Below, piece after piece: positions 1 through 64,000 of a DNA stretch of 64,000 bases. The stretch's first letter is position 1. Each line of letters begins with the position of its first letter. The notes beneath the pieces are model-generated. The model was not told the origin of the DNA and ran no database searches. It saw nothing but the letters and a program-made list of their open reading frames with translations. Made by a program: the position numbers and the translations under genes. Source of the DNA: Streptomyces sp. P3 (lineage in GTDB: Bacteria > Actinomycetota > Actinomycetes > Streptomycetales > Streptomycetaceae); the NCBI RefSeq assembly GCF_003032475.1, contig NZ_CP028369.1, positions 7,502,001 to 7,566,000 of the forward strand, read 5' to 3'.

Positions 1-31
1 CTCCAGGAATGAGGTGACGACTGGGAACGCC

Positions 32-73
32 CCCGGTGCGCCGGGGAGCCTCGAGAGGGCCGGGCGCACCGGG
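32..73. terminator. hairpin, probable terminator of the upstream gene
   Basis: CCCGGTGCGCC at 32-42 pairs perfectly with GGCGCACCGGG at 63-73 around a 20-base loop. There is no U tract, as is usual for Streptomyces terminators. It lies just after the possible stop codon at 10-12. Confidence 0.5.
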
Positions 74-367
74 TGCGGAGAAAAGGGAGTGCGGGTGTGG
101 TGCCGGGCTGCATGCGCACACGCCCGGTGCCGTCATTGCGGGCGTGCACACGCCCCATGACGAACAGGAGTTCCGACCGGCCCTGTCCCGTGGCCGGGTC
201 GTACAGCGGTACACGCGGTACCGAACCGACATCTCGCGGCGACTGCGTCACCAGGCCGCCACGAGGAGGTGCTGCGAGTGGGTGACTCGCTCGAATGAGC
301 TTAACCCGTGGGTAACGAGCGCGCCAGCCCCTTGGCTGTGATGCACCTCCCTTCCGGGACGAACACC

Positions 368-373
368 TAGGCT
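368..373 (+). promoter_or_regulatory. -10 element TAGGCT, leaderless promoter for the HEAT gene
   Basis: TAGGCT ends seven bases before the ATG at 381 and no ribosome binding site lies between them. A transcript starting six or seven bases after this hexamer would begin at or next to the start codon, so the mRNA is probably leaderless. No good -35 hexamer is visible at the expected spacing. Confidence 0.45.
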
Positions 374-380
374 CGGCCAT

Positions 381-956
381 ATGGACGAAGAGTTGCGATC
401 GCTCACGGAGCGCTTACGGCGGGAGTCGGGAGGCACGGCACTCTACGAGCGGCTCAACGCCACCGCCGACCACGACGCACTGGCGCAGGTGCTCATCGAG
501 CCGGGACAGCCGCTGTGGGCCCGCGAACTGGCCGCGTTCCGGCTGGGGGTGGCCGGGGACCGCCGCGCCTTCGAGGCGCTCGTCCTGCTGCTCAACCACC
601 GGGACCCGGCGCGCTGCGTCTGCGCCGCGCACGCGCTGGCCCGCCTCGACGACCCGCGCACCGCCCGTGCGGCCGCCGCCCTGGCCACCAACGAGCTGCG
701 TGTGGCGTACGCCCTGCAGCCCGTCCGGCTGCTGGTGGAACTGCGCGCGCCCGAGGCCGTGCCCGCGCTGATCACGACGCTGCGGCGGCGGCTGCGGCCG
801 CACGACCCCTACCGGCGGGTGGCGCTCGCCTGTGTGGAGGGGCTCGGCACACTGGGCGACGGCCGTGCCCGGCCGGTGCTGAACGACGCGCTCGCCCACC
901 CGGTCCTCGCCGAGGCGGCCGTGCACGCGCTGGCGCGCATCCCCCGGCAGCGGTGA
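381..956 (+). CDS. HEAT-repeat protein
   Basis: This 191-residue protein is an all-helical repeat scaffold and probably binds a partner protein. Paired helices with the alternating Ala/Leu pattern of HEAT or PBS-lyase-type repeats run from about residue 40 to the end. Repeats include one starting near WARELAAFRL, one near PARCVCAAHALARLDD and a last one near HPVLAEAAVHALARI. There is no signal peptide, membrane segment or catalytic motif. The ATG at 381 was chosen because the -10-like TAGGCT sits immediately upstream and the repeat pattern begins soon after it. The gene converges on the GNAT gene at 1021. No specific partner can be inferred. Confidence 0.8.
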   Translation: MDEELRSLTERLRRESGGTALYERLNATADHDALAQVLIEPGQPLWARELAAFRLGVAGDRRAFEALVLLLNHRDPARCVCAAHALARLDDPRTARAAAALATNELRVAYALQPVRLLVELRAPEAVPALITTLRRRLRPHDPYRRVALACVEGLGTLGDGRARPVLNDALAHPVLAEAAVHALARIPRQR

Positions 957-1020
957 GCACCCGGACCGGGACCCGGACCCGGCGGACCCGGACCCGGCGG
1001 ACCCGGGCCGCGCGGGCGGG
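957..1020. repeat. GGACCC-rich tandem repeat between convergent genes
   Basis: The 64 bases between the HEAT and GNAT stops are nearly all copies of cGGACCCGGACCC. They end in ccgggccgcgcgggcggg, which can fold back. The stretch may act as a shared terminator for the two convergent genes. It has no coding features. Confidence 0.5.
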
Positions 1021-1563
1021 TCAGCCGGTGCGAGGACCGGCCGGGAGGTCTCCGCGGTAGCGCACCTCGGGCGCCGCGACCCCGTCCACCTCGAAGGCCT
1101 CCTCTGCGCCGTCCGCCTGGAACCCCGCACGCTCGTAGAAGCGGCGGGCCGCGATGTTCCCCTTGAGCACCCAGAGGTACATACGGGAGTGCCCGAGGGC
1201 TCCGGCCCGTCGTACCGACTCCTGGAGCAGGGCGTGTCCGACGCCCCTGCCGAGGCGCCCCGGGTCCACGTAGATCGCGTACAACTCCGCGTCCGCCGTA
1301 CGCACTTCGCCGTCACGGCAGGGGCCGTGGGCGGCCCAGCCGACCACCGTGCCGTCCTGTTCGGCGACCAGGCTCACCACGGCGGCGGCGCTCCGTGCGA
1401 AGAGGGCGCGGCGCTGCTCGGCGTCCTCGGCGACGCTCAGTCCGTCCAGGTGGGCATCGGGGAGCAGGCCCCGGTAGGCGCTCTGCCAGCCGCGGACCCG
1501 GATCTCGGAGACCCGGTCGACGTCGCCGAGCCGCATGTCCCGTACGGCGATCGGGAAGCTCAT
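1021..1563 (-). CDS. GNAT-family N-acetyltransferase
   Basis: The 180-residue protein has the GNAT fold, which moves an acetyl group from acetyl-CoA to an amine; the substrate is unknown. The acetyl-CoA pyrophosphate loop is visible as RLGRGVGHALL near residue 115, preceded by the beta strand ELYAIYVDP. The typical C-terminal NIAARRFYERAGF segment is near residue 145. Length is normal for a single-domain GNAT. The ATG at 1563 begins MSFPIAVRDM, which fits the usual first strand. It lies 169 bp downstream of the secreted hydrolase gene on the same strand, with a small hairpin between, so it may be transcribed separately. Confidence 0.88.
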   Translation of the reverse strand: MSFPIAVRDMRLGDVDRVSEIRVRGWQSAYRGLLPDAHLDGLSVAEDAEQRRALFARSAAAVVSLVAEQDGTVVGWAAHGPCRDGEVRTADAELYAIYVDPGRLGRGVGHALLQESVRRAGALGHSRMYLWVLKGNIAARRFYERAGFQADGAEEAFEVDGVAAPEVRYRGDLPAGPRTG

Positions 1564-1582
1564 CGGACCGCCCCCGCCGGCG

Positions 1583-1600
1583 CCCCGACCCGCGTCGGGG
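1583..1600 (-). terminator. short hairpin between hydrolase and GNAT genes
   Basis: CCCCGAC at 1583-1589 pairs with GTCGGGG at 1594-1600 across a four-base loop. Its position after the hydrolase stop suggests attenuation or termination, but a seven-pair stem is modest in this GC-rich DNA. Confidence 0.35.
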
Positions 1601-1732
1601 ACTCCGGGCGCAACGGCCCGGCGGGGGCCGCCGGGGCGACCCCGGCGGGGGCGGACATCCTGATCGGTGCGCTCATGCGTCCATGGTGGACCACGGGTCC
1701 GACAACGCCCCCGACGGGTCGGGGCGGACCGC

Positions 1733-3316
1733 TCAGCCCCGGAAGCCCAGCAGCCCGTGCAGGGTGGAGCCGCGGGCCGAGGACTGCGTGACCTTCGAGC
1801 TCAGCGGCTCGGGGTCGGGCTGTGCCGCGCAGACCGCGTCGGCCTCGCCGCTCCCGCGCGGCACCGTGCCGTCCGCCAGGTACGCCGCGAGATGCTTGTC
1901 CAGGCAGGCGTTGCCGCTCAGCGTGATGCCGTGGTTGCCGCCGCCCTCCTCGACCACGAGGCTGGAGCCGCGCAACAGCGCGTGGACCGTCGCGCCGCCC
2001 TCGAAGGGCGTGGCCGCGTCGTTCGTCGCCTGGAACAGCAGGACCGGCGGCAGCGAGCCGTTGGTCACGTTCACCGGGCCCCGCGGCCGGGTGGGCCAGA
2101 AGGCGCACGGCGCGTTGTACCAGGCGTTGTTCCACGTCATGAAGGGCGCCTTCGTGTACACCGACCAGTTGTCCGCGCGCCACCGGTTCCAGTCGTTCGG
2201 CCAGGAGGCGTCACGGCACTGCACCGAGGTGTACACGCTGTAGCCGTTGTCCCCGGCGGCGTCCACGGCCGCGAGGGTCTTGTACGCCTTGACCAGCGGG
2301 CCGGTGTTCCTGTCGTTCGCGTAGGCGGCGAACGCCTCGGCCAGGTGGGGCCAGTAGCCGTTGTAGTAGCCGCCGGGCAGGAAGGTGTCCTCCAGCTCCG
2401 AGGCGCCCACCGTGCCGTCGGCCGGCTTCTTCCCGAGGGCCGCCCGCATGGCGTACCACTTCGTCTCGACCTCGGCGGGGTCGGAGCCCAGCCGGTAGGC
2501 CGTGTCGTGCTTGGCGATCCAGGCCATCAGGGCGCGATGGCGGTCGTTGAAGGCCAGGTCCTGTGTGAGGTTGTCCTCGTACCAGACGCCGGTCGGGTCC
2601 ACGACCGAGTCCAGGACCAGCCGCCGCACCCGCTCCGGGTACAGCCTGGCGTACACCGCGCCGAGGTAGGTGCCGTACGAGTAGCCGAAGTAGTTCAGCC
2701 GCGGTGCGCCCACCGCCTCACGGATCGCGTCCATGTCGTGGACCGCGCCGAGCGTGTCGATGTACGGCAGCACGTCGGCGTACTTCGCGGCGCAGGCCTC
2801 GGCGAAGGACCGGGCGCGCGTCAGGTTGGCCCGCTCGATCGCCCAGGTGAGCGGCACCGAGTCCGGTCGGACGGCGGCGAAGTGGCCCGGCCTGCAGTTC
2901 AGGGCCGGCGTGCTCCGGCCCACCCCGCGCGGGTCGAAGCCGATGACGTCGTACTGTGCCGACACCGCCTTGGGCAGCGCCGAGGCGACGAAGCCCGCGA
3001 GGCTCAGCCCCCGGCCCCCGGGGCCGCCCGGGTTGACCAGCAGCGGCCCCTGGTACGTCCTCGCGGTGTGCGGGACGCGGGACAGCGCCAGCGTGATCTG
3101 TTTCCCGCCGGGCCGCGCGTGGTCGAGCGGCACCTTCAGCGAGGCGCACTGGAGCCTGGGCTGGTCGGTGGTGCTGCAGCCCTTCCAGGCGAGCTTCGCC
3201 GCGGGGCCGGGCGCGGGAGCCGAGGGGTGCGACGGGCTCGCGCCGGCGGGCACGGCCGTGATGGTCGCGGCCACGACGGCGACGGCGGCGCACAGCGCGG
3301 CTGCGCGTGGGTTCAT
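1733..3316 (-). CDS. secreted alpha/beta hydrolase, tripeptidyl aminopeptidase (TAP/SlpD) type
   Basis: This 527-residue exported serine hydrolase belongs to the S33 TAP-like family, which removes N-terminal tripeptides from proteins or acts as a proline-type peptidase outside the cell. A signal peptide covers about residues 1-27 (MNPRAAALC, hydrophobic core, PAGAS). The mature part has the oxyanion region NPGGPGGRG, the strand GFDPRGVGRS and the nucleophile elbow GYSYGTYLG with Ser near residue 213. The C-terminal TAP-like region has ATNDAATPFEGG and a late GGGNHGI supplying Asp and His. A frame upstream is open to 3358, but the ATG at 3316 gives a proper signal peptide and has GGGAG about seven bases before it. 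A second member of the family lies at 35925. Confidence 0.9.
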   Translation of the reverse strand: MNPRAAALCAAVAVVAATITAVPAGASPSHPSAPAPGPAAKLAWKGCSTTDQPRLQCASLKVPLDHARPGGKQITLALSRVPHTARTYQGPLLVNPGGPGGRGLSLAGFVASALPKAVSAQYDVIGFDPRGVGRSTPALNCRPGHFAAVRPDSVPLTWAIERANLTRARSFAEACAAKYADVLPYIDTLGAVHDMDAIREAVGAPRLNYFGYSYGTYLGAVYARLYPERVRRLVLDSVVDPTGVWYEDNLTQDLAFNDRHRALMAWIAKHDTAYRLGSDPAEVETKWYAMRAALGKKPADGTVGASELEDTFLPGGYYNGYWPHLAEAFAAYANDRNTGPLVKAYKTLAAVDAAGDNGYSVYTSVQCRDASWPNDWNRWRADNWSVYTKAPFMTWNNAWYNAPCAFWPTRPRGPVNVTNGSLPPVLLFQATNDAATPFEGGATVHALLRGSSLVVEEGGGNHGITLSGNACLDKHLAAYLADGTVPRGSGEADAVCAAQPDPEPLSSKVTQSSARGSTLHGLLGFRG

Positions 3317-3451
3317 GGAGGGCTCCCAGGACGGAGGTGGTCGGACCGCGCAGGTCACGGCCCCTGCCGGATCGTCCCGGAAAGTCCGTCCCGATGAACC
3401 TGTTCCGGCCTCGGCCCACCCGTTCGGGTCGCCGGATGCGCTCGAACGCGC

Positions 3452-4504
3452 TCAGATCAGCGTCAGTTGGGTCGGCCCGGAGCCGGTGGGCTCCTCGGCC
3501 GGCCCGGGCTGCGGTACCCGGCGGGGCATCCCCGCGCGCGTGGGTCCGATGCCGTACTCCTCGGCCAACTCGTGGACCTGGCGGGTGATCCGCCGCTGGT
3601 ACCACTTCGGGGCGTAGGAGCCGTCCGCGTAGAGCCGTTCGTAGCGGCGCACCAGGTGGGGGTGGTGCTGCCCGAGCCAGGCCATGAACCACTCGCGGGC
3701 GCCGGGGCGCAGGTGCAGCGCGAGCGGGGTGACGGAGGTGGCCCCGGCGGCCGCGATCGCCCGCACGGTGGCGCGCAGTTGGGCCGGTTCGTCGCCCAGG
3801 AAGGGGATGACGGGCGCCATCAGCACGCCGCAGCCGATGCCGTGCTCGGTGAGGGTGCGCACCACGTCCAGACGCCGCGCCGGTGCCGGGGCGCCCGGCT
3901 CCACCGTGCGCCACAGCTCGGTGTCGGTGAAGCCGACGGAGACCGACACGCCGACCTCGCCGACCTCGGCGGACTGCCTCAGCAGGTCCAGGTCGCGCAG
4001 GATCAGGGTGCCCTTGGTCAGGATCGAGTAGGGGTTCGCCCGGTCGCGCAGGGCGGCCAGGATGCCCGGCATCAGCCGATAGCGGCCCTCCGCGCGCTGG
4101 TAGCAGTCGACGTTCGTGCCCATCGCCACGTGCTCGCCGTGCCAGCGGGGCGAGGCCAGCTGGCGGCGCAGCAGCTCCGGCGCGTTGACCTTGACGACGA
4201 TCTGGGTGTCGAAGCCGGTCCCGGTGTCGAGGTCGAGATAGCCGTGCGTCTTGCGGGCGAAGCAGTACACGCACGCGTGCGTGCAGCCCCGGTAGGGGTT
4301 CACCGTCCACTCGAACGGCATCCGGGAGGCGCCCGGTACCCGGTTGAGGATCGTGCGGGCCCGGATCTCGTGGAAGGTGATGCCGGCGAACTCGGGCGTG
4401 TCGAACGTCCTGGTCGTGACCGCGTCCGCACCGAACAGCGCGGCGTCGGCCGGCCGGTCGTGGCGGGTTGTGTCGGTCTCCGCGGTGAGGTTCTCCCAGC
4501 GCAT
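3452..4504 (-). CDS. Rv2578c-family radical SAM protein
   Basis: The 350-residue protein is a radical SAM enzyme of the SplB-like Rv2578c family; its reaction is not established. The [4Fe-4S] motif is RGCTHACVYCFAR, with cysteines near residues 74, 78 and 81 in CX3CX2C spacing. It is followed by a TIM-barrel-like order of strands including ILTKGTLILRDLDLL and GVSVSVGFTD. The frame is open further upstream, but ATG 4504 has AGGAGG seven bases before it and begins MRWENLTAET, so I place the start there. A LexA-type palindrome lies at 4537-4548, between this start and the divergent SRPBCC gene. That suggests DNA-damage induction, and I recall the mycobacterial Rv2578c gene among reported LexA targets. 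Confidence 0.88.
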   Translation of the reverse strand: MRWENLTAETDTTRHDRPADAALFGADAVTTRTFDTPEFAGITFHEIRARTILNRVPGASRMPFEWTVNPYRGCTHACVYCFARKTHGYLDLDTGTGFDTQIVVKVNAPELLRRQLASPRWHGEHVAMGTNVDCYQRAEGRYRLMPGILAALRDRANPYSILTKGTLILRDLDLLRQSAEVGEVGVSVSVGFTDTELWRTVEPGAPAPARRLDVVRTLTEHGIGCGVLMAPVIPFLGDEPAQLRATVRAIAAAGATSVTPLALHLRPGAREWFMAWLGQHHPHLVRRYERLYADGSYAPKWYQRRITRQVHELAEEYGIGPTRAGMPRRVPQPGPAEEPTGSGPTQLTLI

Positions 4505-4536
4505 GACGCCTCCTCGGTAGCACTGATCCCACAATA

Positions 4537-4548
4537 GAACATGTGTTC
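4537..4548. promoter_or_regulatory. SOS box (LexA site) GAAC-ATGT-GTTC
   Basis: GAACATGTGTTC matches the Gram-positive/actinobacterial SOS box GAAC-N4-GTTC, including the RNRY spacer preference on both strands. It sits 33 bases upstream of the radical SAM start. A TATTGT hexamer overlapping its downstream edge on the minus strand could be the -10, so bound LexA would block that promoter. Confidence 0.7.
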
Positions 4549-4673
4549 CCATGATCGTGCGAGGGGCGTTCGGCGGCCCTTTTCGATCGCCCCGCGATCG
4601 CTGCCGGACCCCCGATTTGGGCGGCCGAGGACCGGGGTGGTTGGCTTGCCCCGCAGTCGAGGAACCCCGAATT

Positions 4674-4703
4674 CCTGAGCAACCCTGAGCAACCCTGAGC
4701 AAC
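4674..4703. repeat. three tandem copies of CCTGAGCAAC
   Basis: Three perfect 10-bp units lie back to back in the leader of the SRPBCC gene, ending 19 bases before its start. Whether they bind a regulator or are only a slippage product cannot be told from sequence. Confidence 0.8.
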
Positions 4704-4722
4704 ACGGACCTGGAGGAACCCC

Positions 4723-5166
4723 ATGGCGCAGGTCGAGGCCACCACCGAGCGGGTCGTCGCGGCAGACCCGGAGAAGGTGTTCGACACGATCGCCGACTAC
4801 AGCGGCACGCGCGCGAGGCTGCTGCCCGAGCACTTCAGCGAGTACGAGGTGCGCGAGGGCGGCGACGGCGAGGGCAGTCTCGTCCACTGGAAGCTCCAGG
4901 CCACCAGCAAGCGCGTGCGGGACTGCCTCCTGGAGGTCACCGAACCGACCGACGGCGAACTCGTCGAGAAGGACCGCAACTCCTCGATGGTCACCGTCTG
5001 GCGCGTCACCCCGGCCGGCGAGGGCAGGTCCCGCGTCGTGGTCACCACCACCTGGGACGGCGCCGGCGGCATCGGCGGCTTCTTCGAGCGGACCTTCGCC
5101 CCCAAGGGCCTCGGCCGCATCTACGACGCGATCCTCGCCAACCTCGCCGCCGAGGTCGAGAAGTAG
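4723..5166 (+). CDS. SRPBCC (polyketide cyclase/START-like) family protein
   Basis: The 147-residue protein has the helix-grip fold of the SRPBCC superfamily, which holds hydrophobic ligands. It opens with the characteristic ATTERVVAADPEKVFDTIADY and ends with a long amphipathic helix from FFERTFAPKGLGRIYDAIL to the C-terminus. No catalytic residues can be assigned. The start has GGAGG seven bases upstream. The gene is divergent from the radical SAM gene and is followed by a strong hairpin, so it is probably monocistronic. Confidence 0.85.
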   Translation: MAQVEATTERVVAADPEKVFDTIADYSGTRARLLPEHFSEYEVREGGDGEGSLVHWKLQATSKRVRDCLLEVTEPTDGELVEKDRNSSMVTVWRVTPAGEGRSRVVVTTTWDGAGGIGGFFERTFAPKGLGRIYDAILANLAAEVEK

Positions 5167-5168
5167 CC

Positions 5169-5195
5169 CAACGCGCCTGCGCCCACGGCGCGTTG
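5169..5195 (+). terminator. hairpin terminator after the SRPBCC gene
   Basis: CAACGCGCC at 5169-5177 pairs perfectly with GGCGCGTTG at 5187-5195 around a nine-base loop, three bases after the stop codon. Confidence 0.7.
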
Positions 5196-5696
5196 ACGAC
5201 GGTCAGCGGTCGCCGTGGTGCTCCCGGTGACCGGGCACATGAGCGGGACCACTCCGGTGAAGGGTGCCCTGACCGCCGCACCGCCGCGTCCCCTGCACAG
5301 GCTCCTCCGCCCGCCGCGTCGAGGACGTGCGGGTGATCCTCCTCGACGCGGCCGGCGACGTCGTGGACACGCCCACCACGGGTGGGGGCGGCGTCCTCCG
5401 CTCCGGCGGCCTCTCCCGCCGCGGGCGTGCCGTCGCCGCCGCCGGTCCTCCGCCGGTCGCCACCGTCCGCCGGTCGTCACCGTCCTCCGGGCGGCCGACG
5501 GCGGCCGACCGGAACGCGATCCGCGGTCCGGTCACGAGGGCTGAGCCCGCTCCGGGCGGCCACGCGACCTGCGGCGTACCCCGGCGTACCCGGGGGGAAA
5601 CCAATTCCGTCATTGCCGCACATGCCCACGGGCGTGGCCGTACGGTGGTGCTGCGGGACAGATCTTGCACAGCTCTGGGGAGAGAGGGCCTGGGCC
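5196..5696. other. intergenic region without a convincing gene
   Basis: About 500 bases of very GC-rich sequence separate the SRPBCC gene from the phosphatase gene. Open frames here lack start signals and recognisable folds. A short plus-strand stretch from 5327 reads VRVILLDAAGDVVDT and faintly recalls a NUDIX first strand, but nothing continues it. The phosphatase promoter must lie in the last 100 bases. Confidence 0.5.
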
Positions 5697-8219
5697 ATGG
5701 ACCGTGGCACCGAGAGGGACGCGCCTTTCAGCCGCGGAGCCGGCGGGGAGACGGCGGACCGGGCGGGAGGGGAGCGCGCACGGCCGCAGGGCGACCTGCC
5801 CGTGGACGCCGGGCGCGTCCCGCTGGCCGTGGTCGTGGTGGACCGCGAAGGTCTCGTCTCCCACTGGAGCACCGGCGCACGCCGGCTCTTCGGCGTCGGC
5901 AAGGACGAGGCGATCGGCCGCCCGGCGATCGATCTGCTGCCCGTCGCCGGCGCGCTCCCCGAACCCGACGACGACCTGCCCTACGGCGACTTCCCGGGCG
6001 GCGCCTACAGCGAGTACGGCGCCTACGACGGTCTCGGACCCGGACTGGACTCCTCCCTGGACCGCGGACTCGGCTACCCGGCGGCCGGCCGGGCCCGGCT
6101 GACCGTGCCCGAGCGGGACCGCGTCGACGTGCTCTGGTGGGCCTACCCGCTGGCCGGGCCGGGGACGGAACGGCTGCTGGTGCTGGCCGCCGACGCGGCG
6201 GTCCTGCGCCGGACGGAACCGGCGGACGCCCTGGCCGTGGAACGCGTCGCGCCCGGCTTCGCCGTGCACACCGACTTCCCCGGCGCGGCGGATCTCGCCC
6301 GCCGGCTGCCCGAGATCCTGCCCAGCATGAGCGTCGGCGAGAGCGCCCGCATCGTCGGTCAGATCCTCGAACTCGGCTATCCCGTGCTGGAGTTCAGCCA
6401 GAACGAACGGGTGCCCGTGACTCCCGACTGGGGGGTGGCTTGGCGCGTCGAGCGAAGAGAGCGCCGCGAGCACGCCGCCCGCGCCGCCGCCGAAGGGCGG
6501 CCGATACCCGACCACGCGGCCGACGAGGGCGACGACCTCGAGTACCTCGCCGTCCGTGAGCGTCTGGAGTTCCTCAACGAGGTCAGCGGGCGGATCGGCA
6601 CCTCCCTCGATCTCTCCCGCACCATCGTCGAGGTCAGCAGAGCCGTCGTGCCGCGCTTCACCGACGTGGCCGGCACCTATCTGCGCGAACAGGTCGTCGC
6701 CGGTGAGGGCTTCCCCGAGGGTGTGCCGGACACGACCACCATGTGGCACCGGGTCGCCCTCGAGCACACCGACGAACCCGGCCGCTGGGACGATGTCGTG
6801 CCCGTCGGCGAGGCCATGCCGTTCCCCGCGCACACCCCGTTCTTCCAGTGCATGACCACGGGCGAGCCGGTTCTCGTGCCGCGCATCAGCGAGCAGATGG
6901 GCCACGCCATCGCCTCGCAGTTCGACAAGCGCGACATCCGGCCCCTCATCACCGGCCGCTCCATGCTGGTCGTCCCGCTGAAGGCGCGCAACGTCGTCCT
7001 CGGTTTCATGATCCTGCTGCGCCACCCCGAGCGCGTCGAGTTCAACGACATGGACCGGGTCACCGGCGCCGAACTCGCCGCCCGCGCCGGCCTCGTGCTC
7101 GACAACGCCCGCATGTACACCTACCAGGAGTCCGTCGCCGAGACCCTCCAGGACAGCATGCTGCCGCACATCCCGCGCCGGATGGCGGGTTGCGACATCG
7201 CCACCCGTTATCTGCCGGGCACCCTGCTGGGGCGGGTCGGCGGTGACTGGTTCGACTCGGTGAAGCTGCACGGCGCCCGCACCGCCCTCGTCGTCGGCGA
7301 CGTCATGGGCCACGGCCTCAACTCGGCCGCCATGATGGGCCAGTTGCGCACCGCCGTGCAGACCATGGCCGCCCTGGACCTGCCGCCCGCCCAACTGCTG
7401 CGCAACCTCGACGACCTGGCCCAGCGGCTGGGCGACGGCTATCTCGCGACCTGTCTGTACGCCGTGTACGACCCGATCGCCGGCGAACTGCACCTCGCCA
7501 ACGCGGGCCACATCCCGCCCGTGCTGGTGCGCGCCGCCGACGGCCGCAGTGAACTCCTCGAACTGCCCACCGGCGCGCCCATCGGCGTCGGCGGCGTGCC
7601 CTTCGAGGCGGTGCGGGTGCCCGTGGCGCCGGGCGACCGGCTGGTGATGTGCACCGACGGGCTCGTGGAGATGCGGGGCGAGGACATCGGCGTCGGTCTG
7701 GCGACCCTGTGCGAGTCCGCCGCCCATCCGGCCGCCTCGATGGACGACGCCTGCGACACCATCATCCGCGCCCTCAACACCCGGGGCGGCCGCAAGGACG
7801 ACGTCGCCCTGCTGATGGCCCGACTGGGCGGCATCGCACCGCGGGACGTCGCCGAACGGCGGTTCCCCCCGGACCCGGCGGAGGTCGGCCGGGCGCGGGC
7901 GGCGGTCCGCGAGCAGCTGCACGACTGGGGGCTCGGCGAGGCGGCCGGCACCGCCGAACTCCTGGTGAGCGAGCTCGTCACCAACGCCGTACGGCACTCC
8001 CGGCGCAGCCCCGTGACCGTGCGTCTGGTCCGCGGCGACACCCTGCTGTGCGAGGTCGACGACGACGATCACGAGCTGCCCACCCTGCTGAGCGCCGGTC
8101 CCGGCGACGAGGTCGGGCGCGGACTGCGCGTGGTGAGCACGCTGGCCCGCGAGTGGGGCGCCAGCCGTACCCGCTCGGGGAAGTCCGTGTGGTTCGAACT
8201 GGCGCTGCCGCGGCGCTGA
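5697..8219 (+). CDS. PAS-GAF-SpoIIE phosphatase with C-terminal HATPase (anti-sigma-type) domain
   Basis: This 840-residue cytoplasmic signalling protein probably controls a partner-switching pathway: a PP2C-type phosphatase for an anti-sigma-factor antagonist fused to an RsbW-like ATPase. A PAS region covers about residues 40-90 (VPLAVVVVDREG). A GAF domain covers about 285-475 (LEFLNEVSGRIGTSLDL). The SpoIIE/PP2C domain runs about 478-711 with metal-binding GGDWFD and GDVMGHGLNSA. A GHKL ATPase domain occupies about 718-839 with the N-box ELVTNAVRHS. The frame is open upstream, but ATG 5697 gives the usual short disordered N-terminus, and a purine-rich GGGGAGAGAGG precedes it. A hairpin follows the stop. 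Confidence 0.92.
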   Translation: MDRGTERDAPFSRGAGGETADRAGGERARPQGDLPVDAGRVPLAVVVVDREGLVSHWSTGARRLFGVGKDEAIGRPAIDLLPVAGALPEPDDDLPYGDFPGGAYSEYGAYDGLGPGLDSSLDRGLGYPAAGRARLTVPERDRVDVLWWAYPLAGPGTERLLVLAADAAVLRRTEPADALAVERVAPGFAVHTDFPGAADLARRLPEILPSMSVGESARIVGQILELGYPVLEFSQNERVPVTPDWGVAWRVERRERREHAARAAAEGRPIPDHAADEGDDLEYLAVRERLEFLNEVSGRIGTSLDLSRTIVEVSRAVVPRFTDVAGTYLREQVVAGEGFPEGVPDTTTMWHRVALEHTDEPGRWDDVVPVGEAMPFPAHTPFFQCMTTGEPVLVPRISEQMGHAIASQFDKRDIRPLITGRSMLVVPLKARNVVLGFMILLRHPERVEFNDMDRVTGAELAARAGLVLDNARMYTYQESVAETLQDSMLPHIPRRMAGCDIATRYLPGTLLGRVGGDWFDSVKLHGARTALVVGDVMGHGLNSAAMMGQLRTAVQTMAALDLPPAQLLRNLDDLAQRLGDGYLATCLYAVYDPIAGELHLANAGHIPPVLVRAADGRSELLELPTGAPIGVGGVPFEAVRVPVAPGDRLVMCTDGLVEMRGEDIGVGLATLCESAAHPAASMDDACDTIIRALNTRGGRKDDVALLMARLGGIAPRDVAERRFPPDPAEVGRARAAVREQLHDWGLGEAAGTAELLVSELVTNAVRHSRRSPVTVRLVRGDTLLCEVDDDDHELPTLLSAGPGDEVGRGLRVVSTLAREWGASRTRSGKSVWFELALPRR

Positions 8220-8220
8220 A

Positions 8221-8244
8221 CCCCGGCACGGCCCCACGCCGGGG
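8221..8244 (+). terminator. hairpin terminator after the SpoIIE gene
   Basis: CCCCGGC at 8221-8227 pairs with GCCGGGG at 8238-8244, one base after the stop codon. It is followed by a short direct repeat of ACGGGGAGCGGGG to about 8275. Confidence 0.55.
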
Positions 8245-8417
8245 ACGGGGAGCGGGGACGGGGAGCGGGGGCGGTCGCGGGGGGTGCGTCACACCCCGCG
8301 GATCGCGAACGCGGCGTGAAGGAACGCGCACCGTGCTTGTCGCGGCGACCGGGGGACGGTAGACCGTACTCGCCCGTCGCTCACGACGGATCGGCTGTGC
8401 ACCCAGGGGAGTTGGGC

Positions 8418-9143
8418 ATGAGCGTGGCGAGTCGGTACCGGCAGGCGTGGGAGGGTTTCTGGCAGGAGGCCCCGAAGGAGCCGGGCGGTGTGTTCTGGGA
8501 CGCGGACCCGAGGGTCACCGCCGCGCTCCACCTCGCCCTCTTCGAGCCGCATCTCATCGATCCGGGGCTGGCGTTGGTGGACCTCGGCTGCGGCAACGGA
8601 ACCCAGACCAGGTATCTCGCGGACCGCTTCCCGCGGGTGATCGGCGCCGACCTGTCCGCGGCCGCCCTCGACCACGCCCGGCGCGCCGACCCCGCCGGAC
8701 AGGCGGTGTACCGGCAACTGGACGCGGCCGAGAAGGGCGCGGCCGAGGCCTTGCACGCCGAACTCGGGGACGCCAACGTCTATGTGCGGGGCGTCCTGCA
8801 CCAGTGCGAGCCCGCCGACCGGCAGCCGCTGGTGGACGGCATCGCCGCGCTGGCGGGGGAGCGCGGCCGGGTCTTCCTCGTCGAACTGTCGGAGGCGGCG
8901 CGCCCCGTCCTCGGCGCGCTCGCGCAGAGTCCGTCAGGGCCTCCGCCGAAGCTCGCGCCCGTCTTCCGGCACGGCATCGCCCCCGGCGAGGTCGCCGACG
9001 ACGCGGTTCCCCTCTATCTGCGGGGCGCCGGACTCACGGTGCTGGCGTCGGGTGAACTGCCCCTCGTCACGACCGAGTTCACCGCCGACGGCGCCAGGAT
9101 CGAGCTGCCGTCCAGGTGGCTGGTGGCCGCCCGGGGCGTGTGA
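8418..9143 (+). CDS. class I SAM-dependent methyltransferase
   Basis: The 241-residue protein has a Rossmann-type methyltransferase fold; the acceptor is unknown. Motif I is VDLGCGNGTQTRYLA near residue 55, and the acidic end of strand two is VIGADLSAAALDHARR. A YVRGVLHQCE segment occupies the motif-IV position. It resembles small-molecule methyltransferases rather than DNA or rRNA enzymes. The start ATG has GGGGAG nine bases upstream; an upstream extension of the frame lacks coding character. No obvious operon partner is present. Confidence 0.85.
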   Translation: MSVASRYRQAWEGFWQEAPKEPGGVFWDADPRVTAALHLALFEPHLIDPGLALVDLGCGNGTQTRYLADRFPRVIGADLSAAALDHARRADPAGQAVYRQLDAAEKGAAEALHAELGDANVYVRGVLHQCEPADRQPLVDGIAALAGERGRVFLVELSEAARPVLGALAQSPSGPPPKLAPVFRHGIAPGEVADDAVPLYLRGAGLTVLASGELPLVTTEFTADGARIELPSRWLVAARGV

Positions 9144-9193
9144 AGTTCCGGAGCATGTGACCGCCTCTGCGTAGCAACGGGCCTCTCGTGCTG

Positions 9194-9607
9194 TCACATC
9201 CCGCCGCAGGCGGCGTGAGGTGGCGTGACATCGGAGGCATCGCGCCATGGCGTCTCAACAGCCCCGTTCCGCGACGGATGACGCTGACGGCAGGCCCGTA
9301 CCCGACAGCGGCCGGAGCAGTACCGCGCCGACCACGACCGCCCGACCCCCGCCGACCACGACCGTCCGCACACCGGGCACTCCGCCCGCCCGACTTCATC
9401 GCGGCCACCGCCAGCCGGGCCGCCGACGCCTCCGCCGCCGGTAGCCGACGAGGATGCTTTCGCCGTTTCCGGCGGGGGTGAAACCGGGGCGACCGCACCG
9501 GCGGCGCACTCCGACAACTCACCGGAGCCGTTCCGCCTCCCCCGACCTGGTACCGGAGAAGATGTCCACCACCGGGCGAGATCACCCGGAGGTGACCAAG
9601 CGCCCAC
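9194..9607 (-). CDS. small zinc-ribbon protein (uncertain start)
   Basis: An open frame of 137 codons contains AECPVCGRSW followed about 15 residues later by ARYCSGRCRVRACRQRH. This CxxC...YCSxxCRxRAxR pattern is typical of small actinobacterial zinc-ribbon proteins that may bind nucleic acid. The N-terminal half is low-complexity Gly/Ser/Pro. The GTG at 9607 is the first start and has no clear ribosome binding site, so the true start may be internal. The gene is divergent from the D-aminopeptidase gene and shares a 38-base promoter gap with it. Chance preservation of the ribbon is the alternative. Confidence 0.45.
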   Translation of the reverse strand: MGAWSPPGDLARWWTSSPVPGRGRRNGSGELSECAAGAVAPVSPPPETAKASSSATGGGGVGGPAGGGRDEVGRAECPVCGRSWSAGVGRSWSARYCSGRCRVRACRQRHPSRNGAVETPWRDASDVTPPHAACGGM

Positions 9608-9613
9608 TAGGCT
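9608..9613 (+). promoter_or_regulatory. -10 element TAGGCT for the peptidase operon
   Basis: TAGGCT is followed after 32 bases by the GTG at 9646, leaving a leader of about 25 bases that contains the GGGGGAC ribosome binding site. The context CTAGGCTCGG is the same as at 367-376. Confidence 0.4.
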
Positions 9614-9645
9614 CGGACATCCTGGACCGGACGGGGGACGTGTAC

Positions 9646-10479
9646 GTGAAGATCCTGATCAGCGCCGACATGGAGGGCGCCACCGGCGTCACCTGGCCCG
9701 CCGACGTGCTGCCGGGGGCGGCGCAGTGGGAGCGGTGCCGGACCCTGTTCACCTCGGACGTCAACGCCGCCGTGCTCGGGTTCTTCGCCGGCGGAGCCGA
9801 CGAGGTCCTGATCAACGAGGCCCACTCGACCATGCGCAACCTGCTCCTCGAGCAGCTCGACGAGCGGGCGGAGATGCTCACCGGGCGGCACAAGTCGCTG
9901 TCCATGGTGGAGGGCGTCCAGCACGGCGACGTCGACGGCGTCGCGTTCGTGGGCTACCACGCGGGCGCCGGGATGGAGGGCGTCCTCGCCCACACCTACC
10001 TCGCCAACTCCATCACCGGAGTCTGGCTCGACGACGTGCGGGCCAGCGAGGGCCTGCTCAACGCACACGTGGCCGCCGAGTACGGGGTGCCGGTCGTCCT
10101 CGTCACCGGCGACGACGTGGCCTGCGAGGACGCGCTCGGCTACGCGCCAGGGGCGCTGAAGGTCGCGGTCAAGGACCATGTCTCACGCTACGCGGCCGTG
10201 TGCCGCACCCCGGCCCGCACCGCGGCCGACATCCGGGCGGCGGCGAAGGAGGCGGCCGGCCTGGCGGTCCGTCAGGAGCCGGTTTCCGCAGGCCCGTTCA
10301 CCGTCGCGGTCGAGTTCGACGCCGAGCACCTCGCGATGGCCGCCACCGTCGTGCCCGGCGTCGCCCGCACCGGTGAGCGGAAGATCGCGTACACCAGCGG
10401 CACCATGTACGAGGGCATCCGTACCTTCAAGGCGGTCACCACGATCGTCTCGGCCGCGATCGAGGAGCAGTATGGCTGA
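9646..10479 (+). CDS. M55 D-aminopeptidase (DppA family)
   Basis: The 277-residue zinc metallopeptidase is of the DppA family, which releases N-terminal D-amino acids from peptides such as D-Ala-D-Ala. The protein opens with KILISADMEGATGV, giving the conserved Asp and Glu zinc ligands. INEAHSTMRN and FVGYHAGAG supply conserved histidines. A GTG at 9640 is also possible, but GTG 9646 is better spaced from GGGGGAC and gives the family's usual first residues. It is the first gene of a tightly coupled operon: its last eight bases overlap the M20 peptidase. A role in peptidoglycan peptide turnover or use of D-amino-acid peptides is the natural reading. Confidence 0.88.
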   Translation: MKILISADMEGATGVTWPADVLPGAAQWERCRTLFTSDVNAAVLGFFAGGADEVLINEAHSTMRNLLLEQLDERAEMLTGRHKSLSMVEGVQHGDVDGVAFVGYHAGAGMEGVLAHTYLANSITGVWLDDVRASEGLLNAHVAAEYGVPVVLVTGDDVACEDALGYAPGALKVAVKDHVSRYAAVCRTPARTAADIRAAAKEAAGLAVRQEPVSAGPFTVAVEFDAEHLAMAATVVPGVARTGERKIAYTSGTMYEGIRTFKAVTTIVSAAIEEQYG

Positions 10480-11776
10480 CACGCGCGCACTGGAGGAGGT
10501 CGTCCGGTTCACCTCCGACCTCATCCGCTTCGACACCGGCAACCGGGGCGGCGGCGACTGCCGGGAACGGCCCGCCGCCGAGTACGCGGCCGCGCTGCTC
10601 GCCGAGACGGGCGTCGAGCCGACGCTGCTCGAACGCACGCCGGGCCGCACCAACGTGGTGGCCCGGATCGAGGGCTCGGACCCCCGCGCGGACGCCCTGC
10701 TCGTCCACGGCCACCTGGACGTCGTCCCGGCCGAGGCGGCCGAGTGGAGCGTGCATCCCTTCTCCGGCGAGGTGCGCGACGGCGTCGTGTGGGGCCGCGG
10801 CGCGGTCGACATGAAGAACATGGACGCGATGATCCTCGCCGTGCTGCGGGCCTGGTCCCGGCAGGGCGTGCGGCCCCGGCGTGACCTGGTCGTCGCCTTC
10901 ACCGCCGACGAGGAGGCCAGCGCCGTGGACGGCTCGGGGTTCCTCGCGGACGGGCATCCGGAGCTGTTCGAGGGCTGCACCGAGGCCATCGGCGAATCCG
11001 GGGCCTTCACCTTCCACGACGGCGCCGGACGCCAGATCTACCCCGTCGCCGCGGGCGAACGCGGCACCGGCTGGCTGAAGCTCACCGCGCACGGGCGCGC
11101 CGGACACGGTTCCAAGGTCAACCGGGAGAACGCGGTGACCCGGCTGGCCGCGGCCGTCACCCGGATCGGCGAGCACGCGTGGCCGCTGCGGCTGACCCCC
11201 ACCGTCCGCGCCGCGCTCACCGAACTCGCCGCGCTGTACGGCATCGAGACCGACCTGAGCGACGTCGACGGCCTGCTGGAGAAGCTCGGCCCGGCCGCCG
11301 CCCTCGTCGAGGCGACCGTGCGCAACAGCGCCAACCCGACGATGCTGGAAGCCGGTTACAAGCTCAACGTGATTCCGGGGACGGCCGTCGGGTACGTCGA
11401 CGGACGGTATCTCCCCGGCGGCGAGGAGGAGTTCCGGGCGACCCTCGACGCACTCACCGGGCCCGACGTCGACTGGGAGTTCGCCCATCGGGAAGTCGCC
11501 CTCCAGGCGCCGGTGGACGCGCCGCTCTTCGCCCGGATGCGGGCCGCGGTCGAGGAGTTCGCGCCCGAGGGGCACGTGGTGCCGTACTGCATGTCCGGCG
11601 GCACGGACGCCAAGCAGTTCTCGCGGCTCGGCATCACCGGCTACGGTTTCGCCCCGCTGAAGCTGCCGCCCGGCTTCGACTACCAGGCCCTCTTCCACGG
11701 GGTCGACGAACGGGTCCCCGTCGAAGCGCTGCACTTCGGCGTCCGCGTCCTCGACCGGCTCCTGCGGACGGCGTGA
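10472..11776 (+). CDS. M20/M25/M40-family metallopeptidase
   Basis: The 434-residue dizinc aminoacylase/dipeptidase-type enzyme hydrolyses an amide bond in a small peptide or N-acyl amino acid. Metal-site motifs are LLVHGHLDVVPAE, VWGRGAVDMKNMD and the catalytic TADEEASAVDG. A dimerisation-domain insertion follows, with AHGRAGHGSKVNRENAV. It begins inside the end of the D-aminopeptidase gene (ATG 10472, eight-base overlap), and its own stop overlaps the next GTG by four bases. The context suggests that it completes degradation of murein-derived peptides. The exact substrate is not readable. Confidence 0.88.
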   Translation: MADTRALEEVVRFTSDLIRFDTGNRGGGDCRERPAAEYAAALLAETGVEPTLLERTPGRTNVVARIEGSDPRADALLVHGHLDVVPAEAAEWSVHPFSGEVRDGVVWGRGAVDMKNMDAMILAVLRAWSRQGVRPRRDLVVAFTADEEASAVDGSGFLADGHPELFEGCTEAIGESGAFTFHDGAGRQIYPVAAGERGTGWLKLTAHGRAGHGSKVNRENAVTRLAAAVTRIGEHAWPLRLTPTVRAALTELAALYGIETDLSDVDGLLEKLGPAAALVEATVRNSANPTMLEAGYKLNVIPGTAVGYVDGRYLPGGEEEFRATLDALTGPDVDWEFAHREVALQAPVDAPLFARMRAAVEEFAPEGHVVPYCMSGGTDAKQFSRLGITGYGFAPLKLPPGFDYQALFHGVDERVPVEALHFGVRVLDRLLRTA

Positions 11777-12240
11777 ACCGCGTCGTGGGCGCCGAGGAGG
11801 GCGATGCGCGGGTCCTGCCCGCACGGCTCCCGGCCGTCCCCCGTCGACGCGGCCCCGCGGCCGCGCACGGCGGTCGTCCCGAGTACGTGGGCTTCGCCGG
11901 CGACGAGGTGCGGTGGACCGCTCCCCGGGCCGCCGGGAACGGCCGCCGCAGTCTCGTCCGGCGACGCGCCGGCGGCACACGGGAGTCGCTGCTGCCCCCG
12001 CCCTGGAACGTGCGCAGCCGGATCGTCGAGTACCGCGGCCGGCCCTGGGCGGGCGCGGCGCGCGCCGACGGGGTCCCGGTGCTGTTCGCGCACCACGTCC
12101 ACCGGCGGCCGCACGCGTACCGGTCCGGGCTCCGGCACGCCGCCACGACGGTGCGCGCGCTGAAGGCCGGGCTCTCGCTGTACGCTCAGGTGTTCGGGTC
12201 GTACCCGCCCGGCGTCCCGAGGCTGGAGCTCGCACCGTGA
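11773..12240 (+). pseudogene. internally deleted S9-family (prolyl oligopeptidase-like) peptidase, in frame
   Basis: This 155-codon frame has strong third-position GC and is coupled on both sides by four-base GTGA overlaps, so it is translated or was recently. Residues 40-110 (YVGFAGDEVRWTAPR, PPPWNVRSRIVEY, GRPWAGA) read like the first propeller blades of actinobacterial S9 dipeptidyl-peptidase/acylaminoacyl-peptidase proteins. The last 35 residues (LKAGLSLYAQVFG...PRLELAP) read like the extreme C-terminus of the same family. The roughly 500 residues that would carry the catalytic Ser-Asp-His are absent. I infer an in-frame internal deletion that kept both couplings. The family match is from memory; otherwise it is a hypothetical protein. 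Confidence 0.6.
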
Positions 12241-13160
12241 AGGAACTCGTCCGGCCCTCCCGGCTCGCCCCCGGCGCCAGGGTCGCGGTCGTCGCCCCCA
12301 GCGGGCCGGTGGCCGAGGAACGCCTGCAGGCCGGTCTCGACCTGCTGCGCGGCTGGGACCTCGACCCGGTGGTCGCCCCTCATGTGCTGGACCGGCACCG
12401 CGCCCTGCCGCACCTCGCGGGCGCCGACGCCGACCGGGCCGCCGACCTCCAGCGGGCCTGGTGCGACCCAGGCGTCGACGCGGTGCTGTGCGCACGCGGC
12501 GGCTACGGCGCCCAGCGCGTCGTCGACCTGCTCGACTGGGACGCGATGCGGGCCGCCGGCCCGAAGGTGTTCGTCGGGTTCAGCGACAGCACCACCCTGC
12601 ACGAGGCGTTCGCCGTCCGGCTGGGCCTGGTCACGCTGTACGGGCCGGTGGCCGCGGGCATCGACTTCATCAAGAACGCCCGGGCGCAGGCACACCTATG
12701 GGCCACCCTGTTCGCCCCCGAGACCGTCCGCGTCGTCGGCGCCGCCGGCTCCGCCCTGGCCCCGGGACGGGCGCGGGGCGTCACCCTGGGCGGCTGCCTG
12801 ACGCTGCTCGCCACCGGGTACGGCACCCCGCACACCAGAGCCGGCGCCCGCGGCGGGCTGCTCCTGGTCGAGGACGTGGGCGAGCCGCCGTACAGCGTCG
12901 ACCGGGCCCTCACCCAGCTGCTGCGCACCGGATGGCTGGAGGGCGTCGCGGGCGTCGCCCTCGGCTCCTGGGACCGGTGCGGCCCCTACGAGGAACTCCG
13001 CCCGGTCCTCGCCGACCGGCTCGGCGGCCTGGGCGTCCCCGTCGTCGAGGAACTCGGCTTCGGGCACTGCGAGGGAGCGCTGACCGTGCCCTTCGGCGTG
13101 AGCGCCGTGCTCGACGCCGACGAGGGCACGCTCGCCCTCGACACCCCGGCCCTGCGCTGA
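12237..13160 (+). CDS. LD-carboxypeptidase (S66 family)
   Basis: The 307-residue serine peptidase belongs to the S66 family (LdcA/MccF), which cleaves the L-D bond that releases terminal D-Ala from murein tetrapeptides. The nucleophile lies in VFVGFSDSTTLHEAF, the glutamate in LLVEDVGEPPYSVDRAL and the histidine in GFGHCEGALTVPFG, giving the Ser-Glu-His triad. No signal peptide is present, consistent with cytoplasmic recycling. The GTG start overlaps the stop of the previous frame. A 22-bp perfect palindrome 28 bases after the stop ends the operon. An MccF-like immunity role is possible but less likely in this context. Confidence 0.88.
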   Translation: MKELVRPSRLAPGARVAVVAPSGPVAEERLQAGLDLLRGWDLDPVVAPHVLDRHRALPHLAGADADRAADLQRAWCDPGVDAVLCARGGYGAQRVVDLLDWDAMRAAGPKVFVGFSDSTTLHEAFAVRLGLVTLYGPVAAGIDFIKNARAQAHLWATLFAPETVRVVGAAGSALAPGRARGVTLGGCLTLLATGYGTPHTRAGARGGLLLVEDVGEPPYSVDRALTQLLRTGWLEGVAGVALGSWDRCGPYEELRPVLADRLGGLGVPVVEELGFGHCEGALTVPFGVSAVLDADEGTLALDTPALR

Positions 13161-13187
13161 CCCCGCCCGCCGACACCGCCGCGGCAC

Positions 13188-13209
13188 CGGCGAGGACCGG
13201 TCCTCGCCG
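13188..13209 (+). terminator. 22-bp palindrome ending the peptidase operon
   Basis: CGGCGAGGACC/GGTCCTCGCCG is a perfect inverted repeat without spacer, 28 bases after the LD-carboxypeptidase stop. Its place and strength fit a Streptomyces terminator. Confidence 0.6.
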
Positions 13210-13269
13210 CGTCACCCGAAGGGCAGCCCCCGCCGCGCGTGAGCGGGCCGCCGGACCGACCCTGGTTCC

Positions 13270-13524
13270 ATGAGCCCGAAGACCTCGAAGAGCGCCAGGA
13301 CCTCCGAGAGCCGGGGGAGGACGCCGATGACGCCCGGCCGGATCGCCGTCCTGGTGCTCGCCGCCCTCGCCCTGGTCTTCATCTTCGAGAACACCCAGGC
13401 GACGGAGATCCGGCTGCTGGTCCCCGTGGTGACCATGCCGCTGTGGGCGGCCCTGCTGGCCACCGGGGTCATCGGCGCGCTGTGCGGGTCGTACTTCGCG
13501 TACTCCCGGACCCGGCGGAGGTGA
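13270..13524 (+). CDS. small membrane protein, LapA/DUF1049 type
   Basis: The 84-residue protein has two hydrophobic helices (about residues 25-45, ending FIFENTQ, and 57-76, WAALLATGVIGALCG) separated by the short polar loop ATEIRLLVPVV. This is the pattern of LapA-domain proteins, small inner-membrane assembly or scaffold proteins. The FENTQ signature is typical. ATG 13270 matches the N-terminus I remember for Streptomyces homologues but lacks a ribosome binding site. ATG 13327 has GGGGGAGG at good spacing and would give 65 residues. It lies between the peptidase operon and a GNAT gene. Confidence 0.72.
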   Translation: MSPKTSKSARTSESRGRTPMTPGRIAVLVLAALALVFIFENTQATEIRLLVPVVTMPLWAALLATGVIGALCGSYFAYSRTRRR

Positions 13525-13532
13525 CCCGGTCG

Positions 13533-13538
13533 TAGGCT
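13533..13538 (+). promoter_or_regulatory. -10 element TAGGCT, leaderless promoter for the GNAT gene
   Basis: TAGGCT ends six bases before ATG 13545 with no ribosome binding site, the same arrangement as at 368-381. A leaderless transcript is likely. Confidence 0.45.
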
Positions 13539-13544
13539 GGTCCG

Positions 13545-14108
13545 ATGCCGCACACCGCATCGCGCTACCTCGCCGAGGGACCCCGGGTGGGGATACGCCA
13601 CTTCACCTACGAGGACGGGCCGGAGTTCACCTCCCGCGTGCGGGAGAGCAGGGAACTGCACCACCCGTGGCTGTTCCCGCCCGCCACCGCCGACGCCTAC
13701 ACGGCCTACGCGGGACGGCTCATCGAGGACCCGTCCAAGGCCGGCTTCCTGGTGTGCAGCCGTGCGGACGACGCCATCGCCGGGTTCGTCAACGTCAACA
13801 ACATCGTCGAAGGCGCGTTCCAGAGCGGCGCGCTGGGCTACGGCGCCTTCGCGCACGCGGCCGGACGGGGGCTGATGCGCGAGGCGCTCGACCTCGTGGT
13901 GCGCCACGCGTTCGGCCCGCTGCGGCTGCACCGGCTGGAGATCAACGTGCAGCCGGGCAACACCGCCTCGATCGCCCTCGCCCGCGCCTGCGGCTTCCGC
14001 CTGGAGGGGTTCTCCCCGGAGATGATCCACATCGACGGTGAGTGGCGCGACCACGAGCGGTGGGCGATCACCGCCGGGAAGCGGACCGGGCCCCGGACTT
14101 CCGGTTGA
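13545..14108 (+). CDS. GNAT-family N-acetyltransferase (RimJ/RimL type)
   Basis: The 187-residue protein has the longer GNAT form used for protein N-termini or amino-sugar substrates. Visible features are VGIRHFTYEDGPEF at the first strand, GALGYGAFAHAAGRGLMREAL as the acetyl-CoA loop region (about residues 93-113), and the RimJ-like ending LHRLEINVQPGNTASIALARACGF. The start is placed at ATG 13545 because of the adjacent -10-like element. Its last 41 bases overlap the 3' end of the convergent DUF6204 gene. Confidence 0.88.
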   Translation: MPHTASRYLAEGPRVGIRHFTYEDGPEFTSRVRESRELHHPWLFPPATADAYTAYAGRLIEDPSKAGFLVCSRADDAIAGFVNVNNIVEGAFQSGALGYGAFAHAAGRGLMREALDLVVRHAFGPLRLHRLEINVQPGNTASIALARACGFRLEGFSPEMIHIDGEWRDHERWAITAGKRTGPRTSG

Positions 14109-14427
14109 TCTTCATGGTGTCGAGGTCCGTGACCGTCGACCTCAGCCCCGTGAAGCCGTATCCGAGCTCCCGCAGCGTCGTCTCGGCGCGCTCCTCGGCG
14201 AGCGCGCCCGCCATCTCGTCGCCGTCCGCCGCGTCCGACACCACCGCGTAGCGCATCGAGAAGTGCTTCAGCGGCGACGGCTCGTACGTCAGCGTGCCCT
14301 CCTCGGTGAACCGCATGCTCGTCAGCCCGTGGTCGGCGGCGCCGGCGAGCAGCCGCGCGCGGTCCTCCTCACCCAGGCCGTCCCAGGTGCCCCGGACGAT
14401 CACCCGGTACGTGTGCTGCTCGGTCAC
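14068..14427 (-). CDS. DUF6204-family protein
   Basis: The 119-residue protein resembles a Streptomyces family of unknown function that starts TEQHTYRVIVRGTWDGL and has the central MRFTEEGTLTYEPSPLKHFSMRY. The alpha/beta alternation suggests a small ferredoxin-like fold. There is no export signal or catalytic motif. GTG 14427 has AGGGAG eight bases upstream and matches the N-terminus I remember for the family; ATG 14448 would add seven residues. Its 3' end overlaps the convergent GNAT gene by 41 bases, so the last residues (SGARSASRR) are encoded opposite the GNAT C-terminus. Confidence 0.75.
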   Translation of the reverse strand: MTEQHTYRVIVRGTWDGLGEEDRARLLAGAADHGLTSMRFTEEGTLTYEPSPLKHFSMRYAVVSDAADGDEMAGALAEERAETTLRELGYGFTGLRSTVTDLDTMKINRKSGARSASRR

Positions 14428-14544
14428 TGCTGCTGCTCCCTCACCCATGACGTCGACGCAGTCGACGCCGTCGAAGGAGCGACTCTACGGCCGCGGGGCC
14501 GCCGCCCACCCGGAATATTCCACCCGGCGCCGTCCGGCGCCCGC

Positions 14545-14925
14545 TCACGGCAGACCCGGAAGCACCCTGGTGCGGGTGGAAGTCGAAGAAGCCGCGCTGG
14601 TCGGGGCCGATCCGGCCGACGTGGACGCGGTCGAAGCCGGCGTCGGAGAAAGCCGTGAGGGCGGCGAGATGCTCCTCGGGGTCGTCGCCGCACACCGTGT
14701 TGTCGCCGACCATCTCCTCGCCGACCAGCGGATCCAGCCGCGCGAAATGGCTCGGCGTGGGCACGATCCGGCCCGTCTCGCCGGCAGCAGCCGGTTCGAC
14801 CACCGTCGGCGGACCGTGCCGACCGCTTCGGCGCGATCTGCGCTGTAACAGACCTTCGTGTCGCCGCTGACGAGCCCGGCGGGGGCGAACTCCTCGCAGG
14901 CCGGGAAGCAGCCGTACTCGGGCAT
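14545..14925 (-). pseudogene. decayed F420-dependent LLM oxidoreductase (TIGR03557-like), internal deletion plus frameshifts
   Basis: The N-terminus (ATG 14925, MPEYGCFPACEEFAPAGLV) looks like the start of luciferase-like F420 oxidoreductases of the TIGR03557/G6PDH-like group and has GAGGTA as a ribosome binding site. In another frame, about 14575-14770 encodes the family's C-terminal region: GRIVPTPSHFARLDPLVGEE, then CGDDPEEHLAAL, then DAGFDRVHVGRIGPDQRGFF. A further shift is needed to reach the terminal RVLPGLP stop at 14545. About 250 residues of TIM barrel are missing, so no enzyme can be made. Identity is inferred from the retained ends. Confidence 0.65.
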
Positions 14926-15264
14926 GGGGGTACCTCGGCGACCGGGTGGTTCGCTGTCGCCGCCCGAGCCCGGGGCCCGGGCGGGAAACCGGCGCACGTT
15001 TGGCCGCCCCTGCCCGGGGGACGCGGAAACCCTCGTACGACGCCCGCCCGGACACCGTCGGAGGCCTGCCGTGAGTCGATCCCGCAGCGTGAGCGTCGGC
15101 GCGGGCTTCGCCGGCCACCGGGCGGCCCGCACCCTCGCGCGGGCGTCCCGGGCCGGGCCGACGGGCGGGGCCCGCTCGAGCCCGTACCGCTTTCAGGCAC
15201 TGCGCCGTGACCGGCGGGCACACCGACGGCCGGGCACACCGACGACAACGATGAGGGGAACGAC
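14926..15264. other. intergenic region without a convincing gene
   Basis: This 339-base stretch lies between the oxidoreductase remnant and the low-complexity gene. Open frames on both strands are Arg/Gly/Pro-rich shadows without start signals. The last 30 bases hold short CACCGACGGCCGGGCACACCGACG direct repeats and the AGGGGA ribosome binding site of the next gene. Confidence 0.5.
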
Positions 15265-15666
15265 GTGAACGACCAGAACCACGCGACCGCCGACGCCGGT
15301 GGGGCGCATCCCTCCCCGGAGGACGACTCCCAGTCGATCACCGCGCCCACGCCCGAGGTGGGACGGCACGGGGACGGCGACGCCCGACCCGCCGGGGACC
15401 GCTCGTCGCCGGAGGACGGCTCCCAGTCGATCGACTCGCCGACACCCGAGGTGGGACAGCACAGCTCCGGACCGGCGAGGACGTCCCACGACGGCCGCGA
15501 CGGCGATTCTGCCGCGGAACCCGCGAGGAACCAGCCCGGCGGGGAGCCGGCCAGGAACCAGCCCGGCGGGGAGCCCGCGAAGAACGGGCCCGGCGGGGAG
15601 CCTGCGAAGAACCAGCCCGCCCCCGGGACCGCCCAGCGCGACGACCGCGCGGAAGGAGACCGCTGA
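15265..15666 (+). CDS. low-complexity repeat protein upstream of transketolase
   Basis: A 133-residue, highly hydrophilic and probably disordered protein. Two copies of SPEDxSQSIxxPTPEVGxH occur near residues 17-34 and 47-64. Four copies of a nine-residue unit like EPARNQPGG follow near residues 85-118, encoded by 27-bp DNA repeats. There is no signal peptide, helix or cysteine. GTG 15265 has AGGGGA at good spacing. It ends four bases before the transketolase start, so they are probably co-transcribed. Function is unknown; slippage in the repeat DNA probably varies its length between strains. Confidence 0.6.
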   Translation: MNDQNHATADAGGAHPSPEDDSQSITAPTPEVGRHGDGDARPAGDRSSPEDGSQSIDSPTPEVGQHSSGPARTSHDGRDGDSAAEPARNQPGGEPARNQPGGEPAKNGPGGEPAKNQPAPGTAQRDDRAEGDR

Positions 15667-15670
15667 CCCG

Positions 15671-17518
15671 ATGGACACCGCCGAACTCGTCGAACTCGGA
15701 AAGCAGTTGAGGGTGGACAGCGTGCGCGCGTCCGCCGCCGCGGGGTCCGGGCACCCGACGTCCTCGATGTCGGCCGCGGACCTGACGGCCGTCCTCCTCG
15801 CCCACCACCTCCGCTACGACTTCGACCGCCCGGACCATCCCGGCAACGACCGCTTCGTCCTCTCCAAGGGCCACGCCTCTCCGCTGCTGTACTCCGCCTA
15901 CAAGGCCGCCGGCGCCGTCGACGACGAGGAACTGCTGACCTTCCGGGGGCTCGGCAGCCGGCTCGAGGGACATCCCACCCCGCAGCGGCTGCCGTGGGTG
16001 GAGACGGCCACCGGATCGCTCGGCCAGGGCCTGCCGGTCGGCGTCGGCATCGCGCTGGCCGGGAAGCGGCTGGAGCGCACCGGGTACCGCGTCTGGGTGC
16101 TGTGCGGGGACAGCGAGCTCGCCGAGGGCTCGGTGTGGGAGGCCGCCGAGCACGCGGGCCACGAGCACCTGGACAACCTCACCGTCATCGTGGACGTGAA
16201 CCGGCTCGGCCAGCGCGGCCCCACCCGGCACGGCCACGACCTGGACGCCTATGCCCGCCGCTTCCAGGCCTTCGGCTGGCACACGGTCGAGGTCGACGGG
16301 CACGACGTGGACGCCATCGACCGCGCGTACGGCGAGGCGGTCTCCACCAGCGGGCAGCCCACCGCGATCCTCGCGCGCACCCTCAAGGGCAGCGGCGTGG
16401 CCTTGGTCGAGGACCGGGAGGGCCTGCACGGCAAGCCGCTGCCGGACGCCGACGAGGCGATCGAGGAGCTGGGCGGCGTCCGCGACCTGCGGGTCCGCGT
16501 GCACGAGCCGGCCGAAGCCAGGCTGCTGCACTCCGTCCCCTCGGGCCGGCCGGACCTGCCCCGCTGGCACAAGGGCGAGGAGGCGGCGACCCGGGACGCC
16601 TTCGGCAAGGCCCTCGCCGCTCTCGGCGCCGCCCGCGAGGACGTCGTCGCCCTCGACGGCGAGGTCGGCGACTCCACCCGCGCCGAGGACTTCGCCAAGG
16701 AGCACCCCGACCGTTACTTCGAGTGCTACATCGCCGAGCAGCAACTGGTCGCCGCCGCGGTCGGCCTCGCGGCGCGCGGCTGGACGCCGTACGCCGCCAC
16801 GTTCGCCGCCTTCCTGAGCCGCGCCCACGACTTCATCCGTATGGCGGCCGTCAGCGGCGCCGGCGTCAACCTGGTCGGCTCCCACGCGGGGGTCGCCATC
16901 GGACAGGACGGCCCCTCGCAGATGGGCCTGGAGGACCTCGCGATGCTGCGGGCGGTGCACGGTTCCACCGTGCTCTACCCGTGCGACGCCAACCAGACCG
17001 CCCGGCTCGTCGCCACCATGGCGGGCCTGGACGGCGTGCGCTACCTGCGCACCTCGCGCGGCGCCGCGCCGGTCCTCTACGGGCCGGACGAGGAGTTCCC
17101 GGTCGGCGGCAGCAAGGTGCTGCGCTCCTCCGAGCGGGACCGGTTGACGATCGTCGCGGCCGGCGTCACCGTGCACGAGGCGCTGAAGGCCGCCGAGGCG
17201 CTGGCCGGCGAGGGCATCGCGGTCCGGGTCGTCGACCTGTACTCCGTCAAGCCCGTCGACCGGACCACGCTGCGGCGGGCCGCCGAGGAGACCGGCTGCC
17301 TGCTGACCGTGGAGGACCACCACGCGGAGGGCGGCCTCGGGGACGCGGTCCTCGACGCCTTCCTCGACGGCCGCCCGGTGCCCCGCCTGGTGCGCCTCGC
17401 CGTGCGGACGATGCCCGGTTCGGCGAGCCCGGCGGAGCAGTTGCACGCCGCCGGCATCGACGCCGACTCGATCGCCGCTTCCGCACGGCTGCTGGTGGAG
17501 CAGGCGATCACGCCGTGA
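15671..17518 (+). CDS. transketolase
   Basis: The 615-residue thiamine-diphosphate enzyme transfers two-carbon units between sugar phosphates in the pentose phosphate pathway. The N-terminal PP domain has AAGSGHPTSSMSAADL and the Mg/ThDP motif GDSELAEGSVWEAAEHAG...VDVNRLGQ. The Pyr domain has the activating glutamate in YIAEQQLVAAAVGLA near residue 360. A transketolase C-terminal domain with VEDHHAEGGLGDAVL follows. The length fits the shorter, animal/archaeal-like type rather than the roughly 700-residue housekeeping TktA, so this is probably a secondary isozyme. Its stop overlaps the LigD gene start by four bases. Confidence 0.9.
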   Translation: MDTAELVELGKQLRVDSVRASAAAGSGHPTSSMSAADLTAVLLAHHLRYDFDRPDHPGNDRFVLSKGHASPLLYSAYKAAGAVDDEELLTFRGLGSRLEGHPTPQRLPWVETATGSLGQGLPVGVGIALAGKRLERTGYRVWVLCGDSELAEGSVWEAAEHAGHEHLDNLTVIVDVNRLGQRGPTRHGHDLDAYARRFQAFGWHTVEVDGHDVDAIDRAYGEAVSTSGQPTAILARTLKGSGVALVEDREGLHGKPLPDADEAIEELGGVRDLRVRVHEPAEARLLHSVPSGRPDLPRWHKGEEAATRDAFGKALAALGAAREDVVALDGEVGDSTRAEDFAKEHPDRYFECYIAEQQLVAAAVGLAARGWTPYAATFAAFLSRAHDFIRMAAVSGAGVNLVGSHAGVAIGQDGPSQMGLEDLAMLRAVHGSTVLYPCDANQTARLVATMAGLDGVRYLRTSRGAAPVLYGPDEEFPVGGSKVLRSSERDRLTIVAAGVTVHEALKAAEALAGEGIAVRVVDLYSVKPVDRTTLRRAAEETGCLLTVEDHHAEGGLGDAVLDAFLDGRPVPRLVRLAVRTMPGSASPAEQLHAAGIDADSIAASARLLVEQAITP

Positions 17519-18441
17519 GCGGCGACCGGGTGCGCACGGTGCGCACCGGCCGCCGGACCATCGAGGTGCACCGGCCGGACAAGGTGCTCTTCCCGGGCGA
17601 CGGGGACGCGAAGGAGTACACGAAGGGCGACCTCGTCGCCTACTACCGGGCCGTCGCCCCGTTCCTGCTGCCGCAGCTGCGCGGCCGTCCGCTGATGCTG
17701 GAACGGCATCCGGACGGCCTGGACGGGCCGCGGTTCATGCAGAAGAACACGCCGGAGCACTACCCGGAGTGGATCACGCGGGTGGAGCTGGCGAAGGAGG
17801 GCGGCACGGTCCGCCACGCGGTGTGCGACGACGCGGCAACGCTGGCGTTCCTCGCCGACCAGGCCTGTCTCACCCTGCACCGGTGGCTGTCCCGGGCCGA
17901 CCGCCCCGACCACCCCGACCTGATGGTCTTCGACCTCGACCCGGCCGACGGCTCCCGCTTCGCCGCCGTCCGCGAGGCGGCCGGACGGCTGCGCGAGCTC
18001 CTCGGCGAGCTGCGGCTGCCCGCCGACCTGATGACGACGGGCTCGCGCGGGCTGCACGTGGTGGTCCCGGTCGACGGGCAGGACGACTTCGACGCGGTCC
18101 GCGGATTCGCCCGGGACGTCGCCGAGCTGCTCGCCGCCGGGCATCCCGACCGGCTGACCACGGCAGCCCGCAAGAAGGACCGCGGGGACCGGCTCTACCT
18201 GGACGTCCAGCGCAACGGGTACGCGCAGACCGCCGTCGCCCCCTACACGGTGCGCGCGCTGCCGGGGGCGCCCGTCGCCATGCCGATCAGCTGGGAGCAG
18301 CTCGGCGACCCCGGCCCGCGCCGCTGGACCATCGCCGACGCCGTCGAGCAGGCCCGGACGCGGCCCTGGTCCGGGACGTCGGGGCGGGGGCGGGCGCTGG
18401 GCCCGGCCCGGCGCCGGCTCGACGCACTGCGCGGCTCGTGA
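17515..18441 (+). CDS. LigD-type polymerase/primase domain protein
   Basis: This 308-residue protein is a stand-alone PolDom of the archaeo-eukaryotic primase superfamily, which fills gaps and adds ribonucleotides during Ku-dependent end joining. The catalytic acidic motif is MVFDLDPADG near residue 140, and the conserved MTTGSRGLHVVVPVDG lies near residue 172. The N-terminus TIEVHRPDKVLFP is typical, and the C-terminus PARRRLDALR follows the usual ending. There is no ligase or nuclease domain, so it would need a partner encoded elsewhere. GTG 17515 overlaps the transketolase stop. The gvp cluster starts only 39 bases downstream. Confidence 0.85.
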   Translation: MSGDRVRTVRTGRRTIEVHRPDKVLFPGDGDAKEYTKGDLVAYYRAVAPFLLPQLRGRPLMLERHPDGLDGPRFMQKNTPEHYPEWITRVELAKEGGTVRHAVCDDAATLAFLADQACLTLHRWLSRADRPDHPDLMVFDLDPADGSRFAAVREAAGRLRELLGELRLPADLMTTGSRGLHVVVPVDGQDDFDAVRGFARDVAELLAAGHPDRLTTAARKKDRGDRLYLDVQRNGYAQTAVAPYTVRALPGAPVAMPISWEQLGDPGPRRWTIADAVEQARTRPWSGTSGRGRALGPARRRLDALRGS

Positions 18442-18480
18442 AGGTTTGGCCAGGGGAGTTCCGGCCACCCGGAGGAAGAG

Positions 18481-18978
18481 GTGGCCATCGTGAACACGAA
18501 AAGCACATCGCAGGCACACAGATCCGATGATCCCGAACGCCCGCGCGGTCGGGACGATACCGATACTTCACGCTCATCACACTCATCACGCCCTTCAGGC
18601 GATTCACGCGGTTCACGTAGTTCACACAGTTCTGACGATTCGGGGAACCCGGACAGGCCGAAGGCTCCTCGGCACGGGAAAGGCGGAGACGACGTGGCAG
18701 ACGACCGGCCGGGCCCCATGGACGTGCTGCGCCAGGCGCGCGCCCAGCTCGCGGAGCTGACCGGCATGACGGCCGAGAGCGTCTCGTCCTTCGAGCAGAC
18801 CGAGGACGGCTGGGCCCTGGAGATCGAGGTCATGGAGCTGGCCCGGGTGCCCGACACGATGAGCCTGATGGCGAGCTACCAGGTCGACCTCGATTCCGCA
18901 GGACAGCTCACCGGCTACCGGCGTGTCCGCCGCTACGAGCGCGGGCGGGCCGACGCACATCGGCAGGGCGGTCGCTAG
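18481..18978 (+). CDS. gvpO: gas vesicle protein GvpO
   Basis: GvpO is a small accessory protein needed for gas-vesicle formation in some organisms, possibly regulatory. The conserved GvpO domain occupies about residues 75-160 (LRQARAQLAELTGM, SSFEQTEDGWALEIEVMELARVPDTM, YRRVRRYERG). The first 70 residues are an unusual Ser/His/Arg/Asp-rich extension with repeated SSHSS, encoded by DNA with clearly lower GC than its surroundings. GTG 18481 has GGAGG five bases upstream; GTG 18490 is possible. It is the first gene of a ten-gene gvp operon and lies 39 bases after the LigD gene, so read-through from upstream is likely. Confidence 0.85.
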   Translation: MAIVNTKSTSQAHRSDDPERPRGRDDTDTSRSSHSSRPSGDSRGSRSSHSSDDSGNPDRPKAPRHGKGGDDVADDRPGPMDVLRQARAQLAELTGMTAESVSSFEQTEDGWALEIEVMELARVPDTMSLMASYQVDLDSAGQLTGYRRVRRYERGRADAHRQGGR

Positions 18979-19045
18979 GCCGCCCGCCCGTACTGCTGTC
19001 CGACCATCCACTTCAAGATCTTCAAGACAAGGAGGCGCGGTAGAC

Positions 19046-19486
19046 ATGACCGTTGTCCCGGCACAACAGACCGGCGGTGGGGGCGGCTCCAGCGGCCTCT
19101 ACGACGTGCTGGAGCTCGTCCTCGACAGGGGTCTCGTCATCGACGCGTTCGTGCGGGTGTCCCTGGTCGGCATCGAGATCCTCAAGATCGACGTCAGGGT
19201 CGTGGTGGCCAGCGTCGACACCTATCTGCGCTTCGCCGAGGCGTGCAACCGACTGGACCTGGAGGCGGGGCCGCGCAAGGACCCGGGCCTGCCCGACCTG
19301 GTCGGCGAGATGACCGAGTCCGGCGCCCGCGGCAAGTCCAAGGGTGCCCTGTCGGGCGCGGCGGAGACCATCTCCGACGCGTTCAAGCAGGCCCGTGACG
19401 ACGGTTCCTCGGGGGAGCGTGAGCGCGAGGCCAGGCCCCGGGCCCGTAAGACCACCTCCACGCGCCGGAAGGAGGAGCAGGAGTGA
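19046..19486 (+). CDS. gvpA: gas vesicle structural protein GvpA
   Basis: The 146-residue protein is the probable main shell protein. The GvpA fold spans about residues 18-75: LYDVLELVLDRGLVIDAFVR, then VSLVGIEILKIDVRVVVASV, then a helix TYLRFAEACNRLDLE. The C-terminal 70 residues are a hydrophilic Lys/Arg/Glu-rich tail, longer than in cyanobacterial GvpA (about 70 residues) but, as I recall, usual for Streptomyces. GGAGG precedes ATG 19046. It ends four bases into gvpF (ATGA-type coupling). Lack of gvpC and gvpN in the cluster is normal for this genus. Confidence 0.88.
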   Translation: MTVVPAQQTGGGGGSSGLYDVLELVLDRGLVIDAFVRVSLVGIEILKIDVRVVVASVDTYLRFAEACNRLDLEAGPRKDPGLPDLVGEMTESGARGKSKGALSGAAETISDAFKQARDDGSSGEREREARPRARKTTSTRRKEEQE

Positions 19487-20241
19487 GCACCTACGTCTAC
19501 GGCATCGTGGCGCGGTCGCATCCGGCCCTTCCGGACGGTCTGGCCGGTGTCGGTGAGCCGCCGCTGCCGGTGCGCGTCCTGACCGAGGGCGAACTGGCGG
19601 CGATCGTCAGCGACGCCCCCGAGGGGCTGCGGCCCAAGCGCAGGGAGCTGCTCGCCCACCAGAGTGTGCTCGCCGAGGCGGGCGCCGGCGGCTGCGTGCT
19701 GCCCATGCGGTTCGGCAGCGTCGCACCCGACGACAGCTCCGTCACCGGGGTCCTCGCCGAGCGCGCCGACCACTACAAGGAGCGTCTGGACGTCCTCGAG
19801 GGCCGGGTGGAGTACAACGTCAAGGCCTCGCACGTCGAGGAGGCGGTGCTGCACCAGGTGATGGCCGAGAGCCCCGAGCTGCGGGGCATGGCCGAGGCCA
19901 ACCGTCAGTCCGGCGGCGGCAGTTACGAGCAGCGGCTGCAACTCGGCGAGATGGTGGCCGCCGCGGTCAAGGCCAAGGAGGCCGAGGACGCGGCGGACGT
20001 GCGGCAGCAGCTCGAGCCGCTCGCCGCGCACGTCAGCGTGGGCCCCGAGTCCACGGGCTGGCTGGTCAACGTGTCCTTCCTGGTGGACCGCGACTCGGCG
20101 GCCGGGTTCCTGGAGGCCGCGGAGGAGCTCCGCAAGAGCCGTCCGCATCTCGAGGTGCGGGTCAACGGGCCGCTTCCGCCGTACAGCTTCGTGGAGCCCG
20201 GTCCGGCCGAACCCGAACCCGCGGGCGTCACCGGGGAGTAG
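19483..20241 (+). CDS. gvpF: gas vesicle protein GvpF (GvpL/GvpF family)
   Basis: The 252-residue minor gas-vesicle protein is thought to help shell nucleation or assembly. It opens with the family signature STYVYGIVARSHPAL and EGELAAIVSDAP. The second half has the long coiled helix (YEQRLQLGEMVAAAVKAKEAEDA) and the ending VNGPLPPYSFV that is typical of GvpL/F. It starts inside the last codon of gvpA and is followed seven bases later by gvpG. GvpL at 22798 is its paralogue in the same operon. Confidence 0.9.
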   Translation: MSTYVYGIVARSHPALPDGLAGVGEPPLPVRVLTEGELAAIVSDAPEGLRPKRRELLAHQSVLAEAGAGGCVLPMRFGSVAPDDSSVTGVLAERADHYKERLDVLEGRVEYNVKASHVEEAVLHQVMAESPELRGMAEANRQSGGGSYEQRLQLGEMVAAAVKAKEAEDAADVRQQLEPLAAHVSVGPESTGWLVNVSFLVDRDSAAGFLEAAEELRKSRPHLEVRVNGPLPPYSFVEPGPAEPEPAGVTGE

Positions 20242-20248
20242 GCGTGTC

Positions 20249-20512
20249 ATGGGACTCATCTCAGAGGTGCTTCTCCTGCCGTTCGCTCCGGTCCGCGGCA
20301 GCGGCTGGGTGATCGGCCAGGTACTGGAGGAGGCCGAGCGGATCTACTACGACCCGAGCACCGTTCGGGCTGAACTCGCCCGACTGGAGGAGCAGTTGGA
20401 CGCCGGTGAGATCACGGAGGAGGAGTTCGACCGGCAGGAGGACCAACTCCTCGACCGGATGGAGATCGCGACGCGCAGAAGCGCGGGAACGGACGACGGG
20501 TGGGCAGGATGA
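20249..20512 (+). CDS. gvpG: gas vesicle protein GvpG
   Basis: The 87-residue protein matches GvpG: a hydrophobic N-terminus (LISEVLLLPFAPVRGSGWVIGQVLEEAERIYYD) followed by the charged helix RAELARLEEQLDAGEITEEEFDRQEDQLLDRM. GvpG is a minor shell-assembly factor. It sits between gvpF and gvpY, and its stop overlaps the gvpY start by four bases. Confidence 0.88.
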   Translation: MGLISEVLLLPFAPVRGSGWVIGQVLEEAERIYYDPSTVRAELARLEEQLDAGEITEEEFDRQEDQLLDRMEIATRRSAGTDDGWAG

Positions 20513-21186
20513 ACCGAACGGGAATGGGCCTCGCGATAGGCGCCGGCTACCTCCTCGGACGTACCAGGAAGCTGAAACTCGCCTTGGCCGTGGGCTCGCT
20601 GGTGGCGGGCAAGAAGCTGAACCTCACACCCAGGGGCATCGCCGACCTGGTCTCCCAGCAGTTGCTGGCCAACCCGCAGTTCAAGGAGATCGGCGACCAG
20701 CTCCGCACCGACCTGCGCGGCGTCGGCAAGGCGGCGTCCGGGGCCATGGTCGAGCGGCAGATGGACGCTCTGGCCGACCGTCTGCACGGGCGCACCGCCG
20801 AGGTGCGCGACCAGATCGAGGGCGTCGTGCCGGGCAAGGGCGCGGACGACGAGGCGGACGAGGAGTACGACGAGCCTCAGGACGCCCACGAGGACCAGGA
20901 CGACGAGGAGGACGGCCGGGACACCGCCGAGGACGACGGCGGCGGGGACACGGCCGAGGACACCGCCGAGGAGGACGAGGAGGAGGCGCCGCGCAGGAGG
21001 ACCGCGGCCAGGAAGGCGCCGGCCAAGAAGTCGGCGAAGAAGGCGCCCGCCAGGAAGGCCCCGGCCCGCACGCCGGCCGCGAAGAAGACCGCGTCGGCCG
21101 GGAAGTCGGGCGCGAGGACCGCAGCGAAGACCGCCTCGGGCACCACGTCCCGGTCCCGGCGGCCGAAGGGAGGCGGTGACCGATGA
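20509..21186 (+). CDS. gvpY: gas vesicle cluster protein GvpY
   Basis: The 225-residue protein occupies the gvpY position of Streptomyces clusters; its function is unknown. The first 100 residues (GLAIGAGYLLGRTRKLKLAL, then a helical segment ADLVSQQLLANPQFKEIGDQL) look like a membrane- or shell-associated domain. They are followed by about 45 Asp/Glu-rich residues and then a basic Lys/Ala/Pro tail (KKSAKKAPARKAPARTPAAK) resembling histone H1-like tails. ATG 20509 overlaps the gvpG stop; GTG 20500 is an alternative. It ends in a four-base overlap with gvpZ. Confidence 0.8.
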   Translation: MNRTGMGLAIGAGYLLGRTRKLKLALAVGSLVAGKKLNLTPRGIADLVSQQLLANPQFKEIGDQLRTDLRGVGKAASGAMVERQMDALADRLHGRTAEVRDQIEGVVPGKGADDEADEEYDEPQDAHEDQDDEEDGRDTAEDDGGGDTAEDTAEEDEEEAPRRRTAARKAPAKKSAKKAPARKAPARTPAAKKTASAGKSGARTAAKTASGTTSRSRRPKGGGDR

Positions 21187-22385
21187 CCGAGACTCTCGGA
21201 TCCGCCAAGTCCGCGACCTCCGCGGCTTCCGGCACCGCGGGCAAGGCGGCCGGCGGCGACGGCGGCCCGCTCTCCGGAATCGCTCACAGCGAGGCCGCCG
21301 ACCGGCTCAAGGAAGAGGTGCAGGAGTACCTCGCCGCCCAGGCCACCCGCCTGCTGACCGGCGTCGGCCACAAGCTCGGCGACACCACGTCCAAACTCAA
21401 CGACATCGCCGAGGGCAACAGCCCGGGCTTCGCCAAACTCGCCCTCGACGGCGGTCGGAAGATCGCCGAGGGCAAGGGGCCGCTGCGCTCCGCCCTGGAA
21501 CTCGGCGCCTCGCGGGCCAAGGACAAGGTGACCGGCGCGCTGAAGAACCTCGGCGGCGGCAAGGGCGGCAAGGGCAAGAAGAGCGCGGGCAAGAAACCGA
21601 CCGTGATCATGGAGACGATCGACGTCGGCGTCCCGCTGCGCACCGCCTACGACCAGTGGACGCAGTACCAGGACTTCAGCACCTTCGCCAAGGGCGTCAA
21701 GAGCGCGAACCGCGCCGACGACACCACGAGCGACTGGCAGGCGAAGGTCTTCTGGTCCAACCGCAGCTGGAAGGCGAAGACCACCGAACAGGTGCCGGAC
21801 GACCGGATCGCCTGGACGTCCGAGGGCGCGAAGGGCACGACGAAGGGCGTCGTCTCCTTCCACGAGCTCGCCGAGAACCTCACCCGGATCCTGCTGGTCA
21901 TCGAGTACTACCCCACGGGCCTGTTCGAGAAGACCGGCAACATCTGGCGTGCCCAGGGCCGCCGTGCACGTCTCGACCTGAAGAACTTCGCCCGCTTCAT
22001 CACCATCAAGGGGGAGGCGCAGGACAGCTGGCGCGGCGAGATCCGCGACGGCGAGGTCGTCACCTCCCACGAGGACGCGATGGCGGAGGAGGAGCGGGAC
22101 CGGGGCGACGACGGGAACGAGGACGCCGAGGCCCGTGCGGACGACGGCGACGTCGAGGACGACGACGAGCCGCGGGATGCCGAGGACGGCCGCCGGGAGG
22201 ACGATGAGTACGCCGAGGACGAGTACGAGGACGACGAGGACGAGGCGTACGACGACGAGGAGCAGCCCGAAGCGGAAGAGGGCGGCGAGCCGGCGGACGC
22301 CGGGGCCGAGGACGAGTACGAGGAGTACGACGAGGAGGAGCCCGAGGACGAGGACGTGGCCGACCAGCGCAGGAGTCGTCGATGA
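21183..22385 (+). CDS. gvpZ: gas vesicle cluster protein GvpZ, SRPBCC domain with acidic tail
   Basis: The 400-residue protein has three parts. An Ala/Gly/Lys-rich helical N-terminus covers residues 1-135. A helix-grip (SRPBCC/cyclase) domain covers about 139-280, from TVIMETIDVGVPLRTAYDQW through FSTFAKGVKSA to GLFEKTGNIWRAQGRR. The last 100 residues are almost all Asp, Glu and Tyr (for example DEYAEDEYEDDEDEAYDDEE). The START-like domain suggests ligand or protein binding, and the tail could interact with basic partners such as the GvpY tail. ATGA overlaps link it to gvpY and gvpJ. Confidence 0.8.
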   Translation: MTETLGSAKSATSAASGTAGKAAGGDGGPLSGIAHSEAADRLKEEVQEYLAAQATRLLTGVGHKLGDTTSKLNDIAEGNSPGFAKLALDGGRKIAEGKGPLRSALELGASRAKDKVTGALKNLGGGKGGKGKKSAGKKPTVIMETIDVGVPLRTAYDQWTQYQDFSTFAKGVKSANRADDTTSDWQAKVFWSNRSWKAKTTEQVPDDRIAWTSEGAKGTTKGVVSFHELAENLTRILLVIEYYPTGLFEKTGNIWRAQGRRARLDLKNFARFITIKGEAQDSWRGEIRDGEVVTSHEDAMAEEERDRGDDGNEDAEARADDGDVEDDDEPRDAEDGRREDDEYAEDEYEDDEDEAYDDEEQPEAEEGGEPADAGAEDEYEEYDEEEPEDEDVADQRRSRR

Positions 22386-22801
22386 CCATGGCGAGCCGGA
22401 TGCCGGAGCCGTACGGCCAGGGCGGCGGAGCCAACCTGGCCGACATCCTCGAGCGTGTCCTTGACAAGGGCATCGTGATCGCGGGCGACATCCGGATCAA
22501 CCTGCTCGACATCGAACTGCTCACCATCAAGCTGCGGCTCATCGTCGCCTCGGTCGACAAGGCGAAGGAAATGGGGATCGACTGGTGGGAGGACGACCCG
22601 GCCCTCTCCTCCGGCGCCCGCCGCAAGGAGCTCGCGCGGGAGAACGCCGAACTGCGCGAGCGGCTGGCCCGGCTGGAGGAGCTGACCGAGCCGGAGGAGT
22701 CGGCCGAGCCGGAGGAACTGGAGCCGGCCCGCGCGCGGCGGAGACCGCGGCGGGACGCTCCGCGTGAGGCCCGTGGGAACGCCCGGAAGGAGTCCCCGTG
22801 A
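22382..22801 (+). CDS. gvpJ: gas vesicle protein GvpJ (GvpA superfamily)
   Basis: The 139-residue minor shell protein carries the GvpA-like core NLADILERVLDKGIVIAGDIR, LLDIELLTIKLRLIVASV and the GvpJ-type continuation KEMGIDWWEDDPALSS. The C-terminal half is a charged Glu/Arg-rich coiled segment. GvpJ is thought to act in nucleation or at the vesicle tips. It overlaps gvpZ and gvpL by four bases each. Confidence 0.88.
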   Translation: MTMASRMPEPYGQGGGANLADILERVLDKGIVIAGDIRINLLDIELLTIKLRLIVASVDKAKEMGIDWWEDDPALSSGARRKELARENAELRERLARLEELTEPEESAEPEELEPARARRRPRRDAPREARGNARKESP

Positions 22802-23586
22802 ACGGACTGCGCTACGTGTACGCCGTCTGCCGCCCCCTCGGCGCGCCCCTGCAGACCGCCCTGTCGGGCGTGGCGGGGGATCCGCCCCGGCTGCTCGCTC
22901 ACCACGGCCTGATCGCCGTGGTGAGCCATGTGCCGGAGCGCGACTTCGCGCAGGAGCCGCTCCGCCGCCGTCTGGAGGACCTGGACTGGCTCACGGAGAC
23001 CGCCAGGGCCCATCAGCAGGTCATCGACGCCCTGACGGCCGTCACCACGCCGCTGCCGCTCCGGCTCGCCACGGTCTTCCGGGACGACAGCGGGGTCCGC
23101 GTGATGATGGAGGAGCGCGAGCAGGACTTCCTGCGCACCCTGGACCGGCTCGAGGGGCGGGTCGAGTGGGGCGTGAAGGTGTACGTCGAGCCCGAGGCGC
23201 GGGAGCCCGAGCCGGCGGCCGCCAGGCCCGCCTCGGGCCGTGACTACCTCCGGCAGCGGCGTACCCGGGCCCGGGCCCGGGACGACACCTGGCAGCGGGC
23301 CGAGGAGTTCGCCGGCCGGCTGCACACGACGCTCTCCGCGCGCGCCGAGGACGCCCGGCTCCACCCGCCGCAGAACTCCGCGCTCTCCGAGGCGTCCGGG
23401 CAGAACGTGCTGAACGCGGCCTATCTGGTGCCGCGCGCACAGTCCGAGGAGTTCGTGGAGATCGTGGACCGCACGAAGGGCGAGGAGCCCGGGATACGGG
23501 TGGAGCTCACCGGACCGTGGGCGGCCTATTCCTTCGTGGACATGATGGAGGAAACCGGGGCCGGCGGGCCGGGGGAGGACGCATGA
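22798..23586 (+). CDS. gvpL: gas vesicle protein GvpL (GvpL/GvpF family)
   Basis: The 262-residue protein is the second GvpL/F-family member. It has GLRYVYAVCRPLGAPLQTAL, then LIAVVSHVPERDF, then the conserved TPLPLRLATVFRDD. Near the C-terminus are LNAAYLVPRAQSEEFVEIVD and LTGPWAAYSFVDM, matching the family end. Like GvpF it is an assembly factor. The GTG start and the stop overlap gvpJ and gvpS by four bases. Confidence 0.9.
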   Translation: MNGLRYVYAVCRPLGAPLQTALSGVAGDPPRLLAHHGLIAVVSHVPERDFAQEPLRRRLEDLDWLTETARAHQQVIDALTAVTTPLPLRLATVFRDDSGVRVMMEEREQDFLRTLDRLEGRVEWGVKVYVEPEAREPEPAAARPASGRDYLRQRRTRARARDDTWQRAEEFAGRLHTTLSARAEDARLHPPQNSALSEASGQNVLNAAYLVPRAQSEEFVEIVDRTKGEEPGIRVELTGPWAAYSFVDMMEETGAGGPGEDA

Positions 23587-23771
23587 CCGTCGTGGAGCGC
23601 CGCGAGGTCGCCCTCGTCGACCTGCTCGACCGGCTGCTGGCCGGAGGCGTCGTCATCACGGGGGACATCACCCTGCGCATCGCGGACGTCGATCTCGTCC
23701 GCATCGACCTCAACGCACTGATCAGCTCGGTGAACGAGCAGGTGCCGTCGCCCTGGGAGGACCTGCTGTGA
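23583..23771 (+). CDS. gvpS: gas vesicle protein GvpS (GvpA superfamily)
   Basis: The 62-residue protein is little more than the GvpA core: EVALVDLLDRLLAGGVVITGD, ITLRIADVDLVRIDLNALISSV, then a short tail. It is the third GvpA-superfamily protein of the operon and probably a minor shell component. ATG 23583 overlaps the gvpL stop. Confidence 0.88.
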   Translation: MTVVERREVALVDLLDRLLAGGVVITGDITLRIADVDLVRIDLNALISSVNEQVPSPWEDLL

Positions 23772-24052
23772 CGGACCGCCGGCACCGTGTCGACCTCGAG
23801 CCCGACACCGTCGAGCGCGACCTGGTCAAGCTCGTCCTGACCGTCGTGGAACTGCTGCGCCAGCTGATGGAACGGCAGGCGGTGCGCCGCTTCGACACGG
23901 GGGACCTGAGCGAGGAGCAGGAGGAGCGCATCGGACTCACCCTGATGCTGCTCGACGAGCGTATGACCGAACTGCGCGAGCGCTACGGACTGCGACCCGA
24001 GGACCTCAATCTGGATCTCGGACCGCTCGGACCGCTCCTTCCCCGCGAATGA
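23768..24052 (+). CDS. gvpK: gas vesicle protein GvpK
   Basis: The 94-residue protein matches GvpK: HRVDLEPDTVERDLVKLVLTVVELLRQLMERQAVRRFDTGDLS, then EERIGLTLMLLDERM and FGL-like terminal LRPEDLNLDLGPLG. It is a helical accessory protein required for vesicle formation in some systems. It is the last gvp gene, and a hairpin at 24113-24140 follows. Confidence 0.9.
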   Translation: MTDRRHRVDLEPDTVERDLVKLVLTVVELLRQLMERQAVRRFDTGDLSEEQEERIGLTLMLLDERMTELRERYGLRPEDLNLDLGPLGPLLPRE

Positions 24053-24112
24053 GCCGCCGAGGGCCGGTGGGTGGCCGACGGAGGCCGGTGGGGAGATGGG
24101 CCGGTGGGGCCG

Positions 24113-24140
24113 GGCCCGCCCGCGAGCCGCGGGTCGGGCC
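24113..24140. terminator. hairpin between convergent gvpK and methyltransferase genes
   Basis: GGCCCGCCCGCG at 24113-24124 pairs with CGCGGGTCGGGCC at 24128-24140 with one bulged base and a three-base loop. It can serve both convergent genes. Confidence 0.6.
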
Positions 24141-24150
24141 GGTCGCCGGG

Positions 24151-24972
24151 TCAGGCGGCCTTGCGGCAGAGGATCTCTCCGTGCAGAACGCCGAACCAGC
24201 CGTCCTCCCGCCGCCCCCACTCCCGCCAGGCCTGTGACACGGCCCGCAGCTGTTCCGGTGTGGCGTGCCCGCCCCCGGTGGCGCGCTCCGCGTACGCCGA
24301 GGCGACCGTGCGGTCGGCCCACAGGCCGCTCCACCAGGCCCGTTCCTCGGGTGTGCTGAAGGTCCAGGTGGCGGAGGTCGCCGTGATGTCGGTGACCCCG
24401 GCCGCCAGGGCCCAGGACTTCAGCCGGCGTCCGGCGTCCGGTTCGCCGCCGTTGGCCCGGGCCACCCGGTGGTACAGGTCCTGCCAGTCGTCCATGCCGG
24501 GCGAGGCGGGGTACCACGTCATGGCCGCGTAGTCCGAGTCGCGGACCGCGACGTAGCCGCCCGGCCTGGTCACCCGCAGCATCTCGCGCAGCGCCTGCAC
24601 GGGGTCGCCGACGTGCTGGAGCACCTGGTGGGCGTGGACGACGCAGAACGTGTCGTCGGGGTAGGCCAGTGCGTGGACGTCGGCGACCGCGAAGTCCACG
24701 TTGGCGAGCCCCCGCCCGGCCGCCGTGGCGCGGGCCTGCTCGAGGATCGCGGGGGCGTGGTCGACGCCGGTGACGTGTCCGTCGGGGACCAGGGCGGCCA
24801 GGTCGGCGGTGATGGTGCCCGGGCCGCAGCCGATGTCGAGGATCCTCATGTGCGGCTTCAGGGAGCCGAGCAGGTAGGCCGCGGAGTTGGCCGCGGTCCG
24901 CCAGGTGTGCGACCGCAGTACCGATTCGTGGTGTCCGTGGGTGTAGGTGGCGGTCTCCCGCGCCTTCGGCAT
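24151..24972 (-). CDS. UbiE/MenG-type SAM-dependent methyltransferase
   Basis: The 273-residue protein has a complete class I methyltransferase core: RILDIGCGPGTITADLA (motif I, near residue 47), VTGVDHAPAILEQARA, the acidic NVDFAVADVHALAYPDDTF, and VVHAHQVLQHVGDPVQALREMLRVTRPGGYVAV (post-I and motif III). The N-terminal YTHGHHESVLRSHTWRTA is characteristic of a Streptomyces group of unknown substrate. The start ATG 24972 has GAGGGG at six bases. The open frame continues far upstream only as an antisense shadow of the ABC-F gene. Confidence 0.88.
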   Translation of the reverse strand: MPKARETATYTHGHHESVLRSHTWRTAANSAAYLLGSLKPHMRILDIGCGPGTITADLAALVPDGHVTGVDHAPAILEQARATAAGRGLANVDFAVADVHALAYPDDTFCVVHAHQVLQHVGDPVQALREMLRVTRPGGYVAVRDSDYAAMTWYPASPGMDDWQDLYHRVARANGGEPDAGRRLKSWALAAGVTDITATSATWTFSTPEERAWWSGLWADRTVASAYAERATGGGHATPEQLRAVSQAWREWGRREDGWFGVLHGEILCRKAA

Positions 24973-25102
24973 GGCGTTCCCCTCTCGACTGCTCGGCGTA
25001 CCGGCCGCCCGGTCGCCCGGCGTCGTCACCGTACGCCACCGCTCGCATGATGAGACAGATCGTTCCACCATGTGGACGACCGGAGGGGGGCGGATATTCG
25101 GT

Positions 25103-25132
25103 TTGCCGCGGGTCGGGAGCGGCCCGCAGAAT
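25103..25132 (+). promoter_or_regulatory. probable leaderless promoter of the ABC-F gene (TTGCCG-18-CAGAAT)
   Basis: TTGCCG at 25103-25108 and CAGAAT at 25127-25132 are spaced 18 bases apart. The -10 ends eight bases before ATG 25141, with no ribosome binding site between them. The transcript would start at or next to the start codon. Confidence 0.45.
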
Positions 25133-25140
25133 GCCTCACC

Positions 25141-26760
25141 ATGGGACACCTGGAAGCCGCGCACCTCGAGTACTACCTCCCCGACGGGAGGGCGTTGCTC
25201 GGCGACGTGTCCTTCCGGGTGGGCGAAGGGGCCGTGGTGGCCCTGGTGGGGCCCAACGGCGCCGGCAAGACGACGCTGCTGCGGCTGATCTCGGGTGAGC
25301 TGAAACCGCACGGCGGGACGGTCACCGTCTCCGGCGGCCTGGGCGTGATGCGCCAGTTCGTGGGCTCCGTACGGGACGAGACGACCGTGCGCGACCTGCT
25401 GGTGTCCGTCGCACCGCCCCGCATCCGCGAGGTGGCGGGGGCCGTCGACAAGGCCGAGCACGCCATCATGACCGTCGACGACGAGGCCGCTCAGCTCCAG
25501 TACGCGCAGGCCCTCTCCGACTGGGCCGAGGTGCGCGGGTACGAGGCCGAGACGCTGTGGGACATGTGCACCACGGCCGCGCTCGGCATCCCCTACGACA
25601 AGGCCCAGTTCCGTCTCGTGCGGACCCTCTCCGGCGGCGAGCAGAAACGGCTCGTGCTGGAGGCGCTGCTGCGCGGCGGCGACGAGGTGCTGCTGCTCGA
25701 CGAGCCGGACAACTACCTGGACGTGCCCGGCAAGCGGTGGCTGGAGGAACGGCTGAAGGAGACCCGCAAGACGGTCCTCTTCGTCTCCCACGACCGCGAA
25801 CTCCTCTCCCGTGCCGCCGAGAAGATCGTCTCCGTGGAGCCGGGACCGGCCGGCGCCGACGCCTGGGTGCACGGCGGCGGCTTCACCACCTACCACGAGG
25901 CCCGCCGCGAACGCTTCGCCCGCTTCGAGGAGTTGCGCCGCCGGTGGGACGAGAAGCACGCCCAGCTGAAGAAGCTGGTGCTGAACCTGCGTCAGGCCGC
26001 GTCGATCAGCCATGAGCTGGCGTCCCGCTACCAGGCCGCCCAGACCCGGCTGCGCAAGTTCGAGGAGGCGGGGCCGCCGCCCGAGCCCCCGCGTGAACAG
26101 GACATCACGATGCGCCTCAAGGGCGGCCGCACCGGCGTCCGGGCCGTCACCTGCAAGGGGCTCGAGCTCACCGGCCTGATGAAACCCTTCGACCTGGAGG
26201 TGTTCTACGGCGAGCGGGTCGCCGTCCTCGGTTCCAACGGCTCGGGCAAGTCGCACTTCCTGCGGCTGCTGGCCGGCGAGTCCGTGGCGCACACGGGGGA
26301 GTGGAAGCTCGGCGCGCGGGTGGTGCCCGGGCACTTCGCCCAGACCCACGCCCATCCCGAACTGCTGGGCCGCACCCTGCTGGACATCCTGTGGAGCGAA
26401 CACTCGCAGGACCGGGGTGCGGCCATGTCCCGGCTGCGGCGCTACGAGCTCACCCAACAGGCCGAACAGGCGTTCGATCGCCTCTCGGGCGGGCAGCAGG
26501 CCCGCTTCCAGATCCTGCTGCTCGAACTGCAGGGCGTCACGGCCCTGCTCCTCGACGAGCCGACGGACAACCTCGACCTGGAGTCCGCGGAAGCGCTCCA
26601 GGAGGGCCTGGAAGCCTTCGAGGGGACGGTCCTCTCCGTCACCCACGACCGGTGGTTCGCCCGCTCCTTCGACCGGTACCTGGTCTTCGGCAGCGACGGC
26701 CGGGTCCGGGAGACCCCGGAGCCGGTGTGGGACGAACGGCGCGTGGAGCGCGCCCGGTAG
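25141..26760 (+). CDS. ABC-F family ATPase
   Basis: The 539-residue soluble protein has two ABC domains and no membrane segments, as in the ABC-F translation-factor family, some members of which protect ribosomes from antibiotics. The first Walker A is ALVGPNGAGKTTLLRL (near residue 37), with signature LSGGEQKRL and Walker B EVLLLDEPDNYLD. An Arg/Lys-rich interdomain linker lies near residues 255-320. The second ABC domain has VLGSNGSGKSHFLRLLAG, LSGGQQARFQ and ALLLDEPTDNLD. It is divergent from the methyltransferase gene. Whether it gives drug resistance or has a housekeeping role cannot be told from sequence. Confidence 0.88.
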   Translation: MGHLEAAHLEYYLPDGRALLGDVSFRVGEGAVVALVGPNGAGKTTLLRLISGELKPHGGTVTVSGGLGVMRQFVGSVRDETTVRDLLVSVAPPRIREVAGAVDKAEHAIMTVDDEAAQLQYAQALSDWAEVRGYEAETLWDMCTTAALGIPYDKAQFRLVRTLSGGEQKRLVLEALLRGGDEVLLLDEPDNYLDVPGKRWLEERLKETRKTVLFVSHDRELLSRAAEKIVSVEPGPAGADAWVHGGGFTTYHEARRERFARFEELRRRWDEKHAQLKKLVLNLRQAASISHELASRYQAAQTRLRKFEEAGPPPEPPREQDITMRLKGGRTGVRAVTCKGLELTGLMKPFDLEVFYGERVAVLGSNGSGKSHFLRLLAGESVAHTGEWKLGARVVPGHFAQTHAHPELLGRTLLDILWSEHSQDRGAAMSRLRRYELTQQAEQAFDRLSGGQQARFQILLLELQGVTALLLDEPTDNLDLESAEALQEGLEAFEGTVLSVTHDRWFARSFDRYLVFGSDGRVRETPEPVWDERRVERAR

Positions 26761-26772
26761 TCCGCGCCGTCT

Positions 26773-26812
26773 GTGCGGGGGCGTCCGTGCGGGGGCGTCC
26801 GCGCGGGGCAGT
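26773..26812. repeat. GTGCGGGGGCGTCC direct repeats
   Basis: Two perfect 14-bp units at 26773-26786 and 26787-26800, plus a diverged third, begin twelve bases after the ABC-F stop. No terminator-like stem is obvious. The remainder up to 27029 shows no gene. Confidence 0.7.
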
Positions 26813-27029
26813 CGTGCGCCCGTCGCGGCGCACCGTTCGCAGGTGCGCCGTCCCCCTGCGGCGGGGGCGACGACCTGCACGCAGGCCCGAGGGCCGGAAT
26901 GTTCGTACAGTGGAGGCAGAGACACGAGCTCCCCGATTCCCTCCCGGGTCCCGCCGCGAGGGAGTGCTGACACCACTCCCGGGCGGGTACCCGGACCGCA
27001 TGGACGAACACGACGAGCGGGGCACCACG

Positions 27030-27374
27030 ATGACCGGAGTCGACCCGGACCGGCTGGACGACCAGCAGCTGATGAAAGAGCTGGAGACGATCCACCGCAC
27101 GCGCCACGACACCCTGCTGTACGGCTCGAACGACGCCCTGCGCGCCCACAACGACCGCATGGCCCGGCTGGAGGGCGAGTACCTGCGCCGCAACCCGCGC
27201 CGGTTCGTCTCCCCCGGGCGCACCCGCGAGGGAGCCAGGGAACGTGGCGCCGGGCCGAACGGCGGCGCCCGTCAGACCTCGGCCGGGATCAGGGCCACCG
27301 GTGAGCCCGGCCCCGCGGCCACGCCCGTCGGCAAGTGGGGCCCGGGCACGGGGAGCGGCCCCGGCGGGGCGTGA
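27030..27374 (+). CDS. DUF6158-like small protein
   Basis: The 114-residue protein starts TGVDPDRLDDQQLMKELETI and continues HRTRHDTLLYGSNDALRAHNDRMARLEGEYLRR, a helical segment I recognise from a Streptomyces family of unknown function. The last 45 residues are Gly/Pro-rich and look disordered. ATG 27030 gives the usual N-terminus; ATG 27000 in the same frame would add ten residues. It is convergent with the DJ-1/PfpI gene. Confidence 0.7.
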   Translation: MTGVDPDRLDDQQLMKELETIHRTRHDTLLYGSNDALRAHNDRMARLEGEYLRRNPRRFVSPGRTREGARERGAGPNGGARQTSAGIRATGEPGPAATPVGKWGPGTGSGPGGA

Positions 27375-27435
27375 GCCCGCACCGGGACCGGACGGAACCG
27401 GATTCCGGCGGCGGCTCGGGGCCGTCCGCTGTGTT

Positions 27436-27978
27436 TCAGGCCGCCTCCTGCGCGAACACGCGCAGGTAGGTCTCGCAGAACGCCTCGAGGTCGTCCGGCT
27501 TGCGGCTGGTGACCAGCTTGCCGGGTCCGTGGTCGCAGATCTTCACCCGCTCGTCCACCCAGGTGCCGCCCGCGTTGCGGATGTCCGTCCGCAGGCTCGG
27601 CCACGAGGTGAGCACCCGGCCCCGCACGACGTCCGCCTCGACGAGGGTCCACGGCGCGTGGCAGATCGCGGCGACCGGCCGGCCCTGGTCGAAGAAGTCC
27701 TTGACGAACGCCACGGCCCTGTCGTCGGAGCGCAGGACGTCGGGGTTCGCTACGCCGCCGGGCAGGACCAGCCCGTCGAAGGAGTCCGCGGACGCCTCTG
27801 CGACGACCTCGTCCACGCCGAACGTGTCCGCCTTGTCGAGATGGTTGAACGCCTGGACCTTGCCGGGCTCGGTCGACACCAGAACGGGCTCGTGGCCCGC
27901 GTCGACCGCCGCCTGCCAGGGGTCGGTGAGCTCGACCTGCTCGACGCCCTCGGGCGCCGTCAGAAACGCGATGCGCAT
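27436..27978 (-). CDS. DJ-1/PfpI-family protein (type 1 glutamine amidotransferase-like)
   Basis: The 180-residue protein is of the PfpI/YhbO branch, whose members act as proteases, chaperones or deglycases under stress. The nucleophile cysteine lies in PVAAICHAPWTLVEA (Cys near residue 106, with the adjacent His). A conserved glutamate lies near the N-terminus in FLTAPEGVEQVEL. LVLPGGVANPDVLR is the usual strand before the nucleophile elbow. ATG 27978 follows GGACGTGGGAAAACC. The gene stands alone, downstream of but not obviously coupled to the reductase gene at 28183. Confidence 0.87.
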   Translation of the reverse strand: MRIAFLTAPEGVEQVELTDPWQAAVDAGHEPVLVSTEPGKVQAFNHLDKADTFGVDEVVAEASADSFDGLVLPGGVANPDVLRSDDRAVAFVKDFFDQGRPVAAICHAPWTLVEADVVRGRVLTSWPSLRTDIRNAGGTWVDERVKICDHGPGKLVTSRKPDDLEAFCETYLRVFAQEAA

Positions 27979-28182
27979 GGTTTTCCCACGTCCTTTCCGT
28001 GTCCTCGCGGCTTGATCCCTGTTCCCGGGGTCCTCGGGGGCTTCGGCAGTCCTCGGGGTTCCGCGAGGTTCCCCGGGGGCACGGCCCGTCCGCCGTGCGT
28101 AGACCACCGCGTACCCGAGGACAGCAGGCCGACACGGCCTCGGTGGGAGCCGGCTCTTCCGTTCGCTCCCGGCCCGGCCGGC

Positions 28183-29109
28183 TCAAGCCCCCTCGACGGC
28201 TCCGACGCCGGCTCCGGTCCGGGTCTCGAGCGCGTGCAGCACGGCCGCCATGTCCTCGCCGCCGTGCCCCTGCTCGACGGCCTCGCCGTACAGGGCGTGG
28301 CAGACCTCGAGGAGCGGTGAGGCCAGCCGGGTCCTGCGGGCGGCCTCGGCGATCAGCCGGTTGTTCTTCAGGACGTCGGCCGCGGCCGCCTGGACGCTGA
28401 AGTCGCGGTTCAGCAGTTTGTCCGCCTTCGTCCGGGAGACGGCGCTGGCCATCGGCCCCGCGTCCAGGACGTCCCGCAGCAGGCGCCGGTCGAGCCCGTG
28501 CCGGTCGGCGAAGTGGAACGCCTCCGTGAGGCCCGTGACCAGCGTGATCAGGAACAGGTTCACCGAGAACTTCATCAGCAGGGCCTCCGGCACCGCCCCG
28601 CAGGCGAATGTCTCCCGGCACAGCGGGCCGAGCAGCGGCCGTACGGCCGCCACGGCGTCCGCGTCGCCCGCCAGCATCCCCACCAGTTCCCCCTGCTCGG
28701 CGGGGACGCGGGAGCCGGACACCGGGGCCTCGACATAGCGGCCGCCCGCGGCCCGGACGTCGCCTTGAAGGCCGTCCGAGTACTCCGCCGAGGTCGTACC
28801 CATGTGCACGACGGTGCGCCCGGTGACGCGCGCCGCGAAGTCCGCCGTGCCGCGCGCGAGCACCGCGTCGACCGCGGCCTCGTCGGCCAGCATGAGGATC
28901 ACGGTCCGGGTCCGGGCGAAGACCTCGGCGGGGCCCGCCGCGACCTCGGCGCCTGCGGCGCACAGAGGGTCGCACCGGCCCGGTGTGCGGTTCCACACCA
29001 CGAGCGGGACACCGGCACGGGCGAGGTTGAGCGCCATGGGCTGCCCCATGACCCCGAGGCCGATGAAACCGGCGAGACCGGCGAGACCGGCGGATCCGAC
29101 GTCGTCCAC
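28183..29109 (-). CDS. NAD(P)-dependent beta-hydroxyacid dehydrogenase-type reductase
   Basis: The 308-residue protein belongs to the 6-phosphogluconate/3-hydroxyisobutyrate dehydrogenase superfamily. The Rossmann loop is [20 protein letters not shown]. The substrate motif is reduced to [21 protein letters not shown], and the catalytic lysine is in [19 protein letters not shown] near residue 180. Substrate is unknown. GTG 29109 was chosen because the Rossmann strand starts 13 residues later; the ribosome binding site is weak. The divergent TetR gene and the operator pair at 29169-29215 indicate repression by that regulator. Confidence 0.85.
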
Positions 29110-29168
29110 GATGCACCGCGCTTTCCGCCGGGCGGCCGGCGGACCGCTGCCGCCGCAGCCGCCCCCGA

Positions 29169-29186
29169 CTATGACGGCGGTCATAG
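29169..29186. promoter_or_regulatory. TetR-type operator 1
   Basis: CTATGAC-GGCG-GTCATAG is a perfect inverted repeat in the divergent promoter between the reductase and the TetR gene. Its core TATGAC...GTCATA is repeated in operator 2, with centres 27 bases apart. Confidence 0.75.
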
Positions 29187-29193
29187 TAGTCCG

Positions 29194-29215
29194 CTCTATG
29201 ACGCCGGTCATAGAG
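29194..29215. promoter_or_regulatory. TetR-type operator 2
   Basis: CTCTATGAC-GCCG-GTCATAGAG is a perfect inverted repeat with nine-base arms, 40 bases upstream of the TetR start. It overlaps the likely promoter of the regulator, implying autorepression. Confidence 0.78.
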
Positions 29216-29254
29216 TGGGAGCCGAAGAACCGATCACGGCGGGGGAGGCGGGCG

Positions 29255-29887
29255 ATGGCGGTGTCCGAGCGGGGACCGCGCGAGCGGATGGTCTTCAGCG
29301 CCGCCCAGCTGATCCGGCGCGACGGCGTCGCCGCGACCGGCATGCGCGAGGTCGCCGCCCACGCGGGGGCGCCCCGCGGATCGCTCCAGCACTACTTCCC
29401 CGGCGGCAAGGAGCAGCTCGTCGACGAGGCGGTGGGCTGGGCGGGCCGGTACGCCGGCAACCGGATCGCCCGCTTCCTCGCCGCGCTGCCCGAGCCGACT
29501 CCCGGCGCCCTGTTCGCCGAGATGGTGGGGCAGTGGACGGACGAGTACGCGTCCGCCGGCTTCGCGGGAGGCTGCCCCGTGGCGGCCGCCACCGTGGACC
29601 GCGCCCGGACGGCGGCGTCCACCCGGGAGGCGGCCGCCGCCGCGTTCGCCGCCTGGACGGAGCCGGTGGCCCGTGCGCTGACGGACATGGGCGTGCCCGA
29701 ACAGCGGTCCGGCGCGCTCGCCACCCTCATGATCAGCGCCCTGGAGGGCGCGCTCCTCATCGCCCGCGCCGAGCAGGACGTACGGGCCCTGGAGGCCGTC
29801 ACCCGCGAACTGCGCCCGCTCCTCGACGCGGCGGCCGGTCCCGGCGCGGCCGGTCCCGGCACGGCGACGACGGGGCAGGACGGCTGA
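29255..29887 (+). CDS. TetR/AcrR-family transcriptional regulator (LmrA/YxaF type)
   Basis: The 210-residue one-component repressor has an N-terminal helix-turn-helix, [31 protein letters not shown] (about residues 25-57), typical of the LmrA/YxaF branch. The C-terminal half is a helical ligand and dimer domain with [13 protein letters not shown], ending in an Ala/Gly-rich tail. ATG 29255 follows GGGGAGG. It very likely binds the two palindromes upstream and controls itself and the divergent reductase. The inducer is unknown. Confidence 0.9.
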
Positions 29888-30076
29888 CCGCGGGGCTCCC
29901 GGTCGCCGGTCTGCCGGACAGCCGACTGCCGGACGGGAGTAATCGGCACCTCGGGCGTCCGCACCGCTGTCCTGCGGGTTCACCCGCAGACGTGACCGGT
30001 CGCCCGAACGTTCGCACCCGGCGGTTTTGCCGTTCCGGACCGCCGGCACGCGTGTCTCCTCGACCATGGACGAGAC

Positions 30077-30691
30077 ATGACCGCGCACCCGCTCCCTCCC
30101 GACTGCCGCGGCCTTCCGCACGCTCACGGCGCGGCCGGTACCGGAGCACCGTCGGCAGTCGGCCTTGCCATGACCACGACGGCCCTGGCCGCCGCCGGCT
30201 ATCACCTGGTCTTCGCGCGCACCGCGTCGTTCGCCGCCTGCCTTGTGGTGGCACTGGTCTGCTTCGCGGGTGCCCTGCTGCGGCCGCCCGCCTGCGGGTC
30301 GGGCACCCTGCTGCCCGACCTCGGCATCATGGTGTCCGCGCAGGTCGCGGCCTTCTGGTGGTTCTCCTTCGCCACCGCCGACCCCGGCCCCGTCGCCGAC
30401 CCCGTCGGAGGGACGCTCCACGAAGCCGCGGGCGGCGCGATCCATCTGGCGATGACCCTGGTCACGGTGTGCGCGCTGCGCGCCGCGGCACATTCGCGGT
30501 TCGGGCTCTCGGGCGTGGTCCAGTCAGGTCTGCGGAGCCTCTTCCGCCGCCTTCGGGCTCTGCTGTCCGCGCGGACGTCCACGGTCCCCGCCGTGGACCC
30601 GAGCCGCTTCCCGGGAGCCCGTCCTGCGGACGAACGCTGCCTCTCCGAGGTGCTGCTCACCGGCGCGTCCGGCCGGCGGGGCCCTCCCTAG
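30077..30691 (+). CDS. hypothetical four-helix membrane protein
   Basis: This 204-residue protein shows four hydrophobic segments: about residues 27-47 (VGLAMTTTALAAAGYHLVFA), 50-68 (SFAACLVVALVCFAGALL), 79-98 (LPDLGIMVSAQVAAFWWF) and 117-135 (AIHLAMTLVTVCALRAA). A basic, Ser/Arg-rich cytoplasmic tail follows. I do not recognise the family. The start has no strong ribosome binding site. It stands alone between the TetR gene and the acyltransferase gene. Confidence 0.6.
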   Translation: MTAHPLPPDCRGLPHAHGAAGTGAPSAVGLAMTTTALAAAGYHLVFARTASFAACLVVALVCFAGALLRPPACGSGTLLPDLGIMVSAQVAAFWWFSFATADPGPVADPVGGTLHEAAGGAIHLAMTLVTVCALRAAAHSRFGLSGVVQSGLRSLFRRLRALLSARTSTVPAVDPSRFPGARPADERCLSEVLLTGASGRRGPP

Positions 30692-30847
30692 CGCTGCCGG
30701 ACCGGTACCGCCCGCACACACGCGACACGTCACCGCACGCCGTCGCGCCGTAAGCCTCCCCCCGCAGGTCCGACCCGCCGCCCAGCTCGCACGACCCCGG
30801 CGGACGACGACCTACCTGCCGCGAACCAAAAGACCCAGGGACCCCCC

Positions 30848-31942
30848 ATGACGACTCCACGCATCGACATCGTGCACGCCGGCGAACTCACGCCGGGCGA
30901 CCTCGCCCTCTGGAACGAACTCCGACGCGCCGCCCCCGCCGCCCCCGCCAACCCCTTCATGAGCGCCGAGTTCACCCAGGCCATCGGCCGGGTACGCCGC
31001 GACGCCCGCGTGGCGGTGCTGCGCCGCAAGCGCCAAGCGGTCGGCTACTTCCCCTATCAGCGGGGTCGGTGGGGTCACGGCCGTGCGGTCGGCTTCGGGG
31101 TCTCCGACTGCCAGGGCGCCGTCCTGCACCCGGACGACGCACACCTCGACCCGCACCACCTCATGCGCGCCTGCTCCCTGAACGCCTGGGAGTTCAACCA
31201 CCTCGAGAGCGGCCAGGACCTCTTCCTGCCGTACGCGACGGGCCGGTTCGCGTCTCCCGTCGTCGACCTCGCCCACGGATACGAGGCGTACGCGACCCAC
31301 CTGCGCGCCCGCTCGCGCAGCCTGCTGAAGACGACCCGGGCCCAGGAGCGCCGACTGGCCCGGCATCTCGGCCCGCTGCGGTTCGTCCACGGCGAACGCA
31401 GCCCGGCGGCGCTGCGGACCCTCGTCGGCTGGAAGTCCGCCCACTACCGGCGCACCGGCCGACGCGACCCCTTCACCCAGCCGTGGATCGCCCACCTCAT
31501 CGCCCTGCTCGCCGACTCGGACTCACCCCACTGTTCCGGCGAACTCTCTGTTCTCTACGCCGGCGACAGGCCCGTCGCCGCCCACTTCGGCCTGCGCTCG
31601 CGCACGGTCCTGTCCTGCTGGTTCCCCTCCTACGACCGAAGCGTCGCCACCTTCTCACCCGGACGGATCCTCTACCTGCGCATGATCGAGGCCGCCGCCG
31701 CTTCGGGCATCCGGCTCGTCGACTTCGGCCGAGGCGACGCCGCCTACAAGAACTCCTTCAAGACCGGCGACCTCATGGTCCACGAAGGAGCACTGCGCAC
31801 GTCCGGCCCGGGCGCCGCCCTGCACTGGCTGCGCCATGAGCCGCTGCGGGCAGCCCACCGACTGGTGCGCGAGAACCCCGCCCTCAAAGGCGCGGCGGTA
31901 CGCACCCTGCGGGCCGTGGGCACGGTCCGGGGCTCCGCCTAG
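30848..31942 (+). CDS. GNAT/BioF2-like (FemAB/CelD-type) acyltransferase
   Basis: The 364-residue protein resembles BioF2-like acetyltransferases found in polysaccharide or cell-envelope loci. Features include PFMSAEFTQAIGRVRRDARVAVL and LRARSRSLLKTTRAQERRLA. The GNAT-like core is LSVLYAGDRPVAAHFGLRSRTVLSCWFPSYD, followed by GIRLVDFGRGDAAYKNSFKTGD (about residues 285-308), a hallmark of the family. There is no signal peptide. It probably modifies a glycan or lipid-linked intermediate, but no neighbouring pathway genes are visible. Confidence 0.82.
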   Translation: MTTPRIDIVHAGELTPGDLALWNELRRAAPAAPANPFMSAEFTQAIGRVRRDARVAVLRRKRQAVGYFPYQRGRWGHGRAVGFGVSDCQGAVLHPDDAHLDPHHLMRACSLNAWEFNHLESGQDLFLPYATGRFASPVVDLAHGYEAYATHLRARSRSLLKTTRAQERRLARHLGPLRFVHGERSPAALRTLVGWKSAHYRRTGRRDPFTQPWIAHLIALLADSDSPHCSGELSVLYAGDRPVAAHFGLRSRTVLSCWFPSYDRSVATFSPGRILYLRMIEAAAASGIRLVDFGRGDAAYKNSFKTGDLMVHEGALRTSGPGAALHWLRHEPLRAAHRLVRENPALKGAAVRTLRAVGTVRGSA

Positions 31943-32105
31943 CGTGCTTCCGCGGCGGACCGGGAGAGCCTCCTCGGGCGCGGGGAACCCTGACGGGATC
32001 TCCCTCTTTCCTCCAGTCACACCGCTGCCTCAGGAGAGCAACGCTTGCCCGCCACCTCGACGGACCCCTCGGGGCACGGTCCCCGGCCATCAGGCCCAGC
32101 CCCTG

Positions 32106-32312
32106 CCCCAGTACGAACTCGACCCCCTGCTGCACCACCTGGGCCTGCCCGGCCCGGTGAGCCACGCGATCGCGTTCGCGGTGGCGATGACCGTGGTCGT
32201 CTTCCTGCGCATGGCGGTCGGCGAAATGGCCCCCACGTCCTGGGCCATCGCCCGCCCGGAGCGATCGGCGATGCTGCTCGCACCGGCCTTCCGCGGCGCG
32301 GCGGCACTCTGA
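32106..32312 (+). pseudogene. remnant of a CNNM/HlyC-type transmembrane transporter-domain gene
   Basis: A 68-codon stretch reads PQYELDPLLHHLGLPGPVSH, then AIAFAVAMTVVVFLRMAVGE, then MAPTSWAIARPERSAMLLA, and soon stops. This matches the middle of the DUF21/CNNM membrane domain in CorC/HlyC-type ion transporters, including the VVGEMAPKSWA-like signature. The protein's beginning, the rest of the membrane domain and the CBS domains are missing on both sides. It is a gene remnant at the edge of the accessory islet. Confidence 0.65.
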
Positions 32313-32433
32313 CCGGGGGACGGCCGCAGGGCCGGGTCCCGGCATGGGCCGGCCCTGCAGCAGGTGCCCTTCGAGCCGAAGAGATGATGTCGTGCGCCGC
32401 GCGCGCCCTTCCCGGTGGTGGCCCGGGGCCTCG

Positions 32434-33384
32434 TCATCGACGGGCGGCGCGCGTCTCCCGCGGACTCATGCCGTAGACCGCCTTGAAGGCGTGGCTGAAG
32501 TGGGCTGGGTCCGCGATACCCCAGCGCCCCCCGATGGCCGCGATCGGAAGGTGGTCCATGGCCGGATCGTCGAGATCGCGTCGGCACCGGGCGAGCCGTT
32601 GTTCCCGGATCCAGCCCGAGACGGTGTACCCACGCGCGGCCATCAACTTGTAAAGATAGCGGCGGGAGATGCGGTGTGCGGCCGCGATCTCCTCGGGGCT
32701 GAGTCCGGGGTCGGAGAGCCGCCGATCCATGTAGACCAGGACCCGCTCCGTGAGCCGCTCCGGGCCGTCCTCCCGGTGGGACCCATCTGCATCGGCGTGC
32801 TCCGCGAGCAGGGTTCCGATCAGGTCGACCACGTTCTCGGCGATCCGGGGCACGCTCTGGGCCTCCAGGTGCGCCATCTGCCGCGCCAGCCCGCGCAGGA
32901 ACGGCAGTACCACCTGGCCGAGGCCGGCCTGGCACGACACCGTGGTCGCCGTCACCCGCGCCAGATCACGCTCCGCCAACTGAAGCATCGCCCGCGGGAA
33001 CATCAGTACGAGTCCGGTGTGGGAACGGTCGAGTTCGTAGGTGAAGGGGCGACGGGTGTCGTAGACGACCAGCTCACCCGGCCCCACGAGCGCTTGACGG
33101 TCCCTCTGGGTGAGCAGGCCCTGCCCGGTGAGCTGCAGGGTGAGCTGGAAGAGGTCAGCGGCGTCAGAGGTGATGTGCCGACGGGTGCGCGCGATGCTGT
33201 GCGGTGCGGCCGAGATGACTGACATCTGTACCCGGCCAGCCCTCAGCGTGTGCAGCGACGCACTGAAGGCTGCGCTCTCACGCGGCAGGACCTCCAAGGG
33301 CACGAGGTTCTTGCTCACGGCGTCCCGCCAGCATTCCAGTCGCTCGATGGCCGTGCCTTCGCTCGGCGTCGTGATCCGGGGCAT
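32434..33384 (-). CDS. AraC-family transcriptional regulator
   Basis: The 316-residue regulator has an N-terminal AraC-binding-like region (about residues 20-180, including DLFQLTLQLTGQGLLTQ and LVVYDTRRPFTYEL) that senses an unknown ligand. The C-terminal AraC double helix-turn-helix covers about residues 215-313, with SPEEIAAAHRISRRYLYKLM and the second motif WGIADPAHFSHAFKAVYGMSPRE. ATG 33384 has GGAGGAG at good spacing. It is divergent from the flavin monooxygenase pair, so it probably activates those genes. Confidence 0.9.
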   Translation of the reverse strand: MPRITTPSEGTAIERLECWRDAVSKNLVPLEVLPRESAAFSASLHTLRAGRVQMSVISAAPHSIARTRRHITSDAADLFQLTLQLTGQGLLTQRDRQALVGPGELVVYDTRRPFTYELDRSHTGLVLMFPRAMLQLAERDLARVTATTVSCQAGLGQVVLPFLRGLARQMAHLEAQSVPRIAENVVDLIGTLLAEHADADGSHREDGPERLTERVLVYMDRRLSDPGLSPEEIAAAHRISRRYLYKLMAARGYTVSGWIREQRLARCRRDLDDPAMDHLPIAAIGGRWGIADPAHFSHAFKAVYGMSPRETRAARR

Positions 33385-33704
33385 ACGGCTCTCCTCCCGG
33401 TGCGTGAAAGGACCCCGAGGCACTCGTCCGGACGACACACCTGGCGAGAAATCTTATGCCCTCCCCGACGATCCGTCCGGTCCCGGGAAGAGTTCTCAGT
33501 CACGCAAGTTGCCTGTGCTCCCGGACACAAGCAGGTCTTTCGGCCGGCCCGCATCATGCAAGCAGTACCCGAGGCCCCTCCCGCGGCGTTCGCGCAGGAC
33601 GAGCACGAACGTCTGTCCGACTTCCGCGATCCAGGCGAGGCGTCCTCCGGCAGCCACGCAGCGGCTCGGATGCTCCCCGACCGCCCTCTCCCCAAGGACC
33701 GATC
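33385..33704. promoter_or_regulatory. divergent promoter region of AraC regulator and monooxygenase
   Basis: About 320 bases of lower GC separate the two starts. An imperfect inverted repeat, TTGCCTGTG then CACAAGCAGG near 33510-33536, and the AT-rich GAAATCTTATG near 33450 are candidates for regulator and polymerase sites. No gene is visible. Confidence 0.35.
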
Positions 33705-34889
33705 ATGACGACATTGCTCCCATCTCCTCTCTCTGACGACCGGGAATCCGTTGACGGCGTACTCGGCGCCGTCCGTGCGTATCTGCCCGAGATCGCCGCA
33801 CGGGCCGCTGAGGCCGAAGCGGCCCGGGCCATTCCCGCCGGGATCGTCGACGATCTGCGCGAGGCCGGTGTGTTCCGGATGAGCCTGCCCGCAGCATGGG
33901 GCGGCGAGCAGCTCGACCTGCTGCGGAGCGCACGGGTGATCCGGGAGATCTCGCAGGCCGACGGGTCGGTCGGCTGGACGGTTCAGGCCGCCTCGATGGC
34001 CTGGTTCTTCGTACGGTCGCTGCCGCGGGAGACGCTGGAGGAAGAGGTGTTCGGCGACGGCGCCGATCTACTGCTCCGCGGTGCGATAGCACCGAAGGGC
34101 AGGGCGACCCCTGTGGCGGGCGGCTACCGGCTTACCGGGCGCTGGCCCCTGGCCAGTGGCTCGTTCACCCCGGACTGGTTGCTGGCAGGCTTCGTGGTCG
34201 AGGGTGCGCCCCCACTGCCCGGCGGCCGACCGGACATGCGGGTCGCGCTGCTCCGTCCCGAGCAGGCCACGTTCCTCGACACCTGGGACGCGGTAGGCCT
34301 GCGGGCCACGCAGAGCACGGACTTCACGATGGACGACGTCTTCGTTCCCGAGCGTTTCACGGGCCCGCTGGTGGGTGACAACAACATCCCCGCGCCCTTC
34401 TACGATCTGCCGTACACCGCCACCGGCGCCTCACACGACGCAGTCATCGTCGGCTGTCTGGACGGTGCGCTCGGCGACCTCGCGGAACTGGCCGTCACCA
34501 AGCGGCCGGCTTTCGACCCGAGGACGGTCATCGGCGAGGACCCGGTGTTCCAGGAGAAGTTCGCCGAACTGCATCTGCGCACCGCCGCACTGTGGGCACT
34601 GCTGGAGCACACCGGCCGCGCGGTCATGGTCCGAGCCCTCGCGGGAGACGAGCCCACCCCGGCCGAGTGGTTCGGTTACACCGGCGGCCACCAGCACATC
34701 CACCACGAGGGCAGCCGCATCATCAACGAGATCATGACGCTGTCGGGCAGCTCCGGGCTCTACAGCTCGAACCCCGTACAGCGGCGCTGGCGCGATGTCC
34801 GCTGCGTCTCCCAGCACGTGGCCGGCAACAACGGTTCGCTGCGGCGGCTGGGGGCGGTCCTCTCGGGTCGTCAGGAGGGCGTCCGATGA
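33705..34889 (+). CDS. flavin-dependent monooxygenase, oxygenase component (acyl-CoA dehydrogenase fold)
   Basis: The 394-residue protein has the acyl-CoA dehydrogenase fold of class D two-component monooxygenases (HsaA/HpaH type), which hydroxylate aromatic or similar substrates with reduced flavin. Visible elements are an N-terminal helical domain (IVDDLREAGVFRMSLPAAWGG), the middle beta domain (GGYRLTGRWPLASGSFTPDW; TQSTDFTMDDVFVPERF) and a C-terminal helical bundle (FAELHLRTAALWALLEHTGRAV; LSGSSGLYSSNPVQRRWRDV). AAGGA precedes ATG 33705. Its stop overlaps the reductase gene start, which confirms the pair. The substrate is unknown. Confidence 0.87.
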   Translation: MTTLLPSPLSDDRESVDGVLGAVRAYLPEIAARAAEAEAARAIPAGIVDDLREAGVFRMSLPAAWGGEQLDLLRSARVIREISQADGSVGWTVQAASMAWFFVRSLPRETLEEEVFGDGADLLLRGAIAPKGRATPVAGGYRLTGRWPLASGSFTPDWLLAGFVVEGAPPLPGGRPDMRVALLRPEQATFLDTWDAVGLRATQSTDFTMDDVFVPERFTGPLVGDNNIPAPFYDLPYTATGASHDAVIVGCLDGALGDLAELAVTKRPAFDPRTVIGEDPVFQEKFAELHLRTAALWALLEHTGRAVMVRALAGDEPTPAEWFGYTGGHQHIHHEGSRIINEIMTLSGSSGLYSSNPVQRRWRDVRCVSQHVAGNNGSLRRLGAVLSGRQEGVR

Positions 34890-35380
34890 GTCCGCTCGTG
34901 ACGACGCCGACGGACCCCGCGGTGCTGCGCAGGGCGTTCGGCTGCTTCCCGTCCGGGGTGACAGCTCTGTGCGCGCTCGATGCGGGTACGCCGGTGGGCA
35001 TGGCTGCCAGTACGTTCACACCGGTGTCTCTCCAACCGCCTCTGGTGTCGGTCTGTGTACAGGACACCTCGTCGACCTGGCCGAAGCTGCGCAGACAGGA
35101 CCGGCTGGGTCTGAGCGTCCTGGCCGAGGGACAGGATCTCGTCTGCCGCTCGCTGGCCGGCCGGGGCGGGGACCGGTTCGCGGACGTCGGCTGGGAGAGC
35201 GGCGAGGACGGCAGCGTGTACATCCACGGGGCCAACCTCTGGCTGGACTGCTCAGTCCATGCCGAGCTCCCCGGCGGTGACCACAGGATCGTTCTGCTGG
35301 AGATCCACGGGCTGAGTGCCGATCACGACCGGGAGCCGCTGGTTTTCCACGGCAGCCGGTTCCGGCGCCTGGCCGCCTGA
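34886..35380 (+). CDS. flavin reductase, HpaC/HsaB type
   Basis: The 164-residue protein is the NAD(P)H:flavin oxidoreductase component. It opens LRRAFGCFPSGVTALCALDAGTPVGMAASTFTPVSLQPPLVSVCV, the classic flavin-reductase-like FMN-binding region, and has a later HRIVLLEIHGLS and FHGSRFRRL. ATG 34886 overlaps the oxygenase stop by four bases, so both are made in step. It supplies reduced FMN or FAD to the oxygenase component. Confidence 0.9.
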   Translation: MSPLVTTPTDPAVLRRAFGCFPSGVTALCALDAGTPVGMAASTFTPVSLQPPLVSVCVQDTSSTWPKLRRQDRLGLSVLAEGQDLVCRSLAGRGGDRFADVGWESGEDGSVYIHGANLWLDCSVHAELPGGDHRIVLLEIHGLSADHDREPLVFHGSRFRRLAA

Positions 35381-35924
35381 CAAGCCGAACACCGCCTCGG
35401 CGCGCATGCAGCGGCATACTCAGCCGTCCGCATGGTGCACAGTCACTTCCACCTGCGACTTCGTAGACCGTCTTCCCGTTGCTGCCGGGGAATTCGCCGG
35501 GGTGGTCGGGGTCTTCCAGGGGCTGGACGTCCACGTGGGCGTAACTTCTGGCCGTCTGGCCGCTGGAGGGACCCTTCCGTCGAACTGCCGGAGGGCTCCG
35601 ACACGCACCGGATCGAGTGCCCCGTCCCCACGGCCCGTGTGACGGGGAACCGGGCGGGGCTGTTCAGGTGGTCGACGAGATGCCACTCGCACCAGACGCC
35701 GATCGCCCGGCCCTTGCGGGCCACTCCTGCGGACGCCAGAACACAGTTCACGTACGAACGCCGCTTGTCCTCGCCCGTGAAGGGCTCACCCCGACACCGG
35801 AGCACCAGCGGCCACGGCCCGTGCGCGCCCATCGGTCTTTCGGCCGATGCCCCCGGCGATCGCCTTCGTTTCCCGGCCGTTCGGCCGAGGCGGGGCGGTC
35901 GGGTGGGGAAGCAGAGTCCCTGTC
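35381..35924. other. non-coding or decayed region after the flavin reductase
   Basis: No intact gene is seen in these 544 bases. On the minus strand three frames each hold protein-like pieces: one from 35832 with FTGEDKRRSYVNCVLASAGV and VWCEWHLVDHLNSPARF, another near 35540-35460 with HVDVQPLEDPDHPGEF then GKTVYEV, and a third ending QVEVTVHHADG at 35420. Read in order they could be a frameshifted gene of unknown type. The region also carries the promoter of the hydrolase at 35925. Confidence 0.35.
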
Positions 35925-37436
35925 ATGCCTACCGCGCTCAAGGCCGCCCTCGCGGCCGGACTGGTCGTCAGCCTGTGCATTCCCACCGCCCGGGCGACAA
36001 CAGCCGAACCCGACCGTTCCCCGGCCTCCGCCCTCGATCGTTACTACGACCAGCGCCCCGCCTGGCACGGCTGCGGCGCCGAGTACCCCGCCGCCCTACG
36101 GTGCGCGACCATCAAGGTGCCCCTCGACTACAAGCGGCCCGCCGGACCCACGCTGCGCCTGGAGATCTCCCGGCTGCGCACGAGCGTGCCCGGCAAGCGG
36201 CACGGGGTGCTGCTGTCCAACCCGGGAGGGCCGGGGGCCGGGGGCCTGGGGATTTCCGCGACGGACAAGGAGTCGGGCATGCCCAAGAGTGTCCGGGACC
36301 GGTACGACCTCGTGGGCTTCGATCCGCGCGGTACGGGCGCCAGCAGCCCCCTGAACTGCGGACTCAGCAGCAACGAGCTGACCTGGCCACGCGTGTACCG
36401 GCCGGCGTCCTTCCGAAAGGACACCGCTCTCGCCCGCAGCTTCGCCGCGAAGTGCGTCGCCCGGGACCGCGCCCGGCTGCCGCATCTGACGACCCGTAAC
36501 ACCGCGCGGGACATGGACGTCATCCGCGGCGTCCTGGGTGAGAAGCGGATCTCGTACTACGGCCTGTCCTACGGCACCTATCTCGGCGCCGTCTACACCC
36601 AGCTCTTCCCGGCCCGCAGCGACCGCATCGTCATCGACAGCTCGGTGGACCCCAACCGCTTCGGCCGGGGCACCTACCAGGCCATGGCCGAGGGCGTCGA
36701 GCCCGCGTTCCGGGACTGGACCCGCCTGGTCGCCCGTCGGGACCGCACGTACCACCTCGGTGGCACTCCCGCGAAGGTCCGCGCCGCCTTCTTCAGGCTG
36801 ATCGCCCGCGCCGACCGCACGCCGCTCAAGTACAACGGCAGCGACCCCGATTACGCAGACCGGTCCGTCACCGGCGCCGACATCCGCGACTCGCTGCGGA
36901 GCATGTTCTTCTACGACCCCTATCAGGCCGCCCGCGACGTCGTCAGCCTCCGCAAGGCCCGGACCGCCCGCCCGGACCCGCAGCCGTCCGACGGCCCCGC
37001 GGACCCCTTCGACGCCGGCGTCAACGCGCTCCACTGGGCGGTCATGTGCGCCGACAACTCCGCCTCCTGGCCCCACGACCCGGCACGCTACCGACGCGAC
37101 GCCCTCCGCGACGGTGCCCGTAACCCCCTCTACGGCGACTTCACCTCCAACATCACCCCCTGCGCCTTCTGGCCGCGCGGCGCCGAACCGGCCACGCGCG
37201 TCAACAACACAGTGGGCGCGCTCGTCCTGCAGAACCAGTGGGATTCCCAGACACCGGCGGCGAGCGGCCGGTCCATGCACCGCGCTCTGCGCGGCTCACG
37301 CCTCGTCATGGTCCAGGGCGGACGCGATCACGGCGTGTACGGCATCCCCGGCACCCCCGCCTGCGCCAACAACGCGGTCAACACCTACCTGATCACGGGC
37401 CGCCTGCCCAGCGCCGACATCACCTGCCGTGCTTAG
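35925..37436 (+). CDS. secreted alpha/beta hydrolase, tripeptidyl aminopeptidase type (second copy)
   Basis: The 503-residue exported serine hydrolase is of the same S33 TAP-like family as the gene at 1733. The signal peptide is about residues 1-25 (PTALKAALAAGLVVSLCIP, cleavage near ARATTA). Active-site elements are SNPGGPGAGG, GFDPRGTGASS and the nucleophile elbow YYGLSYGTYLG (Ser near residue 216). LVLQNQWDSQTPAASG and QGGRDHGVYG supply the C-terminal Asp and His. The open frame extends upstream, but ATG 35925 gives the proper signal peptide. It converges on the TPP-enzyme gene. Confidence 0.88.
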   Translation: MPTALKAALAAGLVVSLCIPTARATTAEPDRSPASALDRYYDQRPAWHGCGAEYPAALRCATIKVPLDYKRPAGPTLRLEISRLRTSVPGKRHGVLLSNPGGPGAGGLGISATDKESGMPKSVRDRYDLVGFDPRGTGASSPLNCGLSSNELTWPRVYRPASFRKDTALARSFAAKCVARDRARLPHLTTRNTARDMDVIRGVLGEKRISYYGLSYGTYLGAVYTQLFPARSDRIVIDSSVDPNRFGRGTYQAMAEGVEPAFRDWTRLVARRDRTYHLGGTPAKVRAAFFRLIARADRTPLKYNGSDPDYADRSVTGADIRDSLRSMFFYDPYQAARDVVSLRKARTARPDPQPSDGPADPFDAGVNALHWAVMCADNSASWPHDPARYRRDALRDGARNPLYGDFTSNITPCAFWPRGAEPATRVNNTVGALVLQNQWDSQTPAASGRSMHRALRGSRLVMVQGGRDHGVYGIPGTPACANNAVNTYLITGRLPSADITCRA

Positions 37437-37516
37437 GGGTGCCGAACGGCGCGGTCCTGTGTGTTGCCCAGGTGCCGCCACAGGCTTGAGCCATCTGCGG
37501 GCCACTTCAGTGCCGT

Positions 37517-39448
37517 TCAACAGTGGGTGTCCCCGCCCTGCTCCCGCCCCGGCAGGAACTCCTGCGCCTTCGCCTTCAGGCCCTGCCGGAGCACCGCGCC
37601 CCGGTCGGCGTCGCCCGCGAGCAGCGACGCGGCCGTGGCCTCCAGCCGTTCCCAGGTGGTGTGCGGCGGGAGCGGCGGCACGGCCGGGTCGGTGAGGAAC
37701 TCCACGAGTACGGGCCCGTCCGCCTCCAGGGCCGTCCGCCAGGCCGCCGCCACGTCCTCGGGCCGCTCCACGCGCACCGCGGTCAGCCCCAGCGAGCGGG
37801 CGAACTGCGCGTACGGCACGTCCGGCAGCTGCTGCGAGGGCAGGAAGGACGGAGCGCCCTCCGTCGCGCGCAACTCCCAGGTGCCCTGATTGAGGTCGCG
37901 GTTGTTCCAGACCGCGACGACGAGCCGCGGATCTTGCCACCGGTCGCGGTACCTGGCCGCCGTGATCAGCTCCGCAAGCCCGTTCATCTGCATGGCGCCG
38001 TCCCCGACCAGGGCGATCGCGGGCCGGTCCGGGTGGGCGAACTTCGCACCGATGGCGTACGGCACCGCGCAACCCATCGTCGCGAGCGTGCCGGAGAGGG
38101 ACGCGCGCATGCCCGGCCGCAGGCTGAGGCAGCGGGCGTACCAGGTCGTCACCGAGCCCGAGTCGCAGGTGACCATCGCGTCCGGCGGCAGCAACGGGTC
38201 CAGGGCCCGGGCCACGTACTCCGGGTTGATCGGATCGGCCGACAGGCCTGCCCGGCGCTCGGACACCTCGTCCCAGCGCCGGACGTTCGCGCAGACCGTG
38301 TCGGACCACTCCCGGCCGCGTTCCGCGCCCCGGATCATCGGGATCAACCGACGCAGGGTCTCCTTCGCGTCGCCGACCAGGTTCACCTCGTAGCGGTGAC
38401 GCATCCCGGCCGTCCGTGGATCGACGTCGATCCGCACGCCGCGCGCCCTGCCGCATTCCGGCAGGTACTGCGCGTACGGGAAGGACGAGCCGACCGCGAG
38501 CAGTGTGTCGCAGTCGCGCATCAGCTCGTAGGAGGGGCGGGTGCCCAACGGGCCGATCGCCCCCGTCACGTAGGGGAGTTCGTCGCTCAGGACGTCCTTG
38601 CCGAGCAGCGCCTTCGCCACGCCCGCGCCGAGCAGCTCGGCGATGCGCTCCACCTCCGCGCCGGCCCCGGCGGCACCCTGGCCGACCAGGATCGCCACCT
38701 TGTCACCGGAGTTGAGGATCTGCGCCGCCTGCCGCAAGGACTCTTCCGACGGGACGTCCGGCGGCACGTCCGCCCGGACGTTTGACGCGAAGGCCGAGGT
38801 GCCATCGCGCTCAGGGCCGGGAACCCGGGTCGTGAACTCGTCCTCGGGGGCCGCGTATACGAGATCCTGGATCTTGGCGGGGATGACGACCACGGTCGGG
38901 CAGCGGCGGGCGTACGCCGTGCGGATCGCCCGGTCCAGGACGTCCGGCAGCTGTTCGGGGGCGGTCACCGTCGCCATGAACTCCGAGGCGACGTCCGCGA
39001 ACAGTGCGTGCAGGTCCACCTCCCGTCGGCACCCGCGGCTCACCGCCGTCGCGTCCGTCGAAACGTCCGCCGATCCTTCCGCCGTCCCTTCCGCCGTCCC
39101 TTCCGCCGTCCCGTCCGTCAGCAGGTCCGTCGTGCCGACGATCGCCAGGACCGGGACGTGGTCGAGCTTCGCGTCGTACAGACCGTTCAGGAGATGAACC
39201 GCGCCCGACGCCGAGGCCGCCGCACAGACGCCCAGCCGGCCGCTGAACTTGGCGTAGCCGACCGCCTGGAGCGCGGATGTCTCCTCGTGCCGCGCCTGCA
39301 CGAACCGCGGTTCGTCCCCGGCCCGCCCCCACGCCGCGAGCAGGCCGCGAAGCCCGCTGCCGGGGTACCCGAAGACATGCTCGACTCCCCATGCGCGCAG
39401 GCGTCGCAGGAGGTGGTCGGAGACGTGGTCGGAGACTCTGACGCTCAT
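37517..39448 (-). CDS. thiamine-diphosphate-dependent enzyme, pyruvate oxidase (PoxB)-like
   Basis: The 643-residue protein has the three-domain layout of pyruvate oxidase/acetolactate synthase-type enzymes. The Pyr domain has FGYPGSGLRGLL and the activating glutamate in VQARHEETSALQAVGYAK. A central FAD/nucleotide-binding-like domain has VAILVGQGAAGAGAEVERIAELL. The PP domain has the ThDP/Mg motif VGDGAMQMNGLAELITAA...VWNNRDLNQGTWE. Residues 107-135 form an insertion with a GTAE repeat encoded by a 12-bp tandem array. ATG 39448 follows GGAGG. It probably oxidises or decarboxylates pyruvate; the exact reaction is inferred. Confidence 0.85.
   Translation of the reverse strand: MSVRVSDHVSDHLLRRLRAWGVEHVFGYPGSGLRGLLAAWGRAGDEPRFVQARHEETSALQAVGYAKFSGRLGVCAAASASGAVHLLNGLYDAKLDHVPVLAIVGTTDLLTDGTAEGTAEGTAEGSADVSTDATAVSRGCRREVDLHALFADVASEFMATVTAPEQLPDVLDRAIRTAYARRCPTVVVIPAKIQDLVYAAPEDEFTTRVPGPERDGTSAFASNVRADVPPDVPSEESLRQAAQILNSGDKVAILVGQGAAGAGAEVERIAELLGAGVAKALLGKDVLSDELPYVTGAIGPLGTRPSYELMRDCDTLLAVGSSFPYAQYLPECGRARGVRIDVDPRTAGMRHRYEVNLVGDAKETLRRLIPMIRGAERGREWSDTVCANVRRWDEVSERRAGLSADPINPEYVARALDPLLPPDAMVTCDSGSVTTWYARCLSLRPGMRASLSGTLATMGCAVPYAIGAKFAHPDRPAIALVGDGAMQMNGLAELITAARYRDRWQDPRLVVAVWNNRDLNQGTWELRATEGAPSFLPSQQLPDVPYAQFARSLGLTAVRVERPEDVAAAWRTALEADGPVLVEFLTDPAVPPLPPHTTWERLEATAASLLAGDADRGAVLRQGLKAKAQEFLPGREQGGDTHC
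39077..39112. repeat. three perfect 12-bp units inside the TPP-enzyme gene
   Basis: TTCCGCCGTCCC occurs three times head to tail. On the coding (minus) strand it gives the EGTAEGTAEGTAEG stretch of the inserted loop. The 12-bp period keeps the frame whatever the copy number. Confidence 0.85.
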
Positions 39449-39812
39449 GGAAGGGGCCTCCCGGGGCCGGGGAACCACGCCCTTCGGACGTGGAGGTGAG
39501 GGCGAGGGCGGGGGGTGGACAGAACAGCGGGCGTGGGCGTGGGCATGGGCGTGTGTATGGGCATGGGCGGCGATGTCGGCGTGGCTCGTGCAGGGGTGTG
39601 ACGTGGGACGGGTGACCCGGACTCCGGCGGGAAAACCTGGACGGTGTTTGGGGGCGGGTGTCGGGGGCAGGCGCAGCTCCAGTGCTTCGGACCGGAGGCA
39701 CCTCCGTGGGAACGCCGCGCCGCGCGGCCCCCGGCAGGCCCGGCCGGGCTGTCGTCGCCTTCCCCGGTGACCCGGCCGCATTCGAGCACTTCCAAGGGAG
39801 TTGCTGCACCCC
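39449..39812. other. divergent intergenic region with G-rich repeats
   Basis: The 364 bases between the TPP-enzyme start and the sigma-factor start hold a G-rich stretch at 39531-39570 made of GGGCGT/GGGCAT units. They also hold AAGGGAG before the sigma-factor gene. No gene is visible. Confidence 0.45.
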
Positions 39813-40610
39813 ATGCCGAACCGAACGAACGCCAAGCGCCACCCGCACGACGACGCCCCCGACACCGCCGACGCCTTCCGTGAACTTGCCGCCCTGCCCG
39901 CAGGGCCCCGGCGCGACGCCCTGCGGGCCCGGATCGTCGAGGCCTGGCTGCCCATGGCCGACCGCATCGCCGGACGGTTCCGCAACCGCGGCGAGAACCA
40001 GGAGGACCTGCGCCAGGTCGCCGCTCTCGGCCTGGTCAAGGCCGTCGACCGTTACGACCCCGCGCGCGGCAACGCCTTCGAGAGCTACGCCGTGCCCACC
40101 GTCACCGGCGAGATCAAGCGACACTTCCGCGACCACATGTGGACCCTGCACGTGCCGCGCCGGGTCCAGGACCTGCGCAACCGGGTGCGCATCGCCGGCC
40201 AGGAGCTGTCCCAGACCGTCTCCGGACGCCGTCCCACCGTCGCCGAGATCGCCGAGCGCGCGCAGCTCAGCGAGGAGGACGTCCGCACCGGTCTGGAGGC
40301 GCTCGAGAGCTTCTCCGCGCTGTCCCTGGACGCGGAACTGCCCGGCAGCGAGGACGGGTACTCCCTGAGTGACGCGCTGGGCGCGGTGGACCCGGCGCTG
40401 GCCACCGTCGTCGACCGGGAGGCGGTCAGACCCCGGCTGGCCGCCCTGCCCGAGCGGGAGCGGGCGATCCTCTACATGAGGTTCTTCGGGGACATGACGC
40501 AGAGCCGGATCGCGGAGCAGTTGGGCATCTCGCAGATGCACGTCTCCCGCCTCATCAGCCGGTGCTGCGACCGGTTGCGGGAACAGGTGCTGCAGGAATC
40601 GCTGCAGTAA
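39813..40610 (+). CDS. RNA polymerase sigma factor, SigB/SigF/SigG family
   Basis: The 265-residue alternative sigma factor has regions 2 to 4 but no region 1.1. Region 2 is visible as GENQEDLRQVAALGLVKAVDRYDPARGNAFESYAVPTVTGEIKRHFRD (about residues 60-108). Region 3 begins near VPRRVQDLRNRVRIAGQEL. Region 4 includes ALPERERAILYMRFFGDMTQSRIAEQLGISQMHVSRLISR (about 215-253). This class responds to stress or development through anti-sigma partners. ATG 39813 is 12 bases after AAGGGAG; a TTG at 39801 in frame is possible. The 3' end of the gene already shows the start of the 12-bp repeat array. Confidence 0.9.
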   Translation: MPNRTNAKRHPHDDAPDTADAFRELAALPAGPRRDALRARIVEAWLPMADRIAGRFRNRGENQEDLRQVAALGLVKAVDRYDPARGNAFESYAVPTVTGEIKRHFRDHMWTLHVPRRVQDLRNRVRIAGQELSQTVSGRRPTVAEIAERAQLSEEDVRTGLEALESFSALSLDAELPGSEDGYSLSDALGAVDPALATVVDREAVRPRLAALPERERAILYMRFFGDMTQSRIAEQLGISQMHVSRLISRCCDRLREQVLQESLQ

Positions 40611-41006
40611 CCGCTGTGGAGATCGAGTCGTAGTAGATGCGGTAACCGAAGCAGCACTCGCTGCGGTAGCCGTTGCAGAGAGTGCTGCAGTGGCCGCCGG
40701 AGAAGCGGCTGGAGAAACCGCTGTAGAAGCGGCTGTAGAAACCGCTGTAGAAACCGCTGTAGAGACCGATGCAGCATCCGTTGCGGTAACCGTTGTAGAG
40801 ATCCGATGCGGTAGCCGATTCGGCAACTGCTGTAGAACTGACGCGGTAGCCCACCCGGTAGTCGTTGTAGAGACCGATGCGGTAAACGACCGCGGTATCC
40901 GCTGTGGACGCCGATGCGGTAACAGCTGCGGTATCCGCTGGGGGGCCATTGCGGTAATCGCCGGAGCAACCGCGCCGAAACCGTTGTAGAAGCCTGTGCG
41001 GAACCG
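40610..41006. repeat. array of about 32 degenerate 12-bp repeats
   Basis: From the sigma-factor stop onward the DNA is a run of 11-15-base, mostly 12-base, units close to RCCGNTGYRGWR. Examples are ACCGCTGTAGAA (40725-40782, nearly perfect), ACCGATGCGGTA and ACCGTTGTAGAG. Junctions such as CGGTAACCG form small palindromes. All frames on both strands stay largely open, giving translated repeats (AVET on plus, YSGF on minus), but no ribosome binding site or folded domain supports a gene. It is not a CRISPR array: there are no unique spacers. Confidence 0.85.
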
Positions 41007-41032
41007 CCCCGGAGCGGCGGCCCGCTCCGGGG
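41007..41032 (+). terminator. hairpin at the end of the repeat array
   Basis: CCCCGGAGCGG at 41007-41017 pairs perfectly with CCGCTCCGGGG at 41022-41032 across a four-base loop. It may end the sigma-factor transcript beyond the repeats. Confidence 0.6.
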
Positions 41033-41076
41033 CCGACGGGGTCACCCGCTTGGGGGCCGCCGTCCCGCCAATGGCG

Positions 41077-41096
41077 TCCGGCCGCGCGCGGCCGGA
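41077..41096. terminator. 20-bp perfect GC palindrome
   Basis: TCCGGCCGCG/CGCGGCCGGA is a perfect inverted repeat between the array and the secreted-protein gene. It is either a second terminator or a protein-binding site. Confidence 0.45.
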
Positions 41097-41168
41097 GATG
41101 CCTCGGGCTGTGATGGCAGTGGGGCGGGAACGCCCCGCCCCGCTGTCCCCGGCCGAAGGAGCCGTCCC

Positions 41169-41909
41169 ATGGGTCGCACCGCCCACTTCCTCTCCGCCCT
41201 CGCCGTGGCCGGTGCCGTGCTGGTCGCCGCCGGACCTGCCGCGGCGGCCGACCCGTCGGCGGAGGTCAGCCCCGGCAGCGTCGCCCCGGGCGGCAGCGTC
41301 ACCGTGTCCGTCTCCTGCGGCGCTCTCGGCGTCGCCGCGCCCGAGAGCCTCGAGGCCACCTCGCAGGCCTTCGCCGGCGGAGCCGTCGAACTGACCAAGG
41401 TCCCCGGCGGCGACGCGCAGGCGGACGCCGCGTACCGGGGCACCGCCTTCGTCGCCCCCGCCGCGGATCTCGAGGTGAGCCCCGACGCGGTCGGACCGGA
41501 CGCCGCCTGGACCGTCGACGGGACCTGTCCGGCCGCGCCCGGAGGACCGGGGAAGCCATGGAGCGCGACCCTGGACGTCGCGCGCGCCCCGGCACCGTCG
41601 TGCGGACCGGCCGGCGGAGCGGCGTGCCCCACCGCCCGGCCCTGTCCGCAGCCCCTGACCACCGCGCAGCCGCACTCCGCAGGCTGCCGTACCGCACCGC
41701 CCTGTGACCGGCCCGGAACGCAGTCCCGCGGCGCCGCGTCCCCCGCCGCCTGCCCGCCCGCGCCCGTCGACCACGGAGTGCGGGCCGGCGCGGGCGGCAC
41801 CTTCACCGACTCCGTTCCCGCGCTCGCCGTCGGCGGTCTGCTGATCGCCGGTGCTCTCGGTGCCGCCGTGCACCGGCTGCTCCGCCGCGGCCCCTCCGGC
41901 GACGCCTGA
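41169..41909 (+). CDS. secreted or surface-anchored hypothetical protein
   Basis: The 246-residue protein has a signal peptide (about residues 1-27, FLSALAVAGAVLVAAGPAAAA). An immunoglobulin-like beta region (about 28-115, VSPGSVAPGGSVTVSVSCG) follows, then a Pro/Cys/Ala-rich low-complexity stretch. A C-terminal transmembrane helix (LAVGGLLIAGALGAAVHRLL) is followed by a short basic tail. There is no LPXTG motif, so it is probably membrane-anchored with its body outside. Several cysteines in the stalk may form disulfides. A Streptomyces surface protein of unknown role is the best description. Confidence 0.7.
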   Translation: MGRTAHFLSALAVAGAVLVAAGPAAAADPSAEVSPGSVAPGGSVTVSVSCGALGVAAPESLEATSQAFAGGAVELTKVPGGDAQADAAYRGTAFVAPAADLEVSPDAVGPDAAWTVDGTCPAAPGGPGKPWSATLDVARAPAPSCGPAGGAACPTARPCPQPLTTAQPHSAGCRTAPPCDRPGTQSRGAASPAACPPAPVDHGVRAGAGGTFTDSVPALAVGGLLIAGALGAAVHRLLRRGPSGDA

Positions 41910-41919
41910 CGTCGCCGGA
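41895..41919 (+). terminator. hairpin overlapping the stop codon of the secreted-protein gene
   Basis: TCCGGCGAC at 41895-41903 pairs with GTCGCCGGA at 41911-41919; the TGA stop lies in the loop. Confidence 0.55.
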
Positions 41920-42228
41920 AGGCCTGTGGGCACGCGCTGTGACCGGCGCGACGCGGGACGCCGGTCATGACGCGCGGCCGCACCGGGTACTCAGAACCCC
42001 GGGGGCACGAACCGCCCCGCACGAGCGCCCCGTCCCGTGCGAGCGCCGGGCCCCGTACGGGACGTCACGCACCACCCGGCCCACGACGGCGTCCGGTGGC
42101 CGCGGGCGGCACGGCGCCCGGTGGCCGCGGCGGCACCGGACGGCAGACACGCACCAGACGCAGCACCAGACGCAGCATCAGACGCGGCATCAGACGCGGC
42201 ACCAGGTATGGACTGCACGGAGGGCCAC
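41920..42228. other. intergenic region upstream of the aminotransferase-like gene
   Basis: These 309 bases hold no convincing gene. Their main feature is the 12-bp tandem array at 42144-42202. The frame of the next gene is open through most of it, so an N-terminal extension cannot be fully excluded. Confidence 0.45.
42144..42202. repeat. tandem CAGACGCAGCAC repeats
   Basis: One 11-bp and four 12-bp units (CAGACGCAGCAC, then -CAT, then CAGACGCGGCAT and -CAC) lie head to tail, ending 26 bases before the ATG at 42229. If translated in the frame of the next gene they would encode DAAPDAASDAASDAA. Confidence 0.85.
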
Positions 42229-43476
42229 ATGCGGCGGACGGAACCGGAGGACCACGGCCCCGTCCGCTACGGCCCGCCGCTCCCCCCGGACGGCCTGCCC
42301 GTGCTGCCCGAACTCGCCTCGGTGCTCGCCGGGGCCGCCGGCCGCCCCGACGGCGAGCCGGTCGGCGGCGGCCGCGCCCTCCTCGACGCCGCCCGGGGCT
42401 ACTGGGCCCGGCGCGGCGGCCCCGCAGAACCGGGACGGGTCGTCGCCGGGCCCGGAGCTCCCGCCCTGCTGCTCGCGCTGACCGCCGCCCTAGGCGGCGA
42501 CGTCCTGGTCCCGCGGCCCTGCGCGGCCTGGTGGGGGCCGTACGCCCGGCTGCTGGGCAGGCCCGTGTTCCACGTCGCGACGCCCGCGGAGTGCGGCGGC
42601 GTCCCGGACCCGTACGCCCTGCTGGAAACCGTGCGCCGGGTGCGTGCCGAGGGCGGTGACCCGCGCCTGCTGGTGCTGTCGGTCGCCGACGACCCGACCG
42701 CCACGGTGGCACCGCCCGAAGTGCTGCACGAGGCCGTGGAGGCCGCCGCGGGGGAGGGCCTGCACCTGGTCAGTGACGAGACCTGGCGCGACACCCTGCA
42801 CACCCCGCAGGACACCGTGCTGGTCAGCCCCGCGGAGATGCTGCCCGGGGAGGTCACCGTCGTCAGCGACCTGGCCGGAGCCCTGCTGCCCGTCGGCTGG
42901 CCGGCGGCCGTCGCCCGGTTCCCCGCCTCGGCCGCCGGTGACGCCCTGCACGCGCGCGTGCTCGACGTGCTGACGGCCCTCGACGCCCTGGTGGCCACGC
43001 CGGTCGCCGCCGCGGCCGCGTACGCCCTGACCGAGCCCGAGCCGGTCACCGCGCGCACGGCCGCCGCCGTCCGCCTGCACGCGCACGTGGCGCGGGAGAT
43101 GCACGCCGCCGTGGTCGCCGCGGGCGGCCTGGCCCTGCCGCCCCGGGCCGGCCGGCACCTCTACGCCGACCTCGGCCCGCTGCGCGACGCGCTGTCCGCC
43201 CACGGCGTCGGCGACGCACAGGAACTGGAGGACTTCCTCTCCGCCCGGCTCGGCATGCCCGCGCCGGGCGGACACCGCTTCGGGGACGACCTCAGCGCCC
43301 TGCACGTCCGGTTCTCCACCGGCATGCTGCTCAATGGCGCGGACGCCCGGCGCACGGAACGCCTCACCTCGCCCACACCGTGGGAACTGCCCCACGTGCA
43401 ACGTGCGTTGACGCTCATGAGGTCGGTCTTCGACGATCTCCGTGACGAAGCTCAGCGATGGGAGCCTCCTCGATGA
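42229..43476 (+). CDS. fold-type I aminotransferase-like protein lacking lysine
   Basis: The 415-residue protein follows the class I/II aminotransferase pattern: substrate-side GPPLPPDGLPVLPELASVL, the glycine-rich GPGAPALLLALTAALGG, the cofactor-binding LHLVSDETWRDTL (position of the usual DE-Y) and a late HVRFSTGMLLNG. At the place of the PLP-lysine the sequence is VVSDLAGALLPVGWPAAVARF, with Gly where Lys is expected. The entire protein contains no lysine. It therefore cannot form the normal internal aldimine and may be a binding or regulatory pseudoenzyme. GGAGGG precedes ATG 42229. It overlaps the MBL gene by four bases. Confidence 0.75.
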   Translation: MRRTEPEDHGPVRYGPPLPPDGLPVLPELASVLAGAAGRPDGEPVGGGRALLDAARGYWARRGGPAEPGRVVAGPGAPALLLALTAALGGDVLVPRPCAAWWGPYARLLGRPVFHVATPAECGGVPDPYALLETVRRVRAEGGDPRLLVLSVADDPTATVAPPEVLHEAVEAAAGEGLHLVSDETWRDTLHTPQDTVLVSPAEMLPGEVTVVSDLAGALLPVGWPAAVARFPASAAGDALHARVLDVLTALDALVATPVAAAAAYALTEPEPVTARTAAAVRLHAHVAREMHAAVVAAGGLALPPRAGRHLYADLGPLRDALSAHGVGDAQELEDFLSARLGMPAPGGHRFGDDLSALHVRFSTGMLLNGADARRTERLTSPTPWELPHVQRALTLMRSVFDDLRDEAQRWEPPR

Positions 43477-44540
43477 CGCAGCAGTCCGAGTCGACCGCCA
43501 CCAGCACGGTGACCGGCGGGGCCGTCGCCGCCGTGCCGTCCCTGTCCCCCCTCGCGCCGGCGCCCGCCGTCCCGCCGCTCGCCGAACCCCGGCCGCCGGG
43601 CGAGCGCCGGGTGTGGCCGCGGACCTTCCACGACCGGCTCACCTCGCCGCTGCCCGGCCTCAAGGCCATCGCCCGGTTCGCCCGCGAAGGCTCCGTGCGC
43701 CCCGGCAAGGAGGGCCTCGCCGACATTCCCCGACTGCCCTTCGCGCCCGCCCCGCTGCCCCGCGTGGACGCCCGCACCCTCGCCGTCAGCTGGGCGGGGC
43801 ACGCCAGCTGGGTGGTGAGCATCGGCGGCCTGACCGTGCTGACCGACCCGGTGTGGTCCCGCCGCATCCTCGGCACCCCGGCCCGGATCACCCCCGTGGG
43901 CGTCCCCTGGGCCGCGCTGCCGCGCGTCGACGCCGTCGTCATCAGCCACAACCACTACGACCACCTGGACGCCCCCACGCTGCGCCGCCTCCCGCGCGAC
44001 ACCCCGGTGTTCGTGCCGGCCGGGCTCGGGCGGTGGTTCCTGCGCCGCCGGTTCACCCGGGTCACCGAGCTGGACTGGTGGGAGGCGGCCGAACTGTCCG
44101 GCGTGCGCTTCGACTTCGTGCCCTCGCACCACTGGTCCAAGCGCAGCCTCACCGACACCTGTCACTCCCTCTGGGGCGGCTGGGTGCTCACCGCCCCGGA
44201 CGGCCGGCGCGTCTACTTCGCCGGGGACACCGGCTACGGCCACTGGTTCTCCCGTATCGGCCGACGTCACCCCGGCATCGACCTGGCACTGCTGCCGATC
44301 GGCGCCTACGACCCCCGCTGGTGGCTCAGCGACGTGCACTGCGACCCGGAGGAGGCGGTCCGCGCCGCCCTCGACCTCGGCGCACGGCGCATGGCGCCCA
44401 TGCACTGGGGCACCTTCGTGCTCTCCGCCGAGCCCGTCCTCGAGCCCCTCACGCGCGTGCGTGCCGCCTGGCAGCAGACGGGCCTGGATCGCGACGACCT
44501 GTGGGACCTGCCGGTGGGAGGCTCGCGGGTACTGGACTAG
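43473..44540 (+). CDS. MBL-fold metallo-hydrolase (NAPE-PLD/UlaG-like)
   Basis: The 355-residue metallo-beta-lactamase-fold protein has the metal motif VVISHNHYDHLDAPTL (HxHxDH, about residue 170). FDFVPSHHWSKRSLTD, YFAGDTGYGHWF and APMHWGTFVLS supply the later ligands. The N-terminal extension RVWPRTFHDRLTSPLPG is typical of the N-acyl-phosphatidylethanolamine phospholipase D-like branch, which hydrolyses phosphodiesters in lipids. The start overlaps the lysine-free aminotransferase-like gene, so the two are co-translated. The true substrate is unknown. Confidence 0.87.
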   Translation: MTQQSESTATSTVTGGAVAAVPSLSPLAPAPAVPPLAEPRPPGERRVWPRTFHDRLTSPLPGLKAIARFAREGSVRPGKEGLADIPRLPFAPAPLPRVDARTLAVSWAGHASWVVSIGGLTVLTDPVWSRRILGTPARITPVGVPWAALPRVDAVVISHNHYDHLDAPTLRRLPRDTPVFVPAGLGRWFLRRRFTRVTELDWWEAAELSGVRFDFVPSHHWSKRSLTDTCHSLWGGWVLTAPDGRRVYFAGDTGYGHWFSRIGRRHPGIDLALLPIGAYDPRWWLSDVHCDPEEAVRAALDLGARRMAPMHWGTFVLSAEPVLEPLTRVRAAWQQTGLDRDDLWDLPVGGSRVLD

Positions 44541-44616
44541 TTGTATTGACCACACGCGTTCCGCAAGCGTTGTCGACAGAGGGCGGTGAAGAGGTGGTCG
44601 AGGTCAGCGGCGCGTC

Positions 44617-44964
44617 GTGGAACGGGGGGATGCAAGCCGCCCCGCCGACGGACCCGTCGCCTGGACCGGCCACGACGATCTCGCCGAGGCCGCCGCGGCG
44701 ACCCTTACCGAGGAGGGCCGCTTCGAGGGGCCCACCCCACCGCTCACCGGTCCGGCGGCGCTCGACTTCGACGCCGTCGCCGAGACGGCGGCCCAGGTCA
44801 CCGGGCGGCACGGTGCCCCCGCCCCGATCGCCGACCTGATGCTGAGCATCTTCGCGGCGGCGCGCAATGGTGAGTTCACCGCCGACGACCCGACCCTGGC
44901 CGGATTGATCGGTCGAGAGCCCGCCACCTTCCGCATGCTGCTGGAGCACACCTGGGCCGAATAG
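44617..44964 (+). pseudogene. C-terminal remnant of an NmrA-family NAD(P)-binding oxidoreductase
   Basis: The 115-codon frame reads PADGPVAWTGHDDLAEAAA, then FEGPTPPLTGPAALDFDAVAE, then IADLMLSIFAAARNGEFTADDPTL, then IGREPATFRMLL. This is the C-terminal half of NmrA/YtfG-type short-chain reductases. The Rossmann half (about 160 residues) is absent, and about 20 residues between TGR and HGAPAP also appear deleted. A GTG lies at 44617, but a NAD-binding function is impossible. It is a relic between two MBL-gene neighbourhoods. Confidence 0.62.
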
Positions 44965-45159
44965 CCCCGGTGGGGGCGCACACCCGCCGCCATGTGCGCC
45001 GTCCTCGGCCTCAGTAGCCGGTGCGCCCGCCTGCTCGACCGGGTGCAGAGTCGGATCGACGGCATCTCGCCGCGGCCAAGAAGAGCGTGGGCCCGCAAGG
45101 ACGCACAGGCGAACGCACCATCATCGTCTCCTGAAACACACATCCCCGATGACACACGC

Positions 45160-45199
45160 GTCCCTGACGCCCGAGGCCTTCGCTCCGGACGTCAGGGAC
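45160..45199. terminator. inverted repeat downstream of the DedA gene
   Basis: GTCCCTGACG at 45160-45169 pairs perfectly with CGTCAGGGAC at 45190-45199. It lies just past the DedA stop on the minus strand. The surrounding 44965-45232 holds no gene. Confidence 0.5.
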
Positions 45200-45232
45200 C
45201 CGCTCATTCGCACCGCCGCTGGACCGGGGCTC

Positions 45233-45862
45233 TCAGGCCGTCCGGGTCCCCCTGATGCGGCGCCACAGGCTCGGGGCCGCGCCGATCAGCACGGTCAGGG
45301 CGATCGCGGCGACCACGCCCTCCCACGGCTCGGGGAACAGCGAGCCGCCGAGAATGCCGATCAGCTGGTACGTCACCGCCCAGGCGAGACAGGCCGGGAG
45401 GTTGCCGCGCGAGAAACGGCGCAGCGGCCACTTCGCCATCAGGCAGGCCAGCATCACCGGGATGCGTCCCGCCGGCACCAGCCGGGACAGCACCAGCACC
45501 GCCGTGCCGTGGTCGGCGAGTTTCCCCTGCGCCTGCGCCAGCCGATCCTCGGGCGCCCGCGAGCGGATCGCCTCCAGCCAGCGCGAGCCGTTCTTCGACC
45601 CCATCCCGCGCCGCCCCAGCCAGTACAGGGCCGCGTCTCCGCAGAACGCGGCCAGCGACGCCGTCACGAACACCAGGAGCAGGGAGAACGGCGCCTTCTG
45701 GTGGAACGCGACCACGGCCGCCGTACTCACCAGCGCACCCGTCGGCACCACCGGCACCAGCGCCCCGATCAGCACCAGCAGGAACAGCGACGGATAGCCG
45801 AGCGCCTGTTGCGTGGCCTCGGTCGGTATGACCGTCGTGACCGCGGTGGCCGCGAGAGTCAC
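45233..45862 (-). CDS. DedA-family membrane protein
   Basis: The 209-residue integral membrane protein belongs to the DedA/SNARE-associated family, now regarded as lipid scramblases or transporters. Hydrophobic segments occur near residues 25-60, 62-85, 135-160 and 170-195. The conserved motifs are FCGDAALYWLGRRGMGSK and LVLSRLVPAGRIPVMLACLMAKWPLRRF, which include the G-x-D and R-x-x-P-x-x-R-x-P-type elements. The GTG start has GGAGGAGG and overlaps the upstream MBL gene by four bases, so the two form an operon. Confidence 0.88.
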   Translation of the reverse strand: MTLAATAVTTVIPTEATQQALGYPSLFLLVLIGALVPVVPTGALVSTAAVVAFHQKAPFSLLLVFVTASLAAFCGDAALYWLGRRGMGSKNGSRWLEAIRSRAPEDRLAQAQGKLADHGTAVLVLSRLVPAGRIPVMLACLMAKWPLRRFSRGNLPACLAWAVTYQLIGILGGSLFPEPWEGVVAAIALTVLIGAAPSLWRRIRGTRTA

Positions 45863-46632
45863 CGTGCCTCCTCCAGGCGCACGCTCTCCCCGTGCCCGAG
45901 CCGGTGCACGGCCACGCCCGGCGCACGCTCCGCCGCGAGCCGCACGAACTCCTCGCCGGGCGCGTGGAACTCGTGCGGCCGCACCGCGTCCATGCCGATC
46001 GGCCAGTACGTGCCGTAGTGCACCGGCACCGCGCTGCGCGGTCCCAGCCGGGCCAGCGCCTCGGCCGCCCGCCCCGCGTCCAGGTGCCCCTCGCCCAGAT
46101 GCGGGCCCCAGCCGCCCACCGGCAGCAGCGCCACGTCGACCGGCCCGACCTCCTCGGCCATGTCCTCGAACAGGCCGGTGTCCCCGGCGAAGTACGTCCG
46201 TGCCGCGCCCTCGACGACGTACCCGAGCGCGGGGGAGGAGCGTCGGCCGACCGGCAGCCGCCGTCCGTCGTGCCGCGCGGGCACCGCCCGTATCCGGACC
46301 CCGCCCACGGTCGTCTCGTCGCCCGGCTCCATCTCGCTCAGCCGCAGATGCCGCAGCCGCTTCAGCCCGGGCACGGCGCGCGGCGCGCCCCGGGGCACCA
46401 GCAGGCGCGTGCCCGGCGCGAGGCGCGCCAGCGACGGCACATGCAGATGGTCGGCGTGCAGGTGCGAGACGAGCGCGACGTCGGCGTTCCAGGCCCCGGG
46501 CGGGGGCAGGGCGCCCCGACGGCGGCGCAGATGTGCGAGCCGGCGCACGAACAAGGGGTCGGTGAGCACACGCACGTCCGAATCCTCGACCGTGCAGGTC
46601 GCGTGACCCCACCACGTGATCTCCACCGGCAC
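45859..46632 (-). CDS. MBL-fold metallo-hydrolase (UlaG-like)
   Basis: The 257-residue protein starts EITWWGHATCTVED and has the metal motif LVSHLHADHLHVPSL. It continues with VPARHDGRRLPVG, YFAGDTGLFEDMAEE and VPVHYGTYWPIGMD, which complete the metal site. It is a shorter relative of the MBL protein at 43473. GTG 46632 has GGAGG seven bases upstream. It is the first gene of a two-gene operon with the DedA-family gene, suggesting a membrane-lipid or envelope role. Confidence 0.87.
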   Translation of the reverse strand: MPVEITWWGHATCTVEDSDVRVLTDPLFVRRLAHLRRRRGALPPPGAWNADVALVSHLHADHLHVPSLARLAPGTRLLVPRGAPRAVPGLKRLRHLRLSEMEPGDETTVGGVRIRAVPARHDGRRLPVGRRSSPALGYVVEGAARTYFAGDTGLFEDMAEEVGPVDVALLPVGGWGPHLGEGHLDAGRAAEALARLGPRSAVPVHYGTYWPIGMDAVRPHEFHAPGEEFVRLAAERAPGVAVHRLGHGESVRLEEAR

Positions 46633-46716
46633 CTCTTTGCCTCCTTCGCGCGACTCCCCGAAGCCTACGGGCAGGAGTAGGGTCGGCGACTGAACCCGGA
46701 GGTGAGGGGGGACGCC

Positions 46717-47127
46717 ATGGGACCGCTGCGGGTCATGCGGGTCACCGCGATCGCGAGTCTGACGCCGCTCGAGGAACTGGACGCCGATCCCTTCCTGGTG
46801 GACTCCCGCAGCCAGCACGCGATGTGCGCGCGGTGGGCCGCGGAGCGCGGACACGTCGTCAGCCGGGAACTGCTGGTGCGCGGACTGCGCGCGGACCACA
46901 GCGTGCTGTGGGACGGGGTGGTGCCCGGCGTCGACCTGTTCGTCGCGCCGAGCCGCCGGGTGCTGGAGAGCGCGCTGTCGTCCGTCGACGAGTTCACCGC
47001 CGAGTGCGTGCGGCGCGGGGTGCGCGTGGAGACGGTCGGCAGCGCCGAGCCCGCTTACGACGCACAGATGAAGGCCCGGGTGCACCGCAGGCTGTCCATG
47101 CCGACGGCGGGCTACGACGGACGGTAG
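46717..47127 (+). CDS. conserved hypothetical protein (recombinase-like N-terminus)
   Basis: The 136-residue protein resembles a small alpha/beta domain: VTAIASLTPLEELDADPFLVDSR, then HVVSRELLVRGLRADHSVLW and VDLFVAPSRRVLESALSSVDEFTAECVRRGVRVETVG. The order of strands and helices slightly recalls a serine-recombinase catalytic domain, but the nucleophile serine signature is not present. GGGGGG precedes ATG 46717; GTG 46702 and ATG 46735 are in frame. I do not know its function. Confidence 0.65.
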   Translation: MGPLRVMRVTAIASLTPLEELDADPFLVDSRSQHAMCARWAAERGHVVSRELLVRGLRADHSVLWDGVVPGVDLFVAPSRRVLESALSSVDEFTAECVRRGVRVETVGSAEPAYDAQMKARVHRRLSMPTAGYDGR

Positions 47128-47243
47128 GCGCGCGGTGGCCTGTGGTCCGGCCCAGGCCGCAGGGCGGCTGCGGGGCTCGTCGATGCCGGTGAGCGGGGGA
47201 TCCGCACGCCGGCCCCGATCCCCGGGGTGACCCCCGCCGCGGT

Positions 47244-49427
47244 ATGGCAGGGTGGAGGACGGCTCCCACGGGCGTCGGGGCCGGAACGCGAGGTGTACGG
47301 GGCGTGCGTGGGGTGCGATGGCGGCGGGCCGTCAGTCAGGCCGGGCGGAGCGTCACGGTGTGGGCCGTCTCCACCCTGACGATGCTCGTGCTGGCGGGGA
47401 TCCTGCCGGACTTCCGGCTGCAGTCGCCCGACGGCGACAGCGCCACCACCATCGCCGTGACCGCCGCCGTCGGCGCGGGCGTCTTCGGCGTGCTGTCCGC
47501 CCTCGCCTGGCCGCTGCTGGTCCGCCTCCTGCTGCTCGTGCCGGCCCTCGTCCTCGGCCTGCTGGTGTTCTTCCTCAACGGCTCGCTGCTGCTCCTCGCC
47601 CTGCGGCTGAACCCCTCCGGGCAGAGCGAGGCGGCCCCCGAGACCGCCGTCATCGTCGCCGCCGTGATGTCCGCCGTCGCCTCCGCGACGGGCGCGGCGC
47701 TGGCCGTGCGCGACGACGACGCCTACCGCCGCCGCCTGTACCGCCTCGCCGACCGCCGGCGCAGAGGCGGCCCCGCCTGCCCCGCCACTCACGGCACCGT
47801 CTTCCTCCAGCTCGACGGTGTGGGCCACGACGTGCTGGTCGCGGCCGTGCGCAAGGGGCTGATGCCGACCGTCGCGCGGTGGCTGGGCGGCGCGCCGGCC
47901 GAAGGCAGCGCCGGCGCACCGGGGAGCGCGCCGCGGGCCACGCACCGCCTCACCCGCTGGCGCACCGACTGGTCCAGTCAGACAGGCGCCAGCCAGCTCG
48001 GCATCCTGCACGGCAGCAACCACGACGTGCCCGCCTTCCGCTGGTACGAGAAGGACACCGGGGAGGTGATGGTCTGCAACCGTCCGACCAGCGCCGCCGA
48101 ACTCCAGCGCCGCGCGGTCGAACGCACCGGTGACGGCGGGCTGCTGTCCGCCGACGGCGCAAGCCGCGGCAACCTGTTCAGCGGCGGCGCCGACGAACAG
48201 GCGCTCGTGCTGTCCATAGCCACCCGCCGGCGCAGCCGGGAGACCCGCTCCCGGGCCGGCTACTTCGCCTACTTCAGCGACCCGGCCAACGCCGTCCGTA
48301 CCGCGCTGTCGTTCGTCGCCGAGGTCGTCCGTGAGGTCGCGCAGTCCACCCGCGCCAGGCTGCGCGGCGACCGCCCACGCGTCGGCCGCGGGGGCCTCTA
48401 CCCCTTCGTCCGCGCCTTCGCGACCGTCGTCGAACGGGACGTCGTGGTGGCCGCGGTGATGGGCGACATGCTCGCCGGGCGCAGCGCCGTCTACGCCGAC
48501 CTGGTGGCGTACGACGAGGTCGCGCACCACTCCGGACCGCTCGGCCGGGACACCGAGCAGGTCCTCGGCCGGCTCGACCGGGCGCTCGCGCTGATCGAGA
48601 CCGTCGCCGAGCACGCCCCCCGCCCCTACCGGATCGTCGTCCTCTCCGACCACGGCCAGAGTCCCGGCGAAACGTTTCAGGCCCGTTACGGCCTCACCCT
48701 GGGCGACCTGGTGCGGGCCGGCTGCGGACTGCCGGTGCCGCGCAGGGCGCAACGCACCCACAGCGGCGCCGAGGCCCGCGCGGCCGTCCGCGCCGCGCTG
48801 CGCCGTCCCGTCGAGGAGACGGCCGGCGGCCGAGAGCCGTCCGGCCGCCGCCCGGAGCCGGTCGTGCTGGCCTCCGGCAACCTCGGCCTGATCTCCTTCC
48901 CGGACGTCGCGCACCGGATGAGCAAGGAGGAGATCGACGCCCGTCACCCCGCGCTGCTGTCCACCCTCGCGAACCATCCCGGCGTCGGCTTCCTGCTGGT
49001 GCGCAGCGAGGAGCACGGCGCGGTCGTCCTCGGCGCGTACGGCGCGCAGATCCCTCTCGACCGGCTCGACGAAGACCCCGGCCCGCTGGCCGCGTTCGGG
49101 CCCGGCGCGGCCGACGCCGTGCGCCGCACCCACACCTTCCCGCACACCGCCGACATCATGGTCAACTCCTGCCACGACCCGGCCGACGGCGAGGTCCTCG
49201 CCTTCGAGGAGCAGATCGGCTCGCACGGCGGCCTCGGCGGCGCCCAGGCCCGGCCGTTCCTGCTGTCCCCGCTGGCCCTGTCCGCGCCGGCCGGGCACGG
49301 CGAGGAACTCGTCGGCGCGGAGCACGTGCACCGCGTGCTGCGCCGCTGGCTGCGCGAGTCCGACGGCCCCCAGGTCCCGCTGGAGACGGCACACGAGCGG
49401 CCCGCCCGGGAGGAACGCGCCGCCTGA
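47244..49427 (+). CDS. membrane-anchored alkaline-phosphatase-superfamily phosphodiesterase
   Basis: The 727-residue protein has an N-terminal holin-like membrane region with four hydrophobic helices (about residues 36-160, including TLTMLVLAGILPDF and LLVRLLLLVPALVLGLLVFF). A type I phosphodiesterase/alkaline-phosphatase-fold domain follows. Metal-site elements are FLQLDGVGHDVL near residue 190, WSSQTGASQLGILHGSN near 250, DLVAYDEVAHHSGPLG near 420 and VVLSDHGQSPGETF near 465. A late GSHGGLGGAQ completes the set. It may cleave phosphodiesters in teichoic acid or lipids. The start is uncertain: ATG 47244 lacks a ribosome binding site and internal GTGs exist. Confidence 0.8.
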   Translation: MAGWRTAPTGVGAGTRGVRGVRGVRWRRAVSQAGRSVTVWAVSTLTMLVLAGILPDFRLQSPDGDSATTIAVTAAVGAGVFGVLSALAWPLLVRLLLLVPALVLGLLVFFLNGSLLLLALRLNPSGQSEAAPETAVIVAAVMSAVASATGAALAVRDDDAYRRRLYRLADRRRRGGPACPATHGTVFLQLDGVGHDVLVAAVRKGLMPTVARWLGGAPAEGSAGAPGSAPRATHRLTRWRTDWSSQTGASQLGILHGSNHDVPAFRWYEKDTGEVMVCNRPTSAAELQRRAVERTGDGGLLSADGASRGNLFSGGADEQALVLSIATRRRSRETRSRAGYFAYFSDPANAVRTALSFVAEVVREVAQSTRARLRGDRPRVGRGGLYPFVRAFATVVERDVVVAAVMGDMLAGRSAVYADLVAYDEVAHHSGPLGRDTEQVLGRLDRALALIETVAEHAPRPYRIVVLSDHGQSPGETFQARYGLTLGDLVRAGCGLPVPRRAQRTHSGAEARAAVRAALRRPVEETAGGREPSGRRPEPVVLASGNLGLISFPDVAHRMSKEEIDARHPALLSTLANHPGVGFLLVRSEEHGAVVLGAYGAQIPLDRLDEDPGPLAAFGPGAADAVRRTHTFPHTADIMVNSCHDPADGEVLAFEEQIGSHGGLGGAQARPFLLSPLALSAPAGHGEELVGAEHVHRVLRRWLRESDGPQVPLETAHERPAREERAA

Positions 49428-49655
49428 GAGCGAAGACGCCCGACCGGCCCGCCGCTTCGACGAGTTCGTGCCGTGCCCGCAGCAGGTGCGACGTCCTGCG
49501 GGTGCGGCGCGAGCACGCCTGCGCGGCCGCCCCCGGGCCCGACGGCCGCCGTTCACGGCACGAGCACCGGTGTTGTCGGTGCGCTCGGGCGGAGTGTGAT
49601 CGGATGGGGGTGACGCAATCCCGTTTACCGGGATCCCCATGCGAAAGGAAGAACC

Positions 49656-50084
49656 GTGGCCACCACGCGCTCCGCACACACCGTCTGGGAAGGCAATCTG
49701 ATCGAGGGCAACGGGGTCGTGACCTTCGACTCCTCCGGCGCCATCGACCAGCAGCCCGTGACGTGGGCCGCCCGTACCCAGGAGGCGAACGGCAAGACCA
49801 GCCCCGAGGAGCTCATCGCGGCAGCCCACTCCAGCTGCTTCTCCATGGCCTTCTCGCACGCCCTGGCCGGTGCGGGCACGCCGCCCGCCAAGCTCGTCAC
49901 CTCGGCCGACGTGACCTTCCAGCCGGGCGAGGGCATCACCGGCATCCACCTGACCGTGGAGGGCACGGTGCCCGGCCTCGACGAGGACGGCTTCCTCGCC
50001 GCCGCCGAGCAGGCCAAGGTCAACTGCCCGGTCAGCCAGGCCCTGAAGGCCGTTCCGATCACGCTGTCGGCCAAGCTCGCCTGA
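49656..50084 (+). CDS. OsmC/Ohr-family peroxiredoxin-like protein
   Basis: The 142-residue protein detoxifies organic hydroperoxides in the OsmC branch. The peroxidatic cysteine is in AAHSSCFSMAFSHAL (near residue 61) and the resolving one in KVNCPVSQALKAV (near residue 124). The N-terminal HTVWEGNLIEGNGVV is typical of the actinobacterial OsmC type. AAAGGAAG precedes the GTG start. It is convergent with the small RHIM-like-motif gene. Confidence 0.92.
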   Translation: MATTRSAHTVWEGNLIEGNGVVTFDSSGAIDQQPVTWAARTQEANGKTSPEELIAAAHSSCFSMAFSHALAGAGTPPAKLVTSADVTFQPGEGITGIHLTVEGTVPGLDEDGFLAAAEQAKVNCPVSQALKAVPITLSAKLA

Positions 50085-50137
50085 CCGGCCGCCCTCGCCG
50101 GGCACGCCGGGCCGCCCCCGACGGACGGTCCGCGCGC

Positions 50138-50155
50138 CCGGCCCGGGCGGGCCGG
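50138..50155. terminator. hairpin between convergent osmC-like and RHIM-like-motif genes
   Basis: CCGGCCCG at 50138-50145 pairs with CGGGCCGG at 50148-50155 with a two-base spacer. It lies in the 84-base gap between two convergent stops. Confidence 0.45.
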
Positions 50156-50168
50156 CCCGCCTCGCGGT

Positions 50169-50606
50169 TCAGACGAGTCCGGTCAGACCCCTGATCGCCG
50201 ACTGGGCCCACTCCTGCGCTCCCACCGCCGTTCCCGCGGCCAGACCGGTCGCCACGGGGGCCAGGGCCCCCTTGAGCGTGGTGACCGCACGGCGGACGCG
50301 GCCGGGCTCGGGGGAGCCGGAGCCGGTGATCTCCGCGATGACCTCCTCGGCCGCCGACGCTGCGTCCGCGCGGTCGCGGTCGTCGAGGCCCGCCCCGGGC
50401 AGCTGCTGGAGCAGCTCGGTCACCAGCGCCGCGAGCGCCTCGTAACCGGGTGCGACCGAGCCGTCGTTGATCTGCTGGTTCTGGGTGACCGTCCCGTTGT
50501 TCCAGGCCAACTGGAGGTTCGAGGCACCCTGGTTGAACACCGGGCCGTCGTAGTGGTTCACCTGCTGCGGGTCGTTCGCACCGTTCGCTGCGTTCGGGTC
50601 GTTCAC
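50169..50606 (-). CDS. small helical protein with RHIM-like motif
   Basis: The 145-residue protein has two parts. Residues 13-42 contain QQVNHYDGPVFNQ followed by LQLAWNNGTVTQNQQ, where the Q-L-A-W-N-N core resembles the RHIM consensus (hydrophobic-Q-hydrophobic-G-x-x-N). Residues 48-145 are helical: ALAALVTELLQQL, then DRADAASAAEEVIAEI and RRAVTTLKGALAPVA, the style seen in bacterial conflict proteins. GTG 50606 has GGAG eight bases upstream. An ATG at 50729 in frame would add 41 Pro/His-rich residues and overlap the beta-helix gene by 38 bases. The same motif ends the upstream beta-helix protein, so the pair probably interacts through it. Confidence 0.7.
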   Translation of the reverse strand: MNDPNAANGANDPQQVNHYDGPVFNQGASNLQLAWNNGTVTQNQQINDGSVAPGYEALAALVTELLQQLPGAGLDDRDRADAASAAEEVIAEITGSGSPEPGRVRRAVTTLKGALAPVATGLAAGTAVGAQEWAQSAIRGLTGLV

Positions 50607-50646
50607 CGGCTGGCTCCGTCCGGGTGGGTGGGGTCGGTTTGTGCGG

Positions 50647-50682
50647 TGGGCGGGGTGGGCGGGGTGGGAGGGGTGGGAGGGG
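50647..50682 (+). repeat. G-tract repeat, potential G-quadruplex
   Basis: GGGCGGGG, GGGCGGGG, GGGAGGGG and GGGAGGGG occur consecutively, separated by single T. This gives eight runs of three or more G on the plus strand between the two RHIM-like-motif genes. Confidence 0.7.
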
Positions 50683-50691
50683 TCGGACGCG

Positions 50692-52467
50692 TCAGGGTCG
50701 ATCGGCGGGGTCGCCGCGGCCGGCGTCATCGGTCCGCGCGGTCTGCCCGGTCCGTTCGCTCCGGTCGTCCGGTCTGCTCTGATGTGTCTGCTGCTGGACG
50801 ACGTTGGTGTTGCCCCACGCCAACTGGGCGCTGTGCACGGCCTCCACGAACACGGGGCCGTGGTAGTTGTTCACGATCGTCGGCGGCGGGGCGGGCTCGG
50901 TGATCTCCTTGACCGGCAGCGTCGTCCGCAACGAGACCAGCTGGACCCGCCCGTTGTGCTGCACCGCCGTTCCCGACGTGCCGGTGACGGAGCAGTCCAC
51001 CAGTCGGCCGCCGCACTCCCCGTCGCAGCGCAGGCCCGTGGCCGCGCAGTCCTCGAAGCTGCCGCCGGTGACGTCCAGATACGCGGAGCCCGTCCCGCAC
51101 AGGCCGTACGACTGCGCACCCGTCACCGTGAGGTTGCGGGCCACGAGCCGTGCCGTCCCGAACGCCAGGGCCCCACCGGTCTCCACCCCGGTGACGGTGC
51201 AGTCGTGCAGGTGCAGTTGGGCCTCCTCGCCCGCGCCGAAGCCCAGCAGCCCGCGTTCGGCCGTGGCCCCCCTGAGCGTCACCCGGGACTGGCCGACGGC
51301 GGCCACGGCGATCATGTCGAAGTCACCGAAGGACACGCCGGTGAGCTCCGCCGTGGTGCCGCCGTTGCCCTTGGCGTCCAGACCGAACGGGCAGCGCTCG
51401 ACGCGGACGTCCTCGAACACGGCCTTGCTCTCGTCCCAGACCCGCAGCCCGACGCCGGTCAGGTCGCGCACCTGGCAGCCGGTGAACCTGCCTCTGGCGC
51501 GATCCGTGACGGCGATGCCCACATTGCCCCCCGAGACGCGGCAGCCGTCGACCCGCGGAGCACCGCCCCGCGTCGACAGCACCGCGACGTTGCCCGCGTC
51601 GACGACCTCGCAGTCCTCGAAGGCGCCAAGGCCCGCGTCCTGGACGTGGATGCCCGTGTCACGGCAGCCGGTGAACACACAGCCCCGCACCTGAGGGTCG
51701 GCGCCGCTCGCCACCACGATCCCGTTCTCGGCATCGAGCACCCGGGTGCCACGGACGGCGCCCCGGGACCGCTCGACGAACTCGAGCGCCGCCGCGTGCA
51801 CCCCCTCGATCCGGCAGTCCTCGACGGTCAACTCCGCCTGCGCGTCGGCGATCACCGCCGTCCGCTCGGTGCCGGTGATCTCGCATCCGGTGAGGTGCGC
51901 CCAGGCGTCGCTGACGCGCACGCCGTGGATGGCGGCGCCGTCGACACGGCTGTCGCGGACCGTGACCCGGGCGCTCTCGATCACGGCGATCGCGTTGTCG
52001 GCCGCACCGGCGAACCGGCACCGCTCGACGACTCCGGTGCTGCCGGCGAAGACGGTCCGGCCGAACCGGAATCCGCTGTCCGTCAGGGTCGCGCAGGTGC
52101 CCGTCGGCACATGCACGCACACCCCGTGGTGTGCCCGCACCTCGACCCGGTCGAGGGTGAGGAATCCGGCCCGGCAGTGGACGACTCCGGCGTCGGCGTC
52201 GCGGCCGGTGAGCACGAGGCCGCGGACCACGACCGAGCCGAGGGTGGTGAGCACGGTGCCCCGCGGCCGGCCCAGTACCACGGAGCCGGGTTCGCCGGCC
52301 GCCACCAGCTCGACCTCGCCGTGGACCGTGAGCTGCTCCTCGTACCGGCCGGGCGCGATCTCGATGCGCGCGGCGCGTCCGCGTGCGGCCGCGGCCCGCA
52401 GCGCGGACTGGATGTCGGGATGCGTGCCGCGGCCTCCGCGCGCGGAGACGACGTACTTCCTGACCAT
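50692..52467 (-). CDS. right-handed parallel beta-helix protein with C-terminal RHIM-like motif
   Basis: The 591-residue protein consists largely of short pectate-lyase-like rungs. The first region, HPDIQSALRAAAARG then IEIAPGRYEEQLTVHGEVEL, is the usual cap. About 20 rungs follow with patterns such as VTVRDSRVDGAAIHGVRV, AFEDCEVVDAGNVAVLS and GRLVDCSVTGTSGTAV up to about residue 510. After a Pro-rich linker, residues 530-560 read TIVNNYHGPVFVEAVHSAQ then LAWGNTNVVQQQT, matching the segment in the small protein downstream. A disordered Arg/Asp tail ends it. Similar beta-helices in Streptomyces are sometimes fused to AAA ATPases, but here the RHIM-like motif takes that place. No signal peptide is present. 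Confidence 0.8.
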   Translation of the reverse strand: MVRKYVVSARGGRGTHPDIQSALRAAAARGRAARIEIAPGRYEEQLTVHGEVELVAAGEPGSVVLGRPRGTVLTTLGSVVVRGLVLTGRDADAGVVHCRAGFLTLDRVEVRAHHGVCVHVPTGTCATLTDSGFRFGRTVFAGSTGVVERCRFAGAADNAIAVIESARVTVRDSRVDGAAIHGVRVSDAWAHLTGCEITGTERTAVIADAQAELTVEDCRIEGVHAAALEFVERSRGAVRGTRVLDAENGIVVASGADPQVRGCVFTGCRDTGIHVQDAGLGAFEDCEVVDAGNVAVLSTRGGAPRVDGCRVSGGNVGIAVTDRARGRFTGCQVRDLTGVGLRVWDESKAVFEDVRVERCPFGLDAKGNGGTTAELTGVSFGDFDMIAVAAVGQSRVTLRGATAERGLLGFGAGEEAQLHLHDCTVTGVETGGALAFGTARLVARNLTVTGAQSYGLCGTGSAYLDVTGGSFEDCAATGLRCDGECGGRLVDCSVTGTSGTAVQHNGRVQLVSLRTTLPVKEITEPAPPPTIVNNYHGPVFVEAVHSAQLAWGNTNVVQQQTHQSRPDDRSERTGQTARTDDAGRGDPADRP

Positions 52468-52669
52468 GCCCGCCTCCCCCGAAGCGCCTGCGCGTGCACC
52501 AGCGTCGACCGTCCATACAGCACCGTTGACCGACCGTCACCGATGCTACCCGAGCGGGGCTGCCGTGCCGGGTGCGTGACGAGGGGCCTTCACAGAACCT
52601 GTCGCCGGGTCCCGGTCCGCGACCGGACCGGGCGGGGCTCCGGCGGGACCGACGGGGCGGCGGCCGGGT

Positions 52670-53533
52670 TCAGACGCCGTCGCGGGCGTCCCGCAGGATC
52701 TGCTTGGTGTGCTCCGCGGACGCGGCGTGCGTCGTCATGTGGTCGAGGACCTCCAGATGGGCGGAGACCTCCTTGCGGTCGTCGAGGTAGAGCGCGCCGG
52801 TCAGATACTCGGTGACGACCATGTCGGGCAGCTCGGGCTCGCCGAAACGGAACAGCGAGAACGGCGCGGACGTCCCGGGATGCGGGCCCGCCGCGAACTC
52901 GCAGACCTGCAGAGTGATCCGGTCCCGCTCGGCGAACTCCACCAGCTTGTCCAGCTGTTCGGCCATCACGGCGGCGTCGACGCTGACCGGCCGGCGCAGC
53001 ACCGTCTCGTCCATCACCACCCACAGGCGGGGCGGTTCGGCGCTCTCCAGCAGTCGCTGGCGCGCCATGCGCAGAGCCACGTGCCGTTCGAGGGAGTCCG
53101 GCCGTGTGCGCCCGACGGTCCCCGCCTCCAGCACCGCCGACGCGTAGGCCCGCGTCTGCAGCAGGCCGGGCACGAAGTGCGGCTCGTAGGAGCGGATCAG
53201 CCGTGCCGCGCCCTCCAGGCTCACATACAGGCTGAACCACTCCGGCAGGACGTCGTGGAAGCGCTGCCACCAGCCGGGCCGGTTCGCCTCCTCGGTGAGC
53301 GAGACGAACGCCCCCGCCTCGTCCCGGGGGACGCCGTACGCCTCCAGGAGGACCTGCACGTACGGCACCTTCAGCGCGACGTCGGCCGTCTCCATGCGCC
53401 GTACCGTGGCCGGCGCGACGCGCAGGGCACGGGCGGCCTCGTCGCGGCTGAGGCCGGCCGCCTCGCGCAGTTCCTGCAGCCGTCTGCCGAGTACCACCTG
53501 GCCCACCGTGGGCGCGGGCCGTCGCTCACTCAC
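52670..53533 (-). CDS. XRE-family regulator with DUF5753 (Scr1-like)
   Basis: The 287-residue protein has an N-terminal helix-turn-helix (about residues 10-65: LGRRLQELREAAGLSRDEAARALRVAPATVRRMETAD). A DUF5753 region follows (about 90-280: SYEPHFVPGLLQTRAYASAVL, LWVVMDETVLRRPV, VEFAERDRITLQVCEF, MVVTEYLTGALYLDD). This architecture is very common in Streptomyces and often paired with a DUF397 gene, which is absent next to it here. GTG 53533 has GGGAGA six bases upstream. It lies 202 bases upstream of the beta-helix gene on the same strand, so a regulatory link is possible but unproven. Confidence 0.9.
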   Translation of the reverse strand: MSERRPAPTVGQVVLGRRLQELREAAGLSRDEAARALRVAPATVRRMETADVALKVPYVQVLLEAYGVPRDEAGAFVSLTEEANRPGWWQRFHDVLPEWFSLYVSLEGAARLIRSYEPHFVPGLLQTRAYASAVLEAGTVGRTRPDSLERHVALRMARQRLLESAEPPRLWVVMDETVLRRPVSVDAAVMAEQLDKLVEFAERDRITLQVCEFAAGPHPGTSAPFSLFRFGEPELPDMVVTEYLTGALYLDDRKEVSAHLEVLDHMTTHAASAEHTKQILRDARDGV

Positions 53534-53647
53534 CCCACGTCTCCCCTGCGTGTCGAGGCACGCGGGCCAGTGTGCCACGTCCCGGCCCCGATCTCACGGA
53601 TAGCGGAGTGGGGCATTCAACCGCATGACACGGCGGCCGACCGGGTG

Positions 53648-54496
53648 TCAGTCCGATGCGCCGTGCAGGTACTTGGCCGTCGCCGGGTCGGCGGGCAGGA
53701 ACGTCTCGACGGCGAGTTCGGCGACCGTCACGTCCATGGGGGTGTTGAAGGTGGCCACCGACGAGATGAAGGAGAGGATCCGCCCCTCGTGCTCGATCCG
53801 CATCGGCAGCGCGAAGTACGGCACGGGCTCGCCCGGCTCGTCGGCCGACTCGTGGTGCGCGACCGGATAGGCGGCCACCTCCTCGTACAGCTCCCGCAGC
53901 GGCTTCGAGCGGTACAGGGCGATCTGGCGCTCCATCTGCGCGAGCAGGTGACCGCGCCATTCGCGCAGATTGCGGATGCGCGGGGCGAGGCCCTGAGGGT
54001 GGAGGGTGAGGCGCATCGCGTTCAGCGGCGGCGCCAGCAGGGACTCCGGGACGCCCTCCAGCAGCATCGTGATGCCCCGGTTGGCCGCGACCACGTCGTA
54101 GCGGGCGTCCATGACCAGCGCCGGGTACGGCTCGTAGCCCTGGAGCAGCCGCTCCAGGCCCGAGCGCAGCGCGTCCAGCGCCGGGTCGTCCAGCGGGGTC
54201 TGCGGGAAACGCGGCGCGTAACCGGCGGCCAGGAGCAGGGCGTTGCGCTCACGCACGGGCACGTCGAGCTGTTCGGCGAGCCGCAGCACCATGTCCTCGC
54301 TCGGCCGGGAACGACCCGTCTCGACGAAGCTGACGTGCCGGGCCGAGGAGTCGGCGCGCAGCGCCAGCTCCAGCTGACTCATCCGCCGCCGTTCCCGCCA
54401 GGCCCGCAGCAGCGGGCCCACACCCTGACCACCGGGATCGACGGAGCCGGCGGGATCGGAGGGGGCGGCTTCCGTACCGGTCGCGACAACAGTCAT
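53648..54496 (-). CDS. MmyB-type XRE regulator
   Basis: The 282-residue protein has an N-terminal XRE helix-turn-helix (about residues 28-80: LLRAWRERRRMSQLELALRADSSARHVSFVETGRSRPSEDMV). An MmyB-like ligand-binding domain follows (about 100-275: YEPYPALVMDARYDVVAANRG, ESLLAPPLNAMRLTLHPQG, HHESADEPGEPVPYFALPMRI). This PAS-like domain binds fatty acids or similar ligands in relatives. ATG 54496 was chosen; GTG 54502 is possible. TACGGT about seven bases upstream suggests a leaderless start. It is divergent from the pterin dehydratase gene. Confidence 0.9.
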   Translation of the reverse strand: MTVVATGTEAAPSDPAGSVDPGGQGVGPLLRAWRERRRMSQLELALRADSSARHVSFVETGRSRPSEDMVLRLAEQLDVPVRERNALLLAAGYAPRFPQTPLDDPALDALRSGLERLLQGYEPYPALVMDARYDVVAANRGITMLLEGVPESLLAPPLNAMRLTLHPQGLAPRIRNLREWRGHLLAQMERQIALYRSKPLRELYEEVAAYPVAHHESADEPGEPVPYFALPMRIEHEGRILSFISSVATFNTPMDVTVAELAVETFLPADPATAKYLHGASD

Positions 54497-54724
54497 GCCC
54501 ACGACCGTAGTTCATCCACCGGGAGGGGGCGCGCCCCGGCCGGTACGCGCTCGGCAGCCCCGGCAGGTGCCCGACGGCGCCCGGTGAGGGTGTGCGGGCA
54601 GCTCGGGGGCGACGTCGGCGCCCCGGATCGTCGTGTTCGACCGGGCAGCCAGGCTGACCAGGGCCGTCCCGGGATTCCTGTGGCACGCTGGACGGGTACG
54701 CGACGCCCACGAAGGGAACCGGTC

Positions 54725-55027
54725 ATGGCCGAACCGCTGTCGCAGAGCGAGATCGAGGCGCGTCTGGGCGAGCTGCCCGGCTGGTCCCTGGACGGCGGCC
54801 GCCTCACCCGCGCCTACCGGCTCGGCTCGCACTTCGCCGCGACCTCCCTGGTCATCCATGTCGCACAGATCCAGGAAGAGCTCGACCACCACTCCGAGCT
54901 CACCCTCGGCTACAACACCGTGTCGCTGAGCGTGCACACCCACAGCGCGGGTGGCGCCGTCACCGGTCTGGACGTCGAGCTCGCCCGCCGTGTGGAGGCC
55001 GTGGCCCCCGCGCACGGGGCGCACTGA
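54725..55027 (+). CDS. pterin-4a-carbinolamine dehydratase (PCD/DCoH)
   Basis: The 100-residue protein catalyses dehydration of 4a-hydroxytetrahydropterin, recycling the cofactor of aromatic hydroxylases. The conserved pattern EELDHHSELTLGYNTVSLSV followed by HTHSAGGAVTGLD gives the three active-site histidines and the late aspartate. The N-terminal LSQSEIEARLGELPGWSLDG is standard. GAAGGGAA precedes the ATG. The methyltransferase gene starts 29 bases later on the same strand, so co-transcription is likely. Confidence 0.9.
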   Translation: MAEPLSQSEIEARLGELPGWSLDGGRLTRAYRLGSHFAATSLVIHVAQIQEELDHHSELTLGYNTVSLSVHTHSAGGAVTGLDVELARRVEAVAPAHGAH

Positions 55028-55056
55028 CCCGCGCGGCCGGCGAGGGGGGACGGGCG

Positions 55057-55845
55057 GTGCTGGACTACGACGAGGAAGCCGAACGCTACGACACCCTGCG
55101 CGGCGGCGAGCCCCGGGCCGCCGCGGCGGCGGACGGCGTCCTCGCCCTGGTGCCGGGCGGCGCGCGCAGCCTGCTGGACGTCGCGTGCGGCACCGGCATC
55201 GTCACCCGGCGGCTCGCCGACGCACGGCCCGGCCTGCGCGTGACGGGCGTGGACCGGGCCCCGGCCATGGCCGGCCACGCCGCCGCGCGGCTGCCCGACG
55301 CGGTGGTCCTCGCCGACGCCCGCCGGCTCCCCTTCGGCACGGGACGGTTCGACGCCGTCAGCAGTGTCTGGCTGCTGCACCTCGTGGAGGACCCGGGCCA
55401 CGCGCGGCGGATCGTCGCCGAGTGCGCCCGGGTGCTGCGTCCGGGCGGGGTCTACGTGACCACGGTCGACAAGGGCGCGTCGCACAACGTGGGCAGCGAC
55501 ATCGATGTCGTGCTGGCCTCGCGTCCGCGCCGGCCGGCCTCGGACGCCGCCGCACTCGTGGAGTCGTACGCCTTCGAGGCCGGCCTGGTCCCCGCGGGGC
55601 GGGCCGGCTTCCCGGGCCGGGGGCAGGGCCGCAGCCCGCGCCGGGCCCTCTCCGACCTGCGACGCGGCTGGTTCGTCACCCTGCCGCCCGGACATCCGCT
55701 GGCCGACGGTTTCGCCGCCCGCCTCGCTGCCCTCCCCGACCAGGACCGGCCTCGCCCTGATCCCGTGTTCGCGCTGAGAGCGTTCCGGAAGCCGCTTCCC
55801 GGCCAGTTGCCGAAGGGGCGTCACCCAGGCCCACGGGACACCTGA
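55057..55845 (+). CDS. class I SAM-dependent methyltransferase
   Basis: The 262-residue protein has LLDVACGTGIVTRRLA as motif I (near residue 40), VTGVDRAPAMAGHAAARL, VVLADARRLPFGTGRFDAV and VWLLHLVEDPGHARRIVAECARVLRPGGVYVTTVD. It resembles the UbiE/COQ5 or Methyltransf_11 group, acting on a small molecule. The GTG start follows GGGGGGA. It sits downstream of the pterin dehydratase gene; no common pathway is evident. Confidence 0.87.
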   Translation: MLDYDEEAERYDTLRGGEPRAAAAADGVLALVPGGARSLLDVACGTGIVTRRLADARPGLRVTGVDRAPAMAGHAAARLPDAVVLADARRLPFGTGRFDAVSSVWLLHLVEDPGHARRIVAECARVLRPGGVYVTTVDKGASHNVGSDIDVVLASRPRRPASDAAALVESYAFEAGLVPAGRAGFPGRGQGRSPRRALSDLRRGWFVTLPPGHPLADGFAARLAALPDQDRPRPDPVFALRAFRKPLPGQLPKGRHPGPRDT

Positions 55846-55929
55846 ACCCGGCCGCACCCGGCAACCTGGTTGTCCGCGGCGGCGACTGAGAGAACGGAAC
55901 TCGTCCGTCCCTCTCGGGAGGTACGTCTC

Positions 55930-57906
55930 GTGCAGCAGCCGCACCCGCACCCCCATCCCGCTCGGCAGTCGCGACCACCGAGGACGGAGCAGCCGTCGCC
56001 GTCGCGTCCACGCGGGCCGCGCAGACGAAGGACCGTCCTCACCGCGCTCGCCTGTGCCGCCGTCCTGGTGGGCGCCGGACCGACCGCCCCCGGCACCGGC
56101 GCGTCCCCCGCACTCGAGCTCACGCGCGGGGGAGTGGCTTCGCCGGCCGCCGCCGCCCGCCAGGTCGAGGCCCTCGACCGGGGCGTCGTGAGCGTGCACA
56201 CCGACAGCGGCAACCTGATCAGCTGGCGCTGGCTCGGAACCGATTCCGACACCGTTTCCTTCAATGTGTACCGGGCCGGCACGAAGGTGAACCCGACGCC
56301 GGTCACCGGCTCCACGAACTACTTTCACTCCGGCGCCCCGGCGCAGGCCGACTACACCGTGCGCGCGATCGTGGGCGGCGTCGAACAGGCCGACTCCGTC
56401 CACGCGCTGCAGTTGCGCACCGGCTACAAGGACGTCCCGCTCACGCCGCCGACCGGCGGCACCACCCCCGACGGCGTGGCCTACACCTACGAGGCCAACG
56501 ACGCCTCCGTCGGCGACCTGGACGGCGACGGCGCACTGGACATCGTCCTGAAGTGGCAGCCGACGAACGCGAAGGACAACTCCCAGTCGGGCTATACCGG
56601 AAACACGTTCCTCGACGGTCTCACACTCGACGGGACCCGGCTGTGGCGGATCGACCTGGGCCGCAACATCCGTTCCGGGGCTCACTACACGCAGTTCCAG
56701 GTCTACGACTACGACGGCGACGGCCTGGCGGAGGTCGCCGTGAAGACCGCCGACGGCACCGTGGACGGCGGCGGCGCGGTGATCGGCAGCTCCTCCGCCG
56801 ATCACCGCAACTCCAGCGGGTACGTGCTGTCCGGACCCGAGTACCTGACCATGTTCAACGGCCGCACCGGCCGGGCGATGCAGTCCGTCGACTACGTCCC
56901 GGCCCGCGGCTCGGTGTCGTCCTGGGGCGACTCGTACGGAAACCGCGTCGACCGTTTCCTCGCCGGAACCGCTTACCTGGACGGTTCCCGCCCGTCGCTG
57001 ATCATGGCACGCGGTTACTACACACGTACCGTGATCGCGGCCTGGGACTGGCGCGGCGGCGCCTTCACCCGACGCTGGACCTTCGACACCAACTCGTCGT
57101 CCAACACCGGTAAGGGCTACGACGGACAGGGCTCCCACAGCCTCTCCGTCGGGGACGTCGACGGCGACGGCAGGGACGAGATCGTCTACGGCGCGATGGC
57201 GGTCGACGACAACGGCAGTGGTCTGTGGACGACGAGGACCGGGCACGGCGACGCCCAGCACCTCGGCGACCTCGACCCCTCGCACGCGGGCCTGGAGTAC
57301 TTCAAGGTCTCGGAGTCCGCGGGTCAGCCCGCCGAGCTGTACATCGACCCGGCGAAGGGCACCGTGAACTGGAAGCTGGCGGCCTGCTGCGACAACGGCC
57401 GCGGAGTCGCCGGCGACATCTGGGCGGGCAACGCCGGCGCCGAGGTCTGGTCGGCCTCCGACGGCTCGATCCGCGACGAAGGGGGCGCGACCAAGGGCCG
57501 GGAGCCGTCCTCCGTCAACTTCCTCTCCTGGTGGGACGGCGATCCCGTGCGCGAACTCCTCGACGGCACCCACATCGACAAGTACGGGCCCGCCTCGGAC
57601 ACCCGGCTGCTGACCGGCTCCGGCGTCCACTCCAACAACAGCACCAAGGCGACCCCGTCGCTGTCGGGGGACATCCTCGGCGACTGGCGCGAGGAGGTCG
57701 TCTGGCCGACCGGCGACAACCGCGCCCTGCGCATCTACTCCACGCCGTACGAGACCAGCACGCGGATCACGACCCTGCTGCACGACACGATGTACCGCAC
57801 CGGTCTGGCCTGGCAGAACACCGCCTACAACCAGCCGCCGCACCCGAGCTTCTTCCTCGGCGACGGGATGGCCACGGCACCCAGGCCGACGGTGTACACC
57901 CCCTGA
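55930..57906 (+). CDS. secreted rhamnogalacturonan lyase (PL11)
   Basis: The 658-residue exported enzyme cleaves the rhamnogalacturonan-I backbone of pectin by beta-elimination. A long basic N-region ending RRRRTVLTALACAAVLVGAG suggests a Tat-like or Sec signal of about 60 residues. The PL11 domain has VEALDRGVVSVHTDSGNLISWRWLG (near residue 80) and then an eight-bladed calcium-rich propeller with repeated GDLDGDGALDIVLKW, YDYDGDGLAEVAVKTADG and GDVDGDGRDEIVYG. LSGDILGDWREEVVW and PYETSTRITTLLHDTMYRTGLAWQN form the typical end. GGGAGG precedes GTG 55930. No carbohydrate-binding module follows. Confidence 0.92.
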   Translation: MQQPHPHPHPARQSRPPRTEQPSPSRPRGPRRRRTVLTALACAAVLVGAGPTAPGTGASPALELTRGGVASPAAAARQVEALDRGVVSVHTDSGNLISWRWLGTDSDTVSFNVYRAGTKVNPTPVTGSTNYFHSGAPAQADYTVRAIVGGVEQADSVHALQLRTGYKDVPLTPPTGGTTPDGVAYTYEANDASVGDLDGDGALDIVLKWQPTNAKDNSQSGYTGNTFLDGLTLDGTRLWRIDLGRNIRSGAHYTQFQVYDYDGDGLAEVAVKTADGTVDGGGAVIGSSSADHRNSSGYVLSGPEYLTMFNGRTGRAMQSVDYVPARGSVSSWGDSYGNRVDRFLAGTAYLDGSRPSLIMARGYYTRTVIAAWDWRGGAFTRRWTFDTNSSSNTGKGYDGQGSHSLSVGDVDGDGRDEIVYGAMAVDDNGSGLWTTRTGHGDAQHLGDLDPSHAGLEYFKVSESAGQPAELYIDPAKGTVNWKLAACCDNGRGVAGDIWAGNAGAEVWSASDGSIRDEGGATKGREPSSVNFLSWWDGDPVRELLDGTHIDKYGPASDTRLLTGSGVHSNNSTKATPSLSGDILGDWREEVVWPTGDNRALRIYSTPYETSTRITTLLHDTMYRTGLAWQNTAYNQPPHPSFFLGDGMATAPRPTVYTP

Positions 57907-57913
57907 AACGGGC

Positions 57914-57951
57914 ACGGGTGCGCGTCCCCCTCGACGGGGGCGCGCACCCGT
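57914..57951. terminator. strong bidirectional hairpin after the PL11 gene
   Basis: ACGGGTGCGCG-T-CCCCC at 57914-57930 pairs with GGGGGCGCGCACCCGT at 57936-57951 with one bulge and a five-base loop. It lies between convergent PL11 and SnoaL-like stops. Confidence 0.75.
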
Positions 57952-57983
57952 TCACGGCAAGTGCGCTCGCCAGGGTGGATCGG

Positions 57984-58388
57984 TCAGTCGGCGAGGACGC
58001 CCGTGTTCTGGCAGGCGATCAGCAGCCAGCGGCCGTCGTCCTGCCGGGCCATCACGTACAGCGGGGCGCCCTCGCTCTGGTCGTCCGAGCCCAGGTAGCG
58101 CTGACGAACCTTCACCGCCGCGACGTCGGGGCGGATGAAGAGCACATGGACCACCTCGTAGCTGACCTCGCCGTCCCAGGTGGCCGCGGGGAGCACCTTG
58201 CGGGTGAACTCCGAGATCGCGTCGAGACCGATGAGCACCTTGCCGTGGGCCGTCGTCCAGATCGCGTCGGGGTGGAAGAGAGAAAGGAACTCGTCCGGGT
58301 CCTTGTGCTGCTGGGAGCGCTCGACGGTGGCGACGACCTGCTTGACGGCCTCGATGTCTGCGGCGTGCGCCGTGGATTCCGCGTTCAT
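57984..58388 (-). CDS. SnoaL-like/SgcJ-EcaC-family protein
   Basis: The 134-residue protein has the NTF2-like fold: DIEAVKQVVATVERSQQHKDPDEFLSLFHPDAIWTT then GKVLIGLDAISEFTRKVL and YEVVHVLFIRPDVAAVKVRQRYLG. SgcJ/EcaC relatives are found in secondary metabolism or as small hydrolases or isomerases; the specific reaction is unknown. ATG 58388 is preferred over the in-frame ATG 58397; neither has a good ribosome binding site. It lies between the two plant-wall enzyme genes but is not obviously related to them. Confidence 0.8.
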   Translation of the reverse strand: MNAESTAHAADIEAVKQVVATVERSQQHKDPDEFLSLFHPDAIWTTAHGKVLIGLDAISEFTRKVLPAATWDGEVSYEVVHVLFIRPDVAAVKVRQRYLGSDDQSEGAPLYVMARQDDGRWLLIACQNTGVLAD

Positions 58389-58467
58389 GGGGAGCATGGT
58401 CGGCCGCGAGCGTGGCGAAGATCAAGGCAGTGATCGGCCAAAGGGATCGCCTGCCCGAAGCCCGGCG

Positions 58468-58499
58468 GAGGGCGCGTGCCCGGTGCGGCACGCGCCCTC
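58468..58499 (-). terminator. strong hairpin after the GH74 gene
   Basis: GAGGGCGCGTGCC at 58468-58480 pairs perfectly with GGCACGCGCCCTC at 58487-58499, a 13-pair stem with a six-base loop. It lies ten bases downstream of the GH74 stop. Confidence 0.8.
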
Positions 58500-58508
58500 G
58501 ACGGACCG

Positions 58509-61184
58509 TCAGCCGACCGTGCAGCTCTGGTCACCCACCTTGAACGCCGTCGGTTTCGTGTTGGAGCCCGACCAACTGCCCGTGAAGCCGAAGCTCACGG
58601 ACGAGCCGGCAGCCACGTTGCCGTTCCAGCCGATGTTCTTCGCCGTCACCGTCGAACCCGACTGGGTGTAGTCGGCGTTCCAGAGCTGGGTGACGCTCTG
58701 CCCGTCGGCGAACGTCCAGCCGAGGCTCCATCCGGACCAGGCGCTCGTGCCGGTGTTGGTGAGTTTCACGTCCGCCTGGAATCCGCCCGACCACTGGTTG
58801 GTGATCGTGTACGTCACCGTGCAGGCGCCGGTCGGGGTGGGCGTGGGATCCGTGCCGCCGCCCCCACCGCCCCCGCTGCCGCCGCCGCTGGTGTCGGAGG
58901 TGTCGCCGTAGATGACACCCCGGCCGTTCGTCGAGACGTACACGCGTCCGTACACCCGCGGGTCACCGGTGATCGCCCCGCCCGTCCAGCCCCACCGGTG
59001 GGCGTCGTCGTTGACGCGCGTCCAGGTCGCGCCCTTGTCGGTGGAGCGGAAGATGCCGCGCACCCCGCCGATCTTGGCGCTGGTGTAGAGCGTCTGGTAC
59101 GAGGCTCCCGTCGCCGCCTTGCCGAAGCCGATCGTGTCGGCCTGTTCGACGGTCGACAGCTTGGTGAACGTCGCGCCGGAGTCCGTGGAGTGCCACAGCC
59201 CGTACGCGCCGTCGCTCGCCCCGCCGGCCAGCCACACATCGCCCTTGGTGCCGGGCAGCGCCTTGAAGCGCACGCTGTCCCCACTGGGCAGGCCCGTCGC
59301 CGACGACGCCGTGAAGCTCGCGCCACCGTCCGAACTGACATAGAACCTGCCGGACTTGAAACCGTAGAAGGTCTTCGGATCGACGCGGTCCGATTCGACG
59401 GTCGCGCCCGAGGGAATCCCGCTGGAGGCCTGCCACGAGGTGCCGAATCCGGTCGCGTACTGCACACCGGTGCCGGCCGGGCTCCACACGAAGCGGCTGC
59501 CGTCCGCCGCCGCGGCCACCGTCCCGCCCCCGCTCACCCCCGAGGGGTCCGTCCCGGCGAACCAGTTGGCGCCGTTGTCCGTCGAGAACGCCACGTGCGG
59601 CCCGGAGTCCAGGTCGCCCACCCTGACCACCGTGTTCGGGTTCGTCTCGGCGTAGTCGAGGCTGGTCGTCGTGGTGAAGTTGGGGGAGGTGAACATCATC
59701 GACGGCACCTTCGTCAGGTCCGTGTGCCGGAACCCGCCGACGTCACCCAGGGCGCTGAGCAGAGGGGCGCCGGAGGCAGGCGAGGCGAGGTCGTTGACGG
59801 CCGTCTCCTCCACCCCCTGCACCATCGGCTTCACGGTGAACCGGCTGCCGCTGTCCCAGTTGGTGAGGTTCTCCGTGCCGTAGATCGTCGCGCCCGTCCC
59901 GTACATCATGCGGGCGGAGTTGAACGGGTCGATCTCCAGCGCCTCGGTCATCCAGCCGAGTTTGGGGGACTGCTCCGGCGGCGACGGGTTGGCGCCCCAG
60001 GTCAGCCACGGTGACGACGAGACGTCCATCGTGAAGCGGTTGGCGCGGTCGGGGTACGACGTGTAGTCCCACGCCTTCGTCCAGGTCCCGCCGCTGTTCG
60101 TCGAACGGAAGATCTGGGTGTCCGGCCACCAGGAACTGTAGGCGGTCGCCATGACGGTGCCGGGCTTCTGCCGGTCGACGGTCAGACCGCCGAAGCCGTA
60201 GTAGGTGTCCGCCTCCGCCACCGGGCTGATGTCCGTCCAGGTGCCGCTGGCCGTCGCGTACCGCCACAGCCGGCCCTTGCCGCCGTCGTACGGCCCGCCC
60301 TTGTCGCTGTAGGCCAGGTACAGATAGCCGTTGACGGCGTCCAGCACGCCCTTGTGCGCCAGATATCCCGTCGGCTGCCCGGCCAGCCGCGACCAGGTCG
60401 CGCCGGCGTCCGTCGAGCGGTACACCGCGTTGTCCTTGTCCGCCACCCCGACGTAGATCGTCTTCGTGGCGGTGCCGGACGTACCCGTCGACTCGTCGAA
60501 GGTGACCCAGACGATGCCCTGGTTGTCGGACGCGTACCCGCTCGTGTCGGTCGGATCCTGCTGGTAGTTTCCGACGTTGGGGAAGTTCGCCACCTGCGAC
60601 CACGTGCCGCCCGAGTCCGTGGACCGCCACAGGCCCTTGCCGCTCGGCGCGCCCAGGTACAGCACGCTGTTCCTGTTCGGGTCGACCGTGAGCCGCTCGC
60701 CCATGCCCCGGCCGGGCATGTTGCCGCCCAGCTTGAACGGCAGGTCCGCCTTCTGCCAGCTCGCGCCCCGGTCGGAGGACCTGAGCACGGCCCCGTTCCC
60801 CGGGTCCCAGCTGTTGGTGTACGTGCCGACCGCCGCGTACACCTTGTTCGGGTCGACGGAGTCGGAGGCCAGGCTGACCACGCCGGTGTGTCCCCAGTCC
60901 GCCCAGCCGACCGAGTCCAGCAACGGAGTCCACGTCCCGCTCGACTCCTGCCACCGGTAGGCGCCGCCGATGTCGGTGCGCGCGTAGGCGAGGTTCTTCT
61001 CCTTGCGGTTGAAGACGATGCCGGGGACGAAGCCGCCGCCGTCGATCCGGGCGTTCTTCCAGGTGTACGACTCCGCGGCCGATGTCGTGCGTGGGCTGCC
61101 GGGCGCGGCCAGTACGGGCGGACTGCCCGCGATGAGGCCTGCGGCGAGCGCCAGTACGGCCGTGAGGATGCGGGTTCTTCGCAC
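58509..61184 (-). CDS. secreted GH74 xyloglucanase with CBM2
   Basis: The 891-residue enzyme hydrolyses the beta-1,4-glucan backbone of xyloglucan. A signal peptide covers about residues 1-26 (ILTAVLALAAGLIAG...VLA). The GH74 double propeller runs about 40-765, with the catalytic aspartate in YARTDIGGAYRW near residue 70 and many BNR boxes such as RSTDSGGTW, RSTDAGATW, HSTDSGATF and RSTDKGATW. A Gly-rich then Pro/Thr linker (about 770-785) precedes a C-terminal CBM2 (about 787-891: CTVTYTITNQWSGGFQADVK, WSLGWTFADGQSVTQLWNA), a cellulose-binding module. The GTG start follows AGGAAGGA. The gene lies downstream of the GH48 gene on the same strand. Confidence 0.93.
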   Translation of the reverse strand: MRRTRILTAVLALAAGLIAGSPPVLAAPGSPRTTSAAESYTWKNARIDGGGFVPGIVFNRKEKNLAYARTDIGGAYRWQESSGTWTPLLDSVGWADWGHTGVVSLASDSVDPNKVYAAVGTYTNSWDPGNGAVLRSSDRGASWQKADLPFKLGGNMPGRGMGERLTVDPNRNSVLYLGAPSGKGLWRSTDSGGTWSQVANFPNVGNYQQDPTDTSGYASDNQGIVWVTFDESTGTSGTATKTIYVGVADKDNAVYRSTDAGATWSRLAGQPTGYLAHKGVLDAVNGYLYLAYSDKGGPYDGGKGRLWRYATASGTWTDISPVAEADTYYGFGGLTVDRQKPGTVMATAYSSWWPDTQIFRSTNSGGTWTKAWDYTSYPDRANRFTMDVSSSPWLTWGANPSPPEQSPKLGWMTEALEIDPFNSARMMYGTGATIYGTENLTNWDSGSRFTVKPMVQGVEETAVNDLASPASGAPLLSALGDVGGFRHTDLTKVPSMMFTSPNFTTTTSLDYAETNPNTVVRVGDLDSGPHVAFSTDNGANWFAGTDPSGVSGGGTVAAAADGSRFVWSPAGTGVQYATGFGTSWQASSGIPSGATVESDRVDPKTFYGFKSGRFYVSSDGGASFTASSATGLPSGDSVRFKALPGTKGDVWLAGGASDGAYGLWHSTDSGATFTKLSTVEQADTIGFGKAATGASYQTLYTSAKIGGVRGIFRSTDKGATWTRVNDDAHRWGWTGGAITGDPRVYGRVYVSTNGRGVIYGDTSDTSGGGSGGGGGGGTDPTPTPTGACTVTYTITNQWSGGFQADVKLTNTGTSAWSGWSLGWTFADGQSVTQLWNADYTQSGSTVTAKNIGWNGNVAAGSSVSFGFTGSWSGSNTKPTAFKVGDQSCTVG

Positions 61185-61599
61185 GGTGGGGGTCCTTCCT
61201 CGCGAAAGCCATGGGGAGGAGACGGGGTGCGGGGGAGAGGGATGCGGGACGTTCAGGACGTGCGGGACGGTCTGGATGAGAGGGACGTGCGGGACGTGCG
61301 GGTGGTGGGAGGCCCGGTGCCCGAGGGTGTGGTCGCCGAGCCTGCGGTGGCCGGGCGGGACCGGCCGTGACGGGACGTGCGATTGCCGGGCGGCCCCCTG
61401 TGCGGGTGGGGGCCGCCCGGCTGGACCCCGTCGTCAGGTGACGGGGCCACGTACGCGGAACCTCGAGCGCTCCGCCGGAGGGCGGCGCCACCCCGTGTCC
61501 CCTGGCCCCGAGGGGCGAGGGGCCGCGGGGAACCGCGCGGCCGGCCGCATCCTGCCCGCGGTCGGACGCCGCCCGGCCGGCGAAGCGCTCAGCGGGGGT
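61185..61599. other. intergenic region between GH48 and GH74 genes
   Basis: The 415 bases hold GGGACGTGC direct repeats near 61255-61305 and the perfect hairpin at 61386-61420. The promoter of the GH74 gene must lie in the right part of this gap or just before its start. I found no close match to the CebR operator TGGGAGCGCTCCCA; the best is GAGCGCTCC at 61465-61473. Confidence 0.5.
61386..61420 (-). terminator. 13-pair hairpin after the GH48 gene
   Basis: CCGGGCGGCCCCC at 61386-61398 pairs perfectly with GGGGGCCGCCCGG at 61408-61420 around a nine-base loop. It lies 180 bases beyond the GH48 stop and upstream of the GH74 promoter region. Confidence 0.75.
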
Positions 61600-64000
61600 T
61601 TATTCGAGAAGCTCCGCGTACGAGCCCATGGCCATGGCGATGTCCGCCTGGGCCCAGAAGCGGTGGTACGTGAACACGGGCGCGGCGCCGCCCGCGAGAT
61701 AGCTCTCGATCTTCGACCAGGCCGGGTCGTTCTTGTAGAAGGACCGCAGCGAGGCGAAGGTCGAGGAGGAGCTGATCGTGTCGCCGTTCGGCATCTTGCC
61801 GCTGAAGGTGCTCGGCACGTACACGCCGTCGTCGAAGCGGTTGTAGTCGGCGCGGGTTTCCGGGACCGCGACACCGAGGGCGTCCTGGTTGTGGGTCCAC
61901 ATGCCGTCCAGGAGCGCCTTGGCCGTCGTCTTCGCCTCCGTGTCACCGGACTTGGCGGCGTAGTACGTCAGGGTCTTGGCGTACGCGGCGGCCACTCCGA
62001 CGTCGTCGGTGTAGTCGGCGACGGTGACGTGCAGGCCGTTGTTGGCGCCCGGACTCGACGCGTTCCAGGTGTCGGGCTGGCCCGACCACTGGAGCGTGGA
62101 GGGGATCCGGAAGGTGCCGTCCGGGTTGATCGTGGTCTTGGACAGCGCCCAGTCGACCCACTTGTCGAGGACCGCCTTCGCGCTCGCGTTCCCCGTCTGC
62201 TGGTAGTACTCGGCCACCCGCTCCATCGACCACGCCTGGAAGCCGAACCACTGGTTGGACGGCGGGTCGTGGTAGACGGGCTGCTGGTCGTAGTACATGC
62301 CGTAGAAGGTCGACGTGCCGGCCGGGGGAGTCGCGTAGCGGCCCGCCCAGCTGTTCGTCGCGCCGCCCGCGATGGCGCCCTCGCTGGACTGCAGCCAGCG
62401 GTAGAACTCCATCTGCCGGGTGAGCGACTTCGCCCAGTCCGCCTGTCCCGTCGCCGACTTGGGCTTCAGGTCGGCGTAGCTGCTGAGCGCGTAGGCGGCC
62501 AGGGGGTTCTGGTAGCCGCCGTGGGTGTGGCTCGAGCCGATGCGCCATGCCCAGCCGGCGCTGGTGTCGGTGGCGCCGCCCCAGGCGTAGTACCAGGAGA
62601 GCAGGTAGTGCGAGGCGTCCTTGCCGGTGCCGGCCGGGCAGGCGGTCGGTCCGACGCAGTTGCCGATCTTCTTGAAGTACTTGTCGTACATGGCGTAGCG
62701 CAGGTAGTCGCCCATCTTCGCGGCCTTGCCGACGGCCGCGGAGACGTCGCTGCCCTTGCCCTGGGCCTTGGCCCATATGTCCGCCCAGTACGCGGCCTGC
62801 ACGACGCGCGCGTCGGCGTCCGGGGCGTTGGTGAACTTCCACTGCTTGGCGTAGGAGGCGTCACCGGTGAAGAGGTCCAGGTAACCGTTCTTGCCGCCGT
62901 ACTTGAAGGCGTCGCAGGTCGGTTGCGGAACCGTTTCCCACACCGATTCCTGGGCGCCGCGCTGGAAGGTGTTGATGTACGAGGGGCCGGTGTCGGCCGG
63001 GCCGGCCTCGCACTTGCCGGGCGCGTTGCCGTATCCGTAGGTGTTGTCCACGTCCTGCAGCCAGTGCATGCCGTAGACGTCGTCCGTGCCGTAGGCGGAC
63101 TTCAGCTCACCGGCGATCGGGTCCGAGCCCACGGACACCCCGGTGTCCAGCTTCGCCGGGTACTCGTTCGGCGTGTCCAGCTCGGGCGCGTAGGTGGCCG
63201 GCTTGGACGCGTTGTAGAAGGAGTTCGTCGGCTGGTCGGCGTGGGTGGGGATCATGTACTTCTCCATGATGTCCCAGGCGCCGTTGAACTTGGTCCAGTC
63301 GCCGGTGATCTTCCCGTACATGGCCTGCAGCCACAGGAGGTAGCTGTAGGCCTCGGAGGTGGTCTCGTGGCCCTGGTCCGGTGCCTCGACGATCAGTGTC
63401 TCGACCGAGTGGTACGGAATGCCCTCGGGGGAGAAGTAGCCGTTCGCCGGATTGGTGATCTTGCCGTAGAGGTCGAGGAACCGGGCGTCGTACGCCTTGG
63501 TCCCGGCGATCTCGGTGGCGGTGACCGTCGCCTTCGCGTGCCCGGTGGCGCTCGACTCGAAGGTCGCGGCGCCGGTGCCGGAGGCGTTGGCGGTGATGGT
63601 CACGGTCTGGGCGGTGTTCCAGTTCGCCGGGGTGAAGGTGAGGCTCGCGCCGCCGCTCACCGTCAGGCCCGTGTTGCCGGCCGTGCGGGCGGTCGTGACG
63701 GTCACGTTGGCCGACGGCTGGGTCGACAGCTTCAGCGTGAACGTGCCCGTCTTGCCCTGCTGCACGGCCAGTTGGGTGGTGGAGGCGACCACCGCGGGCC
63801 CCGAGGCGACCGTGATGCCGACCGGTGTGGACGACGCCGACGCGCCCAGGCTGTCGTACGCCTTGGCCACCAGGGAGTGGTTGCCCACGGACAGCCCCGA
63901 GGCGGACAGCGTGTACGGCGCGCTCGTGTCCGTGCCCAGCAGGGTCGTGTCGTCGTAGAACTCCATCTTGGTGATGGTCGCGTTGTCGGCGGCCGCGGCG
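61600..64000 (-). CDS. GH48 cellulase (cellobiohydrolase), N-terminus beyond the window
   Basis: At least 800 residues of a secreted GH48 processive cellulase are visible; the frame is open through position 64000. From the right edge come an Ig-like domain ([33 protein letters not shown]) and a roughly 90-residue beta domain ([35 protein letters not shown]). The GH48 module runs from about 63490 to the stop: [20 protein letters not shown] carries the catalytic acid glutamate, and [34 protein letters not shown] and [17 protein letters not shown] are family marks. The signal peptide and any N-terminal cellulose-binding module lie outside. With GH74 and PL11 it forms a plant-wall degradation locus. 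Confidence 0.93.

Follow-up and report, generated by a model that had tools for sequence, protein, structure and literature searches.

Pairs of adjacent bacterial genes whose products are connected by BASS motifs have been described, and in the excerpts available from that report the existence of NLR-independent bacterial signalling amyloids was left as an open question (PMC7889193). According to the available parts of PMC7889193 and PMC8086366, the BASS/BELL-NLR pairs of filamentous bacteria are encoded by adjacent or overlapping genes, carry one short motif at the protein ends, include a small helical partner and occur also in actinobacteria. These features are found again in a gene pair of Streptomyces sp. 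P3, which codes for a beta-helix protein and a small helical protein sharing a 30-residue motif. The pair is located in the window, a stretch of 64,000 nucleotides from a genome of 9.85 Mb present as one contig. Both open reading frames were confirmed on the minus strand at the coordinates listed in Table 1.

Table 1. Features of the gene pair, with positions counted from the first nucleotide of the window.
Feature	Position	Strand	Extent	Basis
Beta-helix protein, whole gene	50692..52467	-	591 aa	
Right-handed parallel beta-helix domain	50899..52467	-	residues 1-523	PF13229 (E 2e-41), AF2 model, fold matches
Short Pro-containing linker between beta-helix and motif	50878..50898	-	residues 524-530	sequence; pLDDT <50 from residue 528
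Motif copy 1, beta-helix protein	50788..50877	-	residues 531-560	motif HMM, E 3.0e-14 in own genome
Small protein, gene with most likely GTG start; motif, then four-helix domain	50169..50606	-	145 aa	RBS-like context, relatives
Motif copy 2, small protein	50475..50564	-	residues 15-44, counted from GTG	motif HMM, E 6.7e-14 in own genome
Helical domain of small protein	50169..50441	-	about residue 56 to stop	AF2 helices; DUF5955 and PDC-M14B matches

The first-pass annotation had described the two neighbours as a beta-helix protein and a small helical protein, and this was borne out by PF13229 and by the AF2 models, with a confident beta-helix in one protein and a four-helix domain in the other. 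For the large protein, the mean pLDDT was 87.8 over the whole chain, with strands extending to about residue 521. Its fold was matched by 55 chains at E<=0.001, among them lyases, epimerases and phage tail proteins, solved beta-helix proteins included. Profile matches were to beta-helix families only, apart from two weak ones (E 0.54 and E 0.031); the domain profile search identified no STAND NTPase or NLR receptor in this protein, and no signal peptide was evident by eye. A role of the beta-helix domain as sensor or platform is proposed.

The model of the small protein has a mean pLDDT of 71.6, with helices at residues 56-71, 76-94, 101-120 and 130-144 and an additional low-confidence helix (38-48) overlapping the end of the motif. 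The fold comparison gave no clear match for the four-helix domain, and a DUF5955 match was sub-threshold (E 0.0039). The small protein showed neither an enzymatic domain nor a clear membrane domain; the highest hydropathy over 19 residues was 1.16 for the protein of the window and ranged from 1.02 to 1.76 in a set of 18 sequences. The helical domain is proposed to be the effector or adaptor of the pair. The start at ATG 50729 given earlier, with 186 aa, is probably wrong, and translation most likely begins at GTG 50606, since GGACGGAG is located upstream of this codon and the relatives start at the aligned codon; the protein then has 145 aa, and a gap of 85 bp separates the two genes of the window. 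Residues 528-591 of the beta-helix protein, motif included, have a pLDDT <50, as does most of the motif of the small protein. Since the motif regions are of low confidence in both AF2 models, both motif tails are predicted to be disordered or flexible in the monomer.

An ungapped match with about half of 30 positions identical had been noticed between the two proteins, and it was reproduced, with 15/30 identities between residues 531-560 of the beta-helix protein and residues 15-44 of its small partner. When the two proteins were aligned locally without gaps, the best segment spanned 35 positions, of which 17 were identical, and reached a BLOSUM62 score of 84, far above 100 shuffles of the small protein (maximum 48, mean 33.1, s.d. 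3.7). The consensus is about GPVFxGxVSGxQxAWxNxxVxQxQ, with a conserved GPV upstream and QxQ downstream of the core. A chosen alignment of 21 rows has five invariant columns (P, A, N, Q, Q) and four nearly invariant ones, and the Trp is present in 31/32 motif copies of the beta-helix pairs. In the own genome only the two sites of the pair scored well in a motif HMM search at E<=10, a third hit being a fragment (E 3.9). The content of N and Q in the motif is high (8 and 11 of 30, with one charged residue), compared with a mean of 1.34 over 17426 predicted-gene windows; 16 and 10 of these, including those that overlap the motif itself, were equally extreme.

The side-by-side occurrence of the two genes was surveyed at several taxonomic levels. 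At E<=1e-40 the beta-helix was detected in 9/199 genomes of the genus, the own genome included, and in 9/9 of these, which were picked without use of the motif, the small gene was adjacent. The small protein was matched at E<=1e-3 in 25/199 genomes, many of the matches being weak. The cassette is sparse in the genus, the motif profile (E<=0.01) being found in 22/295 genomes. Fourteen of these 22 contain beta-helix pairs with both motifs, including one (G261) in which the beta-helix was matched only from residue 267 on. In another (G242), the beta-helix is reduced to residues 100-252 and the small gene is retained, with a partial motif; this truncated pair occupies about 5570-6370 of the locus (L100), on the OsmC side. 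For the other seven (G048, G049, G087, G096, G101, G149, G253), no beta-helix was present in the fetched stretch. A class-wide sample gave hits in 9/296 genomes and 3/114 genera, to which G494 and G539 contributed further pairs, G472 and G569 single proteins. In a phylum-wide sample the small-protein profile matched 7/346 genomes and 2/218 genera. In total, 16 pairs with two motifs were obtained, 7 of which were found via the motif itself. Both motifs were also present in 6/6 named loci, five from Streptomyces and one from Actinobacteria bacterium OV320; these may belong to species already represented among the genomes with the 16 pairs, so that the sets may overlap. The same short motif in the products of adjacent genes recurs in other actinobacterial pairs, and the motif is constrained in both partners.

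Within a pair, the two motif copies are more alike than across pairs. The identity of a motif to that of its own partner was 16.9, compared with 15.2 for other partners (n=16 pairs; permutation p 0.0001). When five near-duplicates (G013, G225, G539, G015, G269) were dropped, the values for the remaining 11/16 pairs were 17.0/30 versus 15.1 for cross pairs (p 0.0003), and with BLOSUM scores the excess had a p of 0.001 (11 of 16 pairs). This co-variation favours a like-with-like interaction; shared ancestry or gene conversion could partly cause the similarity within pairs.

In 14/16 pairs the genes overlap by 4 bp, and the window and G013 have the gap of 85 bp instead of the overlap, with the start context unchanged. 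When the genes on either side were compared for 17 loci, G242 among them, a group of 8 at the OsmC side and a group of 5 emerged, with G056, G174, G233 and G293 outside both. G174 and three members of the group of 8 have a methyltransferase homologue in common (48 to 50% identity), and G174 and G293 have a weak hit in common, so that five or six genomic settings were counted. Of 30 loci compared around the adjacent regulator, three contain the beta-helix, two (G062, G003) have OsmC nearby and represent syntenic sites without the pair, and one has OsmC further off; the remaining 24 are uninformative, neither OsmC nor the pair lying within the 1.5-kb flank. The best reading of these comparisons is that the pair forms a mobile, translationally coupled two-gene cassette. 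Directly upstream of the beta-helix gene, at 52670-53578 of the window (minus strand), an XRE regulator with DUF5753 is encoded. This regulator is common without the pair (91/121 genomes with a match at E<=1e-110) and therefore looks like local synteny. The three adjoining genes that were scanned code for OsmC and two XRE-type regulators, and no defence neighbour was identified among them.

The motif-helical unit also has relatives in tandem or fused form, and the motif is retained in proteins of quite dissimilar architecture. Such relatives adjoin GajA/GajB (Gabija), are located beside RAMA and DUF4209-type genes matching PADLOC candidates, and are present on plasmids; these links to Gabija and to plasmids hold for relatives of the small protein only and not for the beta-helix pair. 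Fifteen of the retrieved loci contain this unit or its helical domain and gave no beta-helix domain match. At L117:5695-9450 (G472, another family) the C-terminal part of GajA, which runs off the contig end, is followed by GajB and a motif-plus-helical gene, which is possibly a third Gabija component. G494, which also has a beta-helix pair, codes at L115:5698-7878 for a protein of 726 aa with an unmatched N-terminal region followed by motif and helical domain. The motif-helical proteins of L041, L042, L044 and L141 have a common N-terminal extension (FKxNxxGI...REIQRE), the L044 copy being split across two frames.

The beta-helix also has relatives of its own. A related beta-helix protein is encoded in the own genome (L096) and a diverged one on a plasmid (L142, 34.5% identity); unlike the protein of the pair, both carry a C-terminal AAA domain, which in L096 takes the place of the motif, and the plasmid protein has no motif. 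The AAA domain is presumably CbbX-like. On this plasmid, p1 of Streptomyces sp. BHT-5-2 (L142:1750-5304, L143:911-5761), the beta-helix-AAA gene overlaps a downstream gene for a CHAT-domain protein of 1616 aa, and the two are possibly a separate beta-helix conflict system.

The core tetrad of RHIM is (I/V)Q(I/V/L)G. The motif had been classified as RHIM-like; its aligned copies, however, have Ala at the Gly position of the tetrad in 21/21 cases, and strict RHIM membership is unsupported. Pfam, RHIM model included, gave 0 families for the 21 motif peptides at E<=10, with filters that may drop weak hits. One published BASS3 peptide scored 0.7 bits against the motif, a value reached by 3042/20000 of its own shuffles. 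From the idea of an amyloid-signalling pair of adjacent genes, the layout of BASS pairs with the motif in both products is supported, and the RHIM/BASS3 membership is not. As judged by eye from the BASS3 peptide given in PMC8086366, the motif resembles RHIM, PP and BASS3 motifs in the Q-hydrophobic-small-x-x-N spacing and a later hydrophobic position; it differs in its invariant Ala, near-invariant Trp, upstream GPV and downstream QxQ.

Taken together, the pair is read as an NTPase-free two-gene signalling cassette coupled by homotypic, amyloid-type assembly of the motif, with a stress, defence or cell-death output, to which a probability of roughly 0.55 is assigned. The beta-helix protein would sense a ligand or cluster on a target, and clustering would gather the motif tails. 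These might assemble homotypically into stacked beta-arches, like bacterial amyloid signalling sequences, and the assembled template would recruit the small protein via its own motif copy, so that the concentrated helical domains could then target the membrane or additional partners. Physical coupling of the two proteins by the motif is highly probable. The chances are about equal for and against an amyloid type of assembly, and a defence or cell-death role is similarly balanced; the purpose is most likely an output in stress, defence or cell death. A more far-reaching version is tentative and rather doubtful: an NTPase-free amyloid signalosome in which the beta-helix is both sensor and beta-solenoid scaffold nucleating the motif, a rod-shaped receptor replacing the NLR wheel, while the motif-helical unit is a general actinobacterial adaptor linking different sensors (beta-helix, DUF1508, other N-terminal regions, perhaps Gabija complexes) to one output.

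A somewhat improbable alternative, still to be taken seriously, is that the motif is a homotypic docking tag, by which the helical protein is held on the beta-helix scaffold in a non-amyloid complex of finite size, such as two paired beta-strands or a small beta-sandwich, without templated polymerisation. A specific interaction alone would suffice for the conserved pairing, the coupling and the similarity within pairs, and no likeness of the motif to known amyloid motif profiles was detected; its retention across such different architectures speaks against a docking tag, as does the nature of the tails, since tails which are alike, flexible and N/Q-rich more typically indicate homotypic stacking than complementary docking. 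The fold matches to lyases, epimerases and phage tail proteins would also suit a metabolic cassette, in which the beta-helix protein is an intracellular enzyme for a polysaccharide or some other polymer and the small protein its dedicated subunit, cap or chaperone. This is unlikely given the 15 loci without a beta-helix domain match, the relative with AAA in the own genome and the plasmid relative that precedes a CHAT gene.

Two genes, their overlap and the presence/absence pattern are also what a toxin-antitoxin module would display, the beta-helix protein keeping the helical protein inactive through the motif; with 591 aa being an unusual size for an antitoxin, and the small-protein unit being found without the beta-helix and fused to other regions, this is improbable to a still higher degree. 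Short biased segments may align by accident, but chance similarity or an annotation artefact has a negligible probability in view of the shuffle test and was refuted by the recurrence of the motif in pairs, including those found without it. Signalling by homotypic motif assembly is the preferred reading. The cassette is tractable, with two proteins, a single motif pair in its own genome and natural variants in relatives, and it could give a role to such beta-helix proteins and to motif-helical proteins near Gabija genes or on plasmids.

No literature was found on DUF5955 and PDC-M14, and a search for bRHIM gave nothing related. A beta-helix/small-helical amyloid pair is named in no title among the literature matches listed on beta-helix, amyloid signalling, BASS3 and Streptomyces antiphage/conflict systems; preprints and most subscription papers were outside this scope, so that the novelty of the pair is not proven. 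The motif and helical region match the C-terminal part of the PADLOC PDC-M14B models (E 6.6e-7 for the protein of the window). This is not a full-length match, as positions 157-254 of 267 are covered and nothing before 157. The EADs are described in the available part of PMC7159879 as adaptors with predicted homotypic binding that occur in duplicate in two adjacent genes, and the motif is likewise present in two neighbouring proteins; unlike the EADs, it is a tail of 30 residues and not a folded domain, and EAD8 matched the helical part of the small protein below the gathering score, over 34 residues (E 0.16). In contrast to the BASS/BELL-NLR pairs, a beta-helix that lacks an NTPase stands as putative receptor in place of an NLR, and, as far as the available parts of the reports on these pairs go, the layout is reversed, with the motif C-terminal in the large protein and N-terminal in its small partner. 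The cassette is thereby a compact candidate for the kind of NLR-independent bacterial signalling amyloid asked about in the available excerpts of PMC7889193.
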